NCBI RefSeq assembly: GCF_900156695.1
Contig: NZ_FTOM01000010.1
Span: 1 to 64,000, forward strand
Source: Phaeovulum vinaykumarii
Lineage (GTDB): Bacteria; Pseudomonadota; Alphaproteobacteria; Rhodobacterales; Rhodobacteraceae
DNA: 64,000 nucleotides
Direction: 5' to 3'
How positions within the stretch are numbered: the first letter of the stretch is position 1; each line of letters begins with the position of its first letter. A program made the position numbers and the translations under genes. Below, piece after piece: positions 1 through 64,000 of this stretch. Below the pieces are notes generated by a model that searched no databases, had not been told where the DNA came from, and saw nothing but the letters and a program-made list of their open reading frames with translations.

Positions 1-441
1 GGTCAGCACTCGATGCGTCCTTCCCTGGCCCGTCTGGTCCCCAGCGCCCTACAAAACACGCGCCCCCTTGTCCAGTCCCGCGCAAGGACCGCGGGGACGC
101 GCGGCGCAGGGGGATCCCGCCGTCATCACCATCGTGTCCACCCCGGCGCGAAGGCGACGGTGCGGTAACCACTGGGCGCGGGGCGGCATTGTCGGATGCG
201 CCCTGCCCCCAGCGGCAGTCCCGCCCGCGCTCTTCGTCAGGAGAAAGGCGTCAGGAGAATGGGCGGCCCGTGACCGCGCATGAAAGGGCTGTGGGCCGCA
301 GGGGGGGGAGCGGCGCAAAGACCCTCCGTTCCGCGCGGCGACCTTGCGCCCCGTGAAATCGCGGGTCTTCGGCAGCGCGAGCCCCGATCCGGCATTGAGG
401 GGAAGCCATCAAACCGGGTGCATCCCTGCCCTGGGCCCGTC

Positions 442-700
442 TCATTCCTGATGTCTGCGATCGCGGCGCCCGCGACGGCGGAGAGGACGTGCTCTTGGTG
501 TTGGCCGATCGGCGTGTCGGTCGTATCGGTGGCCCTGGCGCCAGTCCTTGAGGCAGCAAAACATGATCCCGATCGGATTGCGCCATTGGCAACGACGCTT
601 GTCCTGTCCGGCGAGCACCTTGGCGTTTTCCGCCCCGGACGCAGATCCGTATGCCCTTGTCTTTCAGTGCATCCCGATCTTTCAGTGCATCCCGAAATCC
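442..700 (-). pseudogene. IS5-family transposase C-terminal remnant, frameshifted
   Basis: On the minus strand three frames together resemble the C-terminal part of an IS5-family DDE transposase. One frame reads DALKDKGIRICVRGGKRQ, similar to the family's A-L-x-x-K-G-I-x-x-C-I-P-x-R-K segment. The next frame reads DKRRCQWRNPIGIMF followed by CLKDWRQGHRYDRHAD, which matches the conserved DKRRYxRRNxIExMFGRLKDWRRxAxRYDRC block containing the last catalytic acidic residue region. A third frame continues with HVLSAVAGAAIADI, like the family's terminal hydrophobic stretch. At least two frameshifts separate these pieces and the N-terminal two thirds are not recognisable, so it cannot be active. The family match is from memory of the motif; the frames were read directly. 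Confidence 0.75.
661..696. repeat. 18-bp tandem duplication inside the IS remnant
   Basis: Two adjacent 18-bp units (661-678 and 679-696), both beginning CTTTCAGTGCATCCCGA, differ only at the last base. In the transposase remnant this duplicates the coding sequence for Asp-Ala-Leu-Lys-Asp. It looks like a slippage event in non-selected DNA. Confidence 0.9.
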
Positions 701-892
701 GCCCACCAGCGCACCCCGAACCTTGCCGTGTCACATCTCCGACCTGGCCCACATCCCGTCGCCTGCGGTGACGCCTCCTTTCTACGCCTTTTCGCTGCTC
801 GGCGCCTTGGCGTGCGCAACCGTGCTGCGCACGGGGACAGCAGAGCGCCCCGATGACGCTGGCACGCGCCGGCGACAGCGAGCCAGCGCCAC

Positions 893-928
893 GGCTTGTC
901 ATCGCACGGGGGCTTGTCATCGCACGTT
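893..928. repeat. Second 18-bp tandem duplication
   Basis: Two adjacent 18-bp units (893-910 and 911-928) share the first 16 bases, GGCTTGTCATCGCACG. The unit is unrelated in sequence to the duplication at 661-696 but has the same length and lies in the same decayed region. Confidence 0.85.
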
Positions 929-1065
929 CCCTGTCGCCCCGCGCCGGGCATGACCTGCCAGACATCACGATGCAACGACGCGCGCGCAACCGGCGCGCGT
1001 CTGCCTGGGTTCCATGCTCAGACGCGCGCAGATCCTTTACGCGGCCTGAACGCGCAGGATGCGCG

Positions 1066-1596
1066 TCAGAACAATTCGACCTCGTTGCCGGCGGTCTTGG
1101 GCGGTTCCTCCCGCAGGCGGGCGTCGTCGAGAAGCCGCTGGCGCGCGCGCCCGGTTTCGGGCCAGAATTCGACGCGCCGCGCAGAGGTGCCGCCCAGGCT
1201 TTCGCCGACACAGACGATGCCTTCGCGGCGCAGGAAATCCCGCACGAAGACCGCGTTCTTCGCACCGACATCGGACAGCCCCTCGATCATCCGGGCGCCG
1301 CCGAAGATCTTGGCCTTCAGCCGGTCACGCCGCGCGCCCTGCTTGGTCAGCGCGTTGATGAGAAGCTCCATGGCGTTCACCCCGAAGCTGGCGACCTGAA
1401 CGCCCTGGGTCGAGCCTTCGGGCAGCAGGAAGTGGTTCATGCCCCCGACGCCGGCCTGTTCGTCGAACAGACAGGTGGCCACGCACGAGCCGAGGATCGT
1501 GGTCAGCGAGCCCCCCGATCCGTCGCCGATTGCGAATTCGCCTTGGGTGATATGCCTCGGGCGGCCTGGTTTGTTGAAATGCATGCTCATGCGCAC
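1066..1596 (-). CDS. cheD: CheD, chemoreceptor glutamine deamidase
   Basis: A 176-residue protein. CheD deamidates specific glutamines of methyl-accepting chemotaxis proteins in the cytoplasm and so sets the number of methylation sites. The catalytic Cys38 lies in LGSCVATCL and His55 in GGMNHFLLPE; the 17-residue spacing equals that of the characterised Cys27/His44 pair of Thermotoga CheD. The length is slightly above the usual 155-165 residues. The start overlaps the end of cheB by 10 bp, so translation is probably coupled. It is the last gene of an mcp-cheB-cheD unit read leftwards; beyond it lies only decayed DNA. Confidence 0.93.
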   Translation of the reverse strand: MRMSMHFNKPGRPRHITQGEFAIGDGSGGSLTTILGSCVATCLFDEQAGVGGMNHFLLPEGSTQGVQVASFGVNAMELLINALTKQGARRDRLKAKIFGGARMIEGLSDVGAKNAVFVRDFLRREGIVCVGESLGGTSARRVEFWPETGRARQRLLDDARLREEPPKTAGNEVELF

Positions 1597-2663
1597 AACC
1601 CTCGAGAACCGGCATCGGAGGCGCGCATGCGGCGGGCGGACGCGGCGCGATCCTTGCAGGTCAGTGTCAGAATTTCCTCGGAAATCCGCGTGATCGGCAC
1701 GGCAACCGAGGCGGCCCCGATCTCGAGGGCCGCGCGCGGCATCCCGAACACGACCGAACTGGCCTCGTCCTGGGCGATGCAGTTTGCCCCGGCTTCGCGC
1801 ATCCGCAGCATCCCTTCGGCGCCGTCACGCCCCATGCCGGTCAGCATCACGCAGACCGACTGTTTGGCGATCGACAGCGCGGAATCGAACATCACTTCGA
1901 CCGACGGGCGGTGTCCATTGCGCTTTTCCGAAGCGAGCAGATGGCAGGCCGGGGCGCGGTCACCGCGCACCGCCAGGTGATATTCTCCACCCGGCGCGAT
2001 ATAGACATGGCCCTGCTTGAGCATCGCACCTTCGGTGGCCAGCTGCACCTCGGGCGCCACGCGGGGATTGAGCCGCGCGGCGAAGCTGGCCAGGAAGCCC
2101 GCCGGCATATGCTGGGTGATGAGCGTCGGCGGACAATCCTTGGGATAGCCCGCAAGAACCGTTTCAAGCGCATCGACGCCACCGGTCGAGGAGCCGATGA
2201 AGACATAGCGGCCGTTCCAGCGAAAGCTGGTCGCCGGCGCGATGGCCGGACGCGCACCCGGCCGCATCAGCCGCGCGCCGGCCGCTGCAACCAGAATATC
2301 GGGCAGGCTGGCGAAGCTGTCCGCCGTCGTCGGGCCGGCGCTCTTGCCGATACATTCCACCGCCCCGAGCGACAGCGCCTCGAGTGCGGCGGTCGATCCA
2401 CGGTGGGTCTCGCTCGAGACCATAACCACGGGCATCGGCCGCAGCCGCATCAGTTTTTCGAGAAATTCCAGCCCGTTCATGCGCGGCATCTCGACATCGA
2501 GCGTGATAACATCGGGATTGAGCGCCTTGATCTTCTCGCGGGCCTCGTAGGCGTCGCAGGCCTCACCGACGACATCGAGACGGGGGTCTTCCCTGAGCCG
2601 GAGGCGGATCAGCTGGCGGATGGTAGCAGAATCGTCCACGATCAGGACCTTGACCGGTCTCAT
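1587..2663 (-). CDS. cheB: CheB, chemotaxis response regulator methylesterase
   Basis: A 358-residue two-domain protein. Residues 1-125 form a receiver (acidic pair D10/D11 in LIVDDSATIRQ, phospho-acceptor D56 in ITLDVEMPRMNG). Residues 150-345 form the methylesterase with catalytic S159 (IGSSTGGVDAL), H185 (ITQHMPAGF) and D280 (LTGMGRDGAEGM). When phosphorylated by CheA it demethylates or deamidates chemoreceptors, giving adaptation. It lies 54 bp after the chemoreceptor gene, whose product ends in a CheB/CheR-type tether. No cheA, cheW, cheY or cheR is present in the window, so the other partners must be encoded elsewhere. Confidence 0.95.
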   Translation of the reverse strand: MRPVKVLIVDDSATIRQLIRLRLREDPRLDVVGEACDAYEAREKIKALNPDVITLDVEMPRMNGLEFLEKLMRLRPMPVVMVSSETHRGSTAALEALSLGAVECIGKSAGPTTADSFASLPDILVAAAGARLMRPGARPAIAPATSFRWNGRYVFIGSSTGGVDALETVLAGYPKDCPPTLITQHMPAGFLASFAARLNPRVAPEVQLATEGAMLKQGHVYIAPGGEYHLAVRGDRAPACHLLASEKRNGHRPSVEVMFDSALSIAKQSVCVMLTGMGRDGAEGMLRMREAGANCIAQDEASSVVFGMPRAALEIGAASVAVPITRISEEILTLTCKDRAASARRMRASDAGSRGLCA

Positions 2664-2717
2664 ATTGTCACTCCTTCACGAAATTCCAGGCCTCGGCGGT
2701 GGTGGCCTCTTGGCGCA

Positions 2718-5700
2718 TCAAAAATCTTCCCAGTCATCCGACGCGGGGGCGGCCGCTGTCGCCGTGCGCGCCCCACCGCCGCTCATCGCGCGCGGCGGAG
2801 GCGGCGGGGCCACCTTGGCGGCGGGCGGTGCGGGCTTGCGCGCGGCAGGGACCGCTTCGGGAGCGCTGCGAACCGGTTTGGGGCTGGGCTTCGGGGCACT
2901 GGGCGCCTTGGCGGCCGGCGCCACCTTCTTGGCCGGACGAGCGGGCGCGGTCCCCCCGGTGCGGAAGCGCGAGGTTGCCTCGCTCAGGTTTTCGGCCGAA
3001 CGGCTCAGCGAATGGCTGGCGGCGGTGGTTTCCTCGAACATGGCGGCGTTCTGCTGCGTGACCTGATCGAGCTGGTTCACCGCAACGTTGATCTCGGCCA
3101 GCCCCGAGGATTGCTCCTGAGACGAGGCCGCGATTTCGGAGACACGCGCCGAGACATCGTTGACGGCGGCCAGGATCTTCTTGAGTGCAGAGCCGGCTTC
3201 GCCCACCAGATCGACGCCCTTGCGCACCTGCGAGGACGAGGTGGAGATCAGCGCGTCGATCTCGCGCGCGGCCTCGGACGAGCGCTGCGCCAGCGCCCGG
3301 ACCTCGGAGGCGACCACCGCAAAGCCGCGTCCCGCTTCGCCCGCCCGCGCCGCCTCGACGCCGGCATTGAGCGCCAGGAGGTTGGTCTGGAAGGCGATGT
3401 CGTCGATGACCGAAATGATCTTGGAAATCTGGGTCGAGGAGTTTTCGATCTCGCCCATGGCGGTGACGGCCTGTTCGACGACCACGCCCGAAGCTTCGGC
3501 ATTGGCGCGGGTTTCGGAGACCACGCGGTTGGCTTCATTGGCGCCGGCGGCCGAGGATTTCACGGATTCGGTCAGTTCATTCAGCGCGGCGGCCGTTTCC
3601 TCGAGGGTGGCGGCCTGCTGCTCGGTGCGCCGCGAAAGATCTTCGGCGGCATTCGAGATCTCGCGGCTTTCGCCTTCGATCTCGATGGCGTTCTCGATGA
3701 CGGTCTCGATGGCGCGGCGCAGGTTCTGTGCGGCCGTGTTGAAGTCAGCGCGCAGCTGTTCGTATTCGTCCGAGAAACGCGTGTCGATATGGGCCGAGAG
3801 ATCGCCCTCGGACAGCTGCGTGAGGCCCTTGCGCAGAGCGTCGACAACCACCGCCTGGGCGCGGCTGAGTTCAAGGCGCGAGTCTTCGGCGGCCTTGAGC
3901 TTGCGCTGTTCCTCGGTGACGTCATTGGCCATCATGACGATCTTGAGCGTCAGGCCGCGGCGGTCGAGCACGTTGGTGATGGAGCCGTCGAAGATGCGGT
4001 CCTGGCCGTCGGCGCCTTGCGCGATGAAGCGCCCGCTGAGCGATTCCTCACGCGCAACCAGTTCCGAGATCGCGGGTTGCGAGGCGTCGGGATCGGCCGG
4101 GTCGACGAAGCGCAGGAAGCGATCGACCGCCGCACCCTTCATCGCGTCGGCCGGGCTGCCCATGGCCGTCACCAGGTTGTCGTTGGCCGACATCAGTTTC
4201 CAGTCGGCATCGAATTCGGCGATCAGCTGGTTGCGGTCGATGGCTTTCAGCACCGAACGGTTCATCCGTTCCTCGGTCACGTCGCGCCATTCGATCACCA
4301 GCCCGATGCGCCGGTCGTCGCGGATGACTTCGGAGATGTTCAGGATCATGCGCGCCTGACCGACGATGATATCGGCGCGATAGGGCAGGTTTTCCGAACG
4401 CGACAGGAAGGCCCGGATCCGCCCGTTGTCATTGTGGAAAATGTCCATGCTCTGACCCAGCAGACGGTCGGGGTCGATCTCCGGGGTCACGGTGCGGAAA
4501 TCGTCGATCCGGCCACGGATCAGGTCGGTGACAGCGGTGTTGTAGTAATTGATCACGAAGTCGGGGTTGACCATCATCATCGCCGCCGAGCTTCCCTCGA
4601 AGGCAGCACCCTTCAGCGCGGCATCCTGGGCAAGATCCTCGTTGCGCGCCATCTCGAAGCGGAAATCGTCGAGCGCGCGGGCAATCTCACCCACCTCGTC
4701 GCGACGGTCGGCATGCGGCACCTCAACCTCGAGCTGGCGGGCGGAAATGGCATGCAGGGCGCCGCCCACGGCTTTCAGCGGGCGCGCGATCGAGCGCGAC
4801 ATCAGATAGGCAAGCACCATCAGCGCGCCCATGACCCAGATCGCCTGCATCATCAGTTCGCGCCCCAATTCGGTCGCGGGCGCGAACAATTCGTCGGTGC
4901 CCTGCTCGACGACCAGCGCGTAATCGGTCCCGAAGAGGTTGAGCTTGTCGACCGACAGCACCGCGGGACGGCCGTCATGGCCTTCGCCGAAGAAGGTCGC
5001 CTTCTCGCCCGACAGACCGCGGCGCACGGCCTCGGTGTCGATCGAGATGTTCAGCATGGTCGGCGCTTCCGACAGCCGCAGGTTGTTGTGCACCAGGCGA
5101 TCTTCGGGGACCAGATAGCCTTGCCCGGTCTCGCCCAGCCCCCGCGGACGGCTGAGCACGGCGTCGATCACGTCATTGCTGATCTGCACGGCAAAGACAC
5201 CCAGAAGACGACCGCCGCGGGTCTTGACCGGCGCGGCCAGAAAGGCCGCCGGGGCCCCGGCCGAAGGCGCATAGGTCTCGAAATGGCTTTCGACCAGATC
5301 CTGTTCGGGGTTTTCCAGCACCGATCGCGCCACATGGGCCAGTTCGCTGTCGCGCCAGCGCCCGCTGAGCAGGTTGGTGCCGAAATCGGCCTCTTTTGAG
5401 ACGGTGAAGACGATGTTGCCCTCGGGGTCGATCAGGAAGATGTCGTGATAGCCCTTCTGATAGCGCAGATCGCGCAGCACGGGCTGATAGCGGCGGTGAA
5501 TGATGCCGTATTCGTCGGGCTCGCCGGGATAGTCGAGCTTCTCGCGCTGACCCAGGGGATGGGGATTGCCGCTTTGGTAATTGCTGTCGAAATAGGCGGC
5601 GCGGTCGCCCTCGATCCGGTTCCAGGCCGACAGGAATTCGCGCATCGCGCGCTCGGCCTGAAGGCTGCCCGCCTGGGTTTTCACATCCACGCGCAGGCCG

Positions 5701-5891
5701 TTCTGCCAGGTCTCCAGTTCCCGGTGACGTTCGTCGAGGGTCGAGGCCAGTCGCTCACGACCTTGCTCCTCGAGAAGCGCCCGGGCGTTGCGATAGGAAC
5801 TGACCGAGGTGATCGCCATGGACACCGCGGCGATCAGGACCAGCATCAGCGGCAACTTGACCGTGAGCTTGAGATTGTTGAGGAACCGCAT
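2718..5891 (-). CDS. Large transmembrane methyl-accepting chemotaxis protein with two PAS domains
   Basis: A 1057-residue chemoreceptor. It has a TM helix at about 12-31, a periplasmic double-Cache-like sensor (about 35-340), a second TM near 346-365 ([17 protein letters not shown]), HAMP, two PAS-like modules (about 430-660), a further linker and the cytoplasmic signalling hairpin (tip region about 830-880, with [20 protein letters not shown]). The last about 80 residues are a Pro/Ala/Lys-rich flexible tail ending in SDDWEDF. This xWxxF terminus resembles the NWETF pentapeptide that tethers CheR and CheB in enteric receptors, consistent with cheB and cheD directly downstream. The PAS domains suggest internal redox or ligand sensing in addition to the periplasmic signal; the ligand cannot be read from sequence. 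Confidence 0.93.
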
Positions 5892-6078
5892 CTTCTACTC
5901 CGACTTGCCCCTTAACGGGCGCACTCATCTGTGAAAACGACCCCAAACAGGGTCACGTCATTCCGCCCGAGACTGCGTGCAAGTGCTGAAGATATGCTTA
6001 AGTGCGTTTCTAAACTGGCGCGCCAGATCCCGCGCTTTTTCAACGTATAGACGTCGATGGCGTGCGGGGCGCGCGCGC

Positions 6079-6840
6079 TCAGAGCATGCCGGTCAGGCCG
6101 GTGCGCGTGCGGCGCAGCGCCCGAAGAAAAGGCGATCCGGAAAAGCCCGCCAGCGGTCCGGCCGCATCGCGCGCGCGTGCAGCGCGCAATTCGGCGCGCG
6201 CATCAACGGCCGGAAGCAGCGCGGCCCGCAGCGGCCAGGCGGCAGGCAGAAGCGCGTCCCCCGCCCGATCCAGCCGCGCCAGCCCCTGTTGCGCCAGATC
6301 GGTGATTCGCGGCCCCGCGGGCGCAAGACCGGGCCGCCCGCGCGCGTCAAGCTCGGGCAATGCGGCCAACCATCCGCCCAGGGCCGCCGCCGCCCCCAGA
6401 TCGACGAGGGCCGCCCCCCCGTCACAGCCCAGCGCCGCCGCCGCCGCCCGCATGACACCGCCGCCCGTGGCCTCGAGATAGGCCCAAAGATCCTCGGCGC
6501 GCGCGAAGGGGCTGTCGGGGTGGCAATCGCGGCGGCGGGCTTCGGCCACGCCCAGAAGCGCTGCGCGCACCTTGGCCGGGCCCTCAAACAGCGCCGCCAG
6601 CGCCGGGGGGGCATTGGCCGGAAGATCGGGGGCCGCCAGCCGGTCGATCCACCATTGCAGGCGCATTTCGGCCAGAAGCGGCTCGCGCGCGGCCCAAGGC
6701 GCACGCGCCAGCTCCAGATTGACCGCATAGACCGGCCAGAGCGCGGGCCGCAGAGCGGCGGGCGCGGCCATCGTGGCGGCGAACCGCAAGGGGTCGCCCG
6801 CCTCGACCTGCGCCGCGATCGGGGCCAGATCCGCGCTCAT
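6079..6840 (-). CDS. Squalene/phytoene synthase-like protein (NDUFAF6-like)
   Basis: A 253-residue protein with the trans-isoprenyl synthase (squalene/phytoene synthase) fold signature, for example LRPALWPVYAVNLELAR and AEMRLQWWIDRL. I do not see the aspartate-rich DDxxD motifs needed to bind prenyl diphosphate, so it is more like the non-catalytic NDUFAF6-type branch linked in mitochondria to complex I assembly. Its ATG overlaps the cimA TGA (ATGA), indicating translational coupling, although no metabolic link to isoleucine synthesis is evident. The function is inferred from family resemblance only. Confidence 0.7.
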   Translation of the reverse strand: MSADLAPIAAQVEAGDPLRFAATMAAPAALRPALWPVYAVNLELARAPWAAREPLLAEMRLQWWIDRLAAPDLPANAPPALAALFEGPAKVRAALLGVAEARRRDCHPDSPFARAEDLWAYLEATGGGVMRAAAAALGCDGGAALVDLGAAAALGGWLAALPELDARGRPGLAPAGPRITDLAQQGLARLDRAGDALLPAAWPLRAALLPAVDARAELRAARARDAAGPLAGFSGSPFLRALRRTRTGLTGML

Positions 6841-8459
6841 CCGACCGGGGTCGCGCCGTCGCGCAGAAGCTTCCAGTTCACCGCATCCAGAAGCGCCTCG
6901 AAGCTGGCATCGACGATGTTGGGCGACACCCCCACCGTGGACCAGCGTCGGCCCTGCCCGTCCTCGCTGTCGATGATGACGCGGGTCACGGCATCGGTGC
7001 CGCCTTGCGTGATGCGCACGCGGAAATCGACCAGCTTCATGTCGTCGATGCAGGATTGATAGGGCCCCAGATCCTTGCCCAGCGCCTTTGAAAGCGCGTT
7101 GACCGGGCCGCGGTCGGTGCCGTCCTCGCCCAGGCTTTCCGACACCGACAAGGACCGGTGCCCGTCGATCTGGACGACCACCACCGCCTCGGACAGGGTC
7201 TTGATCTCGGCACCCACGCGCCGCCGCTCGACCGTGACGCGATAGCGCGTGACGTCGAAGAAGCGCGGCAGAAGGCCCAGTTCGGCCCGCGCGACCAGCT
7301 CGAAGCTGGCCTGCGCGCCGTCATAGGCATAGCCCTGATCCTCGCGCGTCTTGATGGTGTCAAGAATGCGCGCCAGCCGCGGGTCGTCGCGCGCGATGGC
7401 GATCCCCGCCGCCGCGAGACGCGCGCGCAGGTTCGACTGGCCGGCTTGGTTCGACATCGGGATCAGGCGGGTGTTGCCAACCGTCTCGGGGGGGATGTGC
7501 TCATAGCTCGACGGATCCTTGAGGATCGCCGAGGCATGCAGCCCCGCCTTGTGGGCAAAGGCGCTGGCCCCGACATAGGGCGCCGAGCGCAACGGCACCC
7601 GGTTCAGGATATCGTCAAGCATCCGGCTGACGCGGGTCAGCCCCGCCAGCGCCTCGGGGGTGATGCCGGTCTCCAGCGTCTCGGCGAAGGGCGGCTTGAG
7701 CAGAAGCGTCGGGATCAGCGCGGTCAGGTTGGCGTTGCCGCAGCGTTCGCCCAGCCCGTTCAGCGTGCCCTGCACCTGCCGCGCCCCCGCCGCGATCGCC
7801 GCCAGAGAACCCGCCACTGCATTGCCGGTGTCGTCATGGCAATGGATGCCCAGCTGGCGGCCCGGAATGCCCGCGGCGATGACCTCGGCGGTGATGCGCC
7901 CGATCTCGTCGGGCAGCGTGCCGCCGTTGGTGTCGCAGAGCACGATCCAGGCGGCCCCGGCCTCGCGCGCGGCCATCAGGCAGGCCAGCGCATGGGCGCG
8001 GTCGTGTTTCCAGCCGTCGAAGAAATGCTCGGCGTCGAACAGCGCCTCGCGCCCCAGGCCGCGGATATGCGCGATCGACGATCCGATCGCATCCAGGTTG
8101 TCCGCGGCGCTGATGCCCAGCGCGCCCTCGACCTGGCCCAGATGCGTCTTGCCGACGATGCAGACGGCGGGCGTGCCGGCGTTGATCACCGCGGCCAGCA
8201 CATCGTCATTGGCCGCCGAGCGGCCCGCGCGCTTGGTCATGCCAAAGGCGGTGAAGGTGGCGCGGGTCTGCGGCGCCTGGGCGAAGAAATCGCTGTCGGT
8301 GGGGTTGGCGCCGGGCCAGCCGCCTTCGATGTAATCGACGCCCAGCGCATCCAGCGCGCGCGCGATCTGGACCTTCTCGGAGACCGAGAACTGCACGCCC
8401 TGCGTCTGCTGCCCGTCGCGCAAGGTGGTGTCGTAGATGAAAAGGCGCTCGCGGATCAT
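6837..8459 (-). CDS. cimA: (R)-citramalate synthase
   Basis: A 540-residue enzyme of the DRE-TIM metallolyase family. It condenses acetyl-CoA with pyruvate to citramalate, the first step of the threonine-independent route to isoleucine. The N-terminal catalytic barrel has YDTTLRDGQQTQGV near residue 10, GIHCHDDTGNAVAGSL (metal-binding His pair) and NGLGERCGNANL; a LeuA-type dimerisation/regulatory domain follows from about residue 395. An open frame continues 46 codons further upstream, but that extension is compositionally a shadow of the cysS end; ATG at 8459 begins the conserved MIRERLFIYDTTLR and was chosen. It lies 55 bp after cysS and overlaps the next gene by 4 bp. Confidence 0.92.
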   Translation of the reverse strand: MIRERLFIYDTTLRDGQQTQGVQFSVSEKVQIARALDALGVDYIEGGWPGANPTDSDFFAQAPQTRATFTAFGMTKRAGRSAANDDVLAAVINAGTPAVCIVGKTHLGQVEGALGISAADNLDAIGSSIAHIRGLGREALFDAEHFFDGWKHDRAHALACLMAAREAGAAWIVLCDTNGGTLPDEIGRITAEVIAAGIPGRQLGIHCHDDTGNAVAGSLAAIAAGARQVQGTLNGLGERCGNANLTALIPTLLLKPPFAETLETGITPEALAGLTRVSRMLDDILNRVPLRSAPYVGASAFAHKAGLHASAILKDPSSYEHIPPETVGNTRLIPMSNQAGQSNLRARLAAAGIAIARDDPRLARILDTIKTREDQGYAYDGAQASFELVARAELGLLPRFFDVTRYRVTVERRRVGAEIKTLSEAVVVVQIDGHRSLSVSESLGEDGTDRGPVNALSKALGKDLGPYQSCIDDMKLVDFRVRITQGGTDAVTRVIIDSEDGQGRRWSTVGVSPNIVDASFEALLDAVNWKLLRDGATPVG

Positions 8460-8514
8460 CACGTGGCCTCCGCGCGTCGGGCGCAGGCGCGCCACCGGGG
8501 TCTCAGGGCGCCCA

Positions 8515-9900
8515 TCACAGCCCCTCCAGCTTCGCGGCGTCGAAATTCGGGCCGGGCAGAAGCTCGACCCCCGCCTTCGACATCCGCACCTCGACACCCG
8601 CCGCCACCAGCGCCGATTTCAGCGCATCCACGGGGGCGAAATCCTTGGTGTCCATGGCCTTGACGCGCAGGTCGGCCAGCTTCGCGGCCAGATCCGACAG
8701 ATCGGCCTCGGGCGCTGCGGCCCAATCGCCCATGCCCGCCTCGAGAAGCCCCAGGAGCCGGGCCGAGGCCACCAGCACCGCCGGATCCGCGATCCGGTGC
8801 AACGCCGCAATGGCGCCCGCCGTGTTCAGGTCGTCACAGAGCGCCGCGATCACCTCGGGCGCCGCGCTCGGGGCGGGGTCGATCCCCGCGCCGAGCGCCC
8901 GCCACTTGCGCAGCGTCGCCTCGGCCTGGGCCGCCTTCTCCGCGGTCCAGTCCATCGGCTTGCCGTAATGGGTCTGAAGGAACACGAACCGGATCACCTC
9001 GCCCGGAATGCCTCGGTCCAGCAGATCGCGCACGGTGAAGAAATTGCCCAGGGACTTGGACATCTTCTTGCCCTCGACCTGCAACATCTCGTTGTGCAGC
9101 CAGTAGCGCGCGAATTGCCCCTCGGGGTGGGCGCAGCAGCTCTGCGCGATCTCGTTCTCGTGGTGGGGGAATTGCAGGTCGATCCCGCCCGCGTGAATGT
9201 CGAAGGACGCCCCCAGAAGCGCGTGCGACATGGCCGAGCATTCGATATGCCAGCCGGGCCGGCCGCGGCCCCAGGGGCTGTCCCAGCCGGGAAGATCCGC
9301 GTCCGAAGGCTTCCACAGCACGAAATCCATCGGGTCTTCCTTGAAGGGCGCCACCTCGACCCGCGCGCCTGCGATCATGTCATCGACCGACCGGCCCGAC
9401 AGCGCCCCGTATTCCGTGTAGGACCGCACCCGAAACAGCACATGGCCGTCGCGGGCATAGGCATGGCCCTTCTCGACCAGATCCGCGATCATCGAGATCA
9501 TGGCGCCGATGTAATCGGTCGCGCGCGGCTCCTGCGTCGGGCGCAGCGCCCCCAGCGCATCCATGTCGGCGTGATACCAGCCGATGGTCTCCTCGGTGCG
9601 CGCGCGGATCAGCTCTTCCAGCGTGCCGGGCGCCCCCGCCTCCTTGCGCGCCAGCGCCGTGGCGTTGATCTTGTCATCCACGTCGGTGAAATTGCGCACA
9701 TAGGTGACGTGATCGGGGCCATAGACATGCCGCAGCAGCCGAAACAGCACGTCAAACACCACCACCGGGCGGGCATTGCCCAGATGCGCGCGGTCATAGA
9801 CCGTGGGCCCGCACAGATACATCCGCACATTCGCCGGATCGATCGGAACGAAGGCCTCCTTCTTGCGGGTGCGGGTATTGGTCAGACGGATCTCGGTCAT
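8515..9900 (-). CDS. cysS: Cysteinyl-tRNA synthetase
   Basis: A 461-residue class I synthetase that charges tRNA-Cys in the cytoplasm. The zinc ligand C30 ([10 protein letters not shown]), the HIGH-type motif HLGN at 39-42, the DVDDKI segment, further zinc ligands in the GWHIECSAM and [10 protein letters not shown] blocks, and KMSKS ([10 protein letters not shown], about residue 270) are all present. The open frame could start 18 codons earlier, but ATG at 9900 gives the normal [10 protein letters not shown]-terminus. It is first of a cysS-cimA-NDUFAF6-like gene run. Confidence 0.97.
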
Positions 9901-10012
9901 CTTCGGTCCTCGGCGCGCCACAGCTCCAAAAGCTGCGAGGCGGTCTAGCACCATCCGCCCCCGAGGAAAACCGAAAGCGGCCCGACAGATCGCCGCCCAT
10001 CAGGGGCGGGAT

Positions 10013-10030
10013 CGGGGCCAACCGGCCCCG
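10013..10030. repeat. GC-rich inverted repeat between cysS and the ABC genes
   Basis: A 7-bp perfect stem CGGGGCC/GGCCCCG with an AACC loop lies in the gap downstream of the ABC operon (read on minus) and upstream of cysS. There is no T-run on either side, so it may be a weak or factor-assisted terminator. Confidence 0.4.
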
Positions 10031-10093
10031 GCGGCCGAGCGCCCCCTCGACGGGGGCCGAGGCCGCTCTCCCCCCGTCCCGCCCGATGCCGCC

Positions 10094-11191
10094 TCAGCGG
10101 AACAGGACCAGCGCGCCCGGCGACCAGGCCACGCGGGTGCGCGTGCCGATATCCAGCACCGGCCGCCCGAAGACATTGCGCATCGAGATGCGCACCGAAT
10201 GGTCCAGCCCGTCCAGTCGCACGTCGTAATAGGTCATGTCGCCGTAATAGACGACCTCCTCCACGACGCCTGGCGCCTCGCGCCCGCCGGCCTGCTGGCC
10301 CTCATAGAGAATGGTCAGCGTCTCGGGGCGCATGCCGACGCTGGCCGGCCCGCCGCGCGTCACACCCGGCGCCTGCGCCGGCTCGATCTCGACCTGGCCC
10401 AGCCCGGCCACCTCCAGCTGGATATGGCCGCCCGCCTCGCCCGTCACCTGGCAGGGCAGGAAGTTCATCACCCCGATGAACTCGGCCACGCGGCGCGAGT
10501 TCGGCCGGCGATACAGCGTCTCGGGGTCGGCCAGCTGCGCGATCTCGCCCTCGAACATGACCGCGATCCGGTCGGACATGACCAGCGCTTCCTCCTGATC
10601 GTGGGTGACCAGCACGAAGGTGATCCCGACCTCGCGCTGAAGCTTGATCAGCTCGACCTGCATCTGTTCGCGGATCTTGCGATCCAGCGCCGAAAGCGGC
10701 TCGTCCAGAAGCAGCACCTTGGGCTTGAGGATCAGCGCCCGCGCCAGCGCCACGCGCTGCCGCTGCCCCCCCGACAGCGCATGCGCCGCGCGCGCGCCAT
10801 AGCCCTTCAGGCCCACCATCTCGAGCGCCTCCTCGACCGCGCGGGCCTTTTCGGCGCGCGACCGCGGATCGCGGCGCAGCCCGAAGCCCACGTTCTCGGC
10901 CACGCTCAGATGCGGAAAGATCGCATAGCTCTGGAACACCATGTTCGTGGGCCGCTTGTTGGCGGGCACATTCTCCATGTGCCGCCCGTCGATCATCACC
11001 GCCCCCGAGGAAATGTCCTCGAACCCCGCGATGGTGCGCAAAAGCGTGGTCTTGCCGCAGCCCGACGGCCCCAGAAGCGAGAAGAACTCGCCGCCGTTGA
11101 TGCGTGCGCTGATCCCGCGCAGGGCGTGATAATCGCCGTAATATTTGTGGACGTTGTCGAATTCGATCATCGTCGCGCGCGATGTGCTCAC
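10094..11191 (-). CDS. Polyamine-type ABC transporter ATP-binding protein
   Basis: A 365-residue ATPase of the spermidine/putrescine (PotA) class of importers. Walker A is LGPSGCGKTTLLR, the signature is LSGGQRQRVALARAL, Walker B is KVLLLDEPLSALD, and the switch His is in LVTHDQEEAL. After about residue 240 there is a C-terminal OB-fold (TOBE) domain typical of regulated importers. Its start overlaps the upstream permease gene by 4 bp. The three-gene set permease-permease-ATPase is complete except for the periplasmic binding protein. The substrate could also be another small organic amine, so the potA name is withheld. Confidence 0.9.
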   Translation of the reverse strand: MSTSRATMIEFDNVHKYYGDYHALRGISARINGGEFFSLLGPSGCGKTTLLRTIAGFEDISSGAVMIDGRHMENVPANKRPTNMVFQSYAIFPHLSVAENVGFGLRRDPRSRAEKARAVEEALEMVGLKGYGARAAHALSGGQRQRVALARALILKPKVLLLDEPLSALDRKIREQMQVELIKLQREVGITFVLVTHDQEEALVMSDRIAVMFEGEIAQLADPETLYRRPNSRRVAEFIGVMNFLPCQVTGEAGGHIQLEVAGLGQVEIEPAQAPGVTRGGPASVGMRPETLTILYEGQQAGGREAPGVVEEVVYYGDMTYYDVRLDGLDHSVRISMRNVFGRPVLDIGTRTRVAWSPGALVLFR

Positions 11192-11994
11192 AGGAAGCCT
11201 CCGGTGTCCTTGATGCCGGTCCGGGCAACGCCGCGGCGGCGGAAATATTCGGCGATGGTCAAGAGCAGGACCGACATCGCCACCAGCACCGTCCCCAGCG
11301 CCATGATCATCGGGATCCCCTTGGGAAAGCGCAGTTGCGAGAAGATATAGGTGGGCAGGGTCGGCTCGGCGCCCGCCAGGAAGAAGGCGATGATGAATTC
11401 GTCAAGGCTGATCGTGAAGGAAATCAGCAGCGACGAAATGATCCCCGGCATCACCAGCGGCAGCGTGATCAGGCGGAAGGTCGAGAATTTCGTCTCGCCC
11501 AGGTCATAGGCCGCTTCCTCGAGCGAGCGATCAAGCGCCCCGAACGAGGTGTTCAGGATCGCCGCGGCATAGGGCGTGCAGATCAGCACATGCCCCAGGA
11601 TCACCGTGAAGGCCGAAAGCGACACCCCCAGTTGCAGCAGCACCACCAGCAGCGAGACCGACACGATGATCTCGGGCAGCACCAGCGGCAGCATGATGAA
11701 CCCCACGACCCCGCCCTTGCCCGGAAAGCGGAAGCGGGTCGCCGCGCGCGCCACGAACATGCCCAGCGCGGTCGCCATCACCGCCGATGACGTGGCGATC
11801 AGCAGCGAATTCAGCGTGGCCTTGCGCAGGGCCTCGTTCTCGGCCATCTGCGCGAACCATTGCGTCGTGAACCCCTTGAGCGGGAACGAGATCACGGTGG
11901 CGTCGTTGAAGGCAAAGAGCGGCAGCAGCAGGATCGGCGCATAGAGAAACAGCAGATAGGCCATCGCATAGAGGCGCAGGAACGGGATCTTCAT
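11188..11994 (-). CDS. ABC transporter permease (PotC type)
   Basis: A 268-residue inner-membrane permease with about six hydrophobic helices, starting with YAMAYLLFLYAPILLLPLFA. The EAA loop that contacts the ATPase is EEAAYDLGETKFSTFRLITL (about residues 160-180). Organisation and sequence match PotC-type subunits of polyamine importers. It overlaps both neighbours by 4 bp (ATGA), so the three subunits are likely co-translated. Confidence 0.9.
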   Translation of the reverse strand: MKIPFLRLYAMAYLLFLYAPILLLPLFAFNDATVISFPLKGFTTQWFAQMAENEALRKATLNSLLIATSSAVMATALGMFVARAATRFRFPGKGGVVGFIMLPLVLPEIIVSVSLLVVLLQLGVSLSAFTVILGHVLICTPYAAAILNTSFGALDRSLEEAAYDLGETKFSTFRLITLPLVMPGIISSLLISFTISLDEFIIAFFLAGAEPTLPTYIFSQLRFPKGIPMIMALGTVLVAMSVLLLTIAEYFRRRGVARTGIKDTGGFL

Positions 11995-12926
11995 TTCTGC
12001 CCCCTCAGGAACCGCCGGTTCAGCGCCAGAAACAGGATCGACACCACCGCGACGATCGCCATCGAGATCACCGCCACCGCCGAGCCCAGCGGCTTGTTGT
12101 CCATGTCGAGCATCCGCGCCTGGATCAGGTTGGCCACCATCGGGATCTTGCCGCCGCCGATCAGCTGCGGGGTCACGTAATCCCCGATCGTGGGAATGAA
12201 GACGATCAGCACCGCCGCGATCACGCCGGGCATGGCCAGGGGCAGCGTCACCCGCCAGAAGGTCATCAACCGGCTCTCGCCCAGATCCTGCCCCGCCTCC
12301 AGCAGTGCCCGGTCGATCTTCTCCAGCGCCACATAGATCGGCAGGATAGCGAAGGGCGCATAGGAATGGGACAGCGTCAGCACGATGGAATTGACGTTAT
12401 AGAGCAGGAATTCCAGCGGCTTGTCGATCAGCCCCAGCTCCTTGAGGCCGGAATTGACGACGCCGTTGTAGCCCAGGATCACCTTCCACAGGAACACCCG
12501 GATCAGATACGAGGTCCAGAACGGAATGGTGATCAGGAACAGCCAGCGCGCCTTGAGCGCGGGGGCGACGTGAAAGGACAGGTAATAGGCGATCGGAAAG
12601 GCCGTCAGCACCGTGGCCAGCGTCACCAGCCCCGACACCCACAACGACCGCTGCATCAGCGCGGCAAAGATCGGATCGCTCAGCGTGGCCTGATAATTCT
12701 CGAGCGTGAATTCGGGAATGATCGTCAGATAGCCGTCCTTGAAGAAGGAAAAGGTGAACAAGGTCACCAGCGGTGCGGCCAGCAGCAACAGCGCGTAAAG
12801 CGCGGTCGGGCTGATCAGAAGCCAGCCGTTGACGGCCTCGGAATGGCGCAGCCGCGTCAAGAGCGGCGCCGCCCTCTGCGGCCCCGTGCTGTCGCCTCCG
12901 TTCCTGACGTCTGTGTCGCTGTCCAT
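11991..12926 (-). CDS. ABC transporter permease (PotB type)
   Basis: A 311-residue permease, first gene of the transporter operon. A polar N-terminal stretch of about 30 residues precedes the first helix (GWLLISPTALYALLLLAAPL). The EAA loop reads LLEAGQDLGESRLMTFWRVT. It belongs with PotB subunits of polyamine importers. The 220 bp upstream separate it from the ALDH-like gene on the same strand and presumably carry a promoter, but no box is convincing. No solute-binding protein gene is adjacent, which is unusual for this family. Confidence 0.9.
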   Translation of the reverse strand: MDSDTDVRNGGDSTGPQRAAPLLTRLRHSEAVNGWLLISPTALYALLLLAAPLVTLFTFSFFKDGYLTIIPEFTLENYQATLSDPIFAALMQRSLWVSGLVTLATVLTAFPIAYYLSFHVAPALKARWLFLITIPFWTSYLIRVFLWKVILGYNGVVNSGLKELGLIDKPLEFLLYNVNSIVLTLSHSYAPFAILPIYVALEKIDRALLEAGQDLGESRLMTFWRVTLPLAMPGVIAAVLIVFIPTIGDYVTPQLIGGGKIPMVANLIQARMLDMDNKPLGSAVAVISMAIVAVVSILFLALNRRFLRGQK

Positions 12927-13146
12927 CCCGTCGCCCCTCGTGTCCCGGCCCGAAGACAGGGCCCGCTACCGGCCCCGCCGCGGGCGACGTTTACACAAGC
13001 TTACGGCCCGGAAAAGGGGCGTCCTGCCGGGAAAGTCGGCACCTTGCCCCGCGATGGGCCATGTGCCTAATTCTTGGGCGGTTCGACGGGCTGCGCGAAG
13101 CCCGCGCAAGCGGCCCGATCCCCGCTCGCCCCCCCTCCTGCCCGTC

Positions 13147-13785
13147 TCAGCCGCGCCTCGGCTCGGAGGGGCGGCCCGCTTGGGGATCGTCGCCCCAGGG
13201 CGGCGCCCCGCTCTCGACATGCAACAGCGCCAGCACCCCCGCCGGCAAGGGCGGCGCCGGGCGGGCGGCGTCCGCTCCGGCCTGGCCCGCCCCGCCCGCA
13301 GGCGGGGCCAGCCCGAAGACCGCCTCGATGGCGGCGCCGGGCTGTTCCTGCCCCAGAAGAAGGACTGCCTCACCCGCAGACAGCGCCCCGAGCGCCGCCG
13401 CGATCAGCACCCCGGCCGGGGCGTCCGGCGCGGCCCCGCCGATCTGCTGAACAGACAGACACCGCACCCCCGCCACCGGAACGCCCCAAAGGCAGGGCGC
13501 AGGCGGCGCGGTCAGCCCCAGGCGCCGGCGGATGGGCGCCAGACAGGCCTGCCGTCCCTCGGTTCCCAGCGCCCGCCAGGCTTCCCGCCCCGCGCAAAGG
13601 GCGCTTTGCGCGCGCGCCAGATCGCGCGGGCCGGCCAGCACCACGTTCAAGCCCCCCCGCAGCGCCATCCGCCCGTCAAGCGGCGCCCGCCAGGCCCCGC
13701 CCACGTAATGGGCCAGCGCCACTTCGGGATCGGCCTGAGGATCGGGGCCATGGGCGGGAGCAGGGGGCATCAGCGGAACCACCAT
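13147..13785 (-). CDS. Aldehyde dehydrogenase-like N-terminal fragment
   Basis: A 212-residue protein. Residues about 25-85 look like the start of an aldehyde dehydrogenase (HYVGGAWRAPLDGR, then DLARAQSALCAGREAWRALG and a following RxxxLxPIRRRL). The rest is Ala/Gly/Pro-rich. The NAD-binding and catalytic Cys/Glu segments of a normal 480-500-residue ALDH are absent. It begins 5 bp after the stop of the MocR regulator, so it is co-transcribed with it. It may be a decayed ALDH or a repurposed short protein; ALDHs commonly accompany MocR/GabR regulators in amine and GABA catabolism. It is not expected to be an active dehydrogenase. Confidence 0.55.
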   Translation of the reverse strand: MVVPLMPPAPAHGPDPQADPEVALAHYVGGAWRAPLDGRMALRGGLNVVLAGPRDLARAQSALCAGREAWRALGTEGRQACLAPIRRRLGLTAPPAPCLWGVPVAGVRCLSVQQIGGAAPDAPAGVLIAAALGALSAGEAVLLLGQEQPGAAIEAVFGLAPPAGGAGQAGADAARPAPPLPAGVLALLHVESGAPPWGDDPQAGRPSEPRRG

Positions 13786-13789
13786 CGGC

Positions 13790-15226
13790 TCAGACCGGCA
13801 GATCGCCGGGCGGGTTGTCCAGAAGCCGCGCCAGCCGCTCGAGCGCGCGGGCAAAGCGCTCCTCGGGGATGCCGCTGGCCACGGCGATGCGCACGGCATT
13901 GGGCGCGTGGCTCTCGGCCAGCGCATATTCATCGGCCGACCGCAGAAGGACGCCCTCGGCCTCGGCCATCCGGGTGAAGGTCGACGACCGCCAGCCCGCC
14001 GGCAGCCGCAGCCACAGGAAGGACAGCCCCTCCTGCCAGACCAGATCGAACCGGCCCAGCGTCGCCACGGCGATCTCGACCCGGCGCGCGGCCACGTCCT
14101 GGGCCGCCTTGCGCAGCCGCTCGGCCTCGCCCGAGCGGATCAGATGCGTGGCGATCTCGGTCACCGGGCGCGACAGGCCGAAATAGCTGTGCTGCGCGGC
14201 CAGCCGGCCGGCCTCGCCCATGCCCTCGGGACAGACCACCATCCCGAAGCGCAGCCCCGCCGAGATGGTCTTGGACAGCGACGTGACATACCAGGTCCGC
14301 TCGACCGCCAGTTCGCGCAAGGCGGGCAGATCGACCGCCGGCGAGGAATAGCAATCGTCTTCCAGGATCTGGAGATCATGCCGCCGCGCCACCGCCACGA
14401 TCTCGGCCCGCCGGCGCGCCGACATCCGCGCCGCGGTCGGGTTCTGGGCCTCAGGCGTCAGACAGACCACCTGCCCGCCATGGCGTCGGCACGCCGCATC
14501 CAGCGCGCCGGGCACCATCCCCTCGGCATCGAGCCGCACCGGCACCACCTCGGCCCGCGCAAGCCGCGCGGCATGGCGAAAGCCGGGATAGGCCAGTTCC
14601 TCGGCCAGGACCACGGGTCGGTCGCCGCGCAGACAGCACGAGAACATCAGGTGAATGCCGTTCTGCCCGCCATGGGTCAGCACCAGATCTTCGGCCGACA
14701 CCGGCCCCAACTGGCACGCCGAGAGCCAGTCGCGCACGGCCTCGCGGCAGGCATGATCGCGGCGCAGGCCGGGGTATTGCATGTAGGCCGCGCCCACCTC
14801 GGCCGCGGCGGCCACCATCGCCGCCCCGATCGCGGCGCTCTGCCCGACATCGGCCAGCTGCGGCGAGCGCAGATCCACCGCCCCCTCGAGCCCGGCGCCG
14901 CGGTCCTCGTAGAGCGGCTGCGTCGGCCCCAGCCGCGCGGGGCGTTCGGCCACGAAGGTGCCGCGCCCGACCTGCGCCTCGAGAACCCCCTCCTGCACCG
15001 CCGCCTGATAGGCGCGCGCCACCGTCCCCGGCGTCACCCCCAGCCGCCAGGCCAGATCGCGCACCGGCGGCAGCTTGACGCCCGGCGCCAGCACCCCCTC
15101 GCGCACGGCATCGCGCAGGGCGCGGCCCAGGGCCTGGTATTTCGGACCGCCAAGCGCGGACAGATCCGGGGTCCACAGCAGGGGATCCCCCCCCGGCCCA
15201 CGGTTTTCAGCCGCAATTTCAGGCAT
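13790..15226 (-). CDS. MocR/GabR-family PLP-dependent transcriptional regulator
   Basis: A 478-residue fusion of a GntR winged helix (about 20-95: YQALGRALRDAVREGVLAPG, then LPPVRDLAWRLGV) and a fold-type I aminotransferase-like domain with the PLP lysine in TSLSKTISAGLRFG. Such proteins sense amines or vitamin B6-linked metabolites and activate or repress nearby genes. A GTG start at 15277 is open, but it would put the first operator repeat inside the gene; ATG at 15226, preceded by GATGGGGGTTCA, has a better ribosome site. The linked ALDH fragment and polyamine importer suggest amine control. The exact effector is unknown. Confidence 0.88.
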   Translation of the reverse strand: MPEIAAENRGPGGDPLLWTPDLSALGGPKYQALGRALRDAVREGVLAPGVKLPPVRDLAWRLGVTPGTVARAYQAAVQEGVLEAQVGRGTFVAERPARLGPTQPLYEDRGAGLEGAVDLRSPQLADVGQSAAIGAAMVAAAAEVGAAYMQYPGLRRDHACREAVRDWLSACQLGPVSAEDLVLTHGGQNGIHLMFSCCLRGDRPVVLAEELAYPGFRHAARLARAEVVPVRLDAEGMVPGALDAACRRHGGQVVCLTPEAQNPTAARMSARRRAEIVAVARRHDLQILEDDCYSSPAVDLPALRELAVERTWYVTSLSKTISAGLRFGMVVCPEGMGEAGRLAAQHSYFGLSRPVTEIATHLIRSGEAERLRKAAQDVAARRVEIAVATLGRFDLVWQEGLSFLWLRLPAGWRSSTFTRMAEAEGVLLRSADEYALAESHAPNAVRIAVASGIPEERFARALERLARLLDNPPGDLPV

Positions 15227-15264
15227 TGAACCCCCATCTGCACACAAAACACGCGGCTTGTGTT

Positions 15265-15366
15265 TTGTATCAGTCACAATGTTTCACTGGAAGAGATTGT
15301 GCCGCGATTGTATCTTAATCTAGCAGGCAAACCTGCCCGGCTTCAATCAAATTGTATCACTACAAT
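15265..15366. promoter_or_regulatory. Predicted MocR operator array
   Basis: Three direct TTGTATC repeats stand at 15265-15271, 15308-15314 and 15352-15358, spaced 43 and 44 bp (about four helical turns). The last is part of a perfect palindrome ATTGTA-TCAC-TACAAT (15351-15366). The array fills the gap between the divergent MocR gene and the DUF1127 gene. MocR-family proteins such as GabR bind direct repeats on one DNA face, so autoregulation is a reasonable inference; binding is not proven by sequence. Confidence 0.65.
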
Positions 15367-15454
15367 GCGACAGACCGGATCACCCGCGCCGATCCTGGCG
15401 CCAGACCTCTTCCTTCCGGGCGCGCCGCGCCCGCTGTCATCAAATAGGTGTCCC

Positions 15455-15673
15455 ATGTTCAGCCCGTCCCTCGCCCGCAATCCCGCTCGGACCGCGCCCG
15501 CCTCGGCGCCGGTGAAGCTGGCCGCGGCTCTGGTGCGTATGGCCGAGACCTGGCACACCCGCCTGCGCAGCCGACAGGCGCTGGCGCATCTCGACGCGCA
15601 TCTTCTCAAGGATATCGGCCTGGACCGCGAACACGCCCAGATCGAGGCCCGGCGGCCCTTCTGGCTGGCGTGA
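15455..15673 (+). CDS. DUF1127 (YjiS-like) small protein
   Basis: A 72-residue protein with the DUF1127 signature at its C-terminal half (LAHLDAHLLKDIGLDREHA, ending in FWLA). Members are short, Arg-rich and common in Rhodobacterales; some act in RNA turnover or phosphate/carbon responses, but the role of this copy is unknown. An earlier in-frame ATG (15260) would add an unrelated N-terminus running through the operator array, so ATG at 15455 was chosen. A strong terminator follows at 15745. It is divergent from the MocR gene and shares its upstream region. Confidence 0.85.
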   Translation: MFSPSLARNPARTAPASAPVKLAAALVRMAETWHTRLRSRQALAHLDAHLLKDIGLDREHAQIEARRPFWLA

Positions 15674-15744
15674 TGCGCGTGGCGGCGCTTCGGCCGCCTG
15701 CATGTTTTCCCTGAAAGGTCCCGGACCCCTGAGGACCTCTTCCT

Positions 15745-15772
15745 CGGCCGGGTTCATTCCCGGCCGCTTTTT
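15745..15772 (+). terminator. Rho-independent terminator after the DUF1127 gene
   Basis: A perfect 8-bp stem CGGCCGGG/CCCGGCCG with loop TTCATT is followed by CTTTTT. It lies 72 bp after the DUF1127 stop and points to the plus strand. Confidence 0.88.
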
Positions 15773-15817
15773 CGTGCGCGCGCCCGCGATGAAGGGCGCA
15801 CAGGGCCGGAGAAGGCG

Positions 15818-16495
15818 TCAGCGCCGGCCGGGGGGGCTGCCCACCCCCGCCGCGCGCTTGAGCGGCACGACCTGCGCCGTCATCCCCGCGCGCAAATCGT
15901 CTTCCGCGTCGCGCCGTGGCGCGGAAACGGGACCGGCATCCGGGGGCAAGATCCCCTCGGGATGGCCGTCGACCGCCTTGCGCGCCATTTCGCGGCAGGC
16001 CGGGCAGACATCATAGACGACCGCTTCGACCTGCCCCGTGGCCGGATGCACCCCGCCGTTCAGCACCTCGTCGGTCCAGAACGGGCCCCGACGCACGGAA
16101 TTGCAGAACGAACAGCGTTCGACGGCGGGTTCGTTCTCGGCGGCGGTCCGGTAAAGGCGGCGCAGCTTCGCCGGCCGCGACCACAGCAGATGATGGCTCG
16201 ACAGCACCATCCCGTCGGTTCCGGGCACAAGGAACATGCGGAAAGCGCGCGCCGCGTCCACCGTGTCACAGCGGTAGTCCAGCTTGATGCGCTTGCCGCT
16301 GAGCCTTGACTGATAGAGCAGCGCGTTGAGCACCGACCAACTGGCAGAGCCGGAAACGAAATCGCGCAGTGGCAGGCCCACGACGGCTTCGGAGACCGCG
16401 CCCGCGCCGCCGCTGGACAGAGCGGCGTCATCCCAACCGCCGCCCGTGGCGACGATCCGATTTTCCTGATCCAACAGATAGGACAACACACTCAT
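15818..16495 (-). CDS. PAS-like protein with C-terminal CxxC pairs
   Basis: A 225-residue protein of no named family that I recognise. Residues 1-115 look like a small PAS-type sensor (ENRIVATGGGWDD, VGLPLRDFVSG, then IKLDYRCDTVDAARAFRMFL). Residues about 128-170 carry two CxxC pairs, CSFC and CPAC, about 36 residues apart, suggesting one zinc site or a redox centre. A polar tail follows. ATG at 16495 (MSVLSYLLDQ) was chosen over a frame extension 14 codons upstream. It is a single gene between a terminator and the pyruvate kinase gene. A sensory or redox role is inference. Confidence 0.65.
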   Translation of the reverse strand: MSVLSYLLDQENRIVATGGGWDDAALSSGGAGAVSEAVVGLPLRDFVSGSASWSVLNALLYQSRLSGKRIKLDYRCDTVDAARAFRMFLVPGTDGMVLSSHHLLWSRPAKLRRLYRTAAENEPAVERCSFCNSVRRGPFWTDEVLNGGVHPATGQVEAVVYDVCPACREMARKAVDGHPEGILPPDAGPVSAPRRDAEDDLRAGMTAQVVPLKRAAGVGSPPGRR

Positions 16496-16632
16496 GAAAC
16501 CCTCCGCGACATGCGGCACACATAACACCCAACGCAATCAACGTTTCAGAGATGTACAAAGATGTCAACTTGACGTTGCGTCAGTCCCCGCCATTCATCC
16601 ACAGGGAAATTGCGCCCACACAATCAGGGCAT

Positions 16633-18336
16633 CTAGCCGCGTGTCCACAGCCCCAGCGCACCCAGCCGCGGCGATTTCTTGTCCTGGTGGCGCTCCATCC
16701 GCATCAGGATCGTGCGCAGGAAGTCCAGCCCTTCGAGCAGATGCGGCCCCTTGTTGAGCATCACGCAATCGGCGCGCTGGCTCATGGCGGCATCCGTCGT
16801 CTCGGCGCGGCTGGCCTGGCCGTCCTTGAGCAGCCCCTCGAGCACCTGCGTCGCCCAGACCACCGGCACCTGCGCGGCCTCGCACAGCCACAGGATTTCC
16901 TCCTGGATCTCGGAGAGCCGCGCCAGACCCAGCTCGACCGCCAGATCGCCCCGCGCGATCATCACCGCCACCGGCAGCCGCCCGCCTGCGGTCACGATCA
17001 TCTCGGGCAGGTTCTTCAGCCCCAGCGGCGTCTCGATCTTGAGCACGATCGCCGGCAGCGGCCGGCCGTCCGCGCGCGCCTCCATCGCCGCGATCAGCGC
17101 CAGCACATCGGCCGGGGTCTGCGCGAAGGACAGCCCCACCATGTCGGCATGCCCCACCACGAAATCCAGACACTCCAGATCCTGCGCCCCGATCGCGGGA
17201 ATGGCCAGGTCGACGCCGGGCAGGTTCAGCCCCTTGCCGGGCTTGAGCCGCGCGCCGCCCGTGCGCGTGGTCAGGATCTCGATGCGCGCGGCCGCCCCCT
17301 CGCACAGGGTGACGCGGCCGGTCAGCTTGCCGTCGTCGAAGCTGACCTCGACGCCGGGGGAGAGATGGCCGAACAATTCAGGGTGACTGAGCGTGGCGGC
17401 CAGGCGCGCCCCTTGCGCGGGGCGCGGGGCACAAGGAACAGCGCCGGCCTGGATCTCGATGATGTCGCCGGGGCTCAGCTTGGGCAGCCCGCCGGTCGAA
17501 GCCCCGGCTTCGGCGGTCAGGGGCGGCGCGGCATGGGCCTTGTGCTTGCCCTTGGACTTGCCCTTGCCGGTTTTCTCGGGGCCAGATTTCTCGGGGCCGG
17601 ATTTCTGCGCCTTGTCGCGGTCCTTGCCCGCGCCCCCCGGCGCCGGCACCACCGCCGCCAGCCGCAACTTGGGGCCCGGCAGGTCCATCAGCACCGGCAC
17701 CCGTCGCCCCGCCTGCGCCCCGGCGCGGCGCACGTGGCCGATCATGGCAGCCCAGGCGTCGGGCGTGTCATGGGCGCAATTGACCCGCACCGCATCGGCG
17801 CCGCCGTCGATCAGCCGGGCGACGAATTCCTCGGCCTCGGCAGCCACGCCCGGCAGGGTCACCAGCACGCGCGTTCCCGGCCCGTCGACGCGCGCACCGA
17901 AAAGCGCGTCGCGCCGGGCGGTGATGCGGGCCTGGCCTTCGGTGAAGCGGCGCGGATCGGGAAAGGCCGGACGGCCCAGCCCCGCCACGCGTTCAAGGGC
18001 GGCAAGGCTGGCATCCAGACTGGCGCGGACATGGCCTTCGCAGCGGCCCAGCGACGACAGCCCCAGCGCCGACAGCCGCGGCTGGAGCGGGCGCAGGTCG
18101 ATGGCGCGCAGGGCCAGCCAGGCCGCCAGATTCTGCGCCGAGGGCAGGAATTCGTGGCGCAGGATCAGACCATCCCAGGCCTCGATCCGCGCCGCCTCGG
18201 CCCGCGCCACCGCGACCGCCACCGCGCCCAGCTGCTCGGCCAGGTCGCGCGCGGCAAAGGCGTCGGCTTCCGCCCCGACCCGCCCGCCCGCAAGCCCTTC
18301 ATTCATTCTCGTTGTCGTCTCGCTCCGCCCATCCAT
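16633..18336 (-). CDS. Atypical pyruvate kinase-like protein
   Basis: A 567-residue protein. An N-terminal region of about 130 residues has no assigned domain. It is followed by a pyruvate kinase catalytic barrel: AVRVNCAHDTPDAW (substrate Arg/Asn/His loop), VLMDLPGPKLRL, PAIGAQDLECLDFV, IVLKIETPLGLKNL (catalytic Lys, Glu) and MIARGDLAVELGL (metal/substrate). A low-complexity Lys/Gly/Ser-rich insertion with a repeated SGPEK unit (about 240-262) sits where the B domain should begin. The sequence stops soon after the barrel, so the C-terminal allosteric domain is missing. It faces lysC divergently. The reading frame continues antisense through lysC, which is not real. Whether it is a glycolytic enzyme is uncertain. 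Confidence 0.8.
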   Translation of the reverse strand: MDGRSETTTRMNEGLAGGRVGAEADAFAARDLAEQLGAVAVAVARAEAARIEAWDGLILRHEFLPSAQNLAAWLALRAIDLRPLQPRLSALGLSSLGRCEGHVRASLDASLAALERVAGLGRPAFPDPRRFTEGQARITARRDALFGARVDGPGTRVLVTLPGVAAEAEEFVARLIDGGADAVRVNCAHDTPDAWAAMIGHVRRAGAQAGRRVPVLMDLPGPKLRLAAVVPAPGGAGKDRDKAQKSGPEKSGPEKTGKGKSKGKHKAHAAPPLTAEAGASTGGLPKLSPGDIIEIQAGAVPCAPRPAQGARLAATLSHPELFGHLSPGVEVSFDDGKLTGRVTLCEGAAARIEILTTRTGGARLKPGKGLNLPGVDLAIPAIGAQDLECLDFVVGHADMVGLSFAQTPADVLALIAAMEARADGRPLPAIVLKIETPLGLKNLPEMIVTAGGRLPVAVMIARGDLAVELGLARLSEIQEEILWLCEAAQVPVVWATQVLEGLLKDGQASRAETTDAAMSQRADCVMLNKGPHLLEGLDFLRTILMRMERHQDKKSPRLGALGLWTRG

Positions 18337-18510
18337 GGCGCACCCCCGATCCGGACCCCATCCGATCACCCTTGCACCCCGCCGTGACAGTTTCACGACA
18401 CCCGCGCGTGCAGGGGCACGACACCCCCTTCCCCCGGCTGCCCCTTGCAACGCGGCGGCTGGCCGCATATGAAGCCGCGCAATGGGCACGGGCAGGAAAG
18501 GGGCGCGGGA

Positions 18511-19773
18511 ATGCCGCTTCTGGTGATGAAATTCGGCGGCACGTCGGTCGCCGACCTCGACCGCATCAAGAACGCCGCCCTCAAGGTCAAACGCGAGGTC
18601 GAGCGCGGCTATGACGTGATCGTCATCGTCTCGGCCATGTCGGGCAAGACCAACGAACTGGTCGGCTGGGTCGAGCAGACCTCGCCGCTGTTCGATGCGC
18701 GCGAATATGACGCCGTGGTCTCGTCGGGCGAGAACGTGACCGCGGGGCTGATGGCGCTGACGCTTCAGGAAATGGATGTTCCGGCGCGCAGCTGGCAGGG
18801 CTGGCAGGTGCCGATCAACACGACCTCGGCGCATTCGGCGGCGCGTTTCGTGTCGATCCCGCCCGACAATATCGAGGCCAAGTTCGCCGAGGGCATGAAG
18901 GTGGCGGTCATCGCGGGCTTCCAGGGGCTGAGCCCCGAGGGCCGCATCACCACGCTGGGGCGCGGCGGATCGGACACGACCGCGGTGGCCTTTGCCGCGG
19001 CCTTCGGTGCCGAGCGCTGCGACATCTACACCGACGTGGACGGCATCTACACGACCGACCCGCGGATCTCGTCGAAGGCGCGCAAGCTTGACCGCATCGC
19101 CTTCGAGGAAATGCTGGAACTGGCCAGCCTGGGGGCCAAGGTGCTCCAGACGCGTTCGGTCGAACTGGCGATACGATATAATGTGCGTCTGCGGGTGCTC
19201 TCGTCCTTCGAGGACACCGACGAAACCTCTGGAACCCTGGTCTGCGGCGAGGATGAAATCATGGAATCGAAAGTCGTCTCGGGTATCGCCTATTCGCGTG
19301 ACGAGGCCAAGATCACGCTGTTCACGATCGAGGATCGTCCCGGCGTGGCCTCGGCGATCTTCGGGCCGCTGTCCGAGGCCGGCGTCAACGTGGACATGAT
19401 CGTCCAGAACATCTCGGAAAAGGATTACGACGAAAGCCATCCCGGTGCCGTCACCGACATGACCTTTTCCTGCCCGATCAATCAGGTCGCGCGCGCCAAG
19501 AAGGCGCTCGAGGATGCGATGGGCGCCGGCATCATCAAGTATGACGACCTCATCATCGACACCGATGTGGCCAAGATCTCGGTCGTGGGGATCGGCATGC
19601 GCAGCCACGCCGGCGTCGCGGCCAAGATGTTCCAGGCGCTGTCTGCCGAGAATATCAACATCAAGGTCATCTCCACTTCGGAGATCAAGATTTCGGTTCT
19701 GATCGATCGGAAATATATGGAACTTGCGGTGCAGGCGCTCCATGATGCGTTCGAGCTTGAAAAGTCGGCCTGA
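18511..19773 (+). CDS. lysC: Aspartate kinase
   Basis: A 420-residue enzyme phosphorylating aspartate, the first step to lysine, threonine, methionine and diaminopimelate. The N-terminal kinase domain begins MPLLVMKFGGTSVAD and contains LGRGGSDTTAVAFAAAF and the DGIYTTDPR segment; two ACT domains follow from about residue 265, matching feedback-inhibited single-function aspartokinases. An open frame starts 22 codons earlier, but ATG at 18511 is preceded by GGAAAGGGG and gives the family N-terminus. It is divergent from the pyruvate kinase-like gene and 79 bp before ptsP. Confidence 0.96.
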   Translation: MPLLVMKFGGTSVADLDRIKNAALKVKREVERGYDVIVIVSAMSGKTNELVGWVEQTSPLFDAREYDAVVSSGENVTAGLMALTLQEMDVPARSWQGWQVPINTTSAHSAARFVSIPPDNIEAKFAEGMKVAVIAGFQGLSPEGRITTLGRGGSDTTAVAFAAAFGAERCDIYTDVDGIYTTDPRISSKARKLDRIAFEEMLELASLGAKVLQTRSVELAIRYNVRLRVLSSFEDTDETSGTLVCGEDEIMESKVVSGIAYSRDEAKITLFTIEDRPGVASAIFGPLSEAGVNVDMIVQNISEKDYDESHPGAVTDMTFSCPINQVARAKKALEDAMGAGIIKYDDLIIDTDVAKISVVGIGMRSHAGVAAKMFQALSAENINIKVISTSEIKISVLIDRKYMELAVQALHDAFELEKSA

Positions 19774-19852
19774 TGCCTGAGCGCCCACGGCGGGGCGCGC
19801 GCGGACATCGCGGGCCCCGGGGGAGCGGTTTCGCGGCCGTGGCGGATCGACC

Positions 19853-22096
19853 ATGAACGACCTTTCGGAAAGCGAGAGCCGCAAGCTTCTGCGGCGGCTT
19901 CAGGACACGCTGGCCACCCCGACCAAAGGGCAGGAGCGGCTGGACCGGATCACCCATCTGATCGCGGATTCCATGCGCTCGCAGGTGTGCTCGATCTATC
20001 TGTTCCGCGATGCCGAGACGCTTGAACTCTGCGCCACCGAAGGTCTGAACCCCGAGGCCGTGCACAAGACAAGGCTGCGGCTGGGCGAGGGTCTGGTGGG
20101 GCGCGTGGCACGCACGGCGCGGCCCGTCAACACCGGCAATGCGCCCTCGGTCAAGGGCTTTCGCTACATGCCCGAGACGGGCGAGGAAATCTATTCGTCC
20201 TTCCTGGGCGTGCCGATCCAGCGCGTCGGCGAGAAGCTGGGCGTGCTGGTCGTGCAGTCGAAGGAGGCGCGCGAATTCTCCGAGGACGAGGTCTACGGCC
20301 TCGAGGTCGTGGCAATGGTGCTGGCCGAGATGACAGAGCTGGGGGCCTTTCTCGGCGAGGGCGAGGCGCTGACGCGCGCCCACCACACCTATCCGGTGAT
20401 GATCCGCGGCGCCTCGGGGCAGGAAGGGGCGGCCAAGGGCCGGGTCTGGCTGCACGAGCCGCGGGTGGTCATCACCAACCCCGTGGGCGAGGATCCCGAG
20501 CGCGAGCTGGAGCGCCTGCACGAGGCCATGTCGGCGCTGCGCGAATCCGTAGACCGGATGCTGGCCGAGGTCGTGGTGGGCGACGGCGATCATCTTCAGG
20601 TGCTCGAGACCTACAAGATGTTTGCCCATTCGCGCGGCTGGCTGCGCCGGATGGAGGAGGACATCGCCCGCGGCCTGTCGGCCGAGGCGGCGGTCGAAAA
20701 GGAACAATCCTCGGCGCGGGCGCGGCTCGAGCAGGTGCCCGACCCCTATCTGCGCGACCGGCTGCACGATCTCGACGACCTGTCGCATCGCCTGCTGCGG
20801 CTGCTGACGGGCCAGGGCCGTGACACCGGCGCCGAGATGCCCGAGGATCCGGTTCTGGTCGCGCGCAACATCGGTCCGGCCGAGTTGCTGGAATACGGGC
20901 GCCAGCTCAAGGGGGTGGTGCTCGAGGAGGGCTCGGTTGGCAGCCATGCCGCGATCGTGGCGCGGGCGCTGGCCATTCCGCTGGTCATCCATGCCGAGCG
21001 CGTCACCACCGAGGCGCTGAATGGCGATCCGATCCTGGTCGACGGCGATCAGGGCATTGTCCATCTGCGCCCCGACGACAGCGTGGCCACCGCCTTCGGC
21101 GAGAAGATCGCCATGCAGGCCGAGGCCCAGAGCCGCTATGCCTCGTTGCGCGACCTGCCCGCCCAGGCCCGCTGCGGCACGCGCATCAAGCTGACGATGA
21201 ATGCCGGCCTGATGGCGGATCTGCCGTCGCTGGCCTCGTCGGGGGCCGAGGGCGTCGGCCTCTTTCGCACCGAGCTGCAATTCCTTGTGCGCAGCCATGT
21301 GCCGCGCCGGGCCGAGCTGGCCGCGATCTACAAACGGGTGATGGATGCCGCCGAGGGCCGCCGGGTGGTGTTCCGCACGCTCGACATCGGTTCGGACAAG
21401 GTGCTGCCCTACATGAAGCCGCAGGACGAGCCCAACCCGGCGATGGGCTGGCGCGCGATCCGGCTGGGGCTGGACCGTCCGGGCGTTCTGAAGATGCAGA
21501 TGCAGGCGCTGGTGCGCGCCGCCCAGGGCCGGCCGCTGGCGCTGATGTTTCCTTTCATCGCCACCGCCGGCGAATTCGACCGCGCCCGCGAGATGTTCGA
21601 CAAGGTGATCGCGCGCGAACAGGCGCTGGGCCATCCCGCGCCCTCGGGCATCGAGGTCGGCGCCATGCTGGAAACGCCCAGCCTGGCCTTTGCGCCGCTG
21701 TCCTTCTTCCGCGCGGCCGATTTCATCTCGATCGGGGGGAACGACCTCAAGCAGTTCTTCTTTGCCGCCGACCGCGAGAACGAGCGCGTGCGCCGCCGCT
21801 ATGACACGCTGGACGGCAGCTTCCTGCGGCTGATCCGCCAGATCGTGGAGCGCTGCGACGAGGCCGGAACGCCGCTCTCCTATTGCGGCGAGGATGCGGG
21901 CCGCCCGCTCGAGGCGCTGACCTTCGCAGCCCTTGGCGTGCGGGCGCTGTCGATGCGGCCGGCCTCGATCGGGCCGGTCAAGCATCTGTTGCGCCGGGTG
22001 CATCTGGGCGATCTGTCCGACGAGATCCAGGCGGCGATGGATCGCGGGGTCGAGAACCTGCGGCCCGTCGTGCTGGGCTGTCTTTCACACGACTGA
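19853..22096 (+). CDS. ptsP: PtsP, enzyme I of the nitrogen phosphotransferase system
   Basis: A 747-residue protein with an N-terminal GAF domain (about 20-165, VCSIYLFRDAETLELCATEG) followed by a full enzyme I. The phosphorylated H365 lies in EEGSVGSHAAIVARALAIP, the same position as in E. coli PtsP. PEP-binding blocks GAEGVGLFRTELQFL, MLETPSLAFAPLSF and the active-site Cys in SYCGEDAGRP are present. It transfers phosphate from PEP to NPr and on to EIIA-Ntr; the GAF domain senses nitrogen status (glutamine) in studied homologues. The lysC-ptsP order is common in this group. Confidence 0.95.
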   Translation: MNDLSESESRKLLRRLQDTLATPTKGQERLDRITHLIADSMRSQVCSIYLFRDAETLELCATEGLNPEAVHKTRLRLGEGLVGRVARTARPVNTGNAPSVKGFRYMPETGEEIYSSFLGVPIQRVGEKLGVLVVQSKEAREFSEDEVYGLEVVAMVLAEMTELGAFLGEGEALTRAHHTYPVMIRGASGQEGAAKGRVWLHEPRVVITNPVGEDPERELERLHEAMSALRESVDRMLAEVVVGDGDHLQVLETYKMFAHSRGWLRRMEEDIARGLSAEAAVEKEQSSARARLEQVPDPYLRDRLHDLDDLSHRLLRLLTGQGRDTGAEMPEDPVLVARNIGPAELLEYGRQLKGVVLEEGSVGSHAAIVARALAIPLVIHAERVTTEALNGDPILVDGDQGIVHLRPDDSVATAFGEKIAMQAEAQSRYASLRDLPAQARCGTRIKLTMNAGLMADLPSLASSGAEGVGLFRTELQFLVRSHVPRRAELAAIYKRVMDAAEGRRVVFRTLDIGSDKVLPYMKPQDEPNPAMGWRAIRLGLDRPGVLKMQMQALVRAAQGRPLALMFPFIATAGEFDRAREMFDKVIAREQALGHPAPSGIEVGAMLETPSLAFAPLSFFRAADFISIGGNDLKQFFFAADRENERVRRRYDTLDGSFLRLIRQIVERCDEAGTPLSYCGEDAGRPLEALTFAALGVRALSMRPASIGPVKHLLRRVHLGDLSDEIQAAMDRGVENLRPVVLGCLSHD

Positions 22097-22152
22097 TCCG
22101 GGCGCACGACTGATCGGGGCCGCCGGGGTGGGTTCGGCCGCTGCCGGCGCCC

Positions 22153-22216
22153 CTGCGCGCCCCATGCCCTGCGCGCCCCGTGTCTTGCGCGCCCCGTGTC
22201 CTGCGCCCCTCGCGCC
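22153..22216. repeat. Degenerate about 16-bp tandem repeat after ptsP
   Basis: Three to four consecutive copies of a unit like CTGCGCGCCCCGTGTC lie between ptsP and the EcsC-like gene. The copies differ by one or two bases or by length. No coding or hairpin role is evident. Confidence 0.6.
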
Positions 22217-22226
22217 CGGCCCGGCC

Positions 22227-23003
22227 TCAGCGCGCCAGAATGCGGGCGCGCAATTCCTCGCGCATCAGCCCCTCGTCCAGCCCCTGATCGCGTGCCAGCC
22301 GGCGCAGGCCGAAATGGACCCGCGCGATCTCCTGATAATAGCTGGTGAAGGTCCAGTTGATCGCCGCGCCCGCGACCGCGCCCAGCACGGGCGCCGATTG
22401 CGCGGCCAGCTTCTGGCCCATCGCCGCCGCCAGCCGCGGCGCCACGCGCGCGATCATCGTGTTGAGGCTCTGGCCCGTCAGCGTGACCTTGAGCGCCAGG
22501 AACCCCACATCGGCGCCATCGTCGCGCGCCAAGGGCCCCGCCGCAGCCATGACCTGAAGGCATTCGAGACGCACCTCCGGATCGGCGGGATCAAAGCCGT
22601 GTTCCTCGGCGATGCCCTGGATCGCGCGCAGAAGGACCGTGATCGTGAAAGGCAATTCCGCCAGCGCGCCGGGCAGACCGCCAAGGCCCCCCGCCGCGCC
22701 CATCGCCGTCGCCAGCGCCGTGTTGACCCAATCGGATTGATCCGCAATCGACCCGCGCGAGGCCGCCGCGGCGTGAAAGGCGCGCTCCAGGGCGACCTCG
22801 GTCGCATGGTCGAGCCGCGCGCGCACCGGCCCCGGCAGCCGCCGCAACAGCCCTTCGGCGCTGGCCCCCACCATGCTCAGCACTTGCATCCCCAGCCCCG
22901 AGGCCGCCCGGTGCCGCGCGGCCAGCGCCTCGAGCGCGCCCAGCACCTGGGGGTCGGAAATGGGTTCGAAGATCACCGCTTCGCGCAGTTCGGTTCCGGT
23001 CAT
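22227..23003 (-). CDS. EcsC-family protein
   Basis: A 258-residue protein with the EcsC family signature, including LAELPFTITVLLRAIQGIAE and the following HGFDPADPEVRLECLQVMAA. Helical, partly hydrophobic segments such as QSAPVLGAVAGAAINWTF suggest membrane association. EcsC proteins are widespread but their biochemical function is not established. A frame extends far upstream, but ATG at 23003 (MTGTELREAV) is the plausible start. It runs in the same direction as the GNAT gene upstream. Confidence 0.8.
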   Translation of the reverse strand: MTGTELREAVIFEPISDPQVLGALEALAARHRAASGLGMQVLSMVGASAEGLLRRLPGPVRARLDHATEVALERAFHAAAASRGSIADQSDWVNTALATAMGAAGGLGGLPGALAELPFTITVLLRAIQGIAEEHGFDPADPEVRLECLQVMAAAGPLARDDGADVGFLALKVTLTGQSLNTMIARVAPRLAAAMGQKLAAQSAPVLGAVAGAAINWTFTSYYQEIARVHFGLRRLARDQGLDEGLMREELRARILAR

Positions 23004-23086
23004 GACATCCCCCGGCTGACGGCCCGTTCCGGGCCCCGACGCCTTCTGATATGGGATGCCCGCGCGCCCGCGTCCAGTGGCGCCCC

Positions 23087-23584
23087 TCAGCCCGCGTCGT
23101 CGCAGAAGCGCGTCACCCGGCCGGTCACGCCCGCCCAGGCCCCCGGCACCAGATCGAAGCCCAGCACGCGGTCGGGGTTGGTGGGCGGGGGCATCTCGAC
23201 CCCCGAAAGCCGGGTGAACCCGAAGCGGCCGTAATAGGGCGCATCCCCCACCAGAAGCACGCGCGCCCAGCCCAGCTTGCGCGCCTCGGCCAGGCTCTCG
23301 TGGATGAGGAGCGCGCCCAGTCCCTCGCCCTGGCGGGTCGGGTGCACGGCCACGGGACCCAGCAGCAGCGTCGGCGCCCCGCCCACCCGGACCGGCCAGT
23401 AGCGGATCACCGCCGCCAGCGTGCCGTCGCCGTCGCGCAGCACCAAGGACAGGTCGGCCACCTTCTCGACCCCGTCGCGCAGCCGATAGGACGACAGCGC
23501 CGTGCGGCCGGGCGCGAAGCACAGGTCATAGAGCGCCTCGACCTCCCACCAATCCGCGTCGGTCTCGGTCCTGAGTTCGTACAT
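23087..23584 (-). CDS. GNAT-family N-acetyltransferase
   Basis: A 165-residue YhbS-like acetyltransferase. The acetyl-CoA binding motif is GPVAVHPTRQGEGLGALLIH (RQGEGLG loop), followed by VLLVGDAPYYGRFGF, typical of this branch. The acceptor cannot be inferred. It precedes the EcsC-like gene with an 83-bp gap and could be co-transcribed. Confidence 0.88.
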   Translation of the reverse strand: MYELRTETDADWWEVEALYDLCFAPGRTALSSYRLRDGVEKVADLSLVLRDGDGTLAAVIRYWPVRVGGAPTLLLGPVAVHPTRQGEGLGALLIHESLAEARKLGWARVLLVGDAPYYGRFGFTRLSGVEMPPPTNPDRVLGFDLVPGAWAGVTGRVTRFCDDAG

Positions 23585-23733
23585 CGCCCCGCCCTTCGCC
23601 CCTGTCCCTCGGCGTTCGTTCGCGCCGCCCTAGCATGTCGCGGCGGCCGGCGCAAAGAGGCCCCGGATGCCATTAACCCGCATGCAACCTTGCCGCGTAA
23701 TACTGGCGCTCATCACGCAAGTCGGACATCGCC

Positions 23734-25137
23734 ATGCCCCTCGATCCAGGCCCTGCCCCGGGCAAGACCGATCTTCATCTCGACGCCATCGTCCGCGACG
23801 CCGAGGCGCTGGGGCGCGACATCGTCGATGTTGCCGCCTTTCTCGATGATCTCGACAGCGCGGCACATGGCCAGATGGCCGAATTGTCCGGCGCGCGCGA
23901 CGCCGCCAATGCCGTGGCCGCGGCGAATGCACGGGTGCAAAGCGCGGTCGATCTTGTGGCCCAATCGGCCGAGGACACGATGACCGCGGTCACCGGCTCG
24001 GCGCGGGTGCTGCGCGAGACAGGCACGCATACGCGCAGCGTGGCCGGCTGGGTGCAATCGGTCGAGACCAAGATGGCCGATGTCGCCGCCACGCTCGATT
24101 CGGTGCAAAGCTCGAACACCGAAATCGCGGGCATCGCCTCGCAGGTCAACATCCTGGCGATCAACGCCAAGATCGAAGCCGTGCGCGCGGGCGACGCCGG
24201 GCGCGGCTTTGCCGTCGTGGCCGAGGCCATCAACGAATTGTCGCGCAAGACCGCCACCGCCGCGGCCACGATCTCGCAGGCGATCTCGGGGCTGAGCGAC
24301 CGCATCGAGACCTTGCGCGCCGAGGCCGCGCGCGTCTCGGTCGATGCCGGCGCGGTCATCACCGGCGCCACCGAAACCGATCAGATCCTGACGCGGATGA
24401 CCGCCTCGGTCGAGGCCACGCGCGGGGCTGCCCTCGACATCGCTGCGCGCGCAGGCGAAGTGCGCGCGGCCAACGATCAATTCGCCCCGGCCTTCCGCGC
24501 CCTGTCCGAGACCACCCGCGCCACCGCCGATGGCGTCCACGAGGCGCGCGAACGTGTCGACGGTCTGGTCAGCCTGGGCGAAAGCATGGTCCAGAACGCG
24601 GTTCTGGCCGGGGGCACCCATGGCGACGGCGCCCTGATCGAATTCATCCGGCAGACGGCCGAGGAGATCGGCGCGCTTTTCGAGGCAGCCATCGACCAGG
24701 GCCGGATCGACGCGCAGCGCCTCTTCGATCAGCGCTATACCGAAATCCCGGGCACCGATCCCGCACAGGTCATGGCCCCCTATACCAAGCTGACCGATGC
24801 GATCTTGCCAGCGGTTCAGGAGCCTGCGCTCGATCTCGATCCGCGCGTGGTCTTCTGCGCCGCGGTCGACCGAAACGGCTATCTTCCGACGCATAACCGC
24901 AAATACTCCCAACCCCAGAGCAACGATCCCGACTGGAATGCCGCGAATTGCCGAAACCGGCGGATCTTCGATGACCGCGTGGGGCTGAGCGCGGGGCAAT
25001 CCACCGCGCCCTTCCTGATCCAGATCTATCGCCGCGACATGGGCGGCGGGAATTTCGTGCTGATGAAGGATCTGTCCGCGCCGATCCATGTGCGCGGGCG
25101 GCATTGGGGCGGCTTGCGGATGGGCTATCGTTTCTGA
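23734..25137 (+). CDS. Soluble methyl-accepting chemotaxis protein with a C-terminal sensor domain
   Basis: A 467-residue cytoplasmic chemoreceptor lacking transmembrane helices. The signalling hairpin is in the first half (SQVNILAINAKIEAVRAGDA and [19 protein letters not shown] at about 130-170). After a helical stretch, residues about 365-467 form a Cache/PAS-like sensor, with DRNGYLPTHNRKYSQPQ, NCRNRRIFDDRVGL and GRHWGGLRMGYRF. This inverted arrangement, signalling domain before sensor, is known from soluble receptors in alphaproteobacteria. No CheR/CheB tether is present at the C-terminus. The ligand is unknown. Confidence 0.9.
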   Translation: MPLDPGPAPGKTDLHLDAIVRDAEALGRDIVDVAAFLDDLDSAAHGQMAELSGARDAANAVAAANARVQSAVDLVAQSAEDTMTAVTGSARVLRETGTHTRSVAGWVQSVETKMADVAATLDSVQSSNTEIAGIASQVNILAINAKIEAVRAGDAGRGFAVVAEAINELSRKTATAAATISQAISGLSDRIETLRAEAARVSVDAGAVITGATETDQILTRMTASVEATRGAALDIAARAGEVRAANDQFAPAFRALSETTRATADGVHEARERVDGLVSLGESMVQNAVLAGGTHGDGALIEFIRQTAEEIGALFEAAIDQGRIDAQRLFDQRYTEIPGTDPAQVMAPYTKLTDAILPAVQEPALDLDPRVVFCAAVDRNGYLPTHNRKYSQPQSNDPDWNAANCRNRRIFDDRVGLSAGQSTAPFLIQIYRRDMGGGNFVLMKDLSAPIHVRGRHWGGLRMGYRF

Positions 25138-25163
25138 ACCGCGCCCCGGCGTGCCCGAACAGG

Positions 25164-25191
25164 AAAAAGGCCGCCGTGTGGAACGGCGGCC
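25164..25191 (-). terminator. Rho-independent terminator for the small minus-strand gene
   Basis: A perfect 9-bp stem GGCCGCCGT/ACGGCGGCC with a 5-base loop is preceded on the plus strand by AAAAA, so on the minus strand the hairpin is followed by TTTTT. It lies between the convergent soluble chemoreceptor gene and the small membrane protein gene. Confidence 0.85.
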
Positions 25192-25276
25192 AGGTGGCGC
25201 TTCGGGATCCGGGGATCAGACCTCCCCGGCGACGATCAGGCAAGAAGCGCGAGGCAGTGAACGAAATGATCGGCGG

Positions 25277-25426
25277 TCAGAGCGGCCCGCCCAGGCTGAG
25301 ACCCGCCACGAGAATGACCCCGAGAGAGGCCGCCCCCAGCGCGTCATGCCACATGCTGTCGGCCGGCAGGCTCAGCGCAGTGCGCGCAAGCTTCAGGGAA
25401 CGTTGAAGAATGTGGATCTGGACCAT
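25277..25426 (-). CDS. Small membrane protein, 49 residues
   Basis: A 49-residue protein starting MVQIHILQRSLKLARTALSL, with one hydrophobic helix near the C-terminus (LGVILVAGLSLGG). ATG at 25426 is preceded by a strong AAAAGGGGGG ribosome site, and a clear terminator follows downstream, so I treat it as a real gene although no family is recognised. A longer frame starts at 25495 but lacks such a site. Confidence 0.6.
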   Translation of the reverse strand: MVQIHILQRSLKLARTALSLPADSMWHDALGAASLGVILVAGLSLGGPL

Positions 25427-25495
25427 GGCACCCCCCTTTTGTTGCCACTTTGTTCTCATATCCTTTCCGCGCGTGCAAGAACTTTTTGAGAACAT

Positions 25496-29769
<4,274 letters not shown>

Positions 29770-30489
29770 TCAGGCGCGCAGCGCCAGCCGCGGTCCGTCG
29801 GTTTGTTCGGCCGGCGCGGGATCGCGCAGCACATAGCCGCGGCCCCAGACGGTCTCGATGTAGTTCTCGCCGCCCGTCACTTCGGAAAGTTTCTTGCGCA
29901 GCTTGCAGATGAACACGTCGATGATCTTGAGCTCGGGCTCGTCCATGCCGCCATAGAGATGGTTGAGGAACATCTCCTTGGTCAGGGTCGTGCCCTTGCG
30001 CAGGCTGAGCAGTTCCAGCATCTGGTATTCCTTGCCGGTCAGATGCACGGGCTTGCCGTCCACATCCACCGTCTTGGCGTCCAGATTGACCGAGATCTTG
30101 CCGGTGCGGATGATCGACTGCTAATGCCCCTTGGAACGACGGATGATGGCGTGGATGCGGGCAACCAGTTCTTCGCGGTGGAAGGGCTTGGTCATGTAAT
30201 CGTCGGCGCCGAAGCCGAAGCCCTTGATCTTGTTCTCGGTGTCGTCGGCCCCCGAGAGAATCAGGATGGGCGTGTCGATCCGGGCCATGCGCAGCTGGCG
30301 CAGAACCTCGTGGCCGTTCATGTCCGGCAGATTCAGATCCAGCAGGATCAGATCGTAATCATAGAGCTTGGCGAGGTCGATTCCCTCTTCGCCAAGGTCG
30401 GTGCAATAGACGTTGAGGTTCGCATGCGTCAGCATGAGCTCGATGCTGCGCGACGTCGTCGGATCATCCTCAACCAGTAGAATCCGCAT
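29770..30489 (-). pseudogene. ctrA: CtrA cell-cycle/GTA response regulator, interrupted by an in-frame TAG
   Basis: The frame from 30489 to 29770 encodes a 239-codon CtrA with near-perfect family sequence. The receiver ([21 protein letters not shown]51-type phospho-site in [13 protein letters not shown]) ends in RRSKGH at codon 122. Codon 123 (30121-30123) is TAG; homologues have Ser or Ala here, and TCG to TAG is one base change. The same frame then continues [17 protein letters not shown] and an intact winged-helix domain ([43 protein letters not shown]). Translation would give a 122-residue receiver; the DNA-binding part could start only from a GTG at 30069 without a visible ribosome site. 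It may be a nonsense mutation, read-through or a sequencing error. It lies downstream of sciP. Confidence 0.9.
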
Positions 30490-30541
30490 CCTGAGTTCTC
30501 CGAATTCATCCCTCGTTCACGATCAGCTTCACCGCAAATGG

Positions 30542-30556
30542 TTAACGCGATGTTAC
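30542..30556. promoter_or_regulatory. Putative CtrA binding site upstream of ctrA
   Basis: TTAA-CGCGATG-TTAC matches the CtrA consensus TTAA-N7-TTAA except for the last base. It is centred about 60 bp upstream of the ctrA start, fitting the autoregulation known for ctrA in Caulobacter. The call is by motif only. Confidence 0.5.
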
Positions 30557-30583
30557 TCTCGCATGAATTCGGCGGAATTCAAC

Positions 30584-30862
30584 CTAAAGTTGCCGATATT
30601 TCTGGATTGCGGTGACCTTCAGGGCAACTTCGCCATGTTTCTTGACCGCATCGGCCCACAGCGCGAACTCTTCCTCGCTCAGGCCATAGCGTTCCAGCAC
30701 CTCGGACAGGGGAATCAGCCCATGCGCCACGGCTTTTACGATGGTTGCCTTGCGGCTGGCCACCCAACGTCGCGTTTCCTTGGGCGGCAGATCGGCACGC
30801 GTCAGGATGCTGCCATCGGGCAGCGTCACGGCGCGCGGCCCATCCACTTTCTTGAGATACAT
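30584..30862 (-). CDS. sciP: SciP, CtrA inhibitory protein (DUF1153)
   Basis: A 92-residue helix-turn-helix protein beginning MYLKKVDGPRAVTLPDG with the core RRWVASRKATIVKAVAHGL and LSEEEFALWADAVKKHG. It matches Caulobacter SciP in length and sequence pattern. SciP binds CtrA-dependent promoters and CtrA itself to block transcription in the G1/swarmer phase. It sits 94 bp upstream of ctrA on the same strand, the arrangement usual in this order. Unlike ctrA it is intact. Confidence 0.93.
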   Translation of the reverse strand: MYLKKVDGPRAVTLPDGSILTRADLPPKETRRWVASRKATIVKAVAHGLIPLSEVLERYGLSEEEFALWADAVKKHGEVALKVTAIQKYRQL

Positions 30863-30931
30863 AGGGACACCCCTTCCTTCTTCACCACGGGCAGAATGGC
30901 ATCCGGGACTTAAGGAGCGGTGAAACGGGGG

Positions 30932-30959
30932 TTGAGAGTGCCTTGCATTTTCCTATATT
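30932..30959 (+). promoter_or_regulatory. Predicted sigma-70 promoter of mnmA
   Basis: TTGAGA (30932-30937) and TATATT (30954-30959) are separated by 16 bp and lie 27 bp upstream of the mnmA ATG, with an AAAGGA ribosome site between. This is a good match in otherwise GC-rich DNA. Confidence 0.6.
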
Positions 30960-30986
30960 CCCGAGGTTTCCCGAAAGGATGCCGAA

Positions 30987-32111
30987 ATGTCCGCGCTGAA
31001 TTCCCTCGGTCTGCCCAAGCCGCCCGCGAAGACCCGCGTCGTCGTGGCGATGTCGGGCGGCGTGGACAGTTCGGTCGTGGCGGCGCAGCTGCACGAACAG
31101 GGCTATGATGTCGTGGGGGTGACGCTTCAGCTTTACGACCACGGTGCGGCGCTGGCGCGCAAGGGCGCCTGCTGCGCGGGGCGCGACATCCACGATGCCC
31201 GCCGCGTGGCCGAATCGCTGGGCTTTCCGCATTATGTGCTGGATTACGAGAACACCTTCCGCGAGGCCGTGATCGAGGAATTCGCCGATGCCTATCTGGC
31301 CGGCGCGACGCCCGTGCCCTGCATCCGCTGCAATGAGCGGGTGAAATTCCGCGACCTGCTGGAGACCGCGCGCGATCTCGAGGCCGATTGCATGGCCACG
31401 GGCCATTACATCCGCCGCTTTGACGGCCCGGCCGGGGCCGAGCTGCATTCGGCCGCCGATCCCACCCGCGACCAGAGCTATTTCCTGTTCTCGACCACCC
31501 GCGAACAGCTTGAATTCCTGCGCTTTCCTCTGGGCGGGCTGGCGTCGAAGGCGGAAACGCGGGCGCTGGCGGCGCGCTATGGGCTGGCGGTGGCGGACAA
31601 GCCCGACAGCCAGGATATCTGCTTTGTCCCCGACGGCAATTACGCCGCCCTGATCGAGAAACTGCGCCCAGGTGCGGCCGAACCGGGCGAGATCGTGGAC
31701 ACCGCGGGCCGCGTTTTGGCCCGCCACCGCGGGGTGATCCATTACACCATCGGCCAGCGCCGCGGTCTGGGGATCGGCGGCCTGACCGAGCCGCTCTATG
31801 TCGTGCGCCTTGATCCCGAGACACGGCAGGTCATCGTGGGCCCCAAGGCCGATCTGGCCACCCGGATCATCCGCGTCGAACAGGTCAACTGGCTGGGCGA
31901 CGGCGATTTCCAGGCGGGCGAGCACGAGGTGCGGGTGCGCGTGCGCTCGACCCGGCCGCCGCGGCCCGCGCTTTTGCGCGCCACCGCCCCCACCCGCGCC
32001 GAGGTCGAGCTGATCGACCCCGAAGAGGGCGTGAGCCCCGGCCAGGCCTGCGTCTTCTATGCCCGCGAAGGCACCCGCGTGCTGGGCGGCGGCTGGATCG
32101 TCAAGGCGTGA
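30987..32111 (+). CDS. mnmA: tRNA-specific 2-thiouridylase MnmA
   Basis: A 374-residue enzyme that adds sulfur to the wobble U34 of tRNA-Lys, -Glu and -Gln. The PP-loop is SGGVDS at 23-28. The two catalytic cysteines lie in [14 protein letters not shown] and [14 protein letters not shown]; the substrate loop GHYIRRF and the C-terminal beta-barrel domain are present. The start follows an AAAGGA site and a recognisable promoter. It is divergent from sciP and convergent with lpxB. Confidence 0.96.
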
Positions 32112-32267
32112 TCGGGGGCCGCCCGGTGCGGCGCCCATGCGAAGGGGGGCGTGCGGGGGGCGGCGTGCGCTTTGGCGTAAACTTTTCTTAAGCTCATTCA
32201 CGGAACGCAACGGCTTAAGAAGTGTAAAGGCTTTCCGTCGCTTGCGTGACGCAGTTGAGGGCCGGTC

Positions 32268-33428
32268 TCAGCCCGCCGCGCGCCGCGCAAGGAAGCCCAG
32301 AACCGAGCGCGCCGCGCGCAACCCCGGATCTTCGTCGCCCCGCCCCAGCAGATCCAGCGCGCGGTCCATGCAGGCGCGCTGCGCACCCACGGCCTTGGGG
32401 TCGTTGAGCAGCACCGCCAGCGCCTTGGAGATCGGGCCGGGGCGGCAATTGCGGCCGATGAATTCGGGGATCGTGCGCGTCTCGGTCACCAGATTGACCA
32501 GCGTGACCGTCTCGACCCGCACCATCCGCTGGATGATCGCGCGCGACAGCGGCGCCATGTCATAGGCGATCACCATCGGCGTGCCGGCCGCGGCCAGCTC
32601 CAGACTGACCGTGCCCGAAGCCGCCAGCGCCAGATCCGCCGCGGCAAAGGCCGCGCGCTTGTCGGCGTCCTCCTCCAGCACGATCGGCGCCACCGGCCAG
32701 CGCGCCGTCATCGCCCGCACCATCGGCGCCACGCCCCGCACCGTGGGCAGCACCACGCGCAACCCCGGCTCGCGGTCGCGCAGCCGCATCAGCGCCTCGT
32801 CGAAGCGCGGCGCCAGGCGCGACACCTCCGAGCGGCGCGAGCCCGGCAGACACAGGGCCAGCGGCTGATCGGGGCCGATCATGTAGGTCTCGCGGAAGGC
32901 GGCGGCCTCCTCGGGGGTGGCCTGCGGCTCGGCCACGACCGGATGGCCGACGCAATCGCAGCTCATGCCGGCGGCTTCCATATAGGGCGGCTCGAACGGC
33001 AGCAGCGCCAGGACGTGATCGACCACGGGCGCCATCTTCTGCGCCCGGCCCGGCCGCCAGGCCCAGACCGACGGCGCCACGTAATGCACCACCGGCAGAT
33101 CGGGGCGCCGGGCCCGCACCGCGCGCGCCACGCGCAGGGTGAAATCCGGGCTGTCGATCGTGATCAGGACATCGGGGCGGGTCTCGAGCACGGCGGCGAC
33201 GGTCTGATCCAGCCGCGCCTTGAGCGCGGAATACTGACGCAGCACCTCCCACAGGCCCATCACCGACAGCTCGTCCATCGGAAACAGGCTGGCAAGGCCC
33301 TGCGCCGTCATCTGCGGACCGCCGATGCCCACGATCTCGGTGCCCGGCGCCAATGTGGACAGCCCCGCCAGCAAGGCCCCGCCGAGCCGGTCGCCCGAGG
33401 CCTCGCCCGCGATGACGAAAACCCTCAT
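32268..33428 (-). CDS. lpxB: Lipid-A-disaccharide synthase
   Basis: A 386-residue GT19 glycosyltransferase that joins UDP-2,3-diacylglucosamine and lipid X into the lipid A disaccharide. It begins MRVFVIAGEASGDRLGG and has SPDFTLRVARAVR, HYVAPSVWAWRPGRAQKM and the C-terminal acceptor block ASGTVSLELAAAGTPMVIAY. ATG at 33428 was chosen; a frame start 6 codons upstream lies in lpxI. It overlaps lpxI by 4 bp and is the last gene of the envelope supercluster. Confidence 0.96.
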   Translation of the reverse strand: MRVFVIAGEASGDRLGGALLAGLSTLAPGTEIVGIGGPQMTAQGLASLFPMDELSVMGLWEVLRQYSALKARLDQTVAAVLETRPDVLITIDSPDFTLRVARAVRARRPDLPVVHYVAPSVWAWRPGRAQKMAPVVDHVLALLPFEPPYMEAAGMSCDCVGHPVVAEPQATPEEAAAFRETYMIGPDQPLALCLPGSRRSEVSRLAPRFDEALMRLRDREPGLRVVLPTVRGVAPMVRAMTARWPVAPIVLEEDADKRAAFAAADLALAASGTVSLELAAAGTPMVIAYDMAPLSRAIIQRMVRVETVTLVNLVTETRTIPEFIGRNCRPGPISKALAVLLNDPKAVGAQRACMDRALDLLGRGDEDPGLRAARSVLGFLARRAAG

Positions 33429-34213
33429 GCGCGCGCCCAGAGCCACAGGCCAAGCGCCTCGGCGCGGGCCAGCGTGGCGGCGCGGTCAAGGATCATCACG
33501 CCCCCCGCGGCGATGGCAATGCCCGAAAGCCCCGCGGCATGGGCGCCCTCGACCGTGGACGGACCGATGGCGGGCATGTCGATGCGCAATTCCTGGCCGG
33601 GCTTGGGCGCCTTCCACAGAACCCCGCCTGCGGGCAAATGCGCGCGATGGGCGGCCACGAAGGCCAGCATCGCATCGGTGCCGGGCACGGTTTCAACGGC
33701 CAGACATTGCCCGCGCGCGACCACGGCACCCTGCCCCACATCGACCGCCCCCAGGGCCTCGACGATCTGGGCGGCGCGGGTCACGTCGGCCTCGGCCTCG
33801 GGGCCCGGCGTGCCGACCAGGACGCCCGGTTCGGCCACGAGATCGGGCAGCAGATCGGCCGCCCCCACGACCGCCAGATCCCAATCCTCGAAGATGGCGA
33901 TCACCTCGCGCAGGGTTGCGTCGTCGCCGGCCTGCATGGCGGTGACGATCCGCGGCACCATCGCCGCGGTGCGCATGTCGAAAAGCGCCGGGTCCAGCCG
34001 CGGGCGCCGCAGCCCGCCGGCAAAGACCACATGCGTCACGCCCCGCTCGCACAGGCTGTCGAGAAAGGGCACCAGCCGTTCCAGACGAAAGCTCTCGGCG
34101 CCCGCGATCCCGCGGCCAAAGCCCTCAAGCTCGGCCACCAGGGCATCGGGATGGGCCGCGGCGAGCCGTTCCGGCAAGGTGCCGCCCCCCGCGATGATGG
34201 CAAGCGCGCTCAT
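33425..34213 (-). CDS. lpxI: UDP-2,3-diacylglucosamine pyrophosphatase LpxI
   Basis: A 262-residue LpxI (DUF1009) protein that hydrolyses UDP-2,3-diacylglucosamine to lipid X, replacing the LpxH of gammaproteobacteria. Characteristic pieces are LAIIAGGGTLPERLA, VFAGGLRRPRLDP, the lipid-channel domain GQGAVVARGQCLAVE, TDAMLAFVAAHR and the C-terminal PAIGPSTVEGAHAAGLSGIA. It overlaps lpxA upstream and lpxB downstream by 4 bp each, so lpxA-lpxI-lpxB is tightly coupled. Confidence 0.95.
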   Translation of the reverse strand: MSALAIIAGGGTLPERLAAAHPDALVAELEGFGRGIAGAESFRLERLVPFLDSLCERGVTHVVFAGGLRRPRLDPALFDMRTAAMVPRIVTAMQAGDDATLREVIAIFEDWDLAVVGAADLLPDLVAEPGVLVGTPGPEAEADVTRAAQIVEALGAVDVGQGAVVARGQCLAVETVPGTDAMLAFVAAHRAHLPAGGVLWKAPKPGQELRIDMPAIGPSTVEGAHAAGLSGIAIAAGGVMILDRAATLARAEALGLWLWARA

Positions 34214-35016
34214 TGCGGCGACAGGAAGCTGCGGTCCGACGGACCCAGGATGAAGTCCAGCACCTCCTGCACGGTGGCGGCGCGCGGATCGGGGCTTTCG
34301 GCGATCTGGCGCGCGGTCTGGCGCATCTGTCCGCCGCCAAGCGCGGCATAGAGATCACGCAGCGCGTGGATGTCCTCGCGCGCGGTGCCGCGGCGCTTGA
34401 GCCCGACCAGGTTCAGCCCGTCCAGACCCGCCCGCGGCCCCTGCACCAGACCATGCGGCAGCACATCCGCCGTCACCATGCTGAGCGCCCCGATCATGGC
34501 GCCGCGGCCGATGCGCACGAATTGATGCACCCCCGACAGACCGCCCACGATCACGTCATCCTCGATCACGCAATGGCCCGCGACAGCGGCATGGTTGACC
34601 AGGATCACCCGATCGCCCAGCCGGCAATCATGGGCCACATGCGCGCCCGCCATCAGCAGGCAATCATCCCCGATCGAGGTCACCCCGCCGCCGCCTTCGG
34701 TGCCGGGGTTCATGGTCACATGCTCGCGGATGCGGTTGTTGCGCCCGATGACGAGGCGGGTCTTCTCGCCGCGGAACTTCAGATCCTGGGGCACCTCGCC
34801 GATCGAGGCGAAGGGAAAGATCACCGTGCCCGCGCCGACCTCGGTGCAGCCGGCCACGACGACATGGGATTTCAGCTCGACGCCGGGGCCGAGAACGACC
34901 TCTGGGCCGACCACGCAGAAGGGCCCCACCTTGGCCCCTGCGGCGATGCGCGCGCCGGGCGCCACCTCGGCCAGGCGATGCACCTCGGCATCCTCGTGGA
35001 TCGCGGGCGCGCTCAT
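34210..35016 (-). CDS. lpxA: UDP-N-acetylglucosamine acyltransferase LpxA
   Basis: A 268-residue left-handed beta-helix protein made of hexapeptide repeats (for example ARIAAGAKVGPFCVVGPEVV). It transfers a hydroxyacyl chain from ACP to UDP-GlcNAc, the first step of lipid A synthesis. The catalytic His lies in LVNHAAVAGHCVIEDD and the C-terminal helical region has NLVGLKRRGTAREDI. The length is normal. It begins 3 bp after the fabZ stop and overlaps lpxI by 4 bp. Confidence 0.96.
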   Translation of the reverse strand: MSAPAIHEDAEVHRLAEVAPGARIAAGAKVGPFCVVGPEVVLGPGVELKSHVVVAGCTEVGAGTVIFPFASIGEVPQDLKFRGEKTRLVIGRNNRIREHVTMNPGTEGGGGVTSIGDDCLLMAGAHVAHDCRLGDRVILVNHAAVAGHCVIEDDVIVGGLSGVHQFVRIGRGAMIGALSMVTADVLPHGLVQGPRAGLDGLNLVGLKRRGTAREDIHALRDLYAALGGGQMRQTARQIAESPDPRAATVQEVLDFILGPSDRSFLSPQ

Positions 35017-35019
35017 GGC

Positions 35020-35493
35020 TCAGGCCTTCGGGGCCATCATGGCGGTGAACTCGGCCTGCGCGGCCAGCTCGTCCCCGACCATCGCCCGGCCCTCGAATTT
35101 CCAGATCTTGCCGCCGCCGCGCTTGGCAGTCACATGCAGTTCGAGCACATCGCCCGGCACCACCTTGCGGCGAAACTTGCACGCGTCGATGCCCATGAAA
35201 TAGGTCACCATGTCCTTGTCGATGACATTCATGCTGACCCCCACCACGATGGCGGCGGTCTGGGCCATCGCCTCGACGATCAGCACGCCCGGCATGACCG
35301 GTTCGGCCGGGAAATGGCCGGTGAAATGGGGTTCGTTGACGGTGACGTTCTTGATGCCCACCGCCGAGGTGCCCAGCACGATGTCGCGCACCTTGTCGAT
35401 CATCAGGAACGGATAACGATGCGGAATGATCCGCTGGATCAGGGCCAGATCGGCTTCGGTGATGGCAGCGGTCTGCGGCGCGGTCTCGGTCAT
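35020..35493 (-). CDS. fabZ: 3-hydroxyacyl-ACP dehydratase FabZ
   Basis: A 157-residue hot-dog-fold dehydratase of fatty acid elongation. The catalytic His lies in [17 protein letters not shown] and the acidic partner in [23 protein letters not shown] is the usual N-terminal motif. ATG at 35493 ([10 protein letters not shown]) was chosen over a frame extension of 28 codons. It sits between ompH and lpxA. In E. coli lpxD lies just upstream of fabZ; here it is absent. Confidence 0.96.
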
Positions 35494-35639
35494 GAACCCG
35501 TCTTTCCTGCAAGAAACTTGGTCGTGCGCCGGTCGGGCGCGGTGATGCTTGCTAGCAACCGGGGCGAGGCTTGGCAAGACGCCGGGCCTCGCGGCGCCGG
35601 GTCGCGCCGACGCCGGACAACGCGATCCGGCTGCGCCTC

Positions 35640-36491
35640 TCAGCCCCCGTCAGGTCCGTCCGAAAGCGCGTCGGGCTGGCCGGTCGCGCCCGCCCCCGTC
35701 GGCAGATCGAGCGGTCCACCGGGCGCGGGGATCGCCGCACCCGGCGCCGGGTCCGCGGCGGGATCGGCTGGGGCGGCGGGCGCAAGCTCCGGTGCCGGAG
35801 CCTCGGCTGGCACGGCCCCGCGCGGAGAAGCGGCGCCGTCCCCCAGTCGGTCGTTGAGCGCCGAGATCAGTTCGTCGGTGACATCGACTGCATCGGTGGC
35901 CACGAAGACTTGCTTGCGGTCCAGGATGACCACTGCCCCGCGGCGCGCCAGAACCTCGCCCACGGCGGGAAGGGCGGCCTCGATGAAGGCGGCGCGCTCG
36001 GCTTCGGCCTGGCGGGCGATATCGCGGGACTTGGCCTCCTGGGCGCGGCGAATGCCGACGACACGCGCATCAAAGGCGTCGGCGGCGGCGCGGAACTCCT
36101 CAGGCGCCATCTCGGCGCGCCGTTCGGTCAGGCTGCGTTCCTCGGCGGCCAGATCCGCCGAGATGCGCTGGTTCTCGGCCTCGAGATCGCGCAGCCGCGC
36201 GCGGGTCTCGGCCAGCACGCGCCGGCCCCAGGCGGATTCGCCATAGACCCTGTCGCTGTCGACCGTCAGCACCGGCGACACCGGAATGGCCCGCCCCAGC
36301 GGCGAGGTCACCTGCGGCACGCCAAAGCCAAGGCCGACCTCGGGCGGACGCTCCTGCGCCAGGCCCGGCGCGCCCCCCGCCCCGAGCACCATCCCCGCCA
36401 GCGCCAGCGCCGCAACGCCGCGCCGCGGCGGCAAGACCTGCACCGCGTGGGCCCGGCCAGGTCTTCCCCTGTCAGGTCCGACGCCGGTCAT
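35640..36491 (-). CDS. OmpH/Skp-family periplasmic chaperone
   Basis: A 283-residue secreted protein. A signal peptide covers about residues 1-46 ([18 protein letters not shown], cleavage near LAQ). A long coiled-coil region follows (about 85-180, [18 protein letters not shown]), then the OmpH-type core [20 protein letters not shown] and a Pro/Ala-rich tail of about 60 residues. Skp-like chaperones carry unfolded outer-membrane proteins to BamA. It begins 4 bp after the bamA stop. The Pro/Ala tail makes it longer than E. coli Skp (161 residues). Confidence 0.88.
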
Positions 36492-36495
36492 GCCC

Positions 36496-38826
36496 TCAGA
36501 ACCGGGTCGAGATGGTCAGGTCGAAGTTCTGTTCCTCGTCGTAGTCTTCCTTGACCAGCGCCTTGGCGAAGTTGAAGCGCAGCGGCCCCAGCGGCGTGGT
36601 CCAGAAGACCGACACACCCGCCGCGGCGCGGGGCTTGAAATCCTCGCTCTGGACGTTGATCCCGCCGGCGGTCGTGCTGAGACCCCAGATCGACCCGACG
36701 TCGAAGAATGCCCCGCCGGTGATGCCGTATTCCTCGGGCAGGCCCAGCGGGAATTCGGCCTCGAAACGGGCGACGGCGTAATAATTCCCGCCCAGCACGT
36801 CCTGGTTGGCCGCACCGATATCGCGCGGGCCGATGCCGCCGGGTTCGAAGCCGCGGATCTTCGAGCCATTCATGAAGCGGTCGATGACGCGGCTGTTGCC
36901 CTTCATGAAGCCGATCGCCCCGGCCTCAAGCTCGGCGCGCAACAGCAGGTCGCGGCTGGCCAGGCGTTTCTCGGCCGAGGCCAGCGCGGTGGTGCGCACC
37001 GCCTGCACATCGCCCCCCATCCCCAAGAGATCCTGCGACACCTGAAGCAGCACGCCCGCATCCGGGTTGAGCCCGGTCTTGCGGGTGTCATAGCTCACCG
37101 TATAGCCCAGCCCCGAGGACCACAGCGCCCCGATCTCGTTGGTCAGGATCGGCGAGGAGCCGGCATTGACCGACACGAGGTCGTCATAGGACAGCGTATA
37201 GCGCAGCTCGAGCCGGGTCCGTTCCGACACCGGGAATTCGATCGAGGGCGTGATCCCGCCCATCCGGGTCGAGAAATCGGTGCCCGAGGAATCGTCCGAG
37301 GTGTTGTAATAGGCGTTGAACTTGAACTTCAGGTCGCGGCCCAGGAAATAGGGCTCGATGAAGGTCAGCGAGTTCTTCTGGTCATCCGAGCTGGTGCCGA
37401 TGCTCAGCCCCAGATATTGCCCGCGCCCCAGCAGGTTCGATTCCTGAAGCGAAACGTTGACACCGAAGCCCGAATTGACCCCATAGGACGCCCCGAAGGC
37501 CAGCGACCCGGTGGGCTGTTCCTCGAGATTGACGTCGACGATCACCTTGTCGGAGGTCGAACCGGGGCGCGACTGCACGTCGACATTCGAGAAATAGCGC
37601 AGCGCGCGCAGCCGGTCGGCGGCCTCGCGGATCTCGCGCGGGTTGAAGGGATCGCCTTCGACGCTGCGGAACTGGCGGCGCACCACCCGGTCCAGCGTGG
37701 TGACATTGCCTTCGATGTCGATGCGTTCGACAAAGACCCGCGGCCCGCGCGACAGCACGAATTCCACGTCCAGCGTCTGGGTCTCGGGGTGGCGGGTGAT
37801 GCGCGGCTCGACCCGAAGGAAGTTGATGCCGCGCTGAAGCGCCAGCGCCTCCATGCGCGAGATCGAATTGTCGATGGCCAGCGGCGAATAGGTCACGCCC
37901 GGCTTGATCTTGAGCGCGGCCTGGAAATCCCCGGCCGGCACGCCCTCGATCTCGGAACGGGTGGTGATCCGCCCCAGCGCATATTTCTGACCCTCGTGGA
38001 TCTTGAAATTCAGGAAGAAGCCATCGCGCGAGCGAGCCATTTCCGAGGACACGCCCTGAACCTCGGCGTCGATATAGCCGCGGGCGCGGTAGAAATCGAC
38101 CAGAAGCTTGCGGTCGAACTCGATGCGCTCGGGCACGAAGGTGTCGCGGCTGATGATGGCGCGGAAGATGCCGGCCTGCTTGGAGTCGAGCACGCGGCGC
38201 AGGCGGCTGTCGGAATAGGCGCGGTTGCCGGTGAAGGAGATGCGCTCGACCTCGCTCACCCGGCCCTCGCGGATCTCGAAGGCGATATCGACGCGGTTGC
38301 CGGCGCGCCGGATCACCTTGGGATCGACGCGCGCGGCCAGCCGCCCGGTCTGGGCATAGGCATCGGCGATGCTCTGGGCGTCGGCCTCGAGCTGCGAGGG
38401 CGAGAAGACGCGGCGCGGCGCGATCTTGATGATCCCCTGAAGATCCTCGTCCTTGATGCGCTTGTTGCCCTCGAAGGCGACGCGGCTGACGGTGGGATAT
38501 TCGGCCAGGCGGATGACAAGGCGCCCGCCCTGCGGCACCAGTTCGACGCGTTCGAACAGACCCGAATCCTTGAGGCGCTGATAGGCGTCGTTGAGCGCGC
38601 CGCCCGACAGCTGTTCCCCGCGCGCGATCCCGGCCAGCGACAGGACCGTGGCCGGTTCGATCCGCTCCAGCCCCTCGATCGACACCTGATCGAAGCGGAA
38701 ATTCTGTGCCAGCGCCGGCAGCGGCGCCGCCACGAGGCCGGCCAGCGCAAGCGACAGCGTCGCGCTGCGAAGACTGACCGTCGCGGGGGTTTTCCGCGAT
38801 TTCGAACCCTGCCCACCGACCGTCAT
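36496..38826 (-). CDS. bamA: Outer-membrane assembly factor BamA
   Basis: A 776-residue Omp85 protein. The signal peptide ends near LPALAQ (about residue 40). Five POTRA domains follow (about 42-420; FRFDQVSIEGLERIEPATVL opens the first), then the 16-strand beta-barrel with the lid-lock region GVSVFWTTPLGPLRFNFA near the C-terminus and a terminal aromatic, ISTRF. It inserts beta-barrel proteins into the outer membrane. A TTG start is open 12 codons earlier, but ATG at 38826 has a GGAG site 9 bases upstream and was preferred. Confidence 0.96.
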   Translation of the reverse strand: MTVGGQGSKSRKTPATVSLRSATLSLALAGLVAAPLPALAQNFRFDQVSIEGLERIEPATVLSLAGIARGEQLSGGALNDAYQRLKDSGLFERVELVPQGGRLVIRLAEYPTVSRVAFEGNKRIKDEDLQGIIKIAPRRVFSPSQLEADAQSIADAYAQTGRLAARVDPKVIRRAGNRVDIAFEIREGRVSEVERISFTGNRAYSDSRLRRVLDSKQAGIFRAIISRDTFVPERIEFDRKLLVDFYRARGYIDAEVQGVSSEMARSRDGFFLNFKIHEGQKYALGRITTRSEIEGVPAGDFQAALKIKPGVTYSPLAIDNSISRMEALALQRGINFLRVEPRITRHPETQTLDVEFVLSRGPRVFVERIDIEGNVTTLDRVVRRQFRSVEGDPFNPREIREAADRLRALRYFSNVDVQSRPGSTSDKVIVDVNLEEQPTGSLAFGASYGVNSGFGVNVSLQESNLLGRGQYLGLSIGTSSDDQKNSLTFIEPYFLGRDLKFKFNAYYNTSDDSSGTDFSTRMGGITPSIEFPVSERTRLELRYTLSYDDLVSVNAGSSPILTNEIGALWSSGLGYTVSYDTRKTGLNPDAGVLLQVSQDLLGMGGDVQAVRTTALASAEKRLASRDLLLRAELEAGAIGFMKGNSRVIDRFMNGSKIRGFEPGGIGPRDIGAANQDVLGGNYYAVARFEAEFPLGLPEEYGITGGAFFDVGSIWGLSTTAGGINVQSEDFKPRAAAGVSVFWTTPLGPLRFNFAKALVKEDYDEEQNFDLTISTRF

Positions 38827-39146
38827 GCGCCACTCCAGATCAGATCGTGAAATCTTCGTCAAAGTGAGTAGCGGGAAAGCGCAGCCTTGTCAAAACACCC
38901 GAGGCCGCGCCGCGCCCCTTTCCGAGCGCGTCGAACCACCTCGGGCCACAAGGACTTGCGCCGTTCAGGTCGTGTGACGCTTTAACTGGTGAATGCACCC
39001 GCAGCAGGCCCGCGGCCGGGCCGACATGACAAGGGCGCCCTCCGAAGGGGACGCCCGGACATTTCGCACCGCGTCGAAAGCGGCGTCAGGGGCCGCGAAG
39101 CCCTTGCAAATCTGCGGTTTCAGGCCGCGCCGCGCGGGGCAGAAGG
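38827..39146. other. Intergenic stretch between bamA and the small membrane gene
   Basis: About 320 bases with no supported gene. It presumably holds the bamA promoter. Two hairpin-forming runs are visible: a CCCGCGGCCGGG palindrome near 39009-39020 and an imperfect hairpin at 39033-39055 (GGGCG stem with an inner CCCT/AGGG). Neither has a T-run, but they lie just past the end of the small gene read on the minus strand. No RNA gene is recognised. Confidence 0.5.
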
Positions 39147-39332
39147 TCAGGGGCGCTGGATCATGTAGGGCGCGGCATCGCGCAGGGCGGCAATCTCGCC
39201 GGCGACCCAGCCGGCCGAGACAAGCGCCACCGCAATGGCCAGCGGCAGGAAAAGACGGTCGAGCCCCAGTTCGAGGATGAAGGCCAGACCGCCCTCGTGA
39301 ACCTTCATCTTTTCCAGTCCGATCCCGTGCAT
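39147..39332 (-). CDS. Small membrane protein between rseP and bamA
   Basis: A 61-residue protein with one long hydrophobic helix (RLFLPLAIAVALVSAGWVAG) at about 27-46 and short polar ends. ATG at 39332 is preceded by AAGGGGGATTCGAG, a strong ribosome site. No family is recognised. It is in the same direction as rseP and bamA, where most bacteria have no gene. Confidence 0.5.
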   Translation of the reverse strand: MHGIGLEKMKVHEGGLAFILELGLDRLFLPLAIAVALVSAGWVAGEIAALRDAAPYMIQRP

Positions 39333-39438
39333 CTCGAATCCCCCTTGGCGCCTTGCTTGCCAGCGATTCCCCCGACGCCCTGATTAGAACGGGTTTATGG
39401 CCGAATTGGGGCAGGCCGCAGAGAATGGGCCATCATCC

Positions 39439-39453
39439 TTAACGAAGCCTTAC
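39439..39453. promoter_or_regulatory. Putative CtrA-like site downstream of rseP
   Basis: TTAA-CGAAGCC-TTAC has the same TTAAC-N6-TTAC form as the site in front of ctrA. It lies 107 bp upstream of the small membrane protein gene. The motif is short and could be chance. Confidence 0.3.
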
Positions 39454-39509
39454 CAAAACACCACCGGGCCAAGCGTCGCGCCGCGGGCGGACGGGGATCG
39501 CCCGCAGGA

Positions 39510-40865
39510 TCACGGGCAGAAGAGATCGTTGGTCAGACCAAAGGCCGTCATCGTCAGGATCAGCGCCAGACCGGCGGTGGTCAGGAAACCCAGCACCCGG
39601 TTCGAGGGCGCGCGGCCGGTGATCGCCTCCCAGGCGTGGAAGATCAGATGGCCCCCGTCCAGCACCGGGATCGGGAACAGGTTGAGAAGCCCCACCGCCG
39701 CCGACAGCACCCCGATGAACCAGACGAAGTTCTGCGCCCCCGTCGCCGCCGCCGACCCCGAGGTTTCGGCAATGCCCAGCGGTCCGCGCAGGTTGCACGT
39801 CGAGATCGCGCCGGTGATCATGTGCCACAGCCCCGACAACGACGAGGTGATGACGAAGCTCAATTCGCCCGTGGCCTTGCCGAGCGCCTCGATCACGCCG
39901 GTGGGGCGCGTCGCCGGGTCGAAGAAATAGCCCCCCGTCGCGCCGATGATCCAGCGCGTCTCGAACCCCCCCGAGCGCAGCGGCAGATCGGTCGACCGCG
40001 GCGTCAGCGTGCGTTCGAACACCGTGCCCGTGCCGTCTTCGCCGGGGCGCCAGACCTCAAGCGCGACGGGCGTGCCCGCGGCCGCGTTCACGACGCGTTG
40101 CAGGTCGGAAAAGGTCGATAATTCGATCCCGTTGGCCGCCAGGAGCACATCGCCCTTGGCCAGCTCGGCCTCGACCGCGGCCGAGCCCGGCGCAACACCG
40201 CCCAGCCGCGGCGGCGACACCGGCGGCCCCGTCACGACCAGCCGCGCGCCGTCGCGCTCGACCTCATAGGTCATGGTGCGCGTGCCTGCGGGCGGGCTCA
40301 GCAGCGCGTCGAGATCGGCATAGCTTGCAACCGCCCGCCCCTCGGCGCCCACGATCACGTCGCCCGCCTGCACGCCCCCCGCCCCCTGCGGCAGCGCATG
40401 AAGCCCGCCGACAGTGGGTTGCGTGACCGCCGTGCCCGAGGCGATGTAGACCCCGGCAAAGACCACGATCGCCAGGATGAAATTGGCCACCGGCCCCGCC
40501 GCGACCGTGGCCGCCCGCGCCCAGAGCGGCGCACCATGCAGCGACTGGCGGCGCGTCTGTGCGTCCATCCCGTCCATGCTGGCGGCATCGGCGCTGGCCG
40601 AGGCGGCATTGGCGTCGCCCAGGAACTTGACGTAACCGCCGAACGGAAAGGCCGCCACCTGCCAGCGCGTGCCATGCCGGTCCACCCGCGAGAAGAGCCG
40701 CGGCCCGAAGCCGATCGAGAAGACCTCGGCGCGGATGCCCGACCACCGGCCCACGATGTAATGGCCGAATTCGTGCACCGTCACGATGATCGACAGCGCC
40801 ACGACAAAGGCGGCGATCGTGAGGCCAAGATCACCGAAATCGGGCAGGAGACTTGCAAGGTCCAA
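39510..40865 (-). CDS. rseP: Site-2 protease RseP
   Basis: A 451-residue inner-membrane zinc metalloprotease. The zinc motif HEFGH is at residues 31-35 in the first TM helix, two PDZ domains occupy the middle (about 150-320, with GVQAGDVIVGAEGRAV and VEAELAKGDVLLAANGI), and the C-terminal PVLDGGHLIFHAWEAI contributes the third zinc ligand. It cleaves membrane-bound anti-sigma factors and leftover signal peptides. It lies 3 bp after dxr. Confidence 0.96.
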   Translation of the reverse strand: MDLASLLPDFGDLGLTIAAFVVALSIIVTVHEFGHYIVGRWSGIRAEVFSIGFGPRLFSRVDRHGTRWQVAAFPFGGYVKFLGDANAASASADAASMDGMDAQTRRQSLHGAPLWARAATVAAGPVANFILAIVVFAGVYIASGTAVTQPTVGGLHALPQGAGGVQAGDVIVGAEGRAVASYADLDALLSPPAGTRTMTYEVERDGARLVVTGPPVSPPRLGGVAPGSAAVEAELAKGDVLLAANGIELSTFSDLQRVVNAAAGTPVALEVWRPGEDGTGTVFERTLTPRSTDLPLRSGGFETRWIIGATGGYFFDPATRPTGVIEALGKATGELSFVITSSLSGLWHMITGAISTCNLRGPLGIAETSGSAAATGAQNFVWFIGVLSAAVGLLNLFPIPVLDGGHLIFHAWEAITGRAPSNRVLGFLTTAGLALILTMTAFGLTNDLFCP

Positions 40866-40868
40866 GAT

Positions 40869-42053
40869 TTATTTCCTCATCCGCGCGATGTGTCCCGCAG
40901 CGATATGGCGCGCCTCGGCGTCCCATCCAAGCACATCGTCGAGAGTTTTCGGCAAGGCGGCAAAACCCGGCCGACCCGCGGCCTCGGAAAGCGTCGCCTC
41001 GACCACCGCCGTCATGTCGAGAAAGCCGATGCGCCCGGCGATGAAGGCATCAAGCGCGGCTTCCTTGGCGGCGTTGAAGGTGGCCCCTGCCATGCCGCGC
41101 GCGGCCATCACCTCGCGCGCCAGACGCAGCGCGGGGAAACGTTCGAGATCGGGCGCGATGAAGGTCATCTGCGCCACCTGCGCCAGATCGAGCCGCGCCA
41201 CCGGCAGATCCGCGCGCGCCGGCCAGTTCAGCGCATAGCCGATCGCATGGCGCATGTCGGGCGCCCCCATATGCGCCATCAGCGCCCCGTCGACAAAGCC
41301 GACGATCGCGTGGATCAGCGATTGCGGGTGGACGATGGCTTCGATCCTGTCGGGGTCGATGCCGAAATATTCCCGCGTTTCAATCAGTTCCAGCGCCTTG
41401 TTGAACATCGAGGCCGAATCGATCGTGATGCGCTGCCCCATCGCCCAATTGGGATGGGTCGAGGCCTCGGCGACCGTCGCCGTCGCCAGCCGCTCAAGCG
41501 GCCAGTCGCGGAACGCCCCCCCCGAGGCGGTGATGATGACGCGCTCGACCTCTTCGATGCGCTCGCCGACAAGGCCCTGGAAGACGGCGGAATGTTCGCT
41601 GTCGACGGGCAGGATGCGCGCACCGTGGGCGGCGGCCTCGGACAGGAGGAGCGGCCCCGCCGTCACCAGGCTTTCCTTGTTGGCCAGCGCCAGCGTGGTG
41701 CCATGGCGCAGCGCGCGGAAACCGGGCGCAAGACCCGCGGCACCGACGATCCCCGACATGATCCAGTCGGCCGGCCGGTCGGCGGCCTCGAGAAGCGCGT
41801 TGGGGCCGGCCGCGGCCTCGATGCCGCTGCCCTGAAGTGCCGCACGCAGGTCGGGAAGCGCGTCCTCGTAGGCGGTCACGGCGACCTCGGCCCCCAGCGC
41901 GCGCGCCTGTTCGGCCAGCCGCGCCACCTGCCGCCCGCCGGTCAGGGCCACGACGTCATAGGTTTCGCGCCCGCCCTGGCGCATCAGCAGATCAAAGGTG
42001 CTTTCCCCGATCGAGCCGGTGGCGCCGAAGACGGTAATCTTGCGTTTCGTCAT
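40869..42053 (-). CDS. dxr: 1-deoxy-D-xylulose 5-phosphate reductoisomerase
   Basis: A 394-residue NADPH-dependent enzyme converting DXP to MEP in the non-mevalonate isoprenoid route. The N-terminal nucleotide-binding motif is ITVFGATGSIGESTFDL; ALANKESLVTAGPLL, PVDSEHSAVFQ (metal-binding Asp/Glu) and IDSASMFNKALELIE define the catalytic domain. ATG at 42053 was chosen; the frame upstream is antisense composition over cdsA. It lies 5 bp after cdsA. Confidence 0.96.
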   Translation of the reverse strand: MTKRKITVFGATGSIGESTFDLLMRQGGRETYDVVALTGGRQVARLAEQARALGAEVAVTAYEDALPDLRAALQGSGIEAAAGPNALLEAADRPADWIMSGIVGAAGLAPGFRALRHGTTLALANKESLVTAGPLLLSEAAAHGARILPVDSEHSAVFQGLVGERIEEVERVIITASGGAFRDWPLERLATATVAEASTHPNWAMGQRITIDSASMFNKALELIETREYFGIDPDRIEAIVHPQSLIHAIVGFVDGALMAHMGAPDMRHAIGYALNWPARADLPVARLDLAQVAQMTFIAPDLERFPALRLAREVMAARGMAGATFNAAKEAALDAFIAGRIGFLDMTAVVEATLSEAAGRPGFAALPKTLDDVLGWDAEARHIAAGHIARMRK

Positions 42054-42058
42054 CTCTC

Positions 42059-42952
42059 TCACATCCCTCCGCCGGGCAGGGGCAGCGGCACGACAAGGCC
42101 GAGCACCATGACCGCCACCACCGCGCCCGCAAGCGCGTCGAACCTGTCCATCACCCCGCCATGGCCGGGGATCAGGCCGGAACTGTCCTTGACCCCCGCG
42201 CGGCGCTTGATGGCGCTTTCGGCGATGTCCCCCATCTGGCCGGCGAAGGCAACCGCGACCGACAGCACGGCCAGCGCGCCGGGGGCGGCGGTCCCGCCCG
42301 TGGCGCGGTCGATCCCGGCCACCAGAAGCCCGACGATCGCCGCCGCGACCCAGCCCGCGACCGTGCCCGACCAGGTCTTCTTGGGGCTGACGCGCGGCCA
42401 GAACCTGGGCCCGCCAAAGCGGCGCCCGGCGAAATAACCCGCCACATCCGAGGCCACGACCACCGCAACAAGCCACAGGATCGACAAAAGGCCCGCGCCG
42501 TCGCGCAGCACCACCATACCGTAGCCGGTCAGCATCACCGCCAGCGCATAGAGACCCACGATCCCGCGGTCGCGCCGCGGCCGGGCCAGCGCAACCAGCC
42601 CCGGCACCGCCAGCGCCGGGAGCGCATAAGCCGCGCCATCCAGCGCCAGCACCCCGGCCAGAACCCCGGCCGCCAGCGCCCCCAGCGCCCCGGCTTCGAC
42701 CCGCCGCCCCGGCGCGGTCATCGCGCAAAGCTCGTAGATCATCGCCCCCGCAACCAGCAGCGCAAGCGCCTGGAACCACGCCCCGCCCGCCGCGATCGCG
42801 CCCCCGCCCAGGGCCAGCATCACCAGCCCCGACGCCGTGCGCGCGCGCAGATCGCCCCAGTTCGGGGCCTTGCCCGCGTTCGGGGCGTTCTGCGGGGGCG
42901 TGTCGTTCTGCGGGGGCGTGTCGGGGCTCTTGTCCTGGCGGGTCTCGTTCAT
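42059..42952 (-). CDS. cdsA: Phosphatidate cytidylyltransferase CdsA
   Basis: A 297-residue polytopic membrane enzyme making CDP-diacylglycerol for phospholipid synthesis. The CDS signature near the C-terminus is SAIKRRAGVKDSSGLIPGHG followed by GVMDRFDAL. Multiple hydrophobic helices fill residues about 40-235; VSPKKTWSGTVAGW is also typical. The first 30 residues are polar with a duplicated NDTPPQN/TPPQN unit. The start overlaps uppS by 4 bp. Confidence 0.95.
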   Translation of the reverse strand: MNETRQDKSPDTPPQNDTPPQNAPNAGKAPNWGDLRARTASGLVMLALGGGAIAAGGAWFQALALLVAGAMIYELCAMTAPGRRVEAGALGALAAGVLAGVLALDGAAYALPALAVPGLVALARPRRDRGIVGLYALAVMLTGYGMVVLRDGAGLLSILWLVAVVVASDVAGYFAGRRFGGPRFWPRVSPKKTWSGTVAGWVAAAIVGLLVAGIDRATGGTAAPGALAVLSVAVAFAGQMGDIAESAIKRRAGVKDSSGLIPGHGGVMDRFDALAGAVVAVMVLGLVVPLPLPGGGM

Positions 42953-43914
42953 CGGGTCTTCGCGCCTCCGAACCGGCGTTCGCGCGCGGCGAAACGCGCA
43001 AGGATCTGTTGCAGTTCCTCGGGCGAGAAATCCGGCCAGAGGGTCGGGGTGAACTCGTATTCGGAATAGGCGGCCTGCCAGGGCAGGAAGTTCGAGCTGC
43101 GCAATTCGCCCGAGGTGCGGATCACCAGATCGGGGTCGGGCTGGCCCACGGTGTCAAGGCCCGCCGCCAGCGCCGCGAAGTCGATCTCGTCGGGGGCCAG
43201 CCGCCCGGCGGCCACCTCGCGCGCAAGGCGGCGCGCGGCGCGCACGATCTCGTCGCGGCCGCCGTAATTGATGGCCACCGTCAGGTTCAGCCGGGTGTTG
43301 GCGGCGGTGCGGTGCTCGATGCCGGTCATCAGGTCGCGCAGGCGCCGGTCCAGCTGGCTGCGGTCGCCGATGAAGCGCATCCGCACGCCTTCCTTGGACA
43401 ATTCGTCGGCTTCCTTGCGGATATAACGCGCGAAAAGCCCCATCAGCCCCACGACTTCCTCGCGCGAGCGGCGCCAGTTCTCGGTCGAGAAGGCATAGAT
43501 GGTCAGCCATTCGACGCCCATGTCCGGGCAGGCGCGCACCACCTGCTTGACGCGCTCGGCGCCGCGGCGGTGCCCGACCAGGCGCGGCCAGCCGCGCTCG
43601 CGCGCCCAGCGGCCGTTGCCGTCCATGATGATGGCGACATGGCGCGGCGCACCCGCACCGCCGGCGCCCTGCGGCACGCCGGAACCCGCGGCCAGGATAC
43701 GCGCCGCGGCCTCGGCGGCTTCCTCGGGGGTGGCGGGGCCCTCGCCGCAGGGGGCGGGGTCGTCCGAGCCGTCCCCCGTTACCAGATCGGAGACGGCGCC
43801 CAGCAATGCCGCGCGCTCATCGGCGGGGACATCGCCCCCGCAGGGGGGTGCGGGAAGATCGTCGGCCGCGATGGCGGCAGCCCCGTCCCTGCCCGCTGTC
43901 TTGCCTGCCGTCAT
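42949..43914 (-). CDS. uppS: Undecaprenyl diphosphate synthase with an N-terminal extension
   Basis: A 321-residue cis-prenyltransferase making the C55 lipid carrier for peptidoglycan and LPS. The conserved core starts near residue 90 with HVAIIMDGNGRWARERGW (Asp for diphosphate), followed by TIYAFSTENWRRSREEV, INYGGRDEIVRA and DLVIRTSGELRSSNFLPWQ. Usual enzymes are about 240-255 residues; the extra 85-90 N-terminal residues are Ala/Gly/acidic-rich and have no domain. ATG at 43914 follows GGAAAGGG and was preferred to a start 15 codons earlier. Confidence 0.93.
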   Translation of the reverse strand: MTAGKTAGRDGAAAIAADDLPAPPCGGDVPADERAALLGAVSDLVTGDGSDDPAPCGEGPATPEEAAEAAARILAAGSGVPQGAGGAGAPRHVAIIMDGNGRWARERGWPRLVGHRRGAERVKQVVRACPDMGVEWLTIYAFSTENWRRSREEVVGLMGLFARYIRKEADELSKEGVRMRFIGDRSQLDRRLRDLMTGIEHRTAANTRLNLTVAINYGGRDEIVRAARRLAREVAAGRLAPDEIDFAALAAGLDTVGQPDPDLVIRTSGELRSSNFLPWQAAYSEYEFTPTLWPDFSPEELQQILARFAARERRFGGAKTR

Positions 43915-44010
43915 GGCGCGCCCTTTCCGCCCTTCGTCCCTGCCATCGCGCGTCCGCATCGCCGGGGGGCGCGCGAAGACGGCGCCCCCGGCCCAAAGCC
44001 TTGCGGCAGA

Positions 44011-44574
44011 TCAGACCTGCATGATCTCGGCCTGCTTGGCCTCGAGCGCCTTGTCGACGCCGGCGATCATGCGGTCGGTCAGCGCCTGCACCTCGTCGGT
44101 CCAGAACTTCTGATCGTCCTCGGACATGCCGCCGGTCTTGGCCTTCTTGATCTGGTCCATGCCGTCGCGGCGCACGTTGCGAATCGCCACGCGCGCATGT
44201 TCGGCATATTGGGCGGCCACGCGCGTCAGCTCGCGGCGGCGTTCCTCGTTCAGTTCCGGGATCGGCAGCATGATGATGGTGCCGTTGGTCTGCGGGTTGA
44301 TGCCCAGGCCGGATTCGCGGATGGCCTTCTCGACCTTGTTCACCAGCCCCTTGTCCCAGACGTTGACGGTGACCATGCGCGGCTCGGGCACGTTGATCGT
44401 GCCGACCTGGTTGATGGGGGTCATCGAGCCATAGGCATCCACCATCACCGGGTCCACGATCGAGGCCGAGGCCCGCCCCGTGCGCAGGCTTGCGAATTCA
44501 TGCTTGAGCGCGACCATGGCCCCTTCCATGCGGCGCTCGAGGTCATCGATGTCGATCTCGATTTCGTCGGACAT
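44011..44574 (-). CDS. frr: Ribosome recycling factor
   Basis: A 187-residue factor that splits post-termination ribosomes with EF-G. The family blocks [38 protein letters not shown] and [17 protein letters not shown] are all present and the length is normal. ATG at 44574 gives the standard N-terminus; the long upstream frame is not coding. It follows pyrH with a 184-bp gap. Confidence 0.97.
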
Positions 44575-44758
44575 ATCTGCGTTTTCCGTCTTGTTGTCGC
44601 GGTTCGGGGGGCGCGCGGGCAAGGCATGCCCCGATCGCGCCCGTTCTAGCCGCTTTGTCATGCGAAAGATAGTCGGCGCAGGCGCGCAGGGCGCATGGGG
44701 CGCGCGCGCGCGGGGGGACATGCGGCCCCCATGCGCCCGCGGCCCGTGCCTTGCCCTC

Positions 44759-45505
44759 TTAGCCCTGGACCTTGGTATAGGTGCCCTGCCCCGACAGGAT
44801 GCCGCGGAACCCGCCCGGCTCGTCGAGCGAGAAGACGATGATCGGCAGGTTGTTGTCACGCGCCAGCGCGATGGCCGAGGCATCCATGACGCCCAGATGC
44901 TGTTGCAGCACCTCGTCATAGGTCACGTTGTCATAGCGCTTCGCGTCGGCGTGTTTGTTGGGGTCCTTGTCGTAGACGCCATCGACCTTGGTGCCCTTGA
45001 AGATGGCCTCGCAGTTCATCTCGTTGGCGCGCAGCGTCGCGGCGGTGTCGGTGGTGAAATAGGGGTTGCCGGTGCCGGCCGCGAAGATGCACACGCGCTT
45101 CTTTTCCAGATGCCGCACGGCGCGGCGGCGGATGTAGGGCTCGGCCACTTCGTCCATCCGGATGGCCGAGATCACCCGGCTGTGCATCCCGCGCGCCTCG
45201 AGCGCGGCCTGCATCGCCAGCGCATTCATCACCGTGGCCAGCATGCCCATGTAATCGGCCGTGGCCCGTTCCATCCCCTGCGCCGAGCCCTGAAGCCCGC
45301 GGAAGATGTTGCCCCCGCCGATCACCATGCAGATCTCGACCCCCAGATCATGGACCGATTTCACCTCGGAGGCGATCCGCGCCACGGTGGGCGGGTGCAG
45401 GCCATAGCCCTGGTCGCCCATCAGCGCCTCGCCCGAAATCTTCAGCATCACGCGCCGATAGGTTACCTTCGCACCGCCATCGGCGTCGTTGTCCTGGCCC
45501 GACAT
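44759..45505 (-). CDS. pyrH: Uridylate kinase
   Basis: A 248-residue hexameric UMP kinase. [32 protein letters not shown] and [16 protein letters not shown] are conserved substrate and phosphate-binding motifs. ATG at 45505 ([10 protein letters not shown]) was chosen over a start 14 codons earlier. It is the first gene of the envelope supercluster and is divergent from miaA across 87 bp. The rpsB-tsf genes often upstream of pyrH are not here. Confidence 0.97.
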
Positions 45506-45592
45506 GAACTTCCCCTCGCATTGCCATCGGCGCGGAAAATGTCGCAAAAGGCGCGGGCAATCAACCGTCCTCGGCGCCCAGGAGCCCCGCCC

Positions 45593-46495
45593 GTGTCAGA
45601 GCCCCCGATTTCCCGTGCCCTTGCGATCCTGGAGGGGACCGCGCCGGACCGGCCGGTCCTGATCGCGGGGGCGACGGCCTCGGGCAAATCGGCGCTGGCC
45701 GCACAGATCGCCGCACGGCTGGGCGGGGTCGTGGTCAATGCCGATGCGCTTCAGGTCTGGTCGTGCTGGCGCGTGCTGTCGGCGCGCCCCACACCCGCAG
45801 ACGAAGCCGCCCTGCCGCATGCGCTCTATGGCCACAAGGCGCCGGGCGAAAGCTATTCCGTGGGCCATTGGCTGCGCGATCTGGCGCCGCTTCTGGCCGG
45901 GCCGCGCCGGCCGGTGATCGTGGGGGGGACGGGGCTCTATTTCACCGCGCTGACGCAAGGCCTGGCCGAGATCCCGCCGACACCCGATCAGGTGCGCGCC
46001 GAGGCCGACGCCCTGCTGCGCGCAGGCGGCGTGGCGGCACTTCTGGAGGGGATCGACGCGGCGACGGCAGCACGTATCGACCGGCGCAACCCCGCGCGCG
46101 TCCAGCGCGCCTGGGAGGTGCAGCGCACGACGGGCCGGGGGCTGGCCGCCTGGCAGGATGCGACGCCGCCGCCGCTGCTGCCGCTGAGCCGGGCGACGCC
46201 GCTCTTGCTGGAGGTGCCCCCCGAGACGCTGGCGGGGCGCATCGACGCGCGGTTCGAGAAGATGATGGCCACGGGCGCCCCCGAGGAGGTGGCCGCCGTG
46301 GCCGGGATCTGGGACGAATCTGCGCTCTGGGCGCAGGCGATCGGCGCGCGCGAGCTGATCGCGCTGGCCCGCGGCCAGATCGACCGGCCCGAAGCGATTG
46401 CCCGCGCGCAGGCGGCTTCGCGGCAATATGCCAAGCGCCAGCGCACATGGTTTCGCGCCCGGATGCGCGACTGGCACAAGATCGTGGGGGTCTGA
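45593..46495 (+). CDS. miaA: tRNA dimethylallyltransferase MiaA
   Basis: A 300-residue enzyme that prenylates A37 of tRNAs reading codons beginning with U. The P-loop is [14 protein letters not shown] (about residue 23), followed by [35 protein letters not shown] and the C-terminal [12 protein letters not shown]. The start is GTG at 45593, in SEPPISRAL, with AGGAG nine bases upstream. No ATG gives a natural start. Confidence 0.94.
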
Positions 46496-46674
46496 GGCAT
46501 ACCCCGCAGGAACGGAGAAAACATTTCGTTTCCAAGGGATTCGCACATAGACTTCACGCCGCCCTGGGGGGTTACCGGGGTGGCCGGGCCTGTCCCGGCG
46601 CTGCTGCCAAGACCATCCGTCCATCCCGCCGCCGGGTCCGCCGCCCGCGCAGCCCAGACAGGGTATTGCCGTCC

Positions 46675-47658
46675 GTGAAGCTGTTTACCGCGCCCCCGCT
46701 GTCGCAATTTGCCGACGCGCCCGCCAAGCCCCGTTCGCCCGCGCCCGTCTCGCCAGCGCCGACCCCGGTCGCGCCCACCTCGTCCGCGGCCGCAGTCGCG
46801 GCATCGACGCCGGCCGCCTCCGCGCCGGGCGCGAAAAACGCGCGCCGCGCCGTCACCACCATCCCCGAGACGCCCGCGCGTCTGCGTCTGACCACGATCC
46901 CGCGCATGGCCGCCGGCGGGCGCTGGCGGGTCGAGACCATGCGCGCGCTCTCCGAACCGATGCTGGTCTGGATCACCCGCGGCCAGGGCCGGCTGACGCT
47001 GGGCGGCATCACCCGCGGCTATGCCGCCAACAACGCCATCTTCATTCCCGCCGGCGTCATGCATGCCTTCGATCTGGGGCCGCAGACGCATGGCACGGTG
47101 CTTTATTTCGGGCGCGCCTGCGACGTGACGCTGCCCGCCGCCAGCCACCACCTGCGGCTGCGCGAACCCAAGGTGCAGTCGGAACTGACCGGGCTTCTGG
47201 ACGCGGTCGCGCGCGAGATGGAAAGCGACCGGCCCGCCTCGGACCGCGCGCTGCGCCATCATCTGGGCCTGCTGGGGGTCTGGCTCGAGCGCCAGGTCGA
47301 GACCGCCGGCGCGGGCGCCAATGCCCCGCGCCTGCCGGCCCCCCGTCGTCTGGCCGCGCGCTATGCCGCAGCCCTGGAAGGCGGTTTCCGCAAGGGGCTG
47401 AACGTGGCCGATTTCGCCGCCGAGCTGGGCGTGACGCCCACCCATCTGACCCGCGCCTGCCGCGAGGCCTGCGGGCGCTCGGCCTCGCAGATGCTGCGCG
47501 AACGCCGCCTGCACGAGGCGCGCCGGCTGCTGCGCGACACCCGCGCGCCGGTGGGCGAGATCGCCGCCAGCCTGGGCTTTGCCTCGGCGGCCTATTTCAC
47601 CCGCGCCTTCCACGCCGAGACCGGGCAGACGCCCTCGGACTTCCGCCGCGGGGTCTGA
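46675..47658 (+). CDS. AraC-family transcriptional regulator
   Basis: About 327 residues. The first 60 form an Ala/Pro-rich linker-like region; a cupin-type sensor follows (about 75-170, EPMLVWITRGQGRLTLGG, FIPAGVMHAFDLG), then a C-terminal double helix-turn-helix (FAAELGVTPTHLTRACREA, GEIAASLGFASAAYFTRAFH). A GTG at 46675 is the likely start because no ATG fits; the ribosome site is weak, so the N-terminus is uncertain. No adjacent catabolic gene reveals its ligand. Confidence 0.85.
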   Translation: MKLFTAPPLSQFADAPAKPRSPAPVSPAPTPVAPTSSAAAVAASTPAASAPGAKNARRAVTTIPETPARLRLTTIPRMAAGGRWRVETMRALSEPMLVWITRGQGRLTLGGITRGYAANNAIFIPAGVMHAFDLGPQTHGTVLYFGRACDVTLPAASHHLRLREPKVQSELTGLLDAVAREMESDRPASDRALRHHLGLLGVWLERQVETAGAGANAPRLPAPRRLAARYAAALEGGFRKGLNVADFAAELGVTPTHLTRACREACGRSASQMLRERRLHEARRLLRDTRAPVGEIAASLGFASAAYFTRAFHAETGQTPSDFRRGV

Positions 47659-47780
47659 CGCCCCTTTTCACCAAGCCCCCGCGCGGCTAGATCACCGACA
47701 CCAACACGGACACGAGGCGCCCGCACCGCCGCGGGCCGCCATCCACGACCAACATCCTTTCGTCATTTCCGGGGACCGCG

Positions 47781-48308
47781 ATGGAACGCGCAATCGAGAC
47801 CTTTCTCTTCGCCAGCCGCTGGCTGATGGCACCCATGTATGTGGGCCTTGTGGGGGCGCTGGCGATCCTGCTCTATTCCTTCGGGATGGAATTGTGGCAT
47901 TTCGCGCTGTCCATCCCGGGGATGAGCGTGGACGACGCGGTAATGGGCGTGCTGGCGCTGATCGACCTGTCGCTGGCGGCCAACCTGCTGCTGATCGTGA
48001 TCTTCTCGGGCTACGAGAATTTCGTGTCGCGCATGGATACCGCGCAGCACGAGGACCGGCCCGACTGGCAGGACGAGGTGGATTTCTCGGGGCTGAAGCT
48101 CAAGCTGGTGGCCTCGATCGTGGCGATCTCGGGGATCCATCTGCTCAAGGTCTTCATGGATGTGGACAAATACACCGACGACAAGATCCGCTGGATGGTC
48201 ATCATCCATCTGGTCTTCGTCATCTCGGGCGTGCTGCTGGCGGCGATGGACTGGATCACCAACAACGCCAAGGTGTCGAAGAAGAAGGTTCTCAAGGACG
48301 CCGGCTGA
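47781..48308 (+). CDS. YqhA/UPF0114-family membrane protein
   Basis: A 175-residue protein with three to four hydrophobic helices. It matches UPF0114: MERAIETFLFASRWLMAPMY, then LIDLSLAANLLLIVIFSGYENFVS, and LKLKLVASIVAISGIHLLKVF. The function of the family is not firmly known. The normal length is conserved. It is a stand-alone gene between the AraC gene and the GTA-type lysis pair. Confidence 0.9.
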   Translation: MERAIETFLFASRWLMAPMYVGLVGALAILLYSFGMELWHFALSIPGMSVDDAVMGVLALIDLSLAANLLLIVIFSGYENFVSRMDTAQHEDRPDWQDEVDFSGLKLKLVASIVAISGIHLLKVFMDVDKYTDDKIRWMVIIHLVFVISGVLLAAMDWITNNAKVSKKKVLKDAG

Positions 48309-48386
48309 ACCGCAGCGCGCGCCCGCTTCGCGCGGCGTTAAGCGCGCCGCCGCACCCTCTTGCGGGATGAATGCAAGGGGGTTGCA

Positions 48387-48998
48387 ATGCAGGATGTCGA
48401 GGAAATCGCCCGCGAGATCGTGGCGCGCGAGGGGGGCTATGTCGACGACCCGGACGATCCGGGCGGCGCCACCAATCGGGGCGTCACGCTGGGCACGCTG
48501 CGCCGGCTGGGGATCGACCTTGACGGCGACGGCGACGTGGACCGGGCCGACCTGCGCCGGCTGAGCCGCGATCAGGCCACCGATATCTTCATCGAACATT
48601 ACTTCCGCAGGCCCGGCCTGGCGGCCCTGCCCGCCCCGCTCCAACCCGGCGTCTTCGACATGTATGTCAACGCCGGAAGCAATGCGATCCGGGTGCTCCA
48701 GCGGCTGCTGAACCAGATGGGCCAGGATCTTCAGGTGGACGGCGCGCTGGGCCCGCTGACGCTGCGCGCCGCCCATCGCGCGGCCGCCGCGGCGCCGGGC
48801 CATATCGCCGATGCCTATGGGATCGCGCGGCGCAACTATTACTATGCGCTGGCCGATGCCCGCCCCGCCAGCCGCAAGTTCGCCCGTGCCCGCGACGGCG
48901 GCAAGGGCGGCTGGATCCGCCGCGCCGAGGCCTTCATCGCGCCGCGCTTCCACCTGACCGAGGCCGAGCACCGCGCAAGGGTGGCGAAATGGGACTGA
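48387..48998 (+). CDS. GTA-type endolysin (glycoside hydrolase family 108)
   Basis: A 203-residue muramidase-like protein. The GH108 catalytic Glu lies in IVAREGGYVDDPDDPGGATN; a C-terminal peptidoglycan-binding-like half has DMYVNAGSNAIRVLQRLLNQ, QVDGALGPLTLRA. A DLDGDGDVDRADL segment (about 52-64) looks like a calcium-binding loop inserted in the catalytic domain. There is no signal peptide, so release needs the holin that overlaps it by 10 bp. The pair resembles the Rhodobacter capsulatus endolysin and holin used to release gene transfer agent. ATG at 48387 follows AAGGGGG. Confidence 0.85.
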   Translation: MQDVEEIAREIVAREGGYVDDPDDPGGATNRGVTLGTLRRLGIDLDGDGDVDRADLRRLSRDQATDIFIEHYFRRPGLAALPAPLQPGVFDMYVNAGSNAIRVLQRLLNQMGQDLQVDGALGPLTLRAAHRAAAAAPGHIADAYGIARRNYYYALADARPASRKFARARDGGKGGWIRRAEAFIAPRFHLTEAEHRARVAKWD

Positions 48999-49513
48999 TC
49001 GCGCGGCTGATCGGCACGCCCGAGGCCACGCGCGCGCTGGCAGGGGCGGCCAGTTCCGTGGCCGAGGTCTTCACCCCCAATGCCACCCGCGCGCTCGAGA
49101 CCGCGCATGAGGTGCGCATGGCCGCGCTGGCCCAGCACGGCACGGAATTCCAGAGCGCGGGGGCGGGGCTGTTCGACCGGCTGGTCAACGGGCTCAACCG
49201 GCTGCCGCGGCCGATGCTGGCGCTGGGCACGTTGGGATTGTTCGTCCATGCGATGGTGGACCCGGCGGGGTTCACGACGCGTATGCAGGGGTTGGCCGCG
49301 GTGCCCGAGCCGCTGTGGTGGCTTCTGGGCGCCATCGTCAGCTTCTATTTCGGCGCGCGCGAGGCGCATCATTTTCGCGTCCGATCCGTGGCGACGGCGG
49401 GGCGCCTGACGCAGGCCCCGCGCAGGCCCGGCGCGGGCGCAGCCCCCACCGCAAGCCCTGATCCGGGCCCGAACCCGGCCCTGGCCGAATGGCAGGGGCA
49501 AAGCGGGCCCTGA
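48989..49513 (+). CDS. GTA-type holin (3TM family)
   Basis: A 174-residue protein with hydrophobic helices at about 72-90 (RPMLALGTLGLFVHAMV) and 106-124 (LWWLLGAIVSFYFGA), and a weaker helix near the N-terminus. It fits the family of 3TM holins for gene-transfer release. The start overlaps the endolysin by 10 bp, giving a two-gene lysis cassette. The Pro-rich C-terminal 45 residues are probably disordered. No phage structural gene is nearby, which favours a GTA role over a prophage. Confidence 0.8.
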   Translation: MGLIARLIGTPEATRALAGAASSVAEVFTPNATRALETAHEVRMAALAQHGTEFQSAGAGLFDRLVNGLNRLPRPMLALGTLGLFVHAMVDPAGFTTRMQGLAAVPEPLWWLLGAIVSFYFGAREAHHFRVRSVATAGRLTQAPRRPGAGAAPTASPDPGPNPALAEWQGQSGP

Positions 49514-49536
49514 GGCTGCCCGCGGCGGGTCTGCGT

Positions 49537-50640
49537 TCAGGTCGCGCGGCGCCAGAAATGCACGATGTCGGGGCCCACGGGCTCGACCGACTCGAGGCGG
49601 AACCGCGGTGCCAGTTCCAGCCGGCCCAGCCCCAGCGCGCCCATGCCCGCGCGCCCGTCCCCCCCGATCAGCGCGCCGGCGGTGAACCAGACGATCTCGT
49701 CGATCAGATCGGCGGTGCTCAGGGCCGCGGCCAGCGCCGCGCCGCCTTCGCAGAAAACCCGCGTGAGCCCGCGCGCCCCCAGCGCCGAAAGTGCCGCCAG
49801 CGGATCGACCCGGCCCTCGGGGGTGGCGGCCACCTCGAAAAGCTCGGCCCCCGCCGCGCGCCAGGCGTCCCGCGCGGGCGCCGGCGCCGCCGCGGTATGG
49901 ACCAGCCAAACGGGCTGCGCCCCCGCACTGCGGCCCAGACGACAATCGACCGGCAGGCGCAGACGGCTGTCCACAACGATCCGCACCGGCTGGGGCATGG
50001 CGCCCATGTCGCGCACATCCAGCATCGGATCATCGGCCAGCGCCGTGCCCGCCCCCACCATCACCGCATCATGGGACGCGCGCATGGCATGGACGCGCCG
50101 GCGCGCCTCCGCGCCGGTGATCCAGCGGCTTTCCCCCGAGGCGGTGGCGATGCGCCCGTCGAGCGTGGCCGCGATCTTGAGCGTGACCAGCGGCCGCCCG
50201 CGCGTCACGCGCGAGAAGAAGCCCGCATTGACCCGCGCGGCCGGCATGGCCAGAACGCCCTCGGTCACCTCGATCCCGGCCGCGCGCAGGATGGCATGTC
50301 CGCCGCCCGCCACGCGCGGATCGGGGTCGGTCAACGCGGTGACGACGCGCGCCACCCCGGCCGCGACCAGCGCCTCGGCACAAGGCGGGGTGCGCCCGTG
50401 ATGCGCGCAAGGTTCCAGCGTGACATAAGCCGTGGCCCCCCGCGCCGCAGCGCCCGCCTGGGCCAGCGCCTGGGGTTCGGCATGCGGCCGCCCGCCGGGT
50501 GCTGTGACACCGCGCCCCACGACACGGCCGTCAGGCGCCACGATCACGCAGCCCACCGCCGGATTGGGCCAGGTCCGCCCAAGCCCGCGCCGCGCCAGCG
50601 TCAACGCGTGGCGCATGTGGCACAGATCGGCGGGGCTCAC
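49537..50640 (-). CDS. ribD: Bifunctional riboflavin biosynthesis deaminase/reductase RibD
   Basis: A 367-residue enzyme of the second and third steps of riboflavin synthesis. The N-terminal deaminase has the zinc motif [12 protein letters not shown] and [18 protein letters not shown]. The reductase from about residue 150 has [17 protein letters not shown] and [15 protein letters not shown]. The length is normal. It overlaps nrdR by 4 bp. No other rib genes are adjacent. Confidence 0.96.
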
Positions 50641-51104
50641 TCGGCTTCGGCGACCGGCGGCCGCAGCTCGCTCACGAATTTGTCGAAATCGTCGGCGGCC
50701 TGGAAGTTCTTGTAGACGCTGGCAAACCGCACATAGGCCACGGTGTCGATCCGGGCCAGCGTTTCCATGACGATCGCGCCAATGGTCTTCGAGGGGATGT
50801 CGGTCTCGCCCATGCTTTCAAGGCGGCGAACGATCCCCGAGATCATCTGGTCGATCCGCTCGGGCTCGACGGGGCGTTTCTGCATGGCGATGCGGATCGA
50901 GCGTTCCAGCTTGTCGCGGTCGAAATCTTCGCGCTTGCCCGAGGTCTTGATGACGACGAGATCGCGCAGCTGGACGCGTTCATAGGTGGTGAAGCGCCCC
51001 CCGCAGGCCGGGCAGAAACGGCGGCGGCGGATGGCGACATGATCTTCTGCCGGGCGGCTGTCCTTCACCTGCGTGTCGACATTCCCGCAAAATGGGCACC
51101 GCAT
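50637..51104 (-). CDS. nrdR: NrdR, transcriptional repressor of ribonucleotide reductase
   Basis: A 155-residue regulator with an N-terminal zinc ribbon ([18 protein letters not shown] and [14 protein letters not shown]) and an ATP-cone domain ([20 protein letters not shown]). It senses (d)ATP and represses nrd operons. It is coupled to ribD by a 4-bp overlap, a common arrangement. The upstream gap to lexA carries a DnaA-box sequence. Confidence 0.96.
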
Positions 51105-51154
51105 GGCGTCCCCCTTTTCAAAACCTGCTCATGGTCCGGGGTGTATCCCCCGTT

Positions 51155-51163
51155 TTATCCACA
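51155..51163. promoter_or_regulatory. Consensus DnaA box
   Basis: TTATCCACA, a perfect DnaA box, lies 51 bp upstream of nrdR in the 256-bp nrdR-lexA gap. A single box is not an origin, but could link nrdR expression to replication state. Confidence 0.5.
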
Positions 51164-51313
51164 ACACTATACGGAGAGGTCTACTGCTTGGGTAGTCCCC
51201 TCTGCGCGGCCCCAGATGACGCGGCCAACCTGTGGCAGCAAGGGCGCAGCTTGGGCCCGGCCGGGGGCGGCGGCTTTCCGCCACCACCAGGGGAACACGT
51301 TGACACGAAAGGC

Positions 51314-51328
51314 GAACATTGGTAGAAC
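51314..51328 (+). promoter_or_regulatory. Alphaproteobacterial SOS box in front of lexA
   Basis: GAAC-ATTGGTA-GAAC is an exact match to the GAAC-N7-GAAC LexA operator of alphaproteobacteria. It ends 32 bp before the lexA ATG, so lexA is autoregulated. Confidence 0.9.
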
Positions 51329-51360
51329 TTGGGCGGCGAGACAGGGCGACGGAGCGGGCG

Positions 51361-52107
51361 ATGCTGACACGCAAGCAACTGGAACTTCTTGAATTCATTC
51401 AGAAACGGGTTGCACGCGACGGTGTGCCGCCCTCCTTTGACGAAATGAAGGAAGCGCTGGACCTGCGGTCCAAGTCCGGCATCCACCGCCTGGTCACCGC
51501 GCTCGAGGAACGGGGCTTCATCCGCCGGCTGGCGCATCGCGCCCGCGCCATCGAGATTGTCCGCCTGCCCGAGTCCATGGCCCGCGATGCCGCCGCTCCC
51601 GCCGCCTTCCGCGAAGATCAGGTGGGGTTTGCGCCCCGCGCGCTCGATGGCGGACGCACCGCGCAGGACAGTTTCCCGCCCGCCCCGCGTCCGCACGGGG
51701 CCGTCCCGCTGGACGGGATCGGCGCCTTTGAGCTGCCGATCATGGGCCGGATTGCCGCCGGTGTCCCGATCGAGGCCATTTCCGAGGTCATGTCCCATGT
51801 CGCCGTTCCCGGCACCATGATCGGCGGGCGCGGCCAGCATTACGCGCTCGAGGTCAAGGGCGACTCGATGATCGACGCGGGCATCAACGACGGCGATGTT
51901 GTCGTGATCCGCGAACAGCAGACCGCCGAGAACGGCGATATCATCGTGGCGCTGGTCGACGGGCACGAGGCCACGCTGAAACGCTATCGCCGCCGGGGCG
52001 ACATGATCGCGCTCGAGGCGGCGAATTCGGCCTATGAGACGCGCCTCCTGCGCGAAGACCAGGTGCGCGTGCAGGGCCGTCTGGTCGGGCTGATCCGCAG
52101 CTACTGA
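51361..52107 (+). CDS. lexA: LexA, SOS repressor
   Basis: A 248-residue repressor. The N-terminal winged helix ([34 protein letters not shown]) binds the SOS box; cleavage would occur at Ala133-Gly134 ([11 protein letters not shown]) with the Ser169/Lys207 pair ([19 protein letters not shown]). A linker of about 50 residues between the domains is longer than in E. coli. ATG at 51361 follows GGAGCGGGCG. In R. capsulatus LexA also affects GTA expression. Confidence 0.96.
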
Positions 52108-52263
52108 CCCACCCCGGCGCCTGCTACGCGCGCGCGCGCCCCGCAAGGCGGCACCGCTCCGGCCTTTTCTCGCCTTCACCGGCCTTTTCGCCCCCGTCCC
52201 GACACGGCGCATCTGGACCCGCCCCCGGTGCTGGGGCATGAAGGGGCAAGACAGGGAAGAGGC

Positions 52264-53121
52264 ATGCGCAGCTACACTCCGACGATCGGCGAACTCGAGG
52301 CGTTCTGCGCCTGTGCCCGCACCGGCTCGGCCACCGAGGCCGCGGCCCGGCTGAACCTGAGCCAGAGCGCCGTCAGCCGCTCGGTCGCGGGGCTCGAGGC
52401 GCGGCTGGGCGTCGCGCTCTTTCACCGCATCCGCCAGCGGCTGCATCTGTCGGATGCCGGCCGCGCCTTCCTGCCCGAGGCCGAGACCGTGCTGGCCCGG
52501 CTCGATCAGGCGGCGGTGGGGGTGATGGCCTTTGGCGGCAGTGACTCGGTCCTGCGCGTGGCCACGCTGCCGGGGTTCGGGCGCGCCTGGCTGGGCCCGC
52601 GGCTGGGCCGCTTTGCGCTGCGATGTCCGAATGTGGTGCTGGATCTGACCGCCCGTCTGGCGCCGGTGGATTTCGCCCGCGACCCCTTCGATTGCGCGCT
52701 GGTGCGCCGCGAACAGGCCACGGGCCAGATCACGCCGCTGATCGCCGAGAAGCTGGTGATGGTGGCCGCGCCCCAGCTGGTCGAGGCCGCCGATCTGGAC
52801 CAGCTGCCGCTGCTTCAGCAATCCACACGCCCCACGCTCTGGCTCGAATGGTTCCGCGAGACCGGCGAAGACCCCCGCCGGATCCTGCGCGGCGCCCGGT
52901 TCGATCATTTCGACATGGTGCTCGAGGCGGCGATGGCGGGGCTGGGCCTCGGCCTCGTGCCCGAGGTCATCGCCCGCGCACCGCTGGCCGAGGGCCGGTT
53001 GCGGCTGGCGTCGGAGAACCGTCTGGCCACGGGCGAAGATTATGTGCTGGCCACGCCCGAGGTCGACAATCCGACCGTGCGCGCCTTTCGCGACTTCCTG
53101 CTCGAGGAAGCCGCGCGCTGA
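52264..53121 (+). CDS. LysR-family regulator, probably of glutarate catabolism
   Basis: A 285-residue LysR protein. The N-terminal helix-turn-helix is GELEAFCACARTGSATEAAA and LNLSQSAVSRSVAGLEARLG; the effector domain follows from about residue 90. ATG at 52264 (MRSYTPTIGEL) was chosen. It is convergent with the CoA transferase and glutaryl-CoA dehydrogenase genes, 12 bp from the transferase stop, and LysR genes of the GcdR type often accompany gcdH. Regulation of those genes is inference. Confidence 0.88.
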   Translation: MRSYTPTIGELEAFCACARTGSATEAAARLNLSQSAVSRSVAGLEARLGVALFHRIRQRLHLSDAGRAFLPEAETVLARLDQAAVGVMAFGGSDSVLRVATLPGFGRAWLGPRLGRFALRCPNVVLDLTARLAPVDFARDPFDCALVRREQATGQITPLIAEKLVMVAAPQLVEAADLDQLPLLQQSTRPTLWLEWFRETGEDPRRILRGARFDHFDMVLEAAMAGLGLGLVPEVIARAPLAEGRLRLASENRLATGEDYVLATPEVDNPTVRAFRDFLLEEAAR

Positions 53122-53133
53122 GCGCGCACGCCC

Positions 53134-54303
53134 TCAGCCCCCCAACGCGTGCCCCTCCAGCTCGGCCCGGATCTCGGCGTCATGCTCGCCCAGACGGGGC
53201 GCGCGCCGCGTGCCCCCCGGCGCGCATCCGTCCAGCAGGAACGGCAGCCGCAGCCCCGGCACGCCGTCGGGCGCGATCGCCATGCCGCGCGCGCGCACCT
53301 GCGGATCGGCAAAGACCTGATCGAGCGTGTTGATCGGCCCAGCCGGCACCACCGCGTCTTCGAAGGCGGCCAGCAAGGCGTCGCGCCCGCGCGCCGCGAT
53401 GCGCGGCCCGATCTCGGCCAGAAGGGCTGCGCGATGCGCCAGCCGGGCCTCGTTGGTGGCAAAGCGGGCATCGTCGGCCAGCGCCGCACAGCCCAGCACC
53501 CCGCAGGCGCGCCGGAATTGCCCGTCATTGCCCACGGCCAGGATCACATGCCCGTCGGCGCAGGCAAAGACCTGATAGGGCACGATATTGGGGTGGGCAT
53601 TGCCCATCCGCTGCGGCGCGGTGCCGGTGCTCAGGTAATTCAGCGCCTGATTGGCCAGAACGCCCGTGGCGCAATCCAGAAGCGCGATGTCCACATGCGC
53701 CCCCTGCCCCGAGATCCCCCGCGCCGCCAGCGCCGCCTGGATGCCGATCACTGCATAGAGCCCGGCGAAGATGTCGGTGAAGGCCACGCCGATCTTCTGC
53801 GGCTCGCCCGCGGGATCGCCGGTCAGCGACATGATCCCCGACATGCCCTGGATCAGGAAATCATAGCCCGCGCGCCCGGCATAGGGGCCGGTCTGCCCGA
53901 AGCCGGTGATCGAGCAATAGACCAGACCGGGATGGGCGGCGCGCAGGCTGGCGGCATCGAGGCCGAAGCGCGCAAGACCGCCCACCTTGAAATTCTCGAT
54001 CACCACATCGGCGCGGGCAATCAGCGTGCGCACCGTCGCCAGATCCTCCGGGTCGCGGAAATCGGCCCGGATCGCGCGTTTGCCGCGGTTGGCCGACTGG
54101 AAATAGGCCGCCGCGCGTTCGCCCTCGACCTCGACGAAGGGCGGGCCCCAGCGGCGGGTGTCGTCGCCCTCGGGGGCTTCGACCTTGACCACATCGGCGC
54201 CCAGATCGGCCAGGATCTGCCCCGCCCAGGGGCCGGCCAGCACCCGCGCCAGCTCGACCACCCTCAGCCCCGCCAGCGGCGCCGTCTGCGCGCCCCCCGC
54301 CAT
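53134..54303 (-). CDS. CaiB/BaiF-family CoA transferase (probable succinyl-CoA:glutarate type)
   Basis: A 389-residue family III CoA transferase. The N-terminal signature is GLRVVELARVLAGPWAGQ, the CoA-binding and catalytic Asp is in GAHVDIALLDCATGVLANQ, and GNAHPNIVPYQVF is typical. Its ATG shares one base with the gcdH stop (TGATG), so translation is coupled. Together with GcdH it would activate glutarate to glutaryl-CoA and oxidise it. A strict substrate call needs assay. Confidence 0.88.
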   Translation of the reverse strand: MAGGAQTAPLAGLRVVELARVLAGPWAGQILADLGADVVKVEAPEGDDTRRWGPPFVEVEGERAAAYFQSANRGKRAIRADFRDPEDLATVRTLIARADVVIENFKVGGLARFGLDAASLRAAHPGLVYCSITGFGQTGPYAGRAGYDFLIQGMSGIMSLTGDPAGEPQKIGVAFTDIFAGLYAVIGIQAALAARGISGQGAHVDIALLDCATGVLANQALNYLSTGTAPQRMGNAHPNIVPYQVFACADGHVILAVGNDGQFRRACGVLGCAALADDARFATNEARLAHRAALLAEIGPRIAARGRDALLAAFEDAVVPAGPINTLDQVFADPQVRARGMAIAPDGVPGLRLPFLLDGCAPGGTRRAPRLGEHDAEIRAELEGHALGG

Positions 54304-55526
54304 CAGAAGAACGCCTGAAAGCCGGTCTGCGCGCGCCCCAGGATCAGCGCATGCACATCGGCCGTGCCCTCGTAGGTGTTGACCGTCTCGAGATTGGCGG
54401 CATGACGCATCACCCGATAGCCGATCTGGATGCCGTTGCCGCCATGCATGTCGCGGGCCGCGCGCGCGATCGCCAGCGCCTTGAGGCAATTGTTGCGCTT
54501 GATGATCGAGATCGCCTCGGGCGCGGCGGTGCCTGCGTCGATCATCCGCCCCACGCGCAGCGCCGCCTGAAGCCCCAGCGCGATCTCGGTCTGGGCCTCG
54601 GCCAGCTTCATCTGGAACAGCTGTGTGGCCGCCAGCGGCCGGCCGAACTGGCGCCGTTGCAGGCCATAATCACGCGCCTGATGCCAGCAATCCTCGGCCG
54701 CGCCCATCACCCCCCAGGCGATCCCGTAACGCGCCCGGTTGAGACAGCCGAAGGGCGCGCCCAGACCTTCGCCATGGGGTAGAAGCGCGCTTTCGGGGAC
54801 TTCAACGTTGTCCATAACCACCTCGCCCGTGACCGAGGCGCGCAGGCTCAGCTTGCCCTCGATCTTGGGCGTGGACAGGCCCTTCATGCCGCGCTCCAGG
54901 ATGAAGCCGCGGATCTTGCCGCCATGGGCTTCGGACTTGGCCCAGATCACGAAGACATCGGCGATGGGCGCGTTCGAGATCCACATCTTGGCGCCGTTGA
55001 GAAGATAGCCGCCCTCGGTCCTTGTGGCGCGGGTGCGCAGGCTGCCGGGGTCCGATCCGGCCTCGGGTTCGGTCAGCCCGAAACAGCCGATAGCCGCGCC
55101 GCTGGCCAGTTTCGGCAGGTATTTCGCGCGCTGTTCGTCCGAGCCATAGGCATGGATGGGCCAGATCACCAGGCTCGATTGCACGCTCATCATCGAGCGA
55201 TAGCCGCTGTCGATGCGCTCGACCTCGCGGGCGACCAGACCATAGGCGACATAGGAGGCGCCGGCGCCGCCGTCGGCCTCGGGCAGGGTCACGCCCAGAA
55301 GGCCCGCCGCGCCCATCTCGGCAAAGATCTCGGGGGCGATTGTTTCGGACATGTAGGCCGCGTCCACGCGCGGGGCCAGCCGGTCGGCGCAGAAGGCCCG
55401 CGCGGTGTCGCGGATCATGCGCTCGTCTTCGTCGAGCGTGGCGTCGAGCCCGAACGGATCTTGCCAATCAAAGGCCGCGAGGCCGGGCAGATCCTTGGGC
55501 TTGAGGTCGGGGCGATGGGTGGTCAT
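54303..55526 (-). CDS. gcdH: Glutaryl-CoA dehydrogenase
   Basis: A 407-residue acyl-CoA dehydrogenase that oxidises and decarboxylates glutaryl-CoA to crotonyl-CoA in lysine and tryptophan breakdown. FAD and substrate contacts are in [35 protein letters not shown] and [18 protein letters not shown]; the catalytic Glu lies in [20 protein letters not shown] at 55526 ([10 protein letters not shown]) was chosen over a start 19 codons earlier. It is first of the operon with the CoA transferase. Confidence 0.94.
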
Positions 55527-55677
55527 GCGGTCTCCTTCGGGTTGACCGCAAAGGTAGCGGCGCAAGCCTTGGAAATCCAACATGCTTTGCGGAAAGGATC
55601 ATGCGCGCGACGCATCATCCGCGGGGCCTGGCACCATGACACCCCACCCGCGACCGGGCGGGATCATGCGCCGCCGA

Positions 55678-56802
55678 TCATTCACCCTGGGCTTCGGCGC
55701 GCGACTTGCCCGCCACATCCAGCGCCAGCGTCGCGGCCATGAAGGCGTCGAGATCGCCGTCGAGCACGCCCTGGGTGTCCGAGGTCTCGTGGCTCGTGCG
55801 CAGATCCTTCACCATCTGGTAGGGTTGCAGCACATAGGAGCGGATCTGGTTGCCCCAGCCGGCCTCGCCCTTGGCGGCGTGCTGGGCGTTGATCTCGGCG
55901 TTGCGCTTGTCGAGTTCCATCTGGTAGAGGCGCGCCTTCAGCGCGGCCATGGCGTTGGCGCGGTTCTGGTGCTGGGATTTCTCGGAGCTGGTGACGACGA
56001 TCCCGGTGGGAATGTGGGTGATCCGCACCGCCGAGTCGGTGGTGTTGACGTGCTGCCCGCCCGCGCCCGAGGAGCGGTAGGTGTCGATGCGGATCTCGTT
56101 GTCGGGGATGGTGATCTCGATGTTGTCGTCGACCACCGGATAGACCCAGACCGAGCTGAACGAGGTATGCCGGCGCGCGGCGGAATCGTAGGGCGAGATA
56201 CGCACGAGGCGGTGCACGCCCGATTCCGACTTGAGCCAGCCATAGGCGTTGTGGCCCTTGATCTTGTAGGCGGCCGAACGGATGCCGGCTTCCTCGCCCG
56301 CGGTCTCGGCGATCAGCTCGACCTCGTAGCCCTTCTTCTCGGCCCAGCGGACATACATCCGCGCCAGCATCGAGGCCCAGTCGCAGCTTTCGGTCCCGCC
56401 GGCGCCGGCGTTGATCTCGAGGAAGGTGTCGTTGGCGTCTGCCTCGCCGTTCAGCAGCGCCTCAAGTTCCTTGGCGGCGGCGAATTCGGCCAGGCTGCGC
56501 AGGCTGGCTTCGGCTTCGGTGACGATCTCGGTGTCGCCCTCGGCCTCGCCCAGCTCGATCAGGCCGGTGTTGTCGTCAAGCTCGGTCTCGATGCGGCGAT
56601 AGGTTTCGATGGCATCCATCAAGGCCTGACGTTCGCGCATGAGTTTCTGGGCGCGCTCGGGATCGGACCAGAGGTCGCCATCCTCGATCATGGCGTTGAA
56701 TTCCTCGAGCCGGTGGGGTGCGGTCTCGACATCCATCCGCTGGCCCAGAAGCGTCAGCGACTTGCGGATCTTCTCGACCAGGCTCTGGGTTTCGGCACGC
56801 AT
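55678..56802 (-). CDS. prfB: Peptide chain release factor 2
   Basis: A 374-residue RF2. The GGQ catalytic motif is in [20 protein letters not shown]. The stop-codon tripeptide region reads [14 protein letters not shown], so it has SPY where E. coli has SPF; this variant is usual in alphaproteobacteria. The gene is one uninterrupted frame, without the programmed frameshift of E. coli prfB. It lies downstream of the PBP1A gene, separated by 287 bp that include a repeat element. Confidence 0.96.
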
Positions 56803-56948
56803 GGGACAATCCTCGGAAAGGTCAGAAGGCCCCGGCGGCAGGAAAGGCCGGGCTCAGGGGGCGGCTATATCCCGTCAGCGCCGAAGGGGCAAGGCCGCGG
56901 GCGGGAGGGGGACGGTGGAGGGCGTTGCGGAGGGAGGGGGCGAAGGAA

Positions 56949-57014
56949 GGGGGCGCTGCCCCCTCTTTGCGCGGGCGCGCAAATTCACCCCCGGGATATT
57001 TGGGCCAGCTCGAA
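56949..57014. repeat. 66-bp two-hairpin intergenic element, copy 1
   Basis: One of two copies that are identical except for one base (the other is at 59821-59886), in the same orientation on either side of the PBP1A gene. It contains two hairpins: GGGGGC-GCT-GCCCCC, then TTTGCGC-GGGC-GCGCAAA, followed by CACCCCCGGGATATTTGGGC. It resembles REP-like elements that end in a GGATATTT block in Rhodobacterales genomes. Confidence 0.85.
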
Positions 57015-57089
57015 AGGGGCCGCGGCCCGCCAAGGCTCGAGGGGCCGTGGCCGCGACCGGGAAAGGCCGGGGGTCAGAGAGGACGGGGG

Positions 57090-59639
57090 TCAGTAGAGGC
57101 CGCCGGCGCTGATCGAGCCGAAATTCGACTTGCGAGGGATGGTGCGGGTGCGCCCCGTCGAGGTGGTGACGGTGGTGCCCGCATCGTCGCTTTCGCCGCG
57201 CGCGAAGAGCGGCAGGTTGGCGCCCATGGCAAAGCCGCCGTCGACCATGGCGCCGATGCCGAAGATCGGGTCTTCGTTGTCGCGGAAATATTCGGAGACG
57301 ACATTGGGGCCCGAGGCCTCGTTGGGGAGGCGGGCGCCGGAATAGCGGTCGATCTTGATGAAATGGCCGCCCGGAGGCACGCGGAACTTGCCGCCGCCGT
57401 ATTTCTTGATGGCTTCCTGCATGAAGCGCTGGAAGACGGGGCCGCAGGTGCCGCCGCCCGAGACGCCGCCGAGCGAGCGCGGCGTGTCATAGCCGATATA
57501 GCAGCCGGCGACGATTTCCGAGGAATAGCCGACGAACCAGACATCCTTGGCGTCGTTGGTGGTGCCGGTCTTGCCGGCGATCGGCACCGGCAGGCGGACC
57601 GAGCGGGCGGTGCCGCGCTGGACCACGCCCTGGAGCATCGAGGTCAGCTGATAGGCGGTGATGGCGTCCATCACCCGCTCGCGGTTCGACACGATGGTGG
57701 GGCCGAGCGTGGGGGGCAGGCTTTCGGCGGTGCAATCCTCGCACAGGCGGCGGTCGTGGCGGTAGATGGTGCGGCCCCAGCGGTCCTGCACGCGGTCGAC
57801 CAGCGTAGGTTCGACCCGTTCGCCGCCATTGGCGAACATCGCATAGGCGGCGACCATCTGGAAGAGCGTCGTCTCCTGGCTGCCGAGCGCATTGGCCAGG
57901 AAGGGTTTCATGGGATTGTAGACCCCGAAGCGTTCGGCATAGCGCGCCACGGTGTCCATGCCCACTTCCTGGGCGATCCGCACGGTCATCAGGTTGCGCG
58001 ATTGTTCGATGCCGGTGCGCAGGGGGGTCGGGCCGTAGAAGCGGTTCGAGGCGTTCTTGGGCCGCCACATGCCCTGGGGGGTGTTCACCTCGATGGGCGC
58101 GTCGACCACGATCGTGGCCGGGGTGAAGCCGGAATCGAGGGCTGCGGCATAGACGAAGGGCTTGAAGCTGGAGCCCGGCTGGCGCATCGCCTGGGTGGCG
58201 CGGTTGAAGACCGAGGATTGATAGGAGAAGCCGCCCTGCATGGCGATGACGCGGCCGGTGTCGACATCCATGGCCATGAAGGCGCCTTCGATACGCGGCA
58301 CCTGGCGCAGGCTCCAGCGGACGAAGCTGCCGTCCTGATCGCGGGTGATGGCGCGCACATGGACCACATCGCCCACCTCGAGCAGATCGCCCGGCACCTT
58401 GGCGCGGGGGGCGCGCGCGCGGCCGGGCAGCATCTTGCGCGCCCAGGTGACGTCGCGGGCCTCGATATGGTGGCCGCCGGGAACCTCGTCGACGCCCTCG
58501 ATGCCGATGCGCGCGTCGTTGCGCCCGATCTCGAGCACCACCGCCGGGTGCCAGCCCTCGATGTCGCGGGGCACGTCGACACGCGCCAGTGCGGCGCGCC
58601 AGCTGTCTTCGGAGGCCAGATCCTCGGGCGGGAGGGTCTTGCCGGTGCCGCGCCAGAGGCCGGTGTTGCGGTCGTAATCCTCGAGCGCCTGGCGCAGCGC
58701 GCGGGCGGCGGCGTCCTGCATCTCGGGGTCGACGGTGGCGCGAATGGTCAGGCCGCCGGTGAAGAATTCCTCCTGGCCGAAGGAGCGCGACAGCTGGCGG
58801 CGGATCTCGTCGGTGAAATAGTCGCGCGGCGGCAGCGCATCGCGGAAAGGGGGATAATCGCCGTTCTGGACCGAACGGACGGGTTCGAGGCGCTGCGTGC
58901 GGTAGGTCTGTTCGCTGATATAGCCGTTCTGCCACATCTCGCGCAGGACGTGGTTGCGCCGCCCCTCGAGCCGTTCGCGGTTGCGCACGGGGTGGAAGTT
59001 CGACGGCGCGGCGGGCATGGCGGCAAGCGTCGCGGCCTCGTAGGGTTCGAGTTCCGCGAGCGTCTTGTTGAAATAGGTCTGCGCGGCGGCAGCGACGCCG
59101 AAGGAGTTCTGGCCGAGGAAGATCTCGTTGAGGTAGAGTTCGAGGATGCGATCCTTGGAGAGGGTTTCCTCGATCCGGCTGGCCAGGATCAGCTCCTTGA
59201 TCTTGCGTTCGATCGAGCGATCCGAGGAGAGCAGGAAGTTCTTCATCACCTGCTGGGTGATGGTCGAGGCGCCGCGCAGGTTCTCGCCGCGGCTCTGGAC
59301 GGCCTGGACCAGCGCCTTGAGCATGCCGGTCGCGTCATAGCCGCGGTGGATGTAGAAATGCTTGTCCTCGGCCGAGATGAAGGCCTGCTTGAGGACGTCG
59401 GGGATGTCCTCGATCGGCACGAAGATGCGCCGTTCCTCGGCGAATTCGTCGATCAACCGGCCTTCGCCGGAATAGACGCGGCTGATGGTCTTGGGGGCGT
59501 ATTGGGCCAGCTGTTCGTGGCTGGGCAGATTGCGCGAATAGACCCAGAAGATGGCCCCCAGCGTCAGCGCACCGAAGAAGACGGCGGTGACCAGCCAGGA
59601 GAAGATCGAGCCGAAGAAGGACAGGACGAAGCGGATCAA
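57090..59639 (-). CDS. Penicillin-binding protein 1A
   Basis: An 849-residue class A PBP, both glycosyltransferase and transpeptidase. A TM helix lies at about 12-33. The GT51 domain has catalytic E91 (FISAEDKHFYIHRGYD) and GASTITQQVMKNFLL; the transpeptidase has SxxK (QPGSSFKPFVYA), SxN (EQSRNLMTV) and KTG (AGKTGTTND). An OB-like insert lies between them (about 335-440). The C-terminus carries a low-complexity tail. It forms septal or lateral peptidoglycan and is adjacent to an amidase gene in the same orientation. Confidence 0.95.
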   Translation of the reverse strand: MIRFVLSFFGSIFSWLVTAVFFGALTLGAIFWVYSRNLPSHEQLAQYAPKTISRVYSGEGRLIDEFAEERRIFVPIEDIPDVLKQAFISAEDKHFYIHRGYDATGMLKALVQAVQSRGENLRGASTITQQVMKNFLLSSDRSIERKIKELILASRIEETLSKDRILELYLNEIFLGQNSFGVAAAAQTYFNKTLAELEPYEAATLAAMPAAPSNFHPVRNRERLEGRRNHVLREMWQNGYISEQTYRTQRLEPVRSVQNGDYPPFRDALPPRDYFTDEIRRQLSRSFGQEEFFTGGLTIRATVDPEMQDAAARALRQALEDYDRNTGLWRGTGKTLPPEDLASEDSWRAALARVDVPRDIEGWHPAVVLEIGRNDARIGIEGVDEVPGGHHIEARDVTWARKMLPGRARAPRAKVPGDLLEVGDVVHVRAITRDQDGSFVRWSLRQVPRIEGAFMAMDVDTGRVIAMQGGFSYQSSVFNRATQAMRQPGSSFKPFVYAAALDSGFTPATIVVDAPIEVNTPQGMWRPKNASNRFYGPTPLRTGIEQSRNLMTVRIAQEVGMDTVARYAERFGVYNPMKPFLANALGSQETTLFQMVAAYAMFANGGERVEPTLVDRVQDRWGRTIYRHDRRLCEDCTAESLPPTLGPTIVSNRERVMDAITAYQLTSMLQGVVQRGTARSVRLPVPIAGKTGTTNDAKDVWFVGYSSEIVAGCYIGYDTPRSLGGVSGGGTCGPVFQRFMQEAIKKYGGGKFRVPPGGHFIKIDRYSGARLPNEASGPNVVSEYFRDNEDPIFGIGAMVDGGFAMGANLPLFARGESDDAGTTVTTSTGRTRTIPRKSNFGSISAGGLY

Positions 59640-59820
59640 GCGTAACCCCCGAAGCCCAGCCCCGAAGGGGTCGGGGCGGGTGATGGGCCTGCTATAGCCC
59701 CCCCGCGCGCCGGGGTCAAAACAACTTGCCGCAAAATCCTGGCGCCGGGTCGAAACCGGACGAAATCCGCCGCCCCGCCCCCGGAAGCCCGAAGACCCGG
59801 AGGCCCAAAGCGGGAAAGAA

Positions 59821-59886
59821 GGGGGCGCTGCCCCCTCTTTGCGCGAGCGCGCAAATTCACCCCCGGGATATTTGGGCCAGCTCGAA
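59821..59886. repeat. 66-bp two-hairpin intergenic element, copy 2
   Basis: It differs from the copy at 56949-57014 by a single base, in the loop of the second hairpin (GCGCGAGCGC instead of GCGCGGGCGC). It lies 12 bp from the amidase stop. Confidence 0.85.
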
Positions 59887-59897
59887 CGGGGACGCCG

Positions 59898-61274
59898 TCA
59901 TTGCCGCAGGAGGCGGCCTTCGGCGGCGTCGCCCCGGGCCCAGTCGGCCAAGCCGCGGGCAATGGCATCGGCCATGCGGGCGCGCCAGTCGGGAGAGGTG
60001 AGCCGGGCGCGGTCGGCGGCCGAGGACATGAAGCCCAGCTCGATCAGGATCGAGGGGATGTCGGGGGATTTCAGCACCGAGAAGGCCGCCTGCTGGATCG
60101 GGCGCTTGTGCATGCGCAGGCCCGCGGATTTCAGCGCATCGCGCAAGCTGCGGGCCAGGCGGTCGTTGCGGGGCTCGGTCTCGACGCGGGCAAGCTCCAT
60201 CAGGACGCGCGCGACCTCGTCGTCGTGGCCCGAGAGGTCGACCCCGGCGAGAAGGTCGTCGCGGTCATGGCGTTCGGCCAGCCGGCGCGAAGCATCGTCG
60301 GAGGCGTCTTCGTCGAGGAGATAGAGCGTGGCGCCCGTGGCCTCGCCCTCGGCCAGCGCATCGGCATGGAGCGACACGAAGACATCCGCGCCCGCCGCGC
60401 GCGCCACCGACATGCGGGTTTCAAGCGGGACGAAGACGTCGTCCTTGCGGGTCATCACCACCTGCATGCCCGCGCGCCGCAACCGCTCGGCCAGTTCGCG
60501 CGCGAAGGTCAGCACCAGACCGGCTTCGGAGATGCCCTGGGCCTCGGCGCCGGGATCGAGACCGCCGTGGCCGGGATCGAGGACGATGCGCAGCGGGTCC
60601 GAGCCGTCCTGGCGGCGATGCGGCGGATCGAGGCGGGCGGCCTGCGGCAGATCCCAGAGCGCGGTTTCGGGCACCCCGGCGCGGGCGGCAAACTCGGCAG
60701 CCGTTGCGGGGGCAAGACGCAGGCGGATCGCGGTCGGGGCCGGGGTGCGCTGTTCGGCCTCGGCCACGGTGAAGGGGCCGGACAGTTCCGCCACGAGGCG
60801 CGAGCGCCCCGGCCCGACCCGGCCCCAGCGCAGCGCGCGCACCTCTTGCGAACGCAGGATGGCGGCCGGGCGCAGCGAGCCGAAATCGACTTCGCGGAAG
60901 TCCAGCACCAGCCGCGGCGGATCTGCCAGCGTATAGACGCGCCAGGCGACGGGCTGGCTGAGGCCCAGCTCGACCCAGACCTCGTCGCCCACGTCCTGGA
61001 TCGCACTGCGTGCGGGTTCGAGACGGGCGAGCGCGGTGAAATCCTGGCCCGCGGGACGCGCGGCGGAAGGCGCCGGGGGCATGCGCGTCGGGGAAGGCGC
61101 GGCGGGGACAGGATCGGGGACAGGATCGGGAACCGGCATTGGGCTGGGCCGCAGATCGGACGGACGGGGCAGCGGACGGAAGCCGCCCAGACCGGCGCCC
61201 TCGGCCTGCGCCGCCGCGCCCGCCAGGGCAAGCCCCAGCGCCAGCACCGCCACGATCCACGCCCTGAGCTGCAT
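59898..61274 (-). CDS. N-acetylmuramoyl-L-alanine amidase (AmiC type)
   Basis: A 458-residue periplasmic amidase that cleaves septal peptidoglycan. A signal peptide covers about 1-24 (AWIVAVLALGLALAGAAAQA). An AMIN domain (about 85-205) targets the septum. The Amidase_3 domain follows with zinc ligands in IVLDPGHGGLDPGAEA, the Glu in ILIELGFMSSAADRARL and DVFVSLHADA. It precedes the PBP1A gene, which fits a role in cell-wall remodelling and division. Confidence 0.95.
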   Translation of the reverse strand: MQLRAWIVAVLALGLALAGAAAQAEGAGLGGFRPLPRPSDLRPSPMPVPDPVPDPVPAAPSPTRMPPAPSAARPAGQDFTALARLEPARSAIQDVGDEVWVELGLSQPVAWRVYTLADPPRLVLDFREVDFGSLRPAAILRSQEVRALRWGRVGPGRSRLVAELSGPFTVAEAEQRTPAPTAIRLRLAPATAAEFAARAGVPETALWDLPQAARLDPPHRRQDGSDPLRIVLDPGHGGLDPGAEAQGISEAGLVLTFARELAERLRRAGMQVVMTRKDDVFVPLETRMSVARAAGADVFVSLHADALAEGEATGATLYLLDEDASDDASRRLAERHDRDDLLAGVDLSGHDDEVARVLMELARVETEPRNDRLARSLRDALKSAGLRMHKRPIQQAAFSVLKSPDIPSILIELGFMSSAADRARLTSPDWRARMADAIARGLADWARGDAAEGRLLRQ

Positions 61275-61313
61275 TGCCCCCCCTTTTTTCCGGCCCGGCC
61301 CCAGCCTAGCGCA

Positions 61314-62453
61314 TCAGCGCGCCGCCATGAAGCGGGCCAGGCGATCCAGCCCCTCGGCAATGTCGGCGGTGGCGCGCGCATAGGAAAAGCGCAAGGTCGA
61401 ATGGCCGCGATGGGGGTCGAAATCGAGCCCCGGCGTCACCGCCACCCCGGCCTTGTCCAGGATCTCGGCGGCCAGCGCCCGCGAATCCTGCGTCAGATCC
61501 GACACATCGGCATAGATGTAGAAGGCGCCATCGGGCGGCGCGATCCGGTCGAACCCGGCCCTGGGCAGCCCCTCGAGCATCAGCCGGCGGTTCTCGGCAT
61601 AGACGGCGCGATTGGCCTCAAGCTCGTCGATGCTCTCGAGCGCGGCCAGCGCGGCGATCTGGCTGGCGTGGGGCGGGCAGATGAACATGTTCTGCGCCAG
61701 CCGCTCGATCGTGCGCACCATGTCCTCGGGGACCACCATCCAGCCCACGCGCCAGCCCGTCATCGAGAAATACTTGGAAAACGAATTGATGACGCAGACA
61801 TCATCCGAGATCTCGAGCGCCGAGACCGCGCGGGCCTCGTAATGCAGGCCGTGGTAGATCTCGTCCGAAACGAAGGCGATGTCGCGCGCGGCGGCGGTCT
61901 CGATCAGCGCCGAAAGTTCGGGCTTGCCCAGCATCGTACCCGAAGGGTTGCCGGGCGAGGCCACGATCAGCCCCGCGACATCGGCGGGGATGGACTCGGG
62001 GCGCGGCTGGTAGCGGTCTTCGGCCAGGGTCGGGATGCCCACGGGCGTCAGCGACAGCGCGCGCAGGATCTGGCGATAGGAGGGATAGCCGGGCTCGCCC
62101 AGAGCCACGCGGTCGCCCGCCTCGAAGAGCGCCGAGAAGGCCAGCAGGAACGCCCCGGACGAGCCGGGCGTCACGATCACCCGCGCGGGGTCCAGATCGA
62201 CGCCATACCAGCGCGCATAGAGCGCCGCGATCCCTGCGCGCAACTCGGGCAGCCCCAGCGCAACGGTATATCCCAGCGCGTCGGTCTCGAGGGCGGCGGC
62301 AAGCGCGCGGCGGGCCTGGGCGGGCGCGGGCGTCGAGGGTTGACCCACCTCCATGTGGATGATGTGCCGGCCCGCGGCTTCGGCGGCGCGCGCGGCCTCC
62401 ATGACATCCATGACGATGAAGGGGTCGACCTGACCGCGAAGCGAGGGGCGCAT
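61314..62453 (-). CDS. Class I/II PLP-dependent aminotransferase
   Basis: A 379-residue fold-type I aminotransferase. VGQPSTPAPAQARRALAAAL opens it, SPGNPSGTML and SDEIYHGLHYEARAV are cofactor contacts, and the PLP lysine lies in NSFSKYFSMTGWRVGW. It is close to aspartate/aromatic-type enzymes; the substrate cannot be fixed. ATG at 62453 (MRPSLRGQVDPF) was chosen over a start 46 codons earlier. It is divergent from the DsbA-like gene. Confidence 0.9.
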   Translation of the reverse strand: MRPSLRGQVDPFIVMDVMEAARAAEAAGRHIIHMEVGQPSTPAPAQARRALAAALETDALGYTVALGLPELRAGIAALYARWYGVDLDPARVIVTPGSSGAFLLAFSALFEAGDRVALGEPGYPSYRQILRALSLTPVGIPTLAEDRYQPRPESIPADVAGLIVASPGNPSGTMLGKPELSALIETAAARDIAFVSDEIYHGLHYEARAVSALEISDDVCVINSFSKYFSMTGWRVGWMVVPEDMVRTIERLAQNMFICPPHASQIAALAALESIDELEANRAVYAENRRLMLEGLPRAGFDRIAPPDGAFYIYADVSDLTQDSRALAAEILDKAGVAVTPGLDFDPHRGHSTLRFSYARATADIAEGLDRLARFMAAR

Positions 62454-62697
62454 GGGATCTCCTGTCGGAATGGCGTGTGTCGCAATGGCGTGACGGGCCC
62501 GGGGCACGGCGCCGCGGGGCCGGGATGGCTGCGGTATCCCCCCGACGCGGGCCAAGGTCAATGCCGCGTCTGGCCCCCTGCCCTTCACCAAGACGCCAGT
62601 TCACACGCCTTTCCCTTGCATCCGCCGCCCGCCCCCGCGATGGTGGCGCCAAAGCGCCGCCCACGGCGTGCCCGAACAACCCAAGGATGATCCCACC

Positions 62698-63444
62698 ATG
62701 ACCCTGCGCCGCCTTGCGCCCGCCGTTCTCGGCCTTGCTCTTGCCAGCCCGGCCTTCGCCTTTGACCCCGCCGCGATGAACGACAGCGAACGCGCCGCCT
62801 TCGGCGATGCGGTGCGCGCCTATCTGATGGAGAACCCCGAAGTGCTGGTCGAGGCGATCGGCGTTCTCGAGGAGCGCCAGGCCGCCGCCGAGGCCGACAA
62901 CGACCAGGTGCTGGTCGAAACCAATGCCGACGCCATCTTCCACAGCGCCACCGATTGGGTGGGCGGCAATCCCGACGGTGACCTGACGCTGGTCGAATTC
63001 ACCGATTACCGCTGCGGCTATTGCCGCAAGGCCTATGACGAGGTGTCGCAACTGGTCGAAAGTGACGGCAATATCCGCTTTGTCGTCAAGGAATTCCCGA
63101 TCCTGGGCCAGCAATCGGAACTGTCGGCGCGCTTTGCGGTTGCGGTGCTGCAACTGGCCGGCCCCGACGCCTATGAAAAGGCCCATGATGCGCTGATCAG
63201 CTTTCGCGGCGACATCACGCTGGAAAGCCTCAAGCGGCTGGCCACGGATCAGGGGCTTGACGCCGACGCGCTTCTCAAACGCATGAACGAGGAAGCGGTG
63301 ACCGCGGTCCTGCGCGAGAACCACCGCCTGGCCGAGCGGATGCGCATCTCGGGCACGCCGACCTTCGTGCTGGGCGGGCGCCTGGTGCGGGGCTATGTCC
63401 CGCTCGAGGGCATGCGCGCGATGGTGGCCGAGGAACGCGGCTGA
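62698..63444 (+). CDS. DsbA-family thiol-disulfide oxidoreductase
   Basis: A 248-residue periplasmic protein. A signal peptide is cut near ASPAFA (residue 21). An N-terminal helical region (about 22-75) of the kind in Com1/ScsC-like proteins is followed by the thioredoxin fold with the CGYC active site (VEFTDYRCGYCRKAYDEV) and the cis-Pro loop (ISGTPTFVLGG). It forms or rearranges disulfides in secreted proteins. ATG at 62698 follows AAGGATGA. A strong terminator follows. Confidence 0.93.
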   Translation: MTLRRLAPAVLGLALASPAFAFDPAAMNDSERAAFGDAVRAYLMENPEVLVEAIGVLEERQAAAEADNDQVLVETNADAIFHSATDWVGGNPDGDLTLVEFTDYRCGYCRKAYDEVSQLVESDGNIRFVVKEFPILGQQSELSARFAVAVLQLAGPDAYEKAHDALISFRGDITLESLKRLATDQGLDADALLKRMNEEAVTAVLRENHRLAERMRISGTPTFVLGGRLVRGYVPLEGMRAMVAEERG

Positions 63445-63488
63445 GCCCGCGCGCGCGCACGCGCCACGAAAACACCCATCATTCTGGA

Positions 63489-63519
63489 CGGACGCAGGCG
63501 CAATCCTGCGTCCGTTTTT
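63489..63519 (+). terminator. Rho-independent terminator after the DsbA-like gene
   Basis: A perfect 10-bp stem CGGACGCAGG/CCTGCGTCCG with a 6-base loop is followed by TTTTT, 45 bp after the gene's stop. Confidence 0.92.
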
Positions 63520-63576
63520 CGTTGAGCATCGCGCCACAAGCCGCTGATTTGGCGCTATTTTGCAGCCCAAAACGCA

Positions 63577-63605
63577 AAAGGCCCCGGCGCGATGCCGGGG
63601 CCTTT
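63577..63605 (-). terminator. Terminator of the ATP synthase operon
   Basis: A perfect 12-bp stem AAAGGCCCCGGC/GCCGGGGCCTTT with a 5-base loop; on the minus strand it is followed by T-rich sequence. It is 20 bp past the atpC stop. The symmetric A/T ends could also stop plus-strand transcripts. Confidence 0.85.
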
Positions 63606-63624
63606 CACACGGTCTCAGATCCGC

Positions 63625-64000
63625 TCAGTGCGGAAAGTTCGAGCTGTTGGGGTCGATCCCCATATGCGTGCCCAGGGCTTCCATGTCGGCCAGAAGCTTC
63701 ACCGCATCATCCAGCGCCACTTCGGCGATGGACTTGTCGGAGGCCTGCGCGGCCTCCTGCTGCACGGTGCGCGCCTCTTCCAGCATCTCGGCATAGATCG
63801 CCGGGGTCAGGTCCGTCTTGAGCATCGAACGCTCGGCCAGGACCGTGACACGATCCGCCGTGATCTCGGCAAAGCCGGTGGTCACGACATATTCGCTTTC
63901 GCCCTCGGGACCGATGACGGTCAGCGTGCCGGGACGCAGCGTGGTGATCGTCGGCGCATGGCCCGCCATCGCGGTCAGATCGCCCTCGGCGCCGGGAATG
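63625..64000 (-). CDS. atpC: ATP synthase F1 epsilon subunit, 3' part
   Basis: The gene runs off the right edge; its start is not in the window. The visible 124 residues include [39 protein letters not shown] and ADRVTVLAE of the beta-sandwich, then a short C-terminal helical region. Epsilon couples the F1 catalytic head to the rotating shaft and restrains ATP hydrolysis. It is normally the last gene of the F1 operon, consistent with the terminator just downstream. An internal ATG at 63969 is not the real start because the frame and family similarity continue upstream. Confidence 0.93.

Follow-up and report, generated by a model that had tools for sequence, protein, structure and literature searches.

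The only ctrA gene found in the draft genome of Phaeovulum vinaykumarii carries an in-frame TAG at codon 123, between a complete receiver domain and a complete DNA-binding domain (Table 1). We regard this as a genuine and recent loss-of-function nonsense mutation that leaves a lone receiver of 122 residues, and put the probability of this reading at roughly three in four. The mutation looks real and is of an ordinary kind, in a gene that is important but dispensable; its interest is raised by the recurrence of ctrA breaks across the Rhodobacteraceae. Positions without a genome label refer to the window, the whole stretch of 64,000 nucleotides that was analysed.

Table 1. Features of the ctrA region in the window, and resolved ctrA breaks in other genomes of the family (survey numbers G).
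Feature	Position	Strand	Description	Evidence
ctrA frame	29773..30489	minus	239 codons, interrupted at codon 123	ORF reading, Pfam, NCBIfam
Premature TAG	30121..30123	minus	codon 123, in the linker, directly 3' of RRSKGH	cta on the plus strand
Receiver domain piece	30124..30489	minus	codons 1-122, Asp at position 51 kept	ORF list, Pfam, NCBIfam
DNA-binding domain piece	29773..30120	minus	codons 124-239, sequence intact	Pfam, NCBIfam, alignment
GTAAC-N6-TTAAC box	30541..30556	minus	starts 67 bases before the ctrA ATG	motif search
sciP (DUF1153)	30584..30862	minus	CtrA inhibitor, intact, upstream neighbour	NF051866, 123.1 bits (cut-off 100)
ligA	27583..29709	minus	intact, downstream neighbour	profile
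recG frame	25496..28162	minus	long ORF, start not settled; ends in TAG	ORF list, profile
G307 ctrA	G307:C1:946500-948800; codon 184		TAA, second in-frame nonsense codon, another genus
G353 ctrA	about codon 125		transposase pieces on two contig ends	both sides seen
G006 ctrA	about codon 118		DDE transposase at contig end; receiver half not recovered	one side seen
G082 ctrA	about codon 202		transposase end at contig end	one side seen; 26.3 bits (family cut-off 29.2)
G088 ctrA	from about codon 180		foreign sequence with tyrosine integrase	inside a 729-kb contig
G217 ctrA	about codon 166		frameshift, short A run longer by one base
G022 ctrA	about codon 170		frameshift, two extra bases	390-contig assembly

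The first-pass annotation had reported a TAG after RRSKGH in an otherwise continuous frame, and both observations hold. With X at codon 123, the frame reads through as 239 residues without indels to the end LALRA, and the natural stop follows at 29770-29772. Pfam finds both domains in this read-through frame: a receiver at residues 3-112 (profile positions 1-110 of 111) and a complete Trans_reg_C domain at residues 145-221. In the list of open reading frames the two pieces appear separately, as 122 amino acids at 30121-30489 and 99 amino acids from a GTG at 30069. The NCBIfam equivalog for the Rhodobacterales CtrA, NF045991, matches the receiver piece over model positions 1-122 (218.8 bits) and the DNA-binding piece over positions 124-224 (204.2 bits), so that only model position 123 is missing. 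Scored separately against the cut-off of 350 bits, neither piece reaches it alone, and the gene does not qualify as a CtrA made as one protein. The window copy shares with the CtrA of this model its sequence, domain order, sciP neighbour, autoregulatory box and Asp51; unlike it, the copy cannot be made as a single protein by ordinary translation. Orthology with CtrA is nevertheless clear from the sequence, with 96% identity to the nearest relative, and from the adjacent sciP and ligA.

Taken by itself, the 122-residue open reading frame is a complete receiver with no output domain, as in single-domain response regulators. Residues 1-118 of the window protein align with a CtrA receiver of known structure (PDB 4qpj chain C); we take this structure to be that of a complex with ChpT, from Brucella. 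On sequence grounds, the receiver piece is the sole product expected from ordinary translation and the DNA-binding piece is probably not translated. Re-initiation to give a free DNA-binding domain was considered and rejected, as the first in-frame start is the GTG at codon 141, which has no clear ribosome-binding site. This codon presumably sits after the first strands of the DNA-binding domain. Translation would stop after codon 122, and the resulting lone receiver, though unable to bind DNA, would probably keep its fold and its phosphate exchange with ChpT. As a consequence of this loss of DNA binding, the CtrA regulon (flagellum, gene transfer agent [GTA] and autoregulation) would be off or much reduced, and we predict that the strain is non-motile and GTA-negative.

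Amber read-through by a suppressor tRNA, one of the options raised in the first-pass annotation, found no backing. The anticodon CTA is absent among 43 tRNA hits in the genome, of which ARAGORN typed 30 as loci and 13 as fetched stretches. This list is incomplete, since tRNA-Tyr, tRNA-Ile(GAT) and tRNA-Ala(TGC) are not among the hits; collapsed rRNA operons or a gap in the search may explain their absence. One gene, L173, was called Phe(aaa) by ARAGORN, but with its loop, cttaaaa, it reads as a Leu(TAA) tRNA. The recG frame ends in TAG and, together with the lack of a CTA anticodon, this makes TAG look like a real stop in this organism. None of the 56 aligned relatives has a stop at codon 123. 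Among the 310 genomes of the family survey for which match rows were listed, only the window genome and G307 have a stop inside ctrA, and none occurs in the other 149 rows of the main family listing of 150 genomes. We therefore see no basis for stop codon reassignment or programmed read-through; low-level leakiness of the TAG is possible. Leaky termination or a weak suppressor could in principle supply some full-length CtrA, so that the gene works at low dose. The conservation of the promoter box and of the remainder of ctrA would fit such an arrangement, and the gaps in the tRNA list leave some room for it, but in view of the anticodons recovered, the recG terminus and the rarity of inside stops we judge it very unlikely.

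Conservation of the gene was assessed over codons 1-229 in an alignment of the window sequence with 56 relatives (57 sequences). The relatives comprise 27 of the 80 loci from one search, all titled Rhodobacterales, and the 29 loci from the family search other than that of the window; the 53 loci left out of the 80 were 12 Rhodobacterales by title and 41 from other orders or of unclear origin. The window ctrA keeps all of the columns that are invariant among the relatives, 79 of 79 in the receiver and 74 of 74 in the DNA-binding domain, in agreement with the earlier description of the latter as highly conserved. The sole letter unique to the window gene is the stop. Relaxed constraint in the DNA-binding half is not seen in this alignment: among the 57 sequences the window copy shows the smallest mean difference in this half, and by the ratio of differences between the two halves it ranks 38th. 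The conserved columns and the absence of any unique residue other than the stop indicate that the mutation is young, or that it is an error. Codon 123 itself encodes Ser in 32 relatives and Ala in the other 24, the two residues that had been anticipated there. The three nearest relatives by sequence have Ala, however, and a single C-to-A change from TCG to TAG, which had been put forward as accounting for the stop, is therefore just one possible origin.

A sequencing or assembly error in a genome whose real ctrA is intact would likewise predict perfect conservation of the invariant downstream columns, and a draft of 27 contigs could well contain one or two wrong bases. The assembly has 3,481,684 bases and a completeness of 99.99. 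Local quality was examined with 20 queries from the window against Pfam or NCBIfam, three of which were ctrA or its pieces, with sciP scanned twice. Fifteen window genes besides ctrA were recognised by profile and none of the 15 is split. The open reading frame at 51181-52908 has no Pfam or NCBIfam match and may not be a gene. A second intact ctrA, named in the first-pass annotation as an observation that would count against a loss, was looked for in the draft genome and not found; the next response regulator is 36% identical and reaches 159.4 of the 350 bits that the CtrA model requires. Given the unbroken genes around it and the insertions in other genera described below, we consider an error unlikely.

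The box upstream of ctrA corresponds to the CtrA site reported in the ctrA promoter of Rhodobacter capsulatus (PMC6363796). It has one match in the window against a mean of 0.01 in shuffles of the window, and of the 56 relatives tried it precedes ctrA in 24 of the 33 for which the upstream region was located. The alternative pattern TTAA-N6-8-TTAA has no match in the window. Elsewhere in the genome, the ChpT gene is present and open (C12:20350), as is one flagellin gene (C6:177928) with both flagellin ends recognised by profile. Three GTA-type tail genes are open, on contigs C10, C19 and C23. That on C23 has genes of baseplate type and one for a short tape-measure-like protein as its neighbours, and it resembles part of an ordinary GTA cluster; we liken its order to that of the RcGTA genes. 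Those on C10 and C19 lie beside tape measures of 811 and 813 residues and look like parts of related prophages. For the flagellum and the GTA, this check of partners covered individual genes. As the box, SciP, ChpT, flagellin and the GTA tail gene all look intact, the loss of ctrA seems recent.

To place the window gene in context, ctrA was surveyed in 394 genomes of the family, one per genus and including that of the window. A match at an E value of 1e-60 was obtained in 366, and the match rows of 320 of these (150 + 10 weak + 160) were examined, the other 46 being set aside because of poor completeness or fragmentation into many contigs. A gene was called intact if the match extended to about codon 225 or beyond with no inside stop, a call made from match rows and not sequence by sequence. 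Of the 28 genomes that gave no match, 20 went through a second search at 1e-30: 11 again gave none, and of the nine with some match eight had nothing above 37% identity and one, G157, had a fragment of ctrA. Absence of the whole gene may thus also occur. In one of the genomes of the survey, G184 (2 contigs, 99% complete), the best ctrA match has 37% identity, yet a GTA tail gene is present. Another, G247, has three full-length ctrA-like genes on C7, C18 and C2, with 91%, 73% and 73% identity.

Resolved breaks in ctrA were found in eight of the 320 genomes, the window genome included (Table 1). They comprise two in-frame stops, three transposon insertions, one element bearing an integrase and two frameshifts. 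In G088 the end of ctrA is replaced by an adjoining element that carries a tyrosine integrase (G088:C1:674000-677000, 64-1101), possibly an integrative element for which ctrA is the target. This and the insertion in G353 are the firmest. Foreign sequence seen from both sides in G353 and within a long contig in G088 is not a matter of base calling, and it follows that real losses of ctrA occur in the Rhodobacteraceae; G006 and G082 agree with this from one side. Two different transposase types, in G006 and G353, have hit ctrA within five codons of the position of the window TAG. Several of the breaks elsewhere speak less firmly for the preferred reading, because they are seen at contig ends only or are short indels. 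Sequence errors could account for the frameshifts in G217 and G022, and misjoins could in principle account for the breaks seen from one side at contig ends. In three further genomes (G369, G351 and G324) ctrA ends at a contig edge, and these were kept outside the eight. Outside the 320, G157 (completeness 80, 260 contigs) has a ctrA start, at about 972-1205 of C131, that gives way to unrelated sequence near codon 78, within the receiver; the change lies inside a gapped scaffold and is a possible misjoin. No stops were reported in 49 ChpT matches or 63 flagellin matches, nor in GTA tail matches among the best matches listed; these genes are not matched controls, because breaks were sought more carefully in ctrA. 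A survey of natural ctrA breaks in the Rhodobacteraceae was not found in the open-access literature searched and, as far as this search extends, the breaks across several genera (8/320 genomes) are new here.

None of the eight resolved breaks lies before codon 118 (of about 229), an outcome with a probability of 0.003 under a uniform expectation, although the test is post hoc and includes the window itself. The value rises to 0.017 (8/9) with G369, broken at codon 43, and to 0.047 (8/10) with G157 as well. These two genomes go against it, and the clustering beyond codon 117 is a weak pattern, to be treated as a lead rather than a result. Such a pattern would be anticipated of a functional split regulator, in which the lone receiver is kept on purpose to damp the CckA-ChpT relay. 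The TAG does leave a whole receiver, and there is a precedent in Osp of Rhodobacter sphaeroides, a lone receiver-like protein reported to inhibit CckA (PMC9430884). By analogy, the window piece, which like Osp is a lone receiver, some 120 residues long and part of the same relay, may possibly act in a similar way. Osp, however, is a separate conserved gene that acts on the transmitter domain of CckA, and its reported inhibition of CckA kinase activity (PMC9430884) differs from taking phosphate from ChpT, whereas the window piece is a truncated CtrA for which any such role is conjectural. The receiver half was not recovered in G006, ChpT is not detectable in G082, and the 11 genomes without a match at 1e-30 may lack the whole gene. 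We give a split regulator the slimmest chance of the readings considered. There is scarcely more reason to expect that ctrA loss is a recurrent adaptive step in the Rhodobacteraceae, in culture or in nature, that preferentially removes the DNA-binding half and spares the receiver as a damper of the phosphorelay; this too would be highly improbable.

Two possible correlates of the breaks were examined and set aside. The GTA burden is not supported as a general driver: the window genome has three copies of GTA_TIM, but six of the seven other genomes with resolved breaks have one match (that of G217 being weak, at 5.3e-40) and G307 has two, and many genomes listed with an intact ctrA have several among the best matches listed. 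Decay of the regulon was equally unsupported, with flagellin absent in three of the ten genomes in which ctrA is broken or at a contig edge (G353, G217 and G369) against five of 40 others (Fisher p 0.33), the 40 being taken from the top of the ctrA ranking and not at random.

A genuine loss of ctrA is compatible with what has been reported for the gene in related organisms. The first-pass annotation held CtrA to be dispensable in the Rhodobacterales, and this accords with the available text of two reports: in the Rhodobacterales studied, neither growth nor viability suffered from the loss of ctrA (PMC8116508), and in Ruegeria sp. KLH11 the gene is described as non-essential, with growth unaffected in a mutant whose construct was truncated at codon 173 (PMC3692519). 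In Dinoroseobacter shibae, deletion of ctrA was reported to shorten the doubling time from 4.33 h in the wild type to 2.72 h, or 0.25 against 0.16 per hour in minimal sea water medium with succinate (PMC4046655). Faster growth of this kind would plausibly explain why ctrA is lost in culture. A ctrA transposon mutant of Phaeobacter inhibens is reported to be without flagella (PMC12363192), flagellar biosynthesis in Ruegeria KLH11 is described as being under positive control of ctrA (PMC3692519), and in R. capsulatus CtrA is placed upstream of GafA and is needed for the maturation and release of GTA (PMC6363796). As far as these accounts go, the mutants of D. shibae, P. inhibens and KLH11 have lost a dispensable ctrA, as in the window, and the loss of flagellar activation would be expected here also. 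They differ in having been engineered or made with a transposon, whereas the window gene has one nonsense codon found in a genome sequence.

Among the options offered in the first-pass annotation for a ctrA stopped between intact domains, a loss-of-function mutation is the best; the suggestion of laboratory adaptation that accompanied it stays at the level of conjecture. Relaxed or positive selection during isolation or culture would be the likeliest cause of fixation, since those members of the order that have been tested can do without ctrA and at least one species grows faster once it is deleted; fixation of the TAG in culture is itself conjectural. A gain in growth is not general, since the KLH11 mutants showed no change.

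If the mutation is real, there would be a trivial genetic reason why strains such as this one are scored as lacking motility and GTAs, and comparisons of motility, the cell cycle or GTAs could go astray where they draw on such genomes. The recurrence across genera raises the hypothesis that ctrA may often be lost when members of the Rhodobacteraceae are isolated or domesticated.
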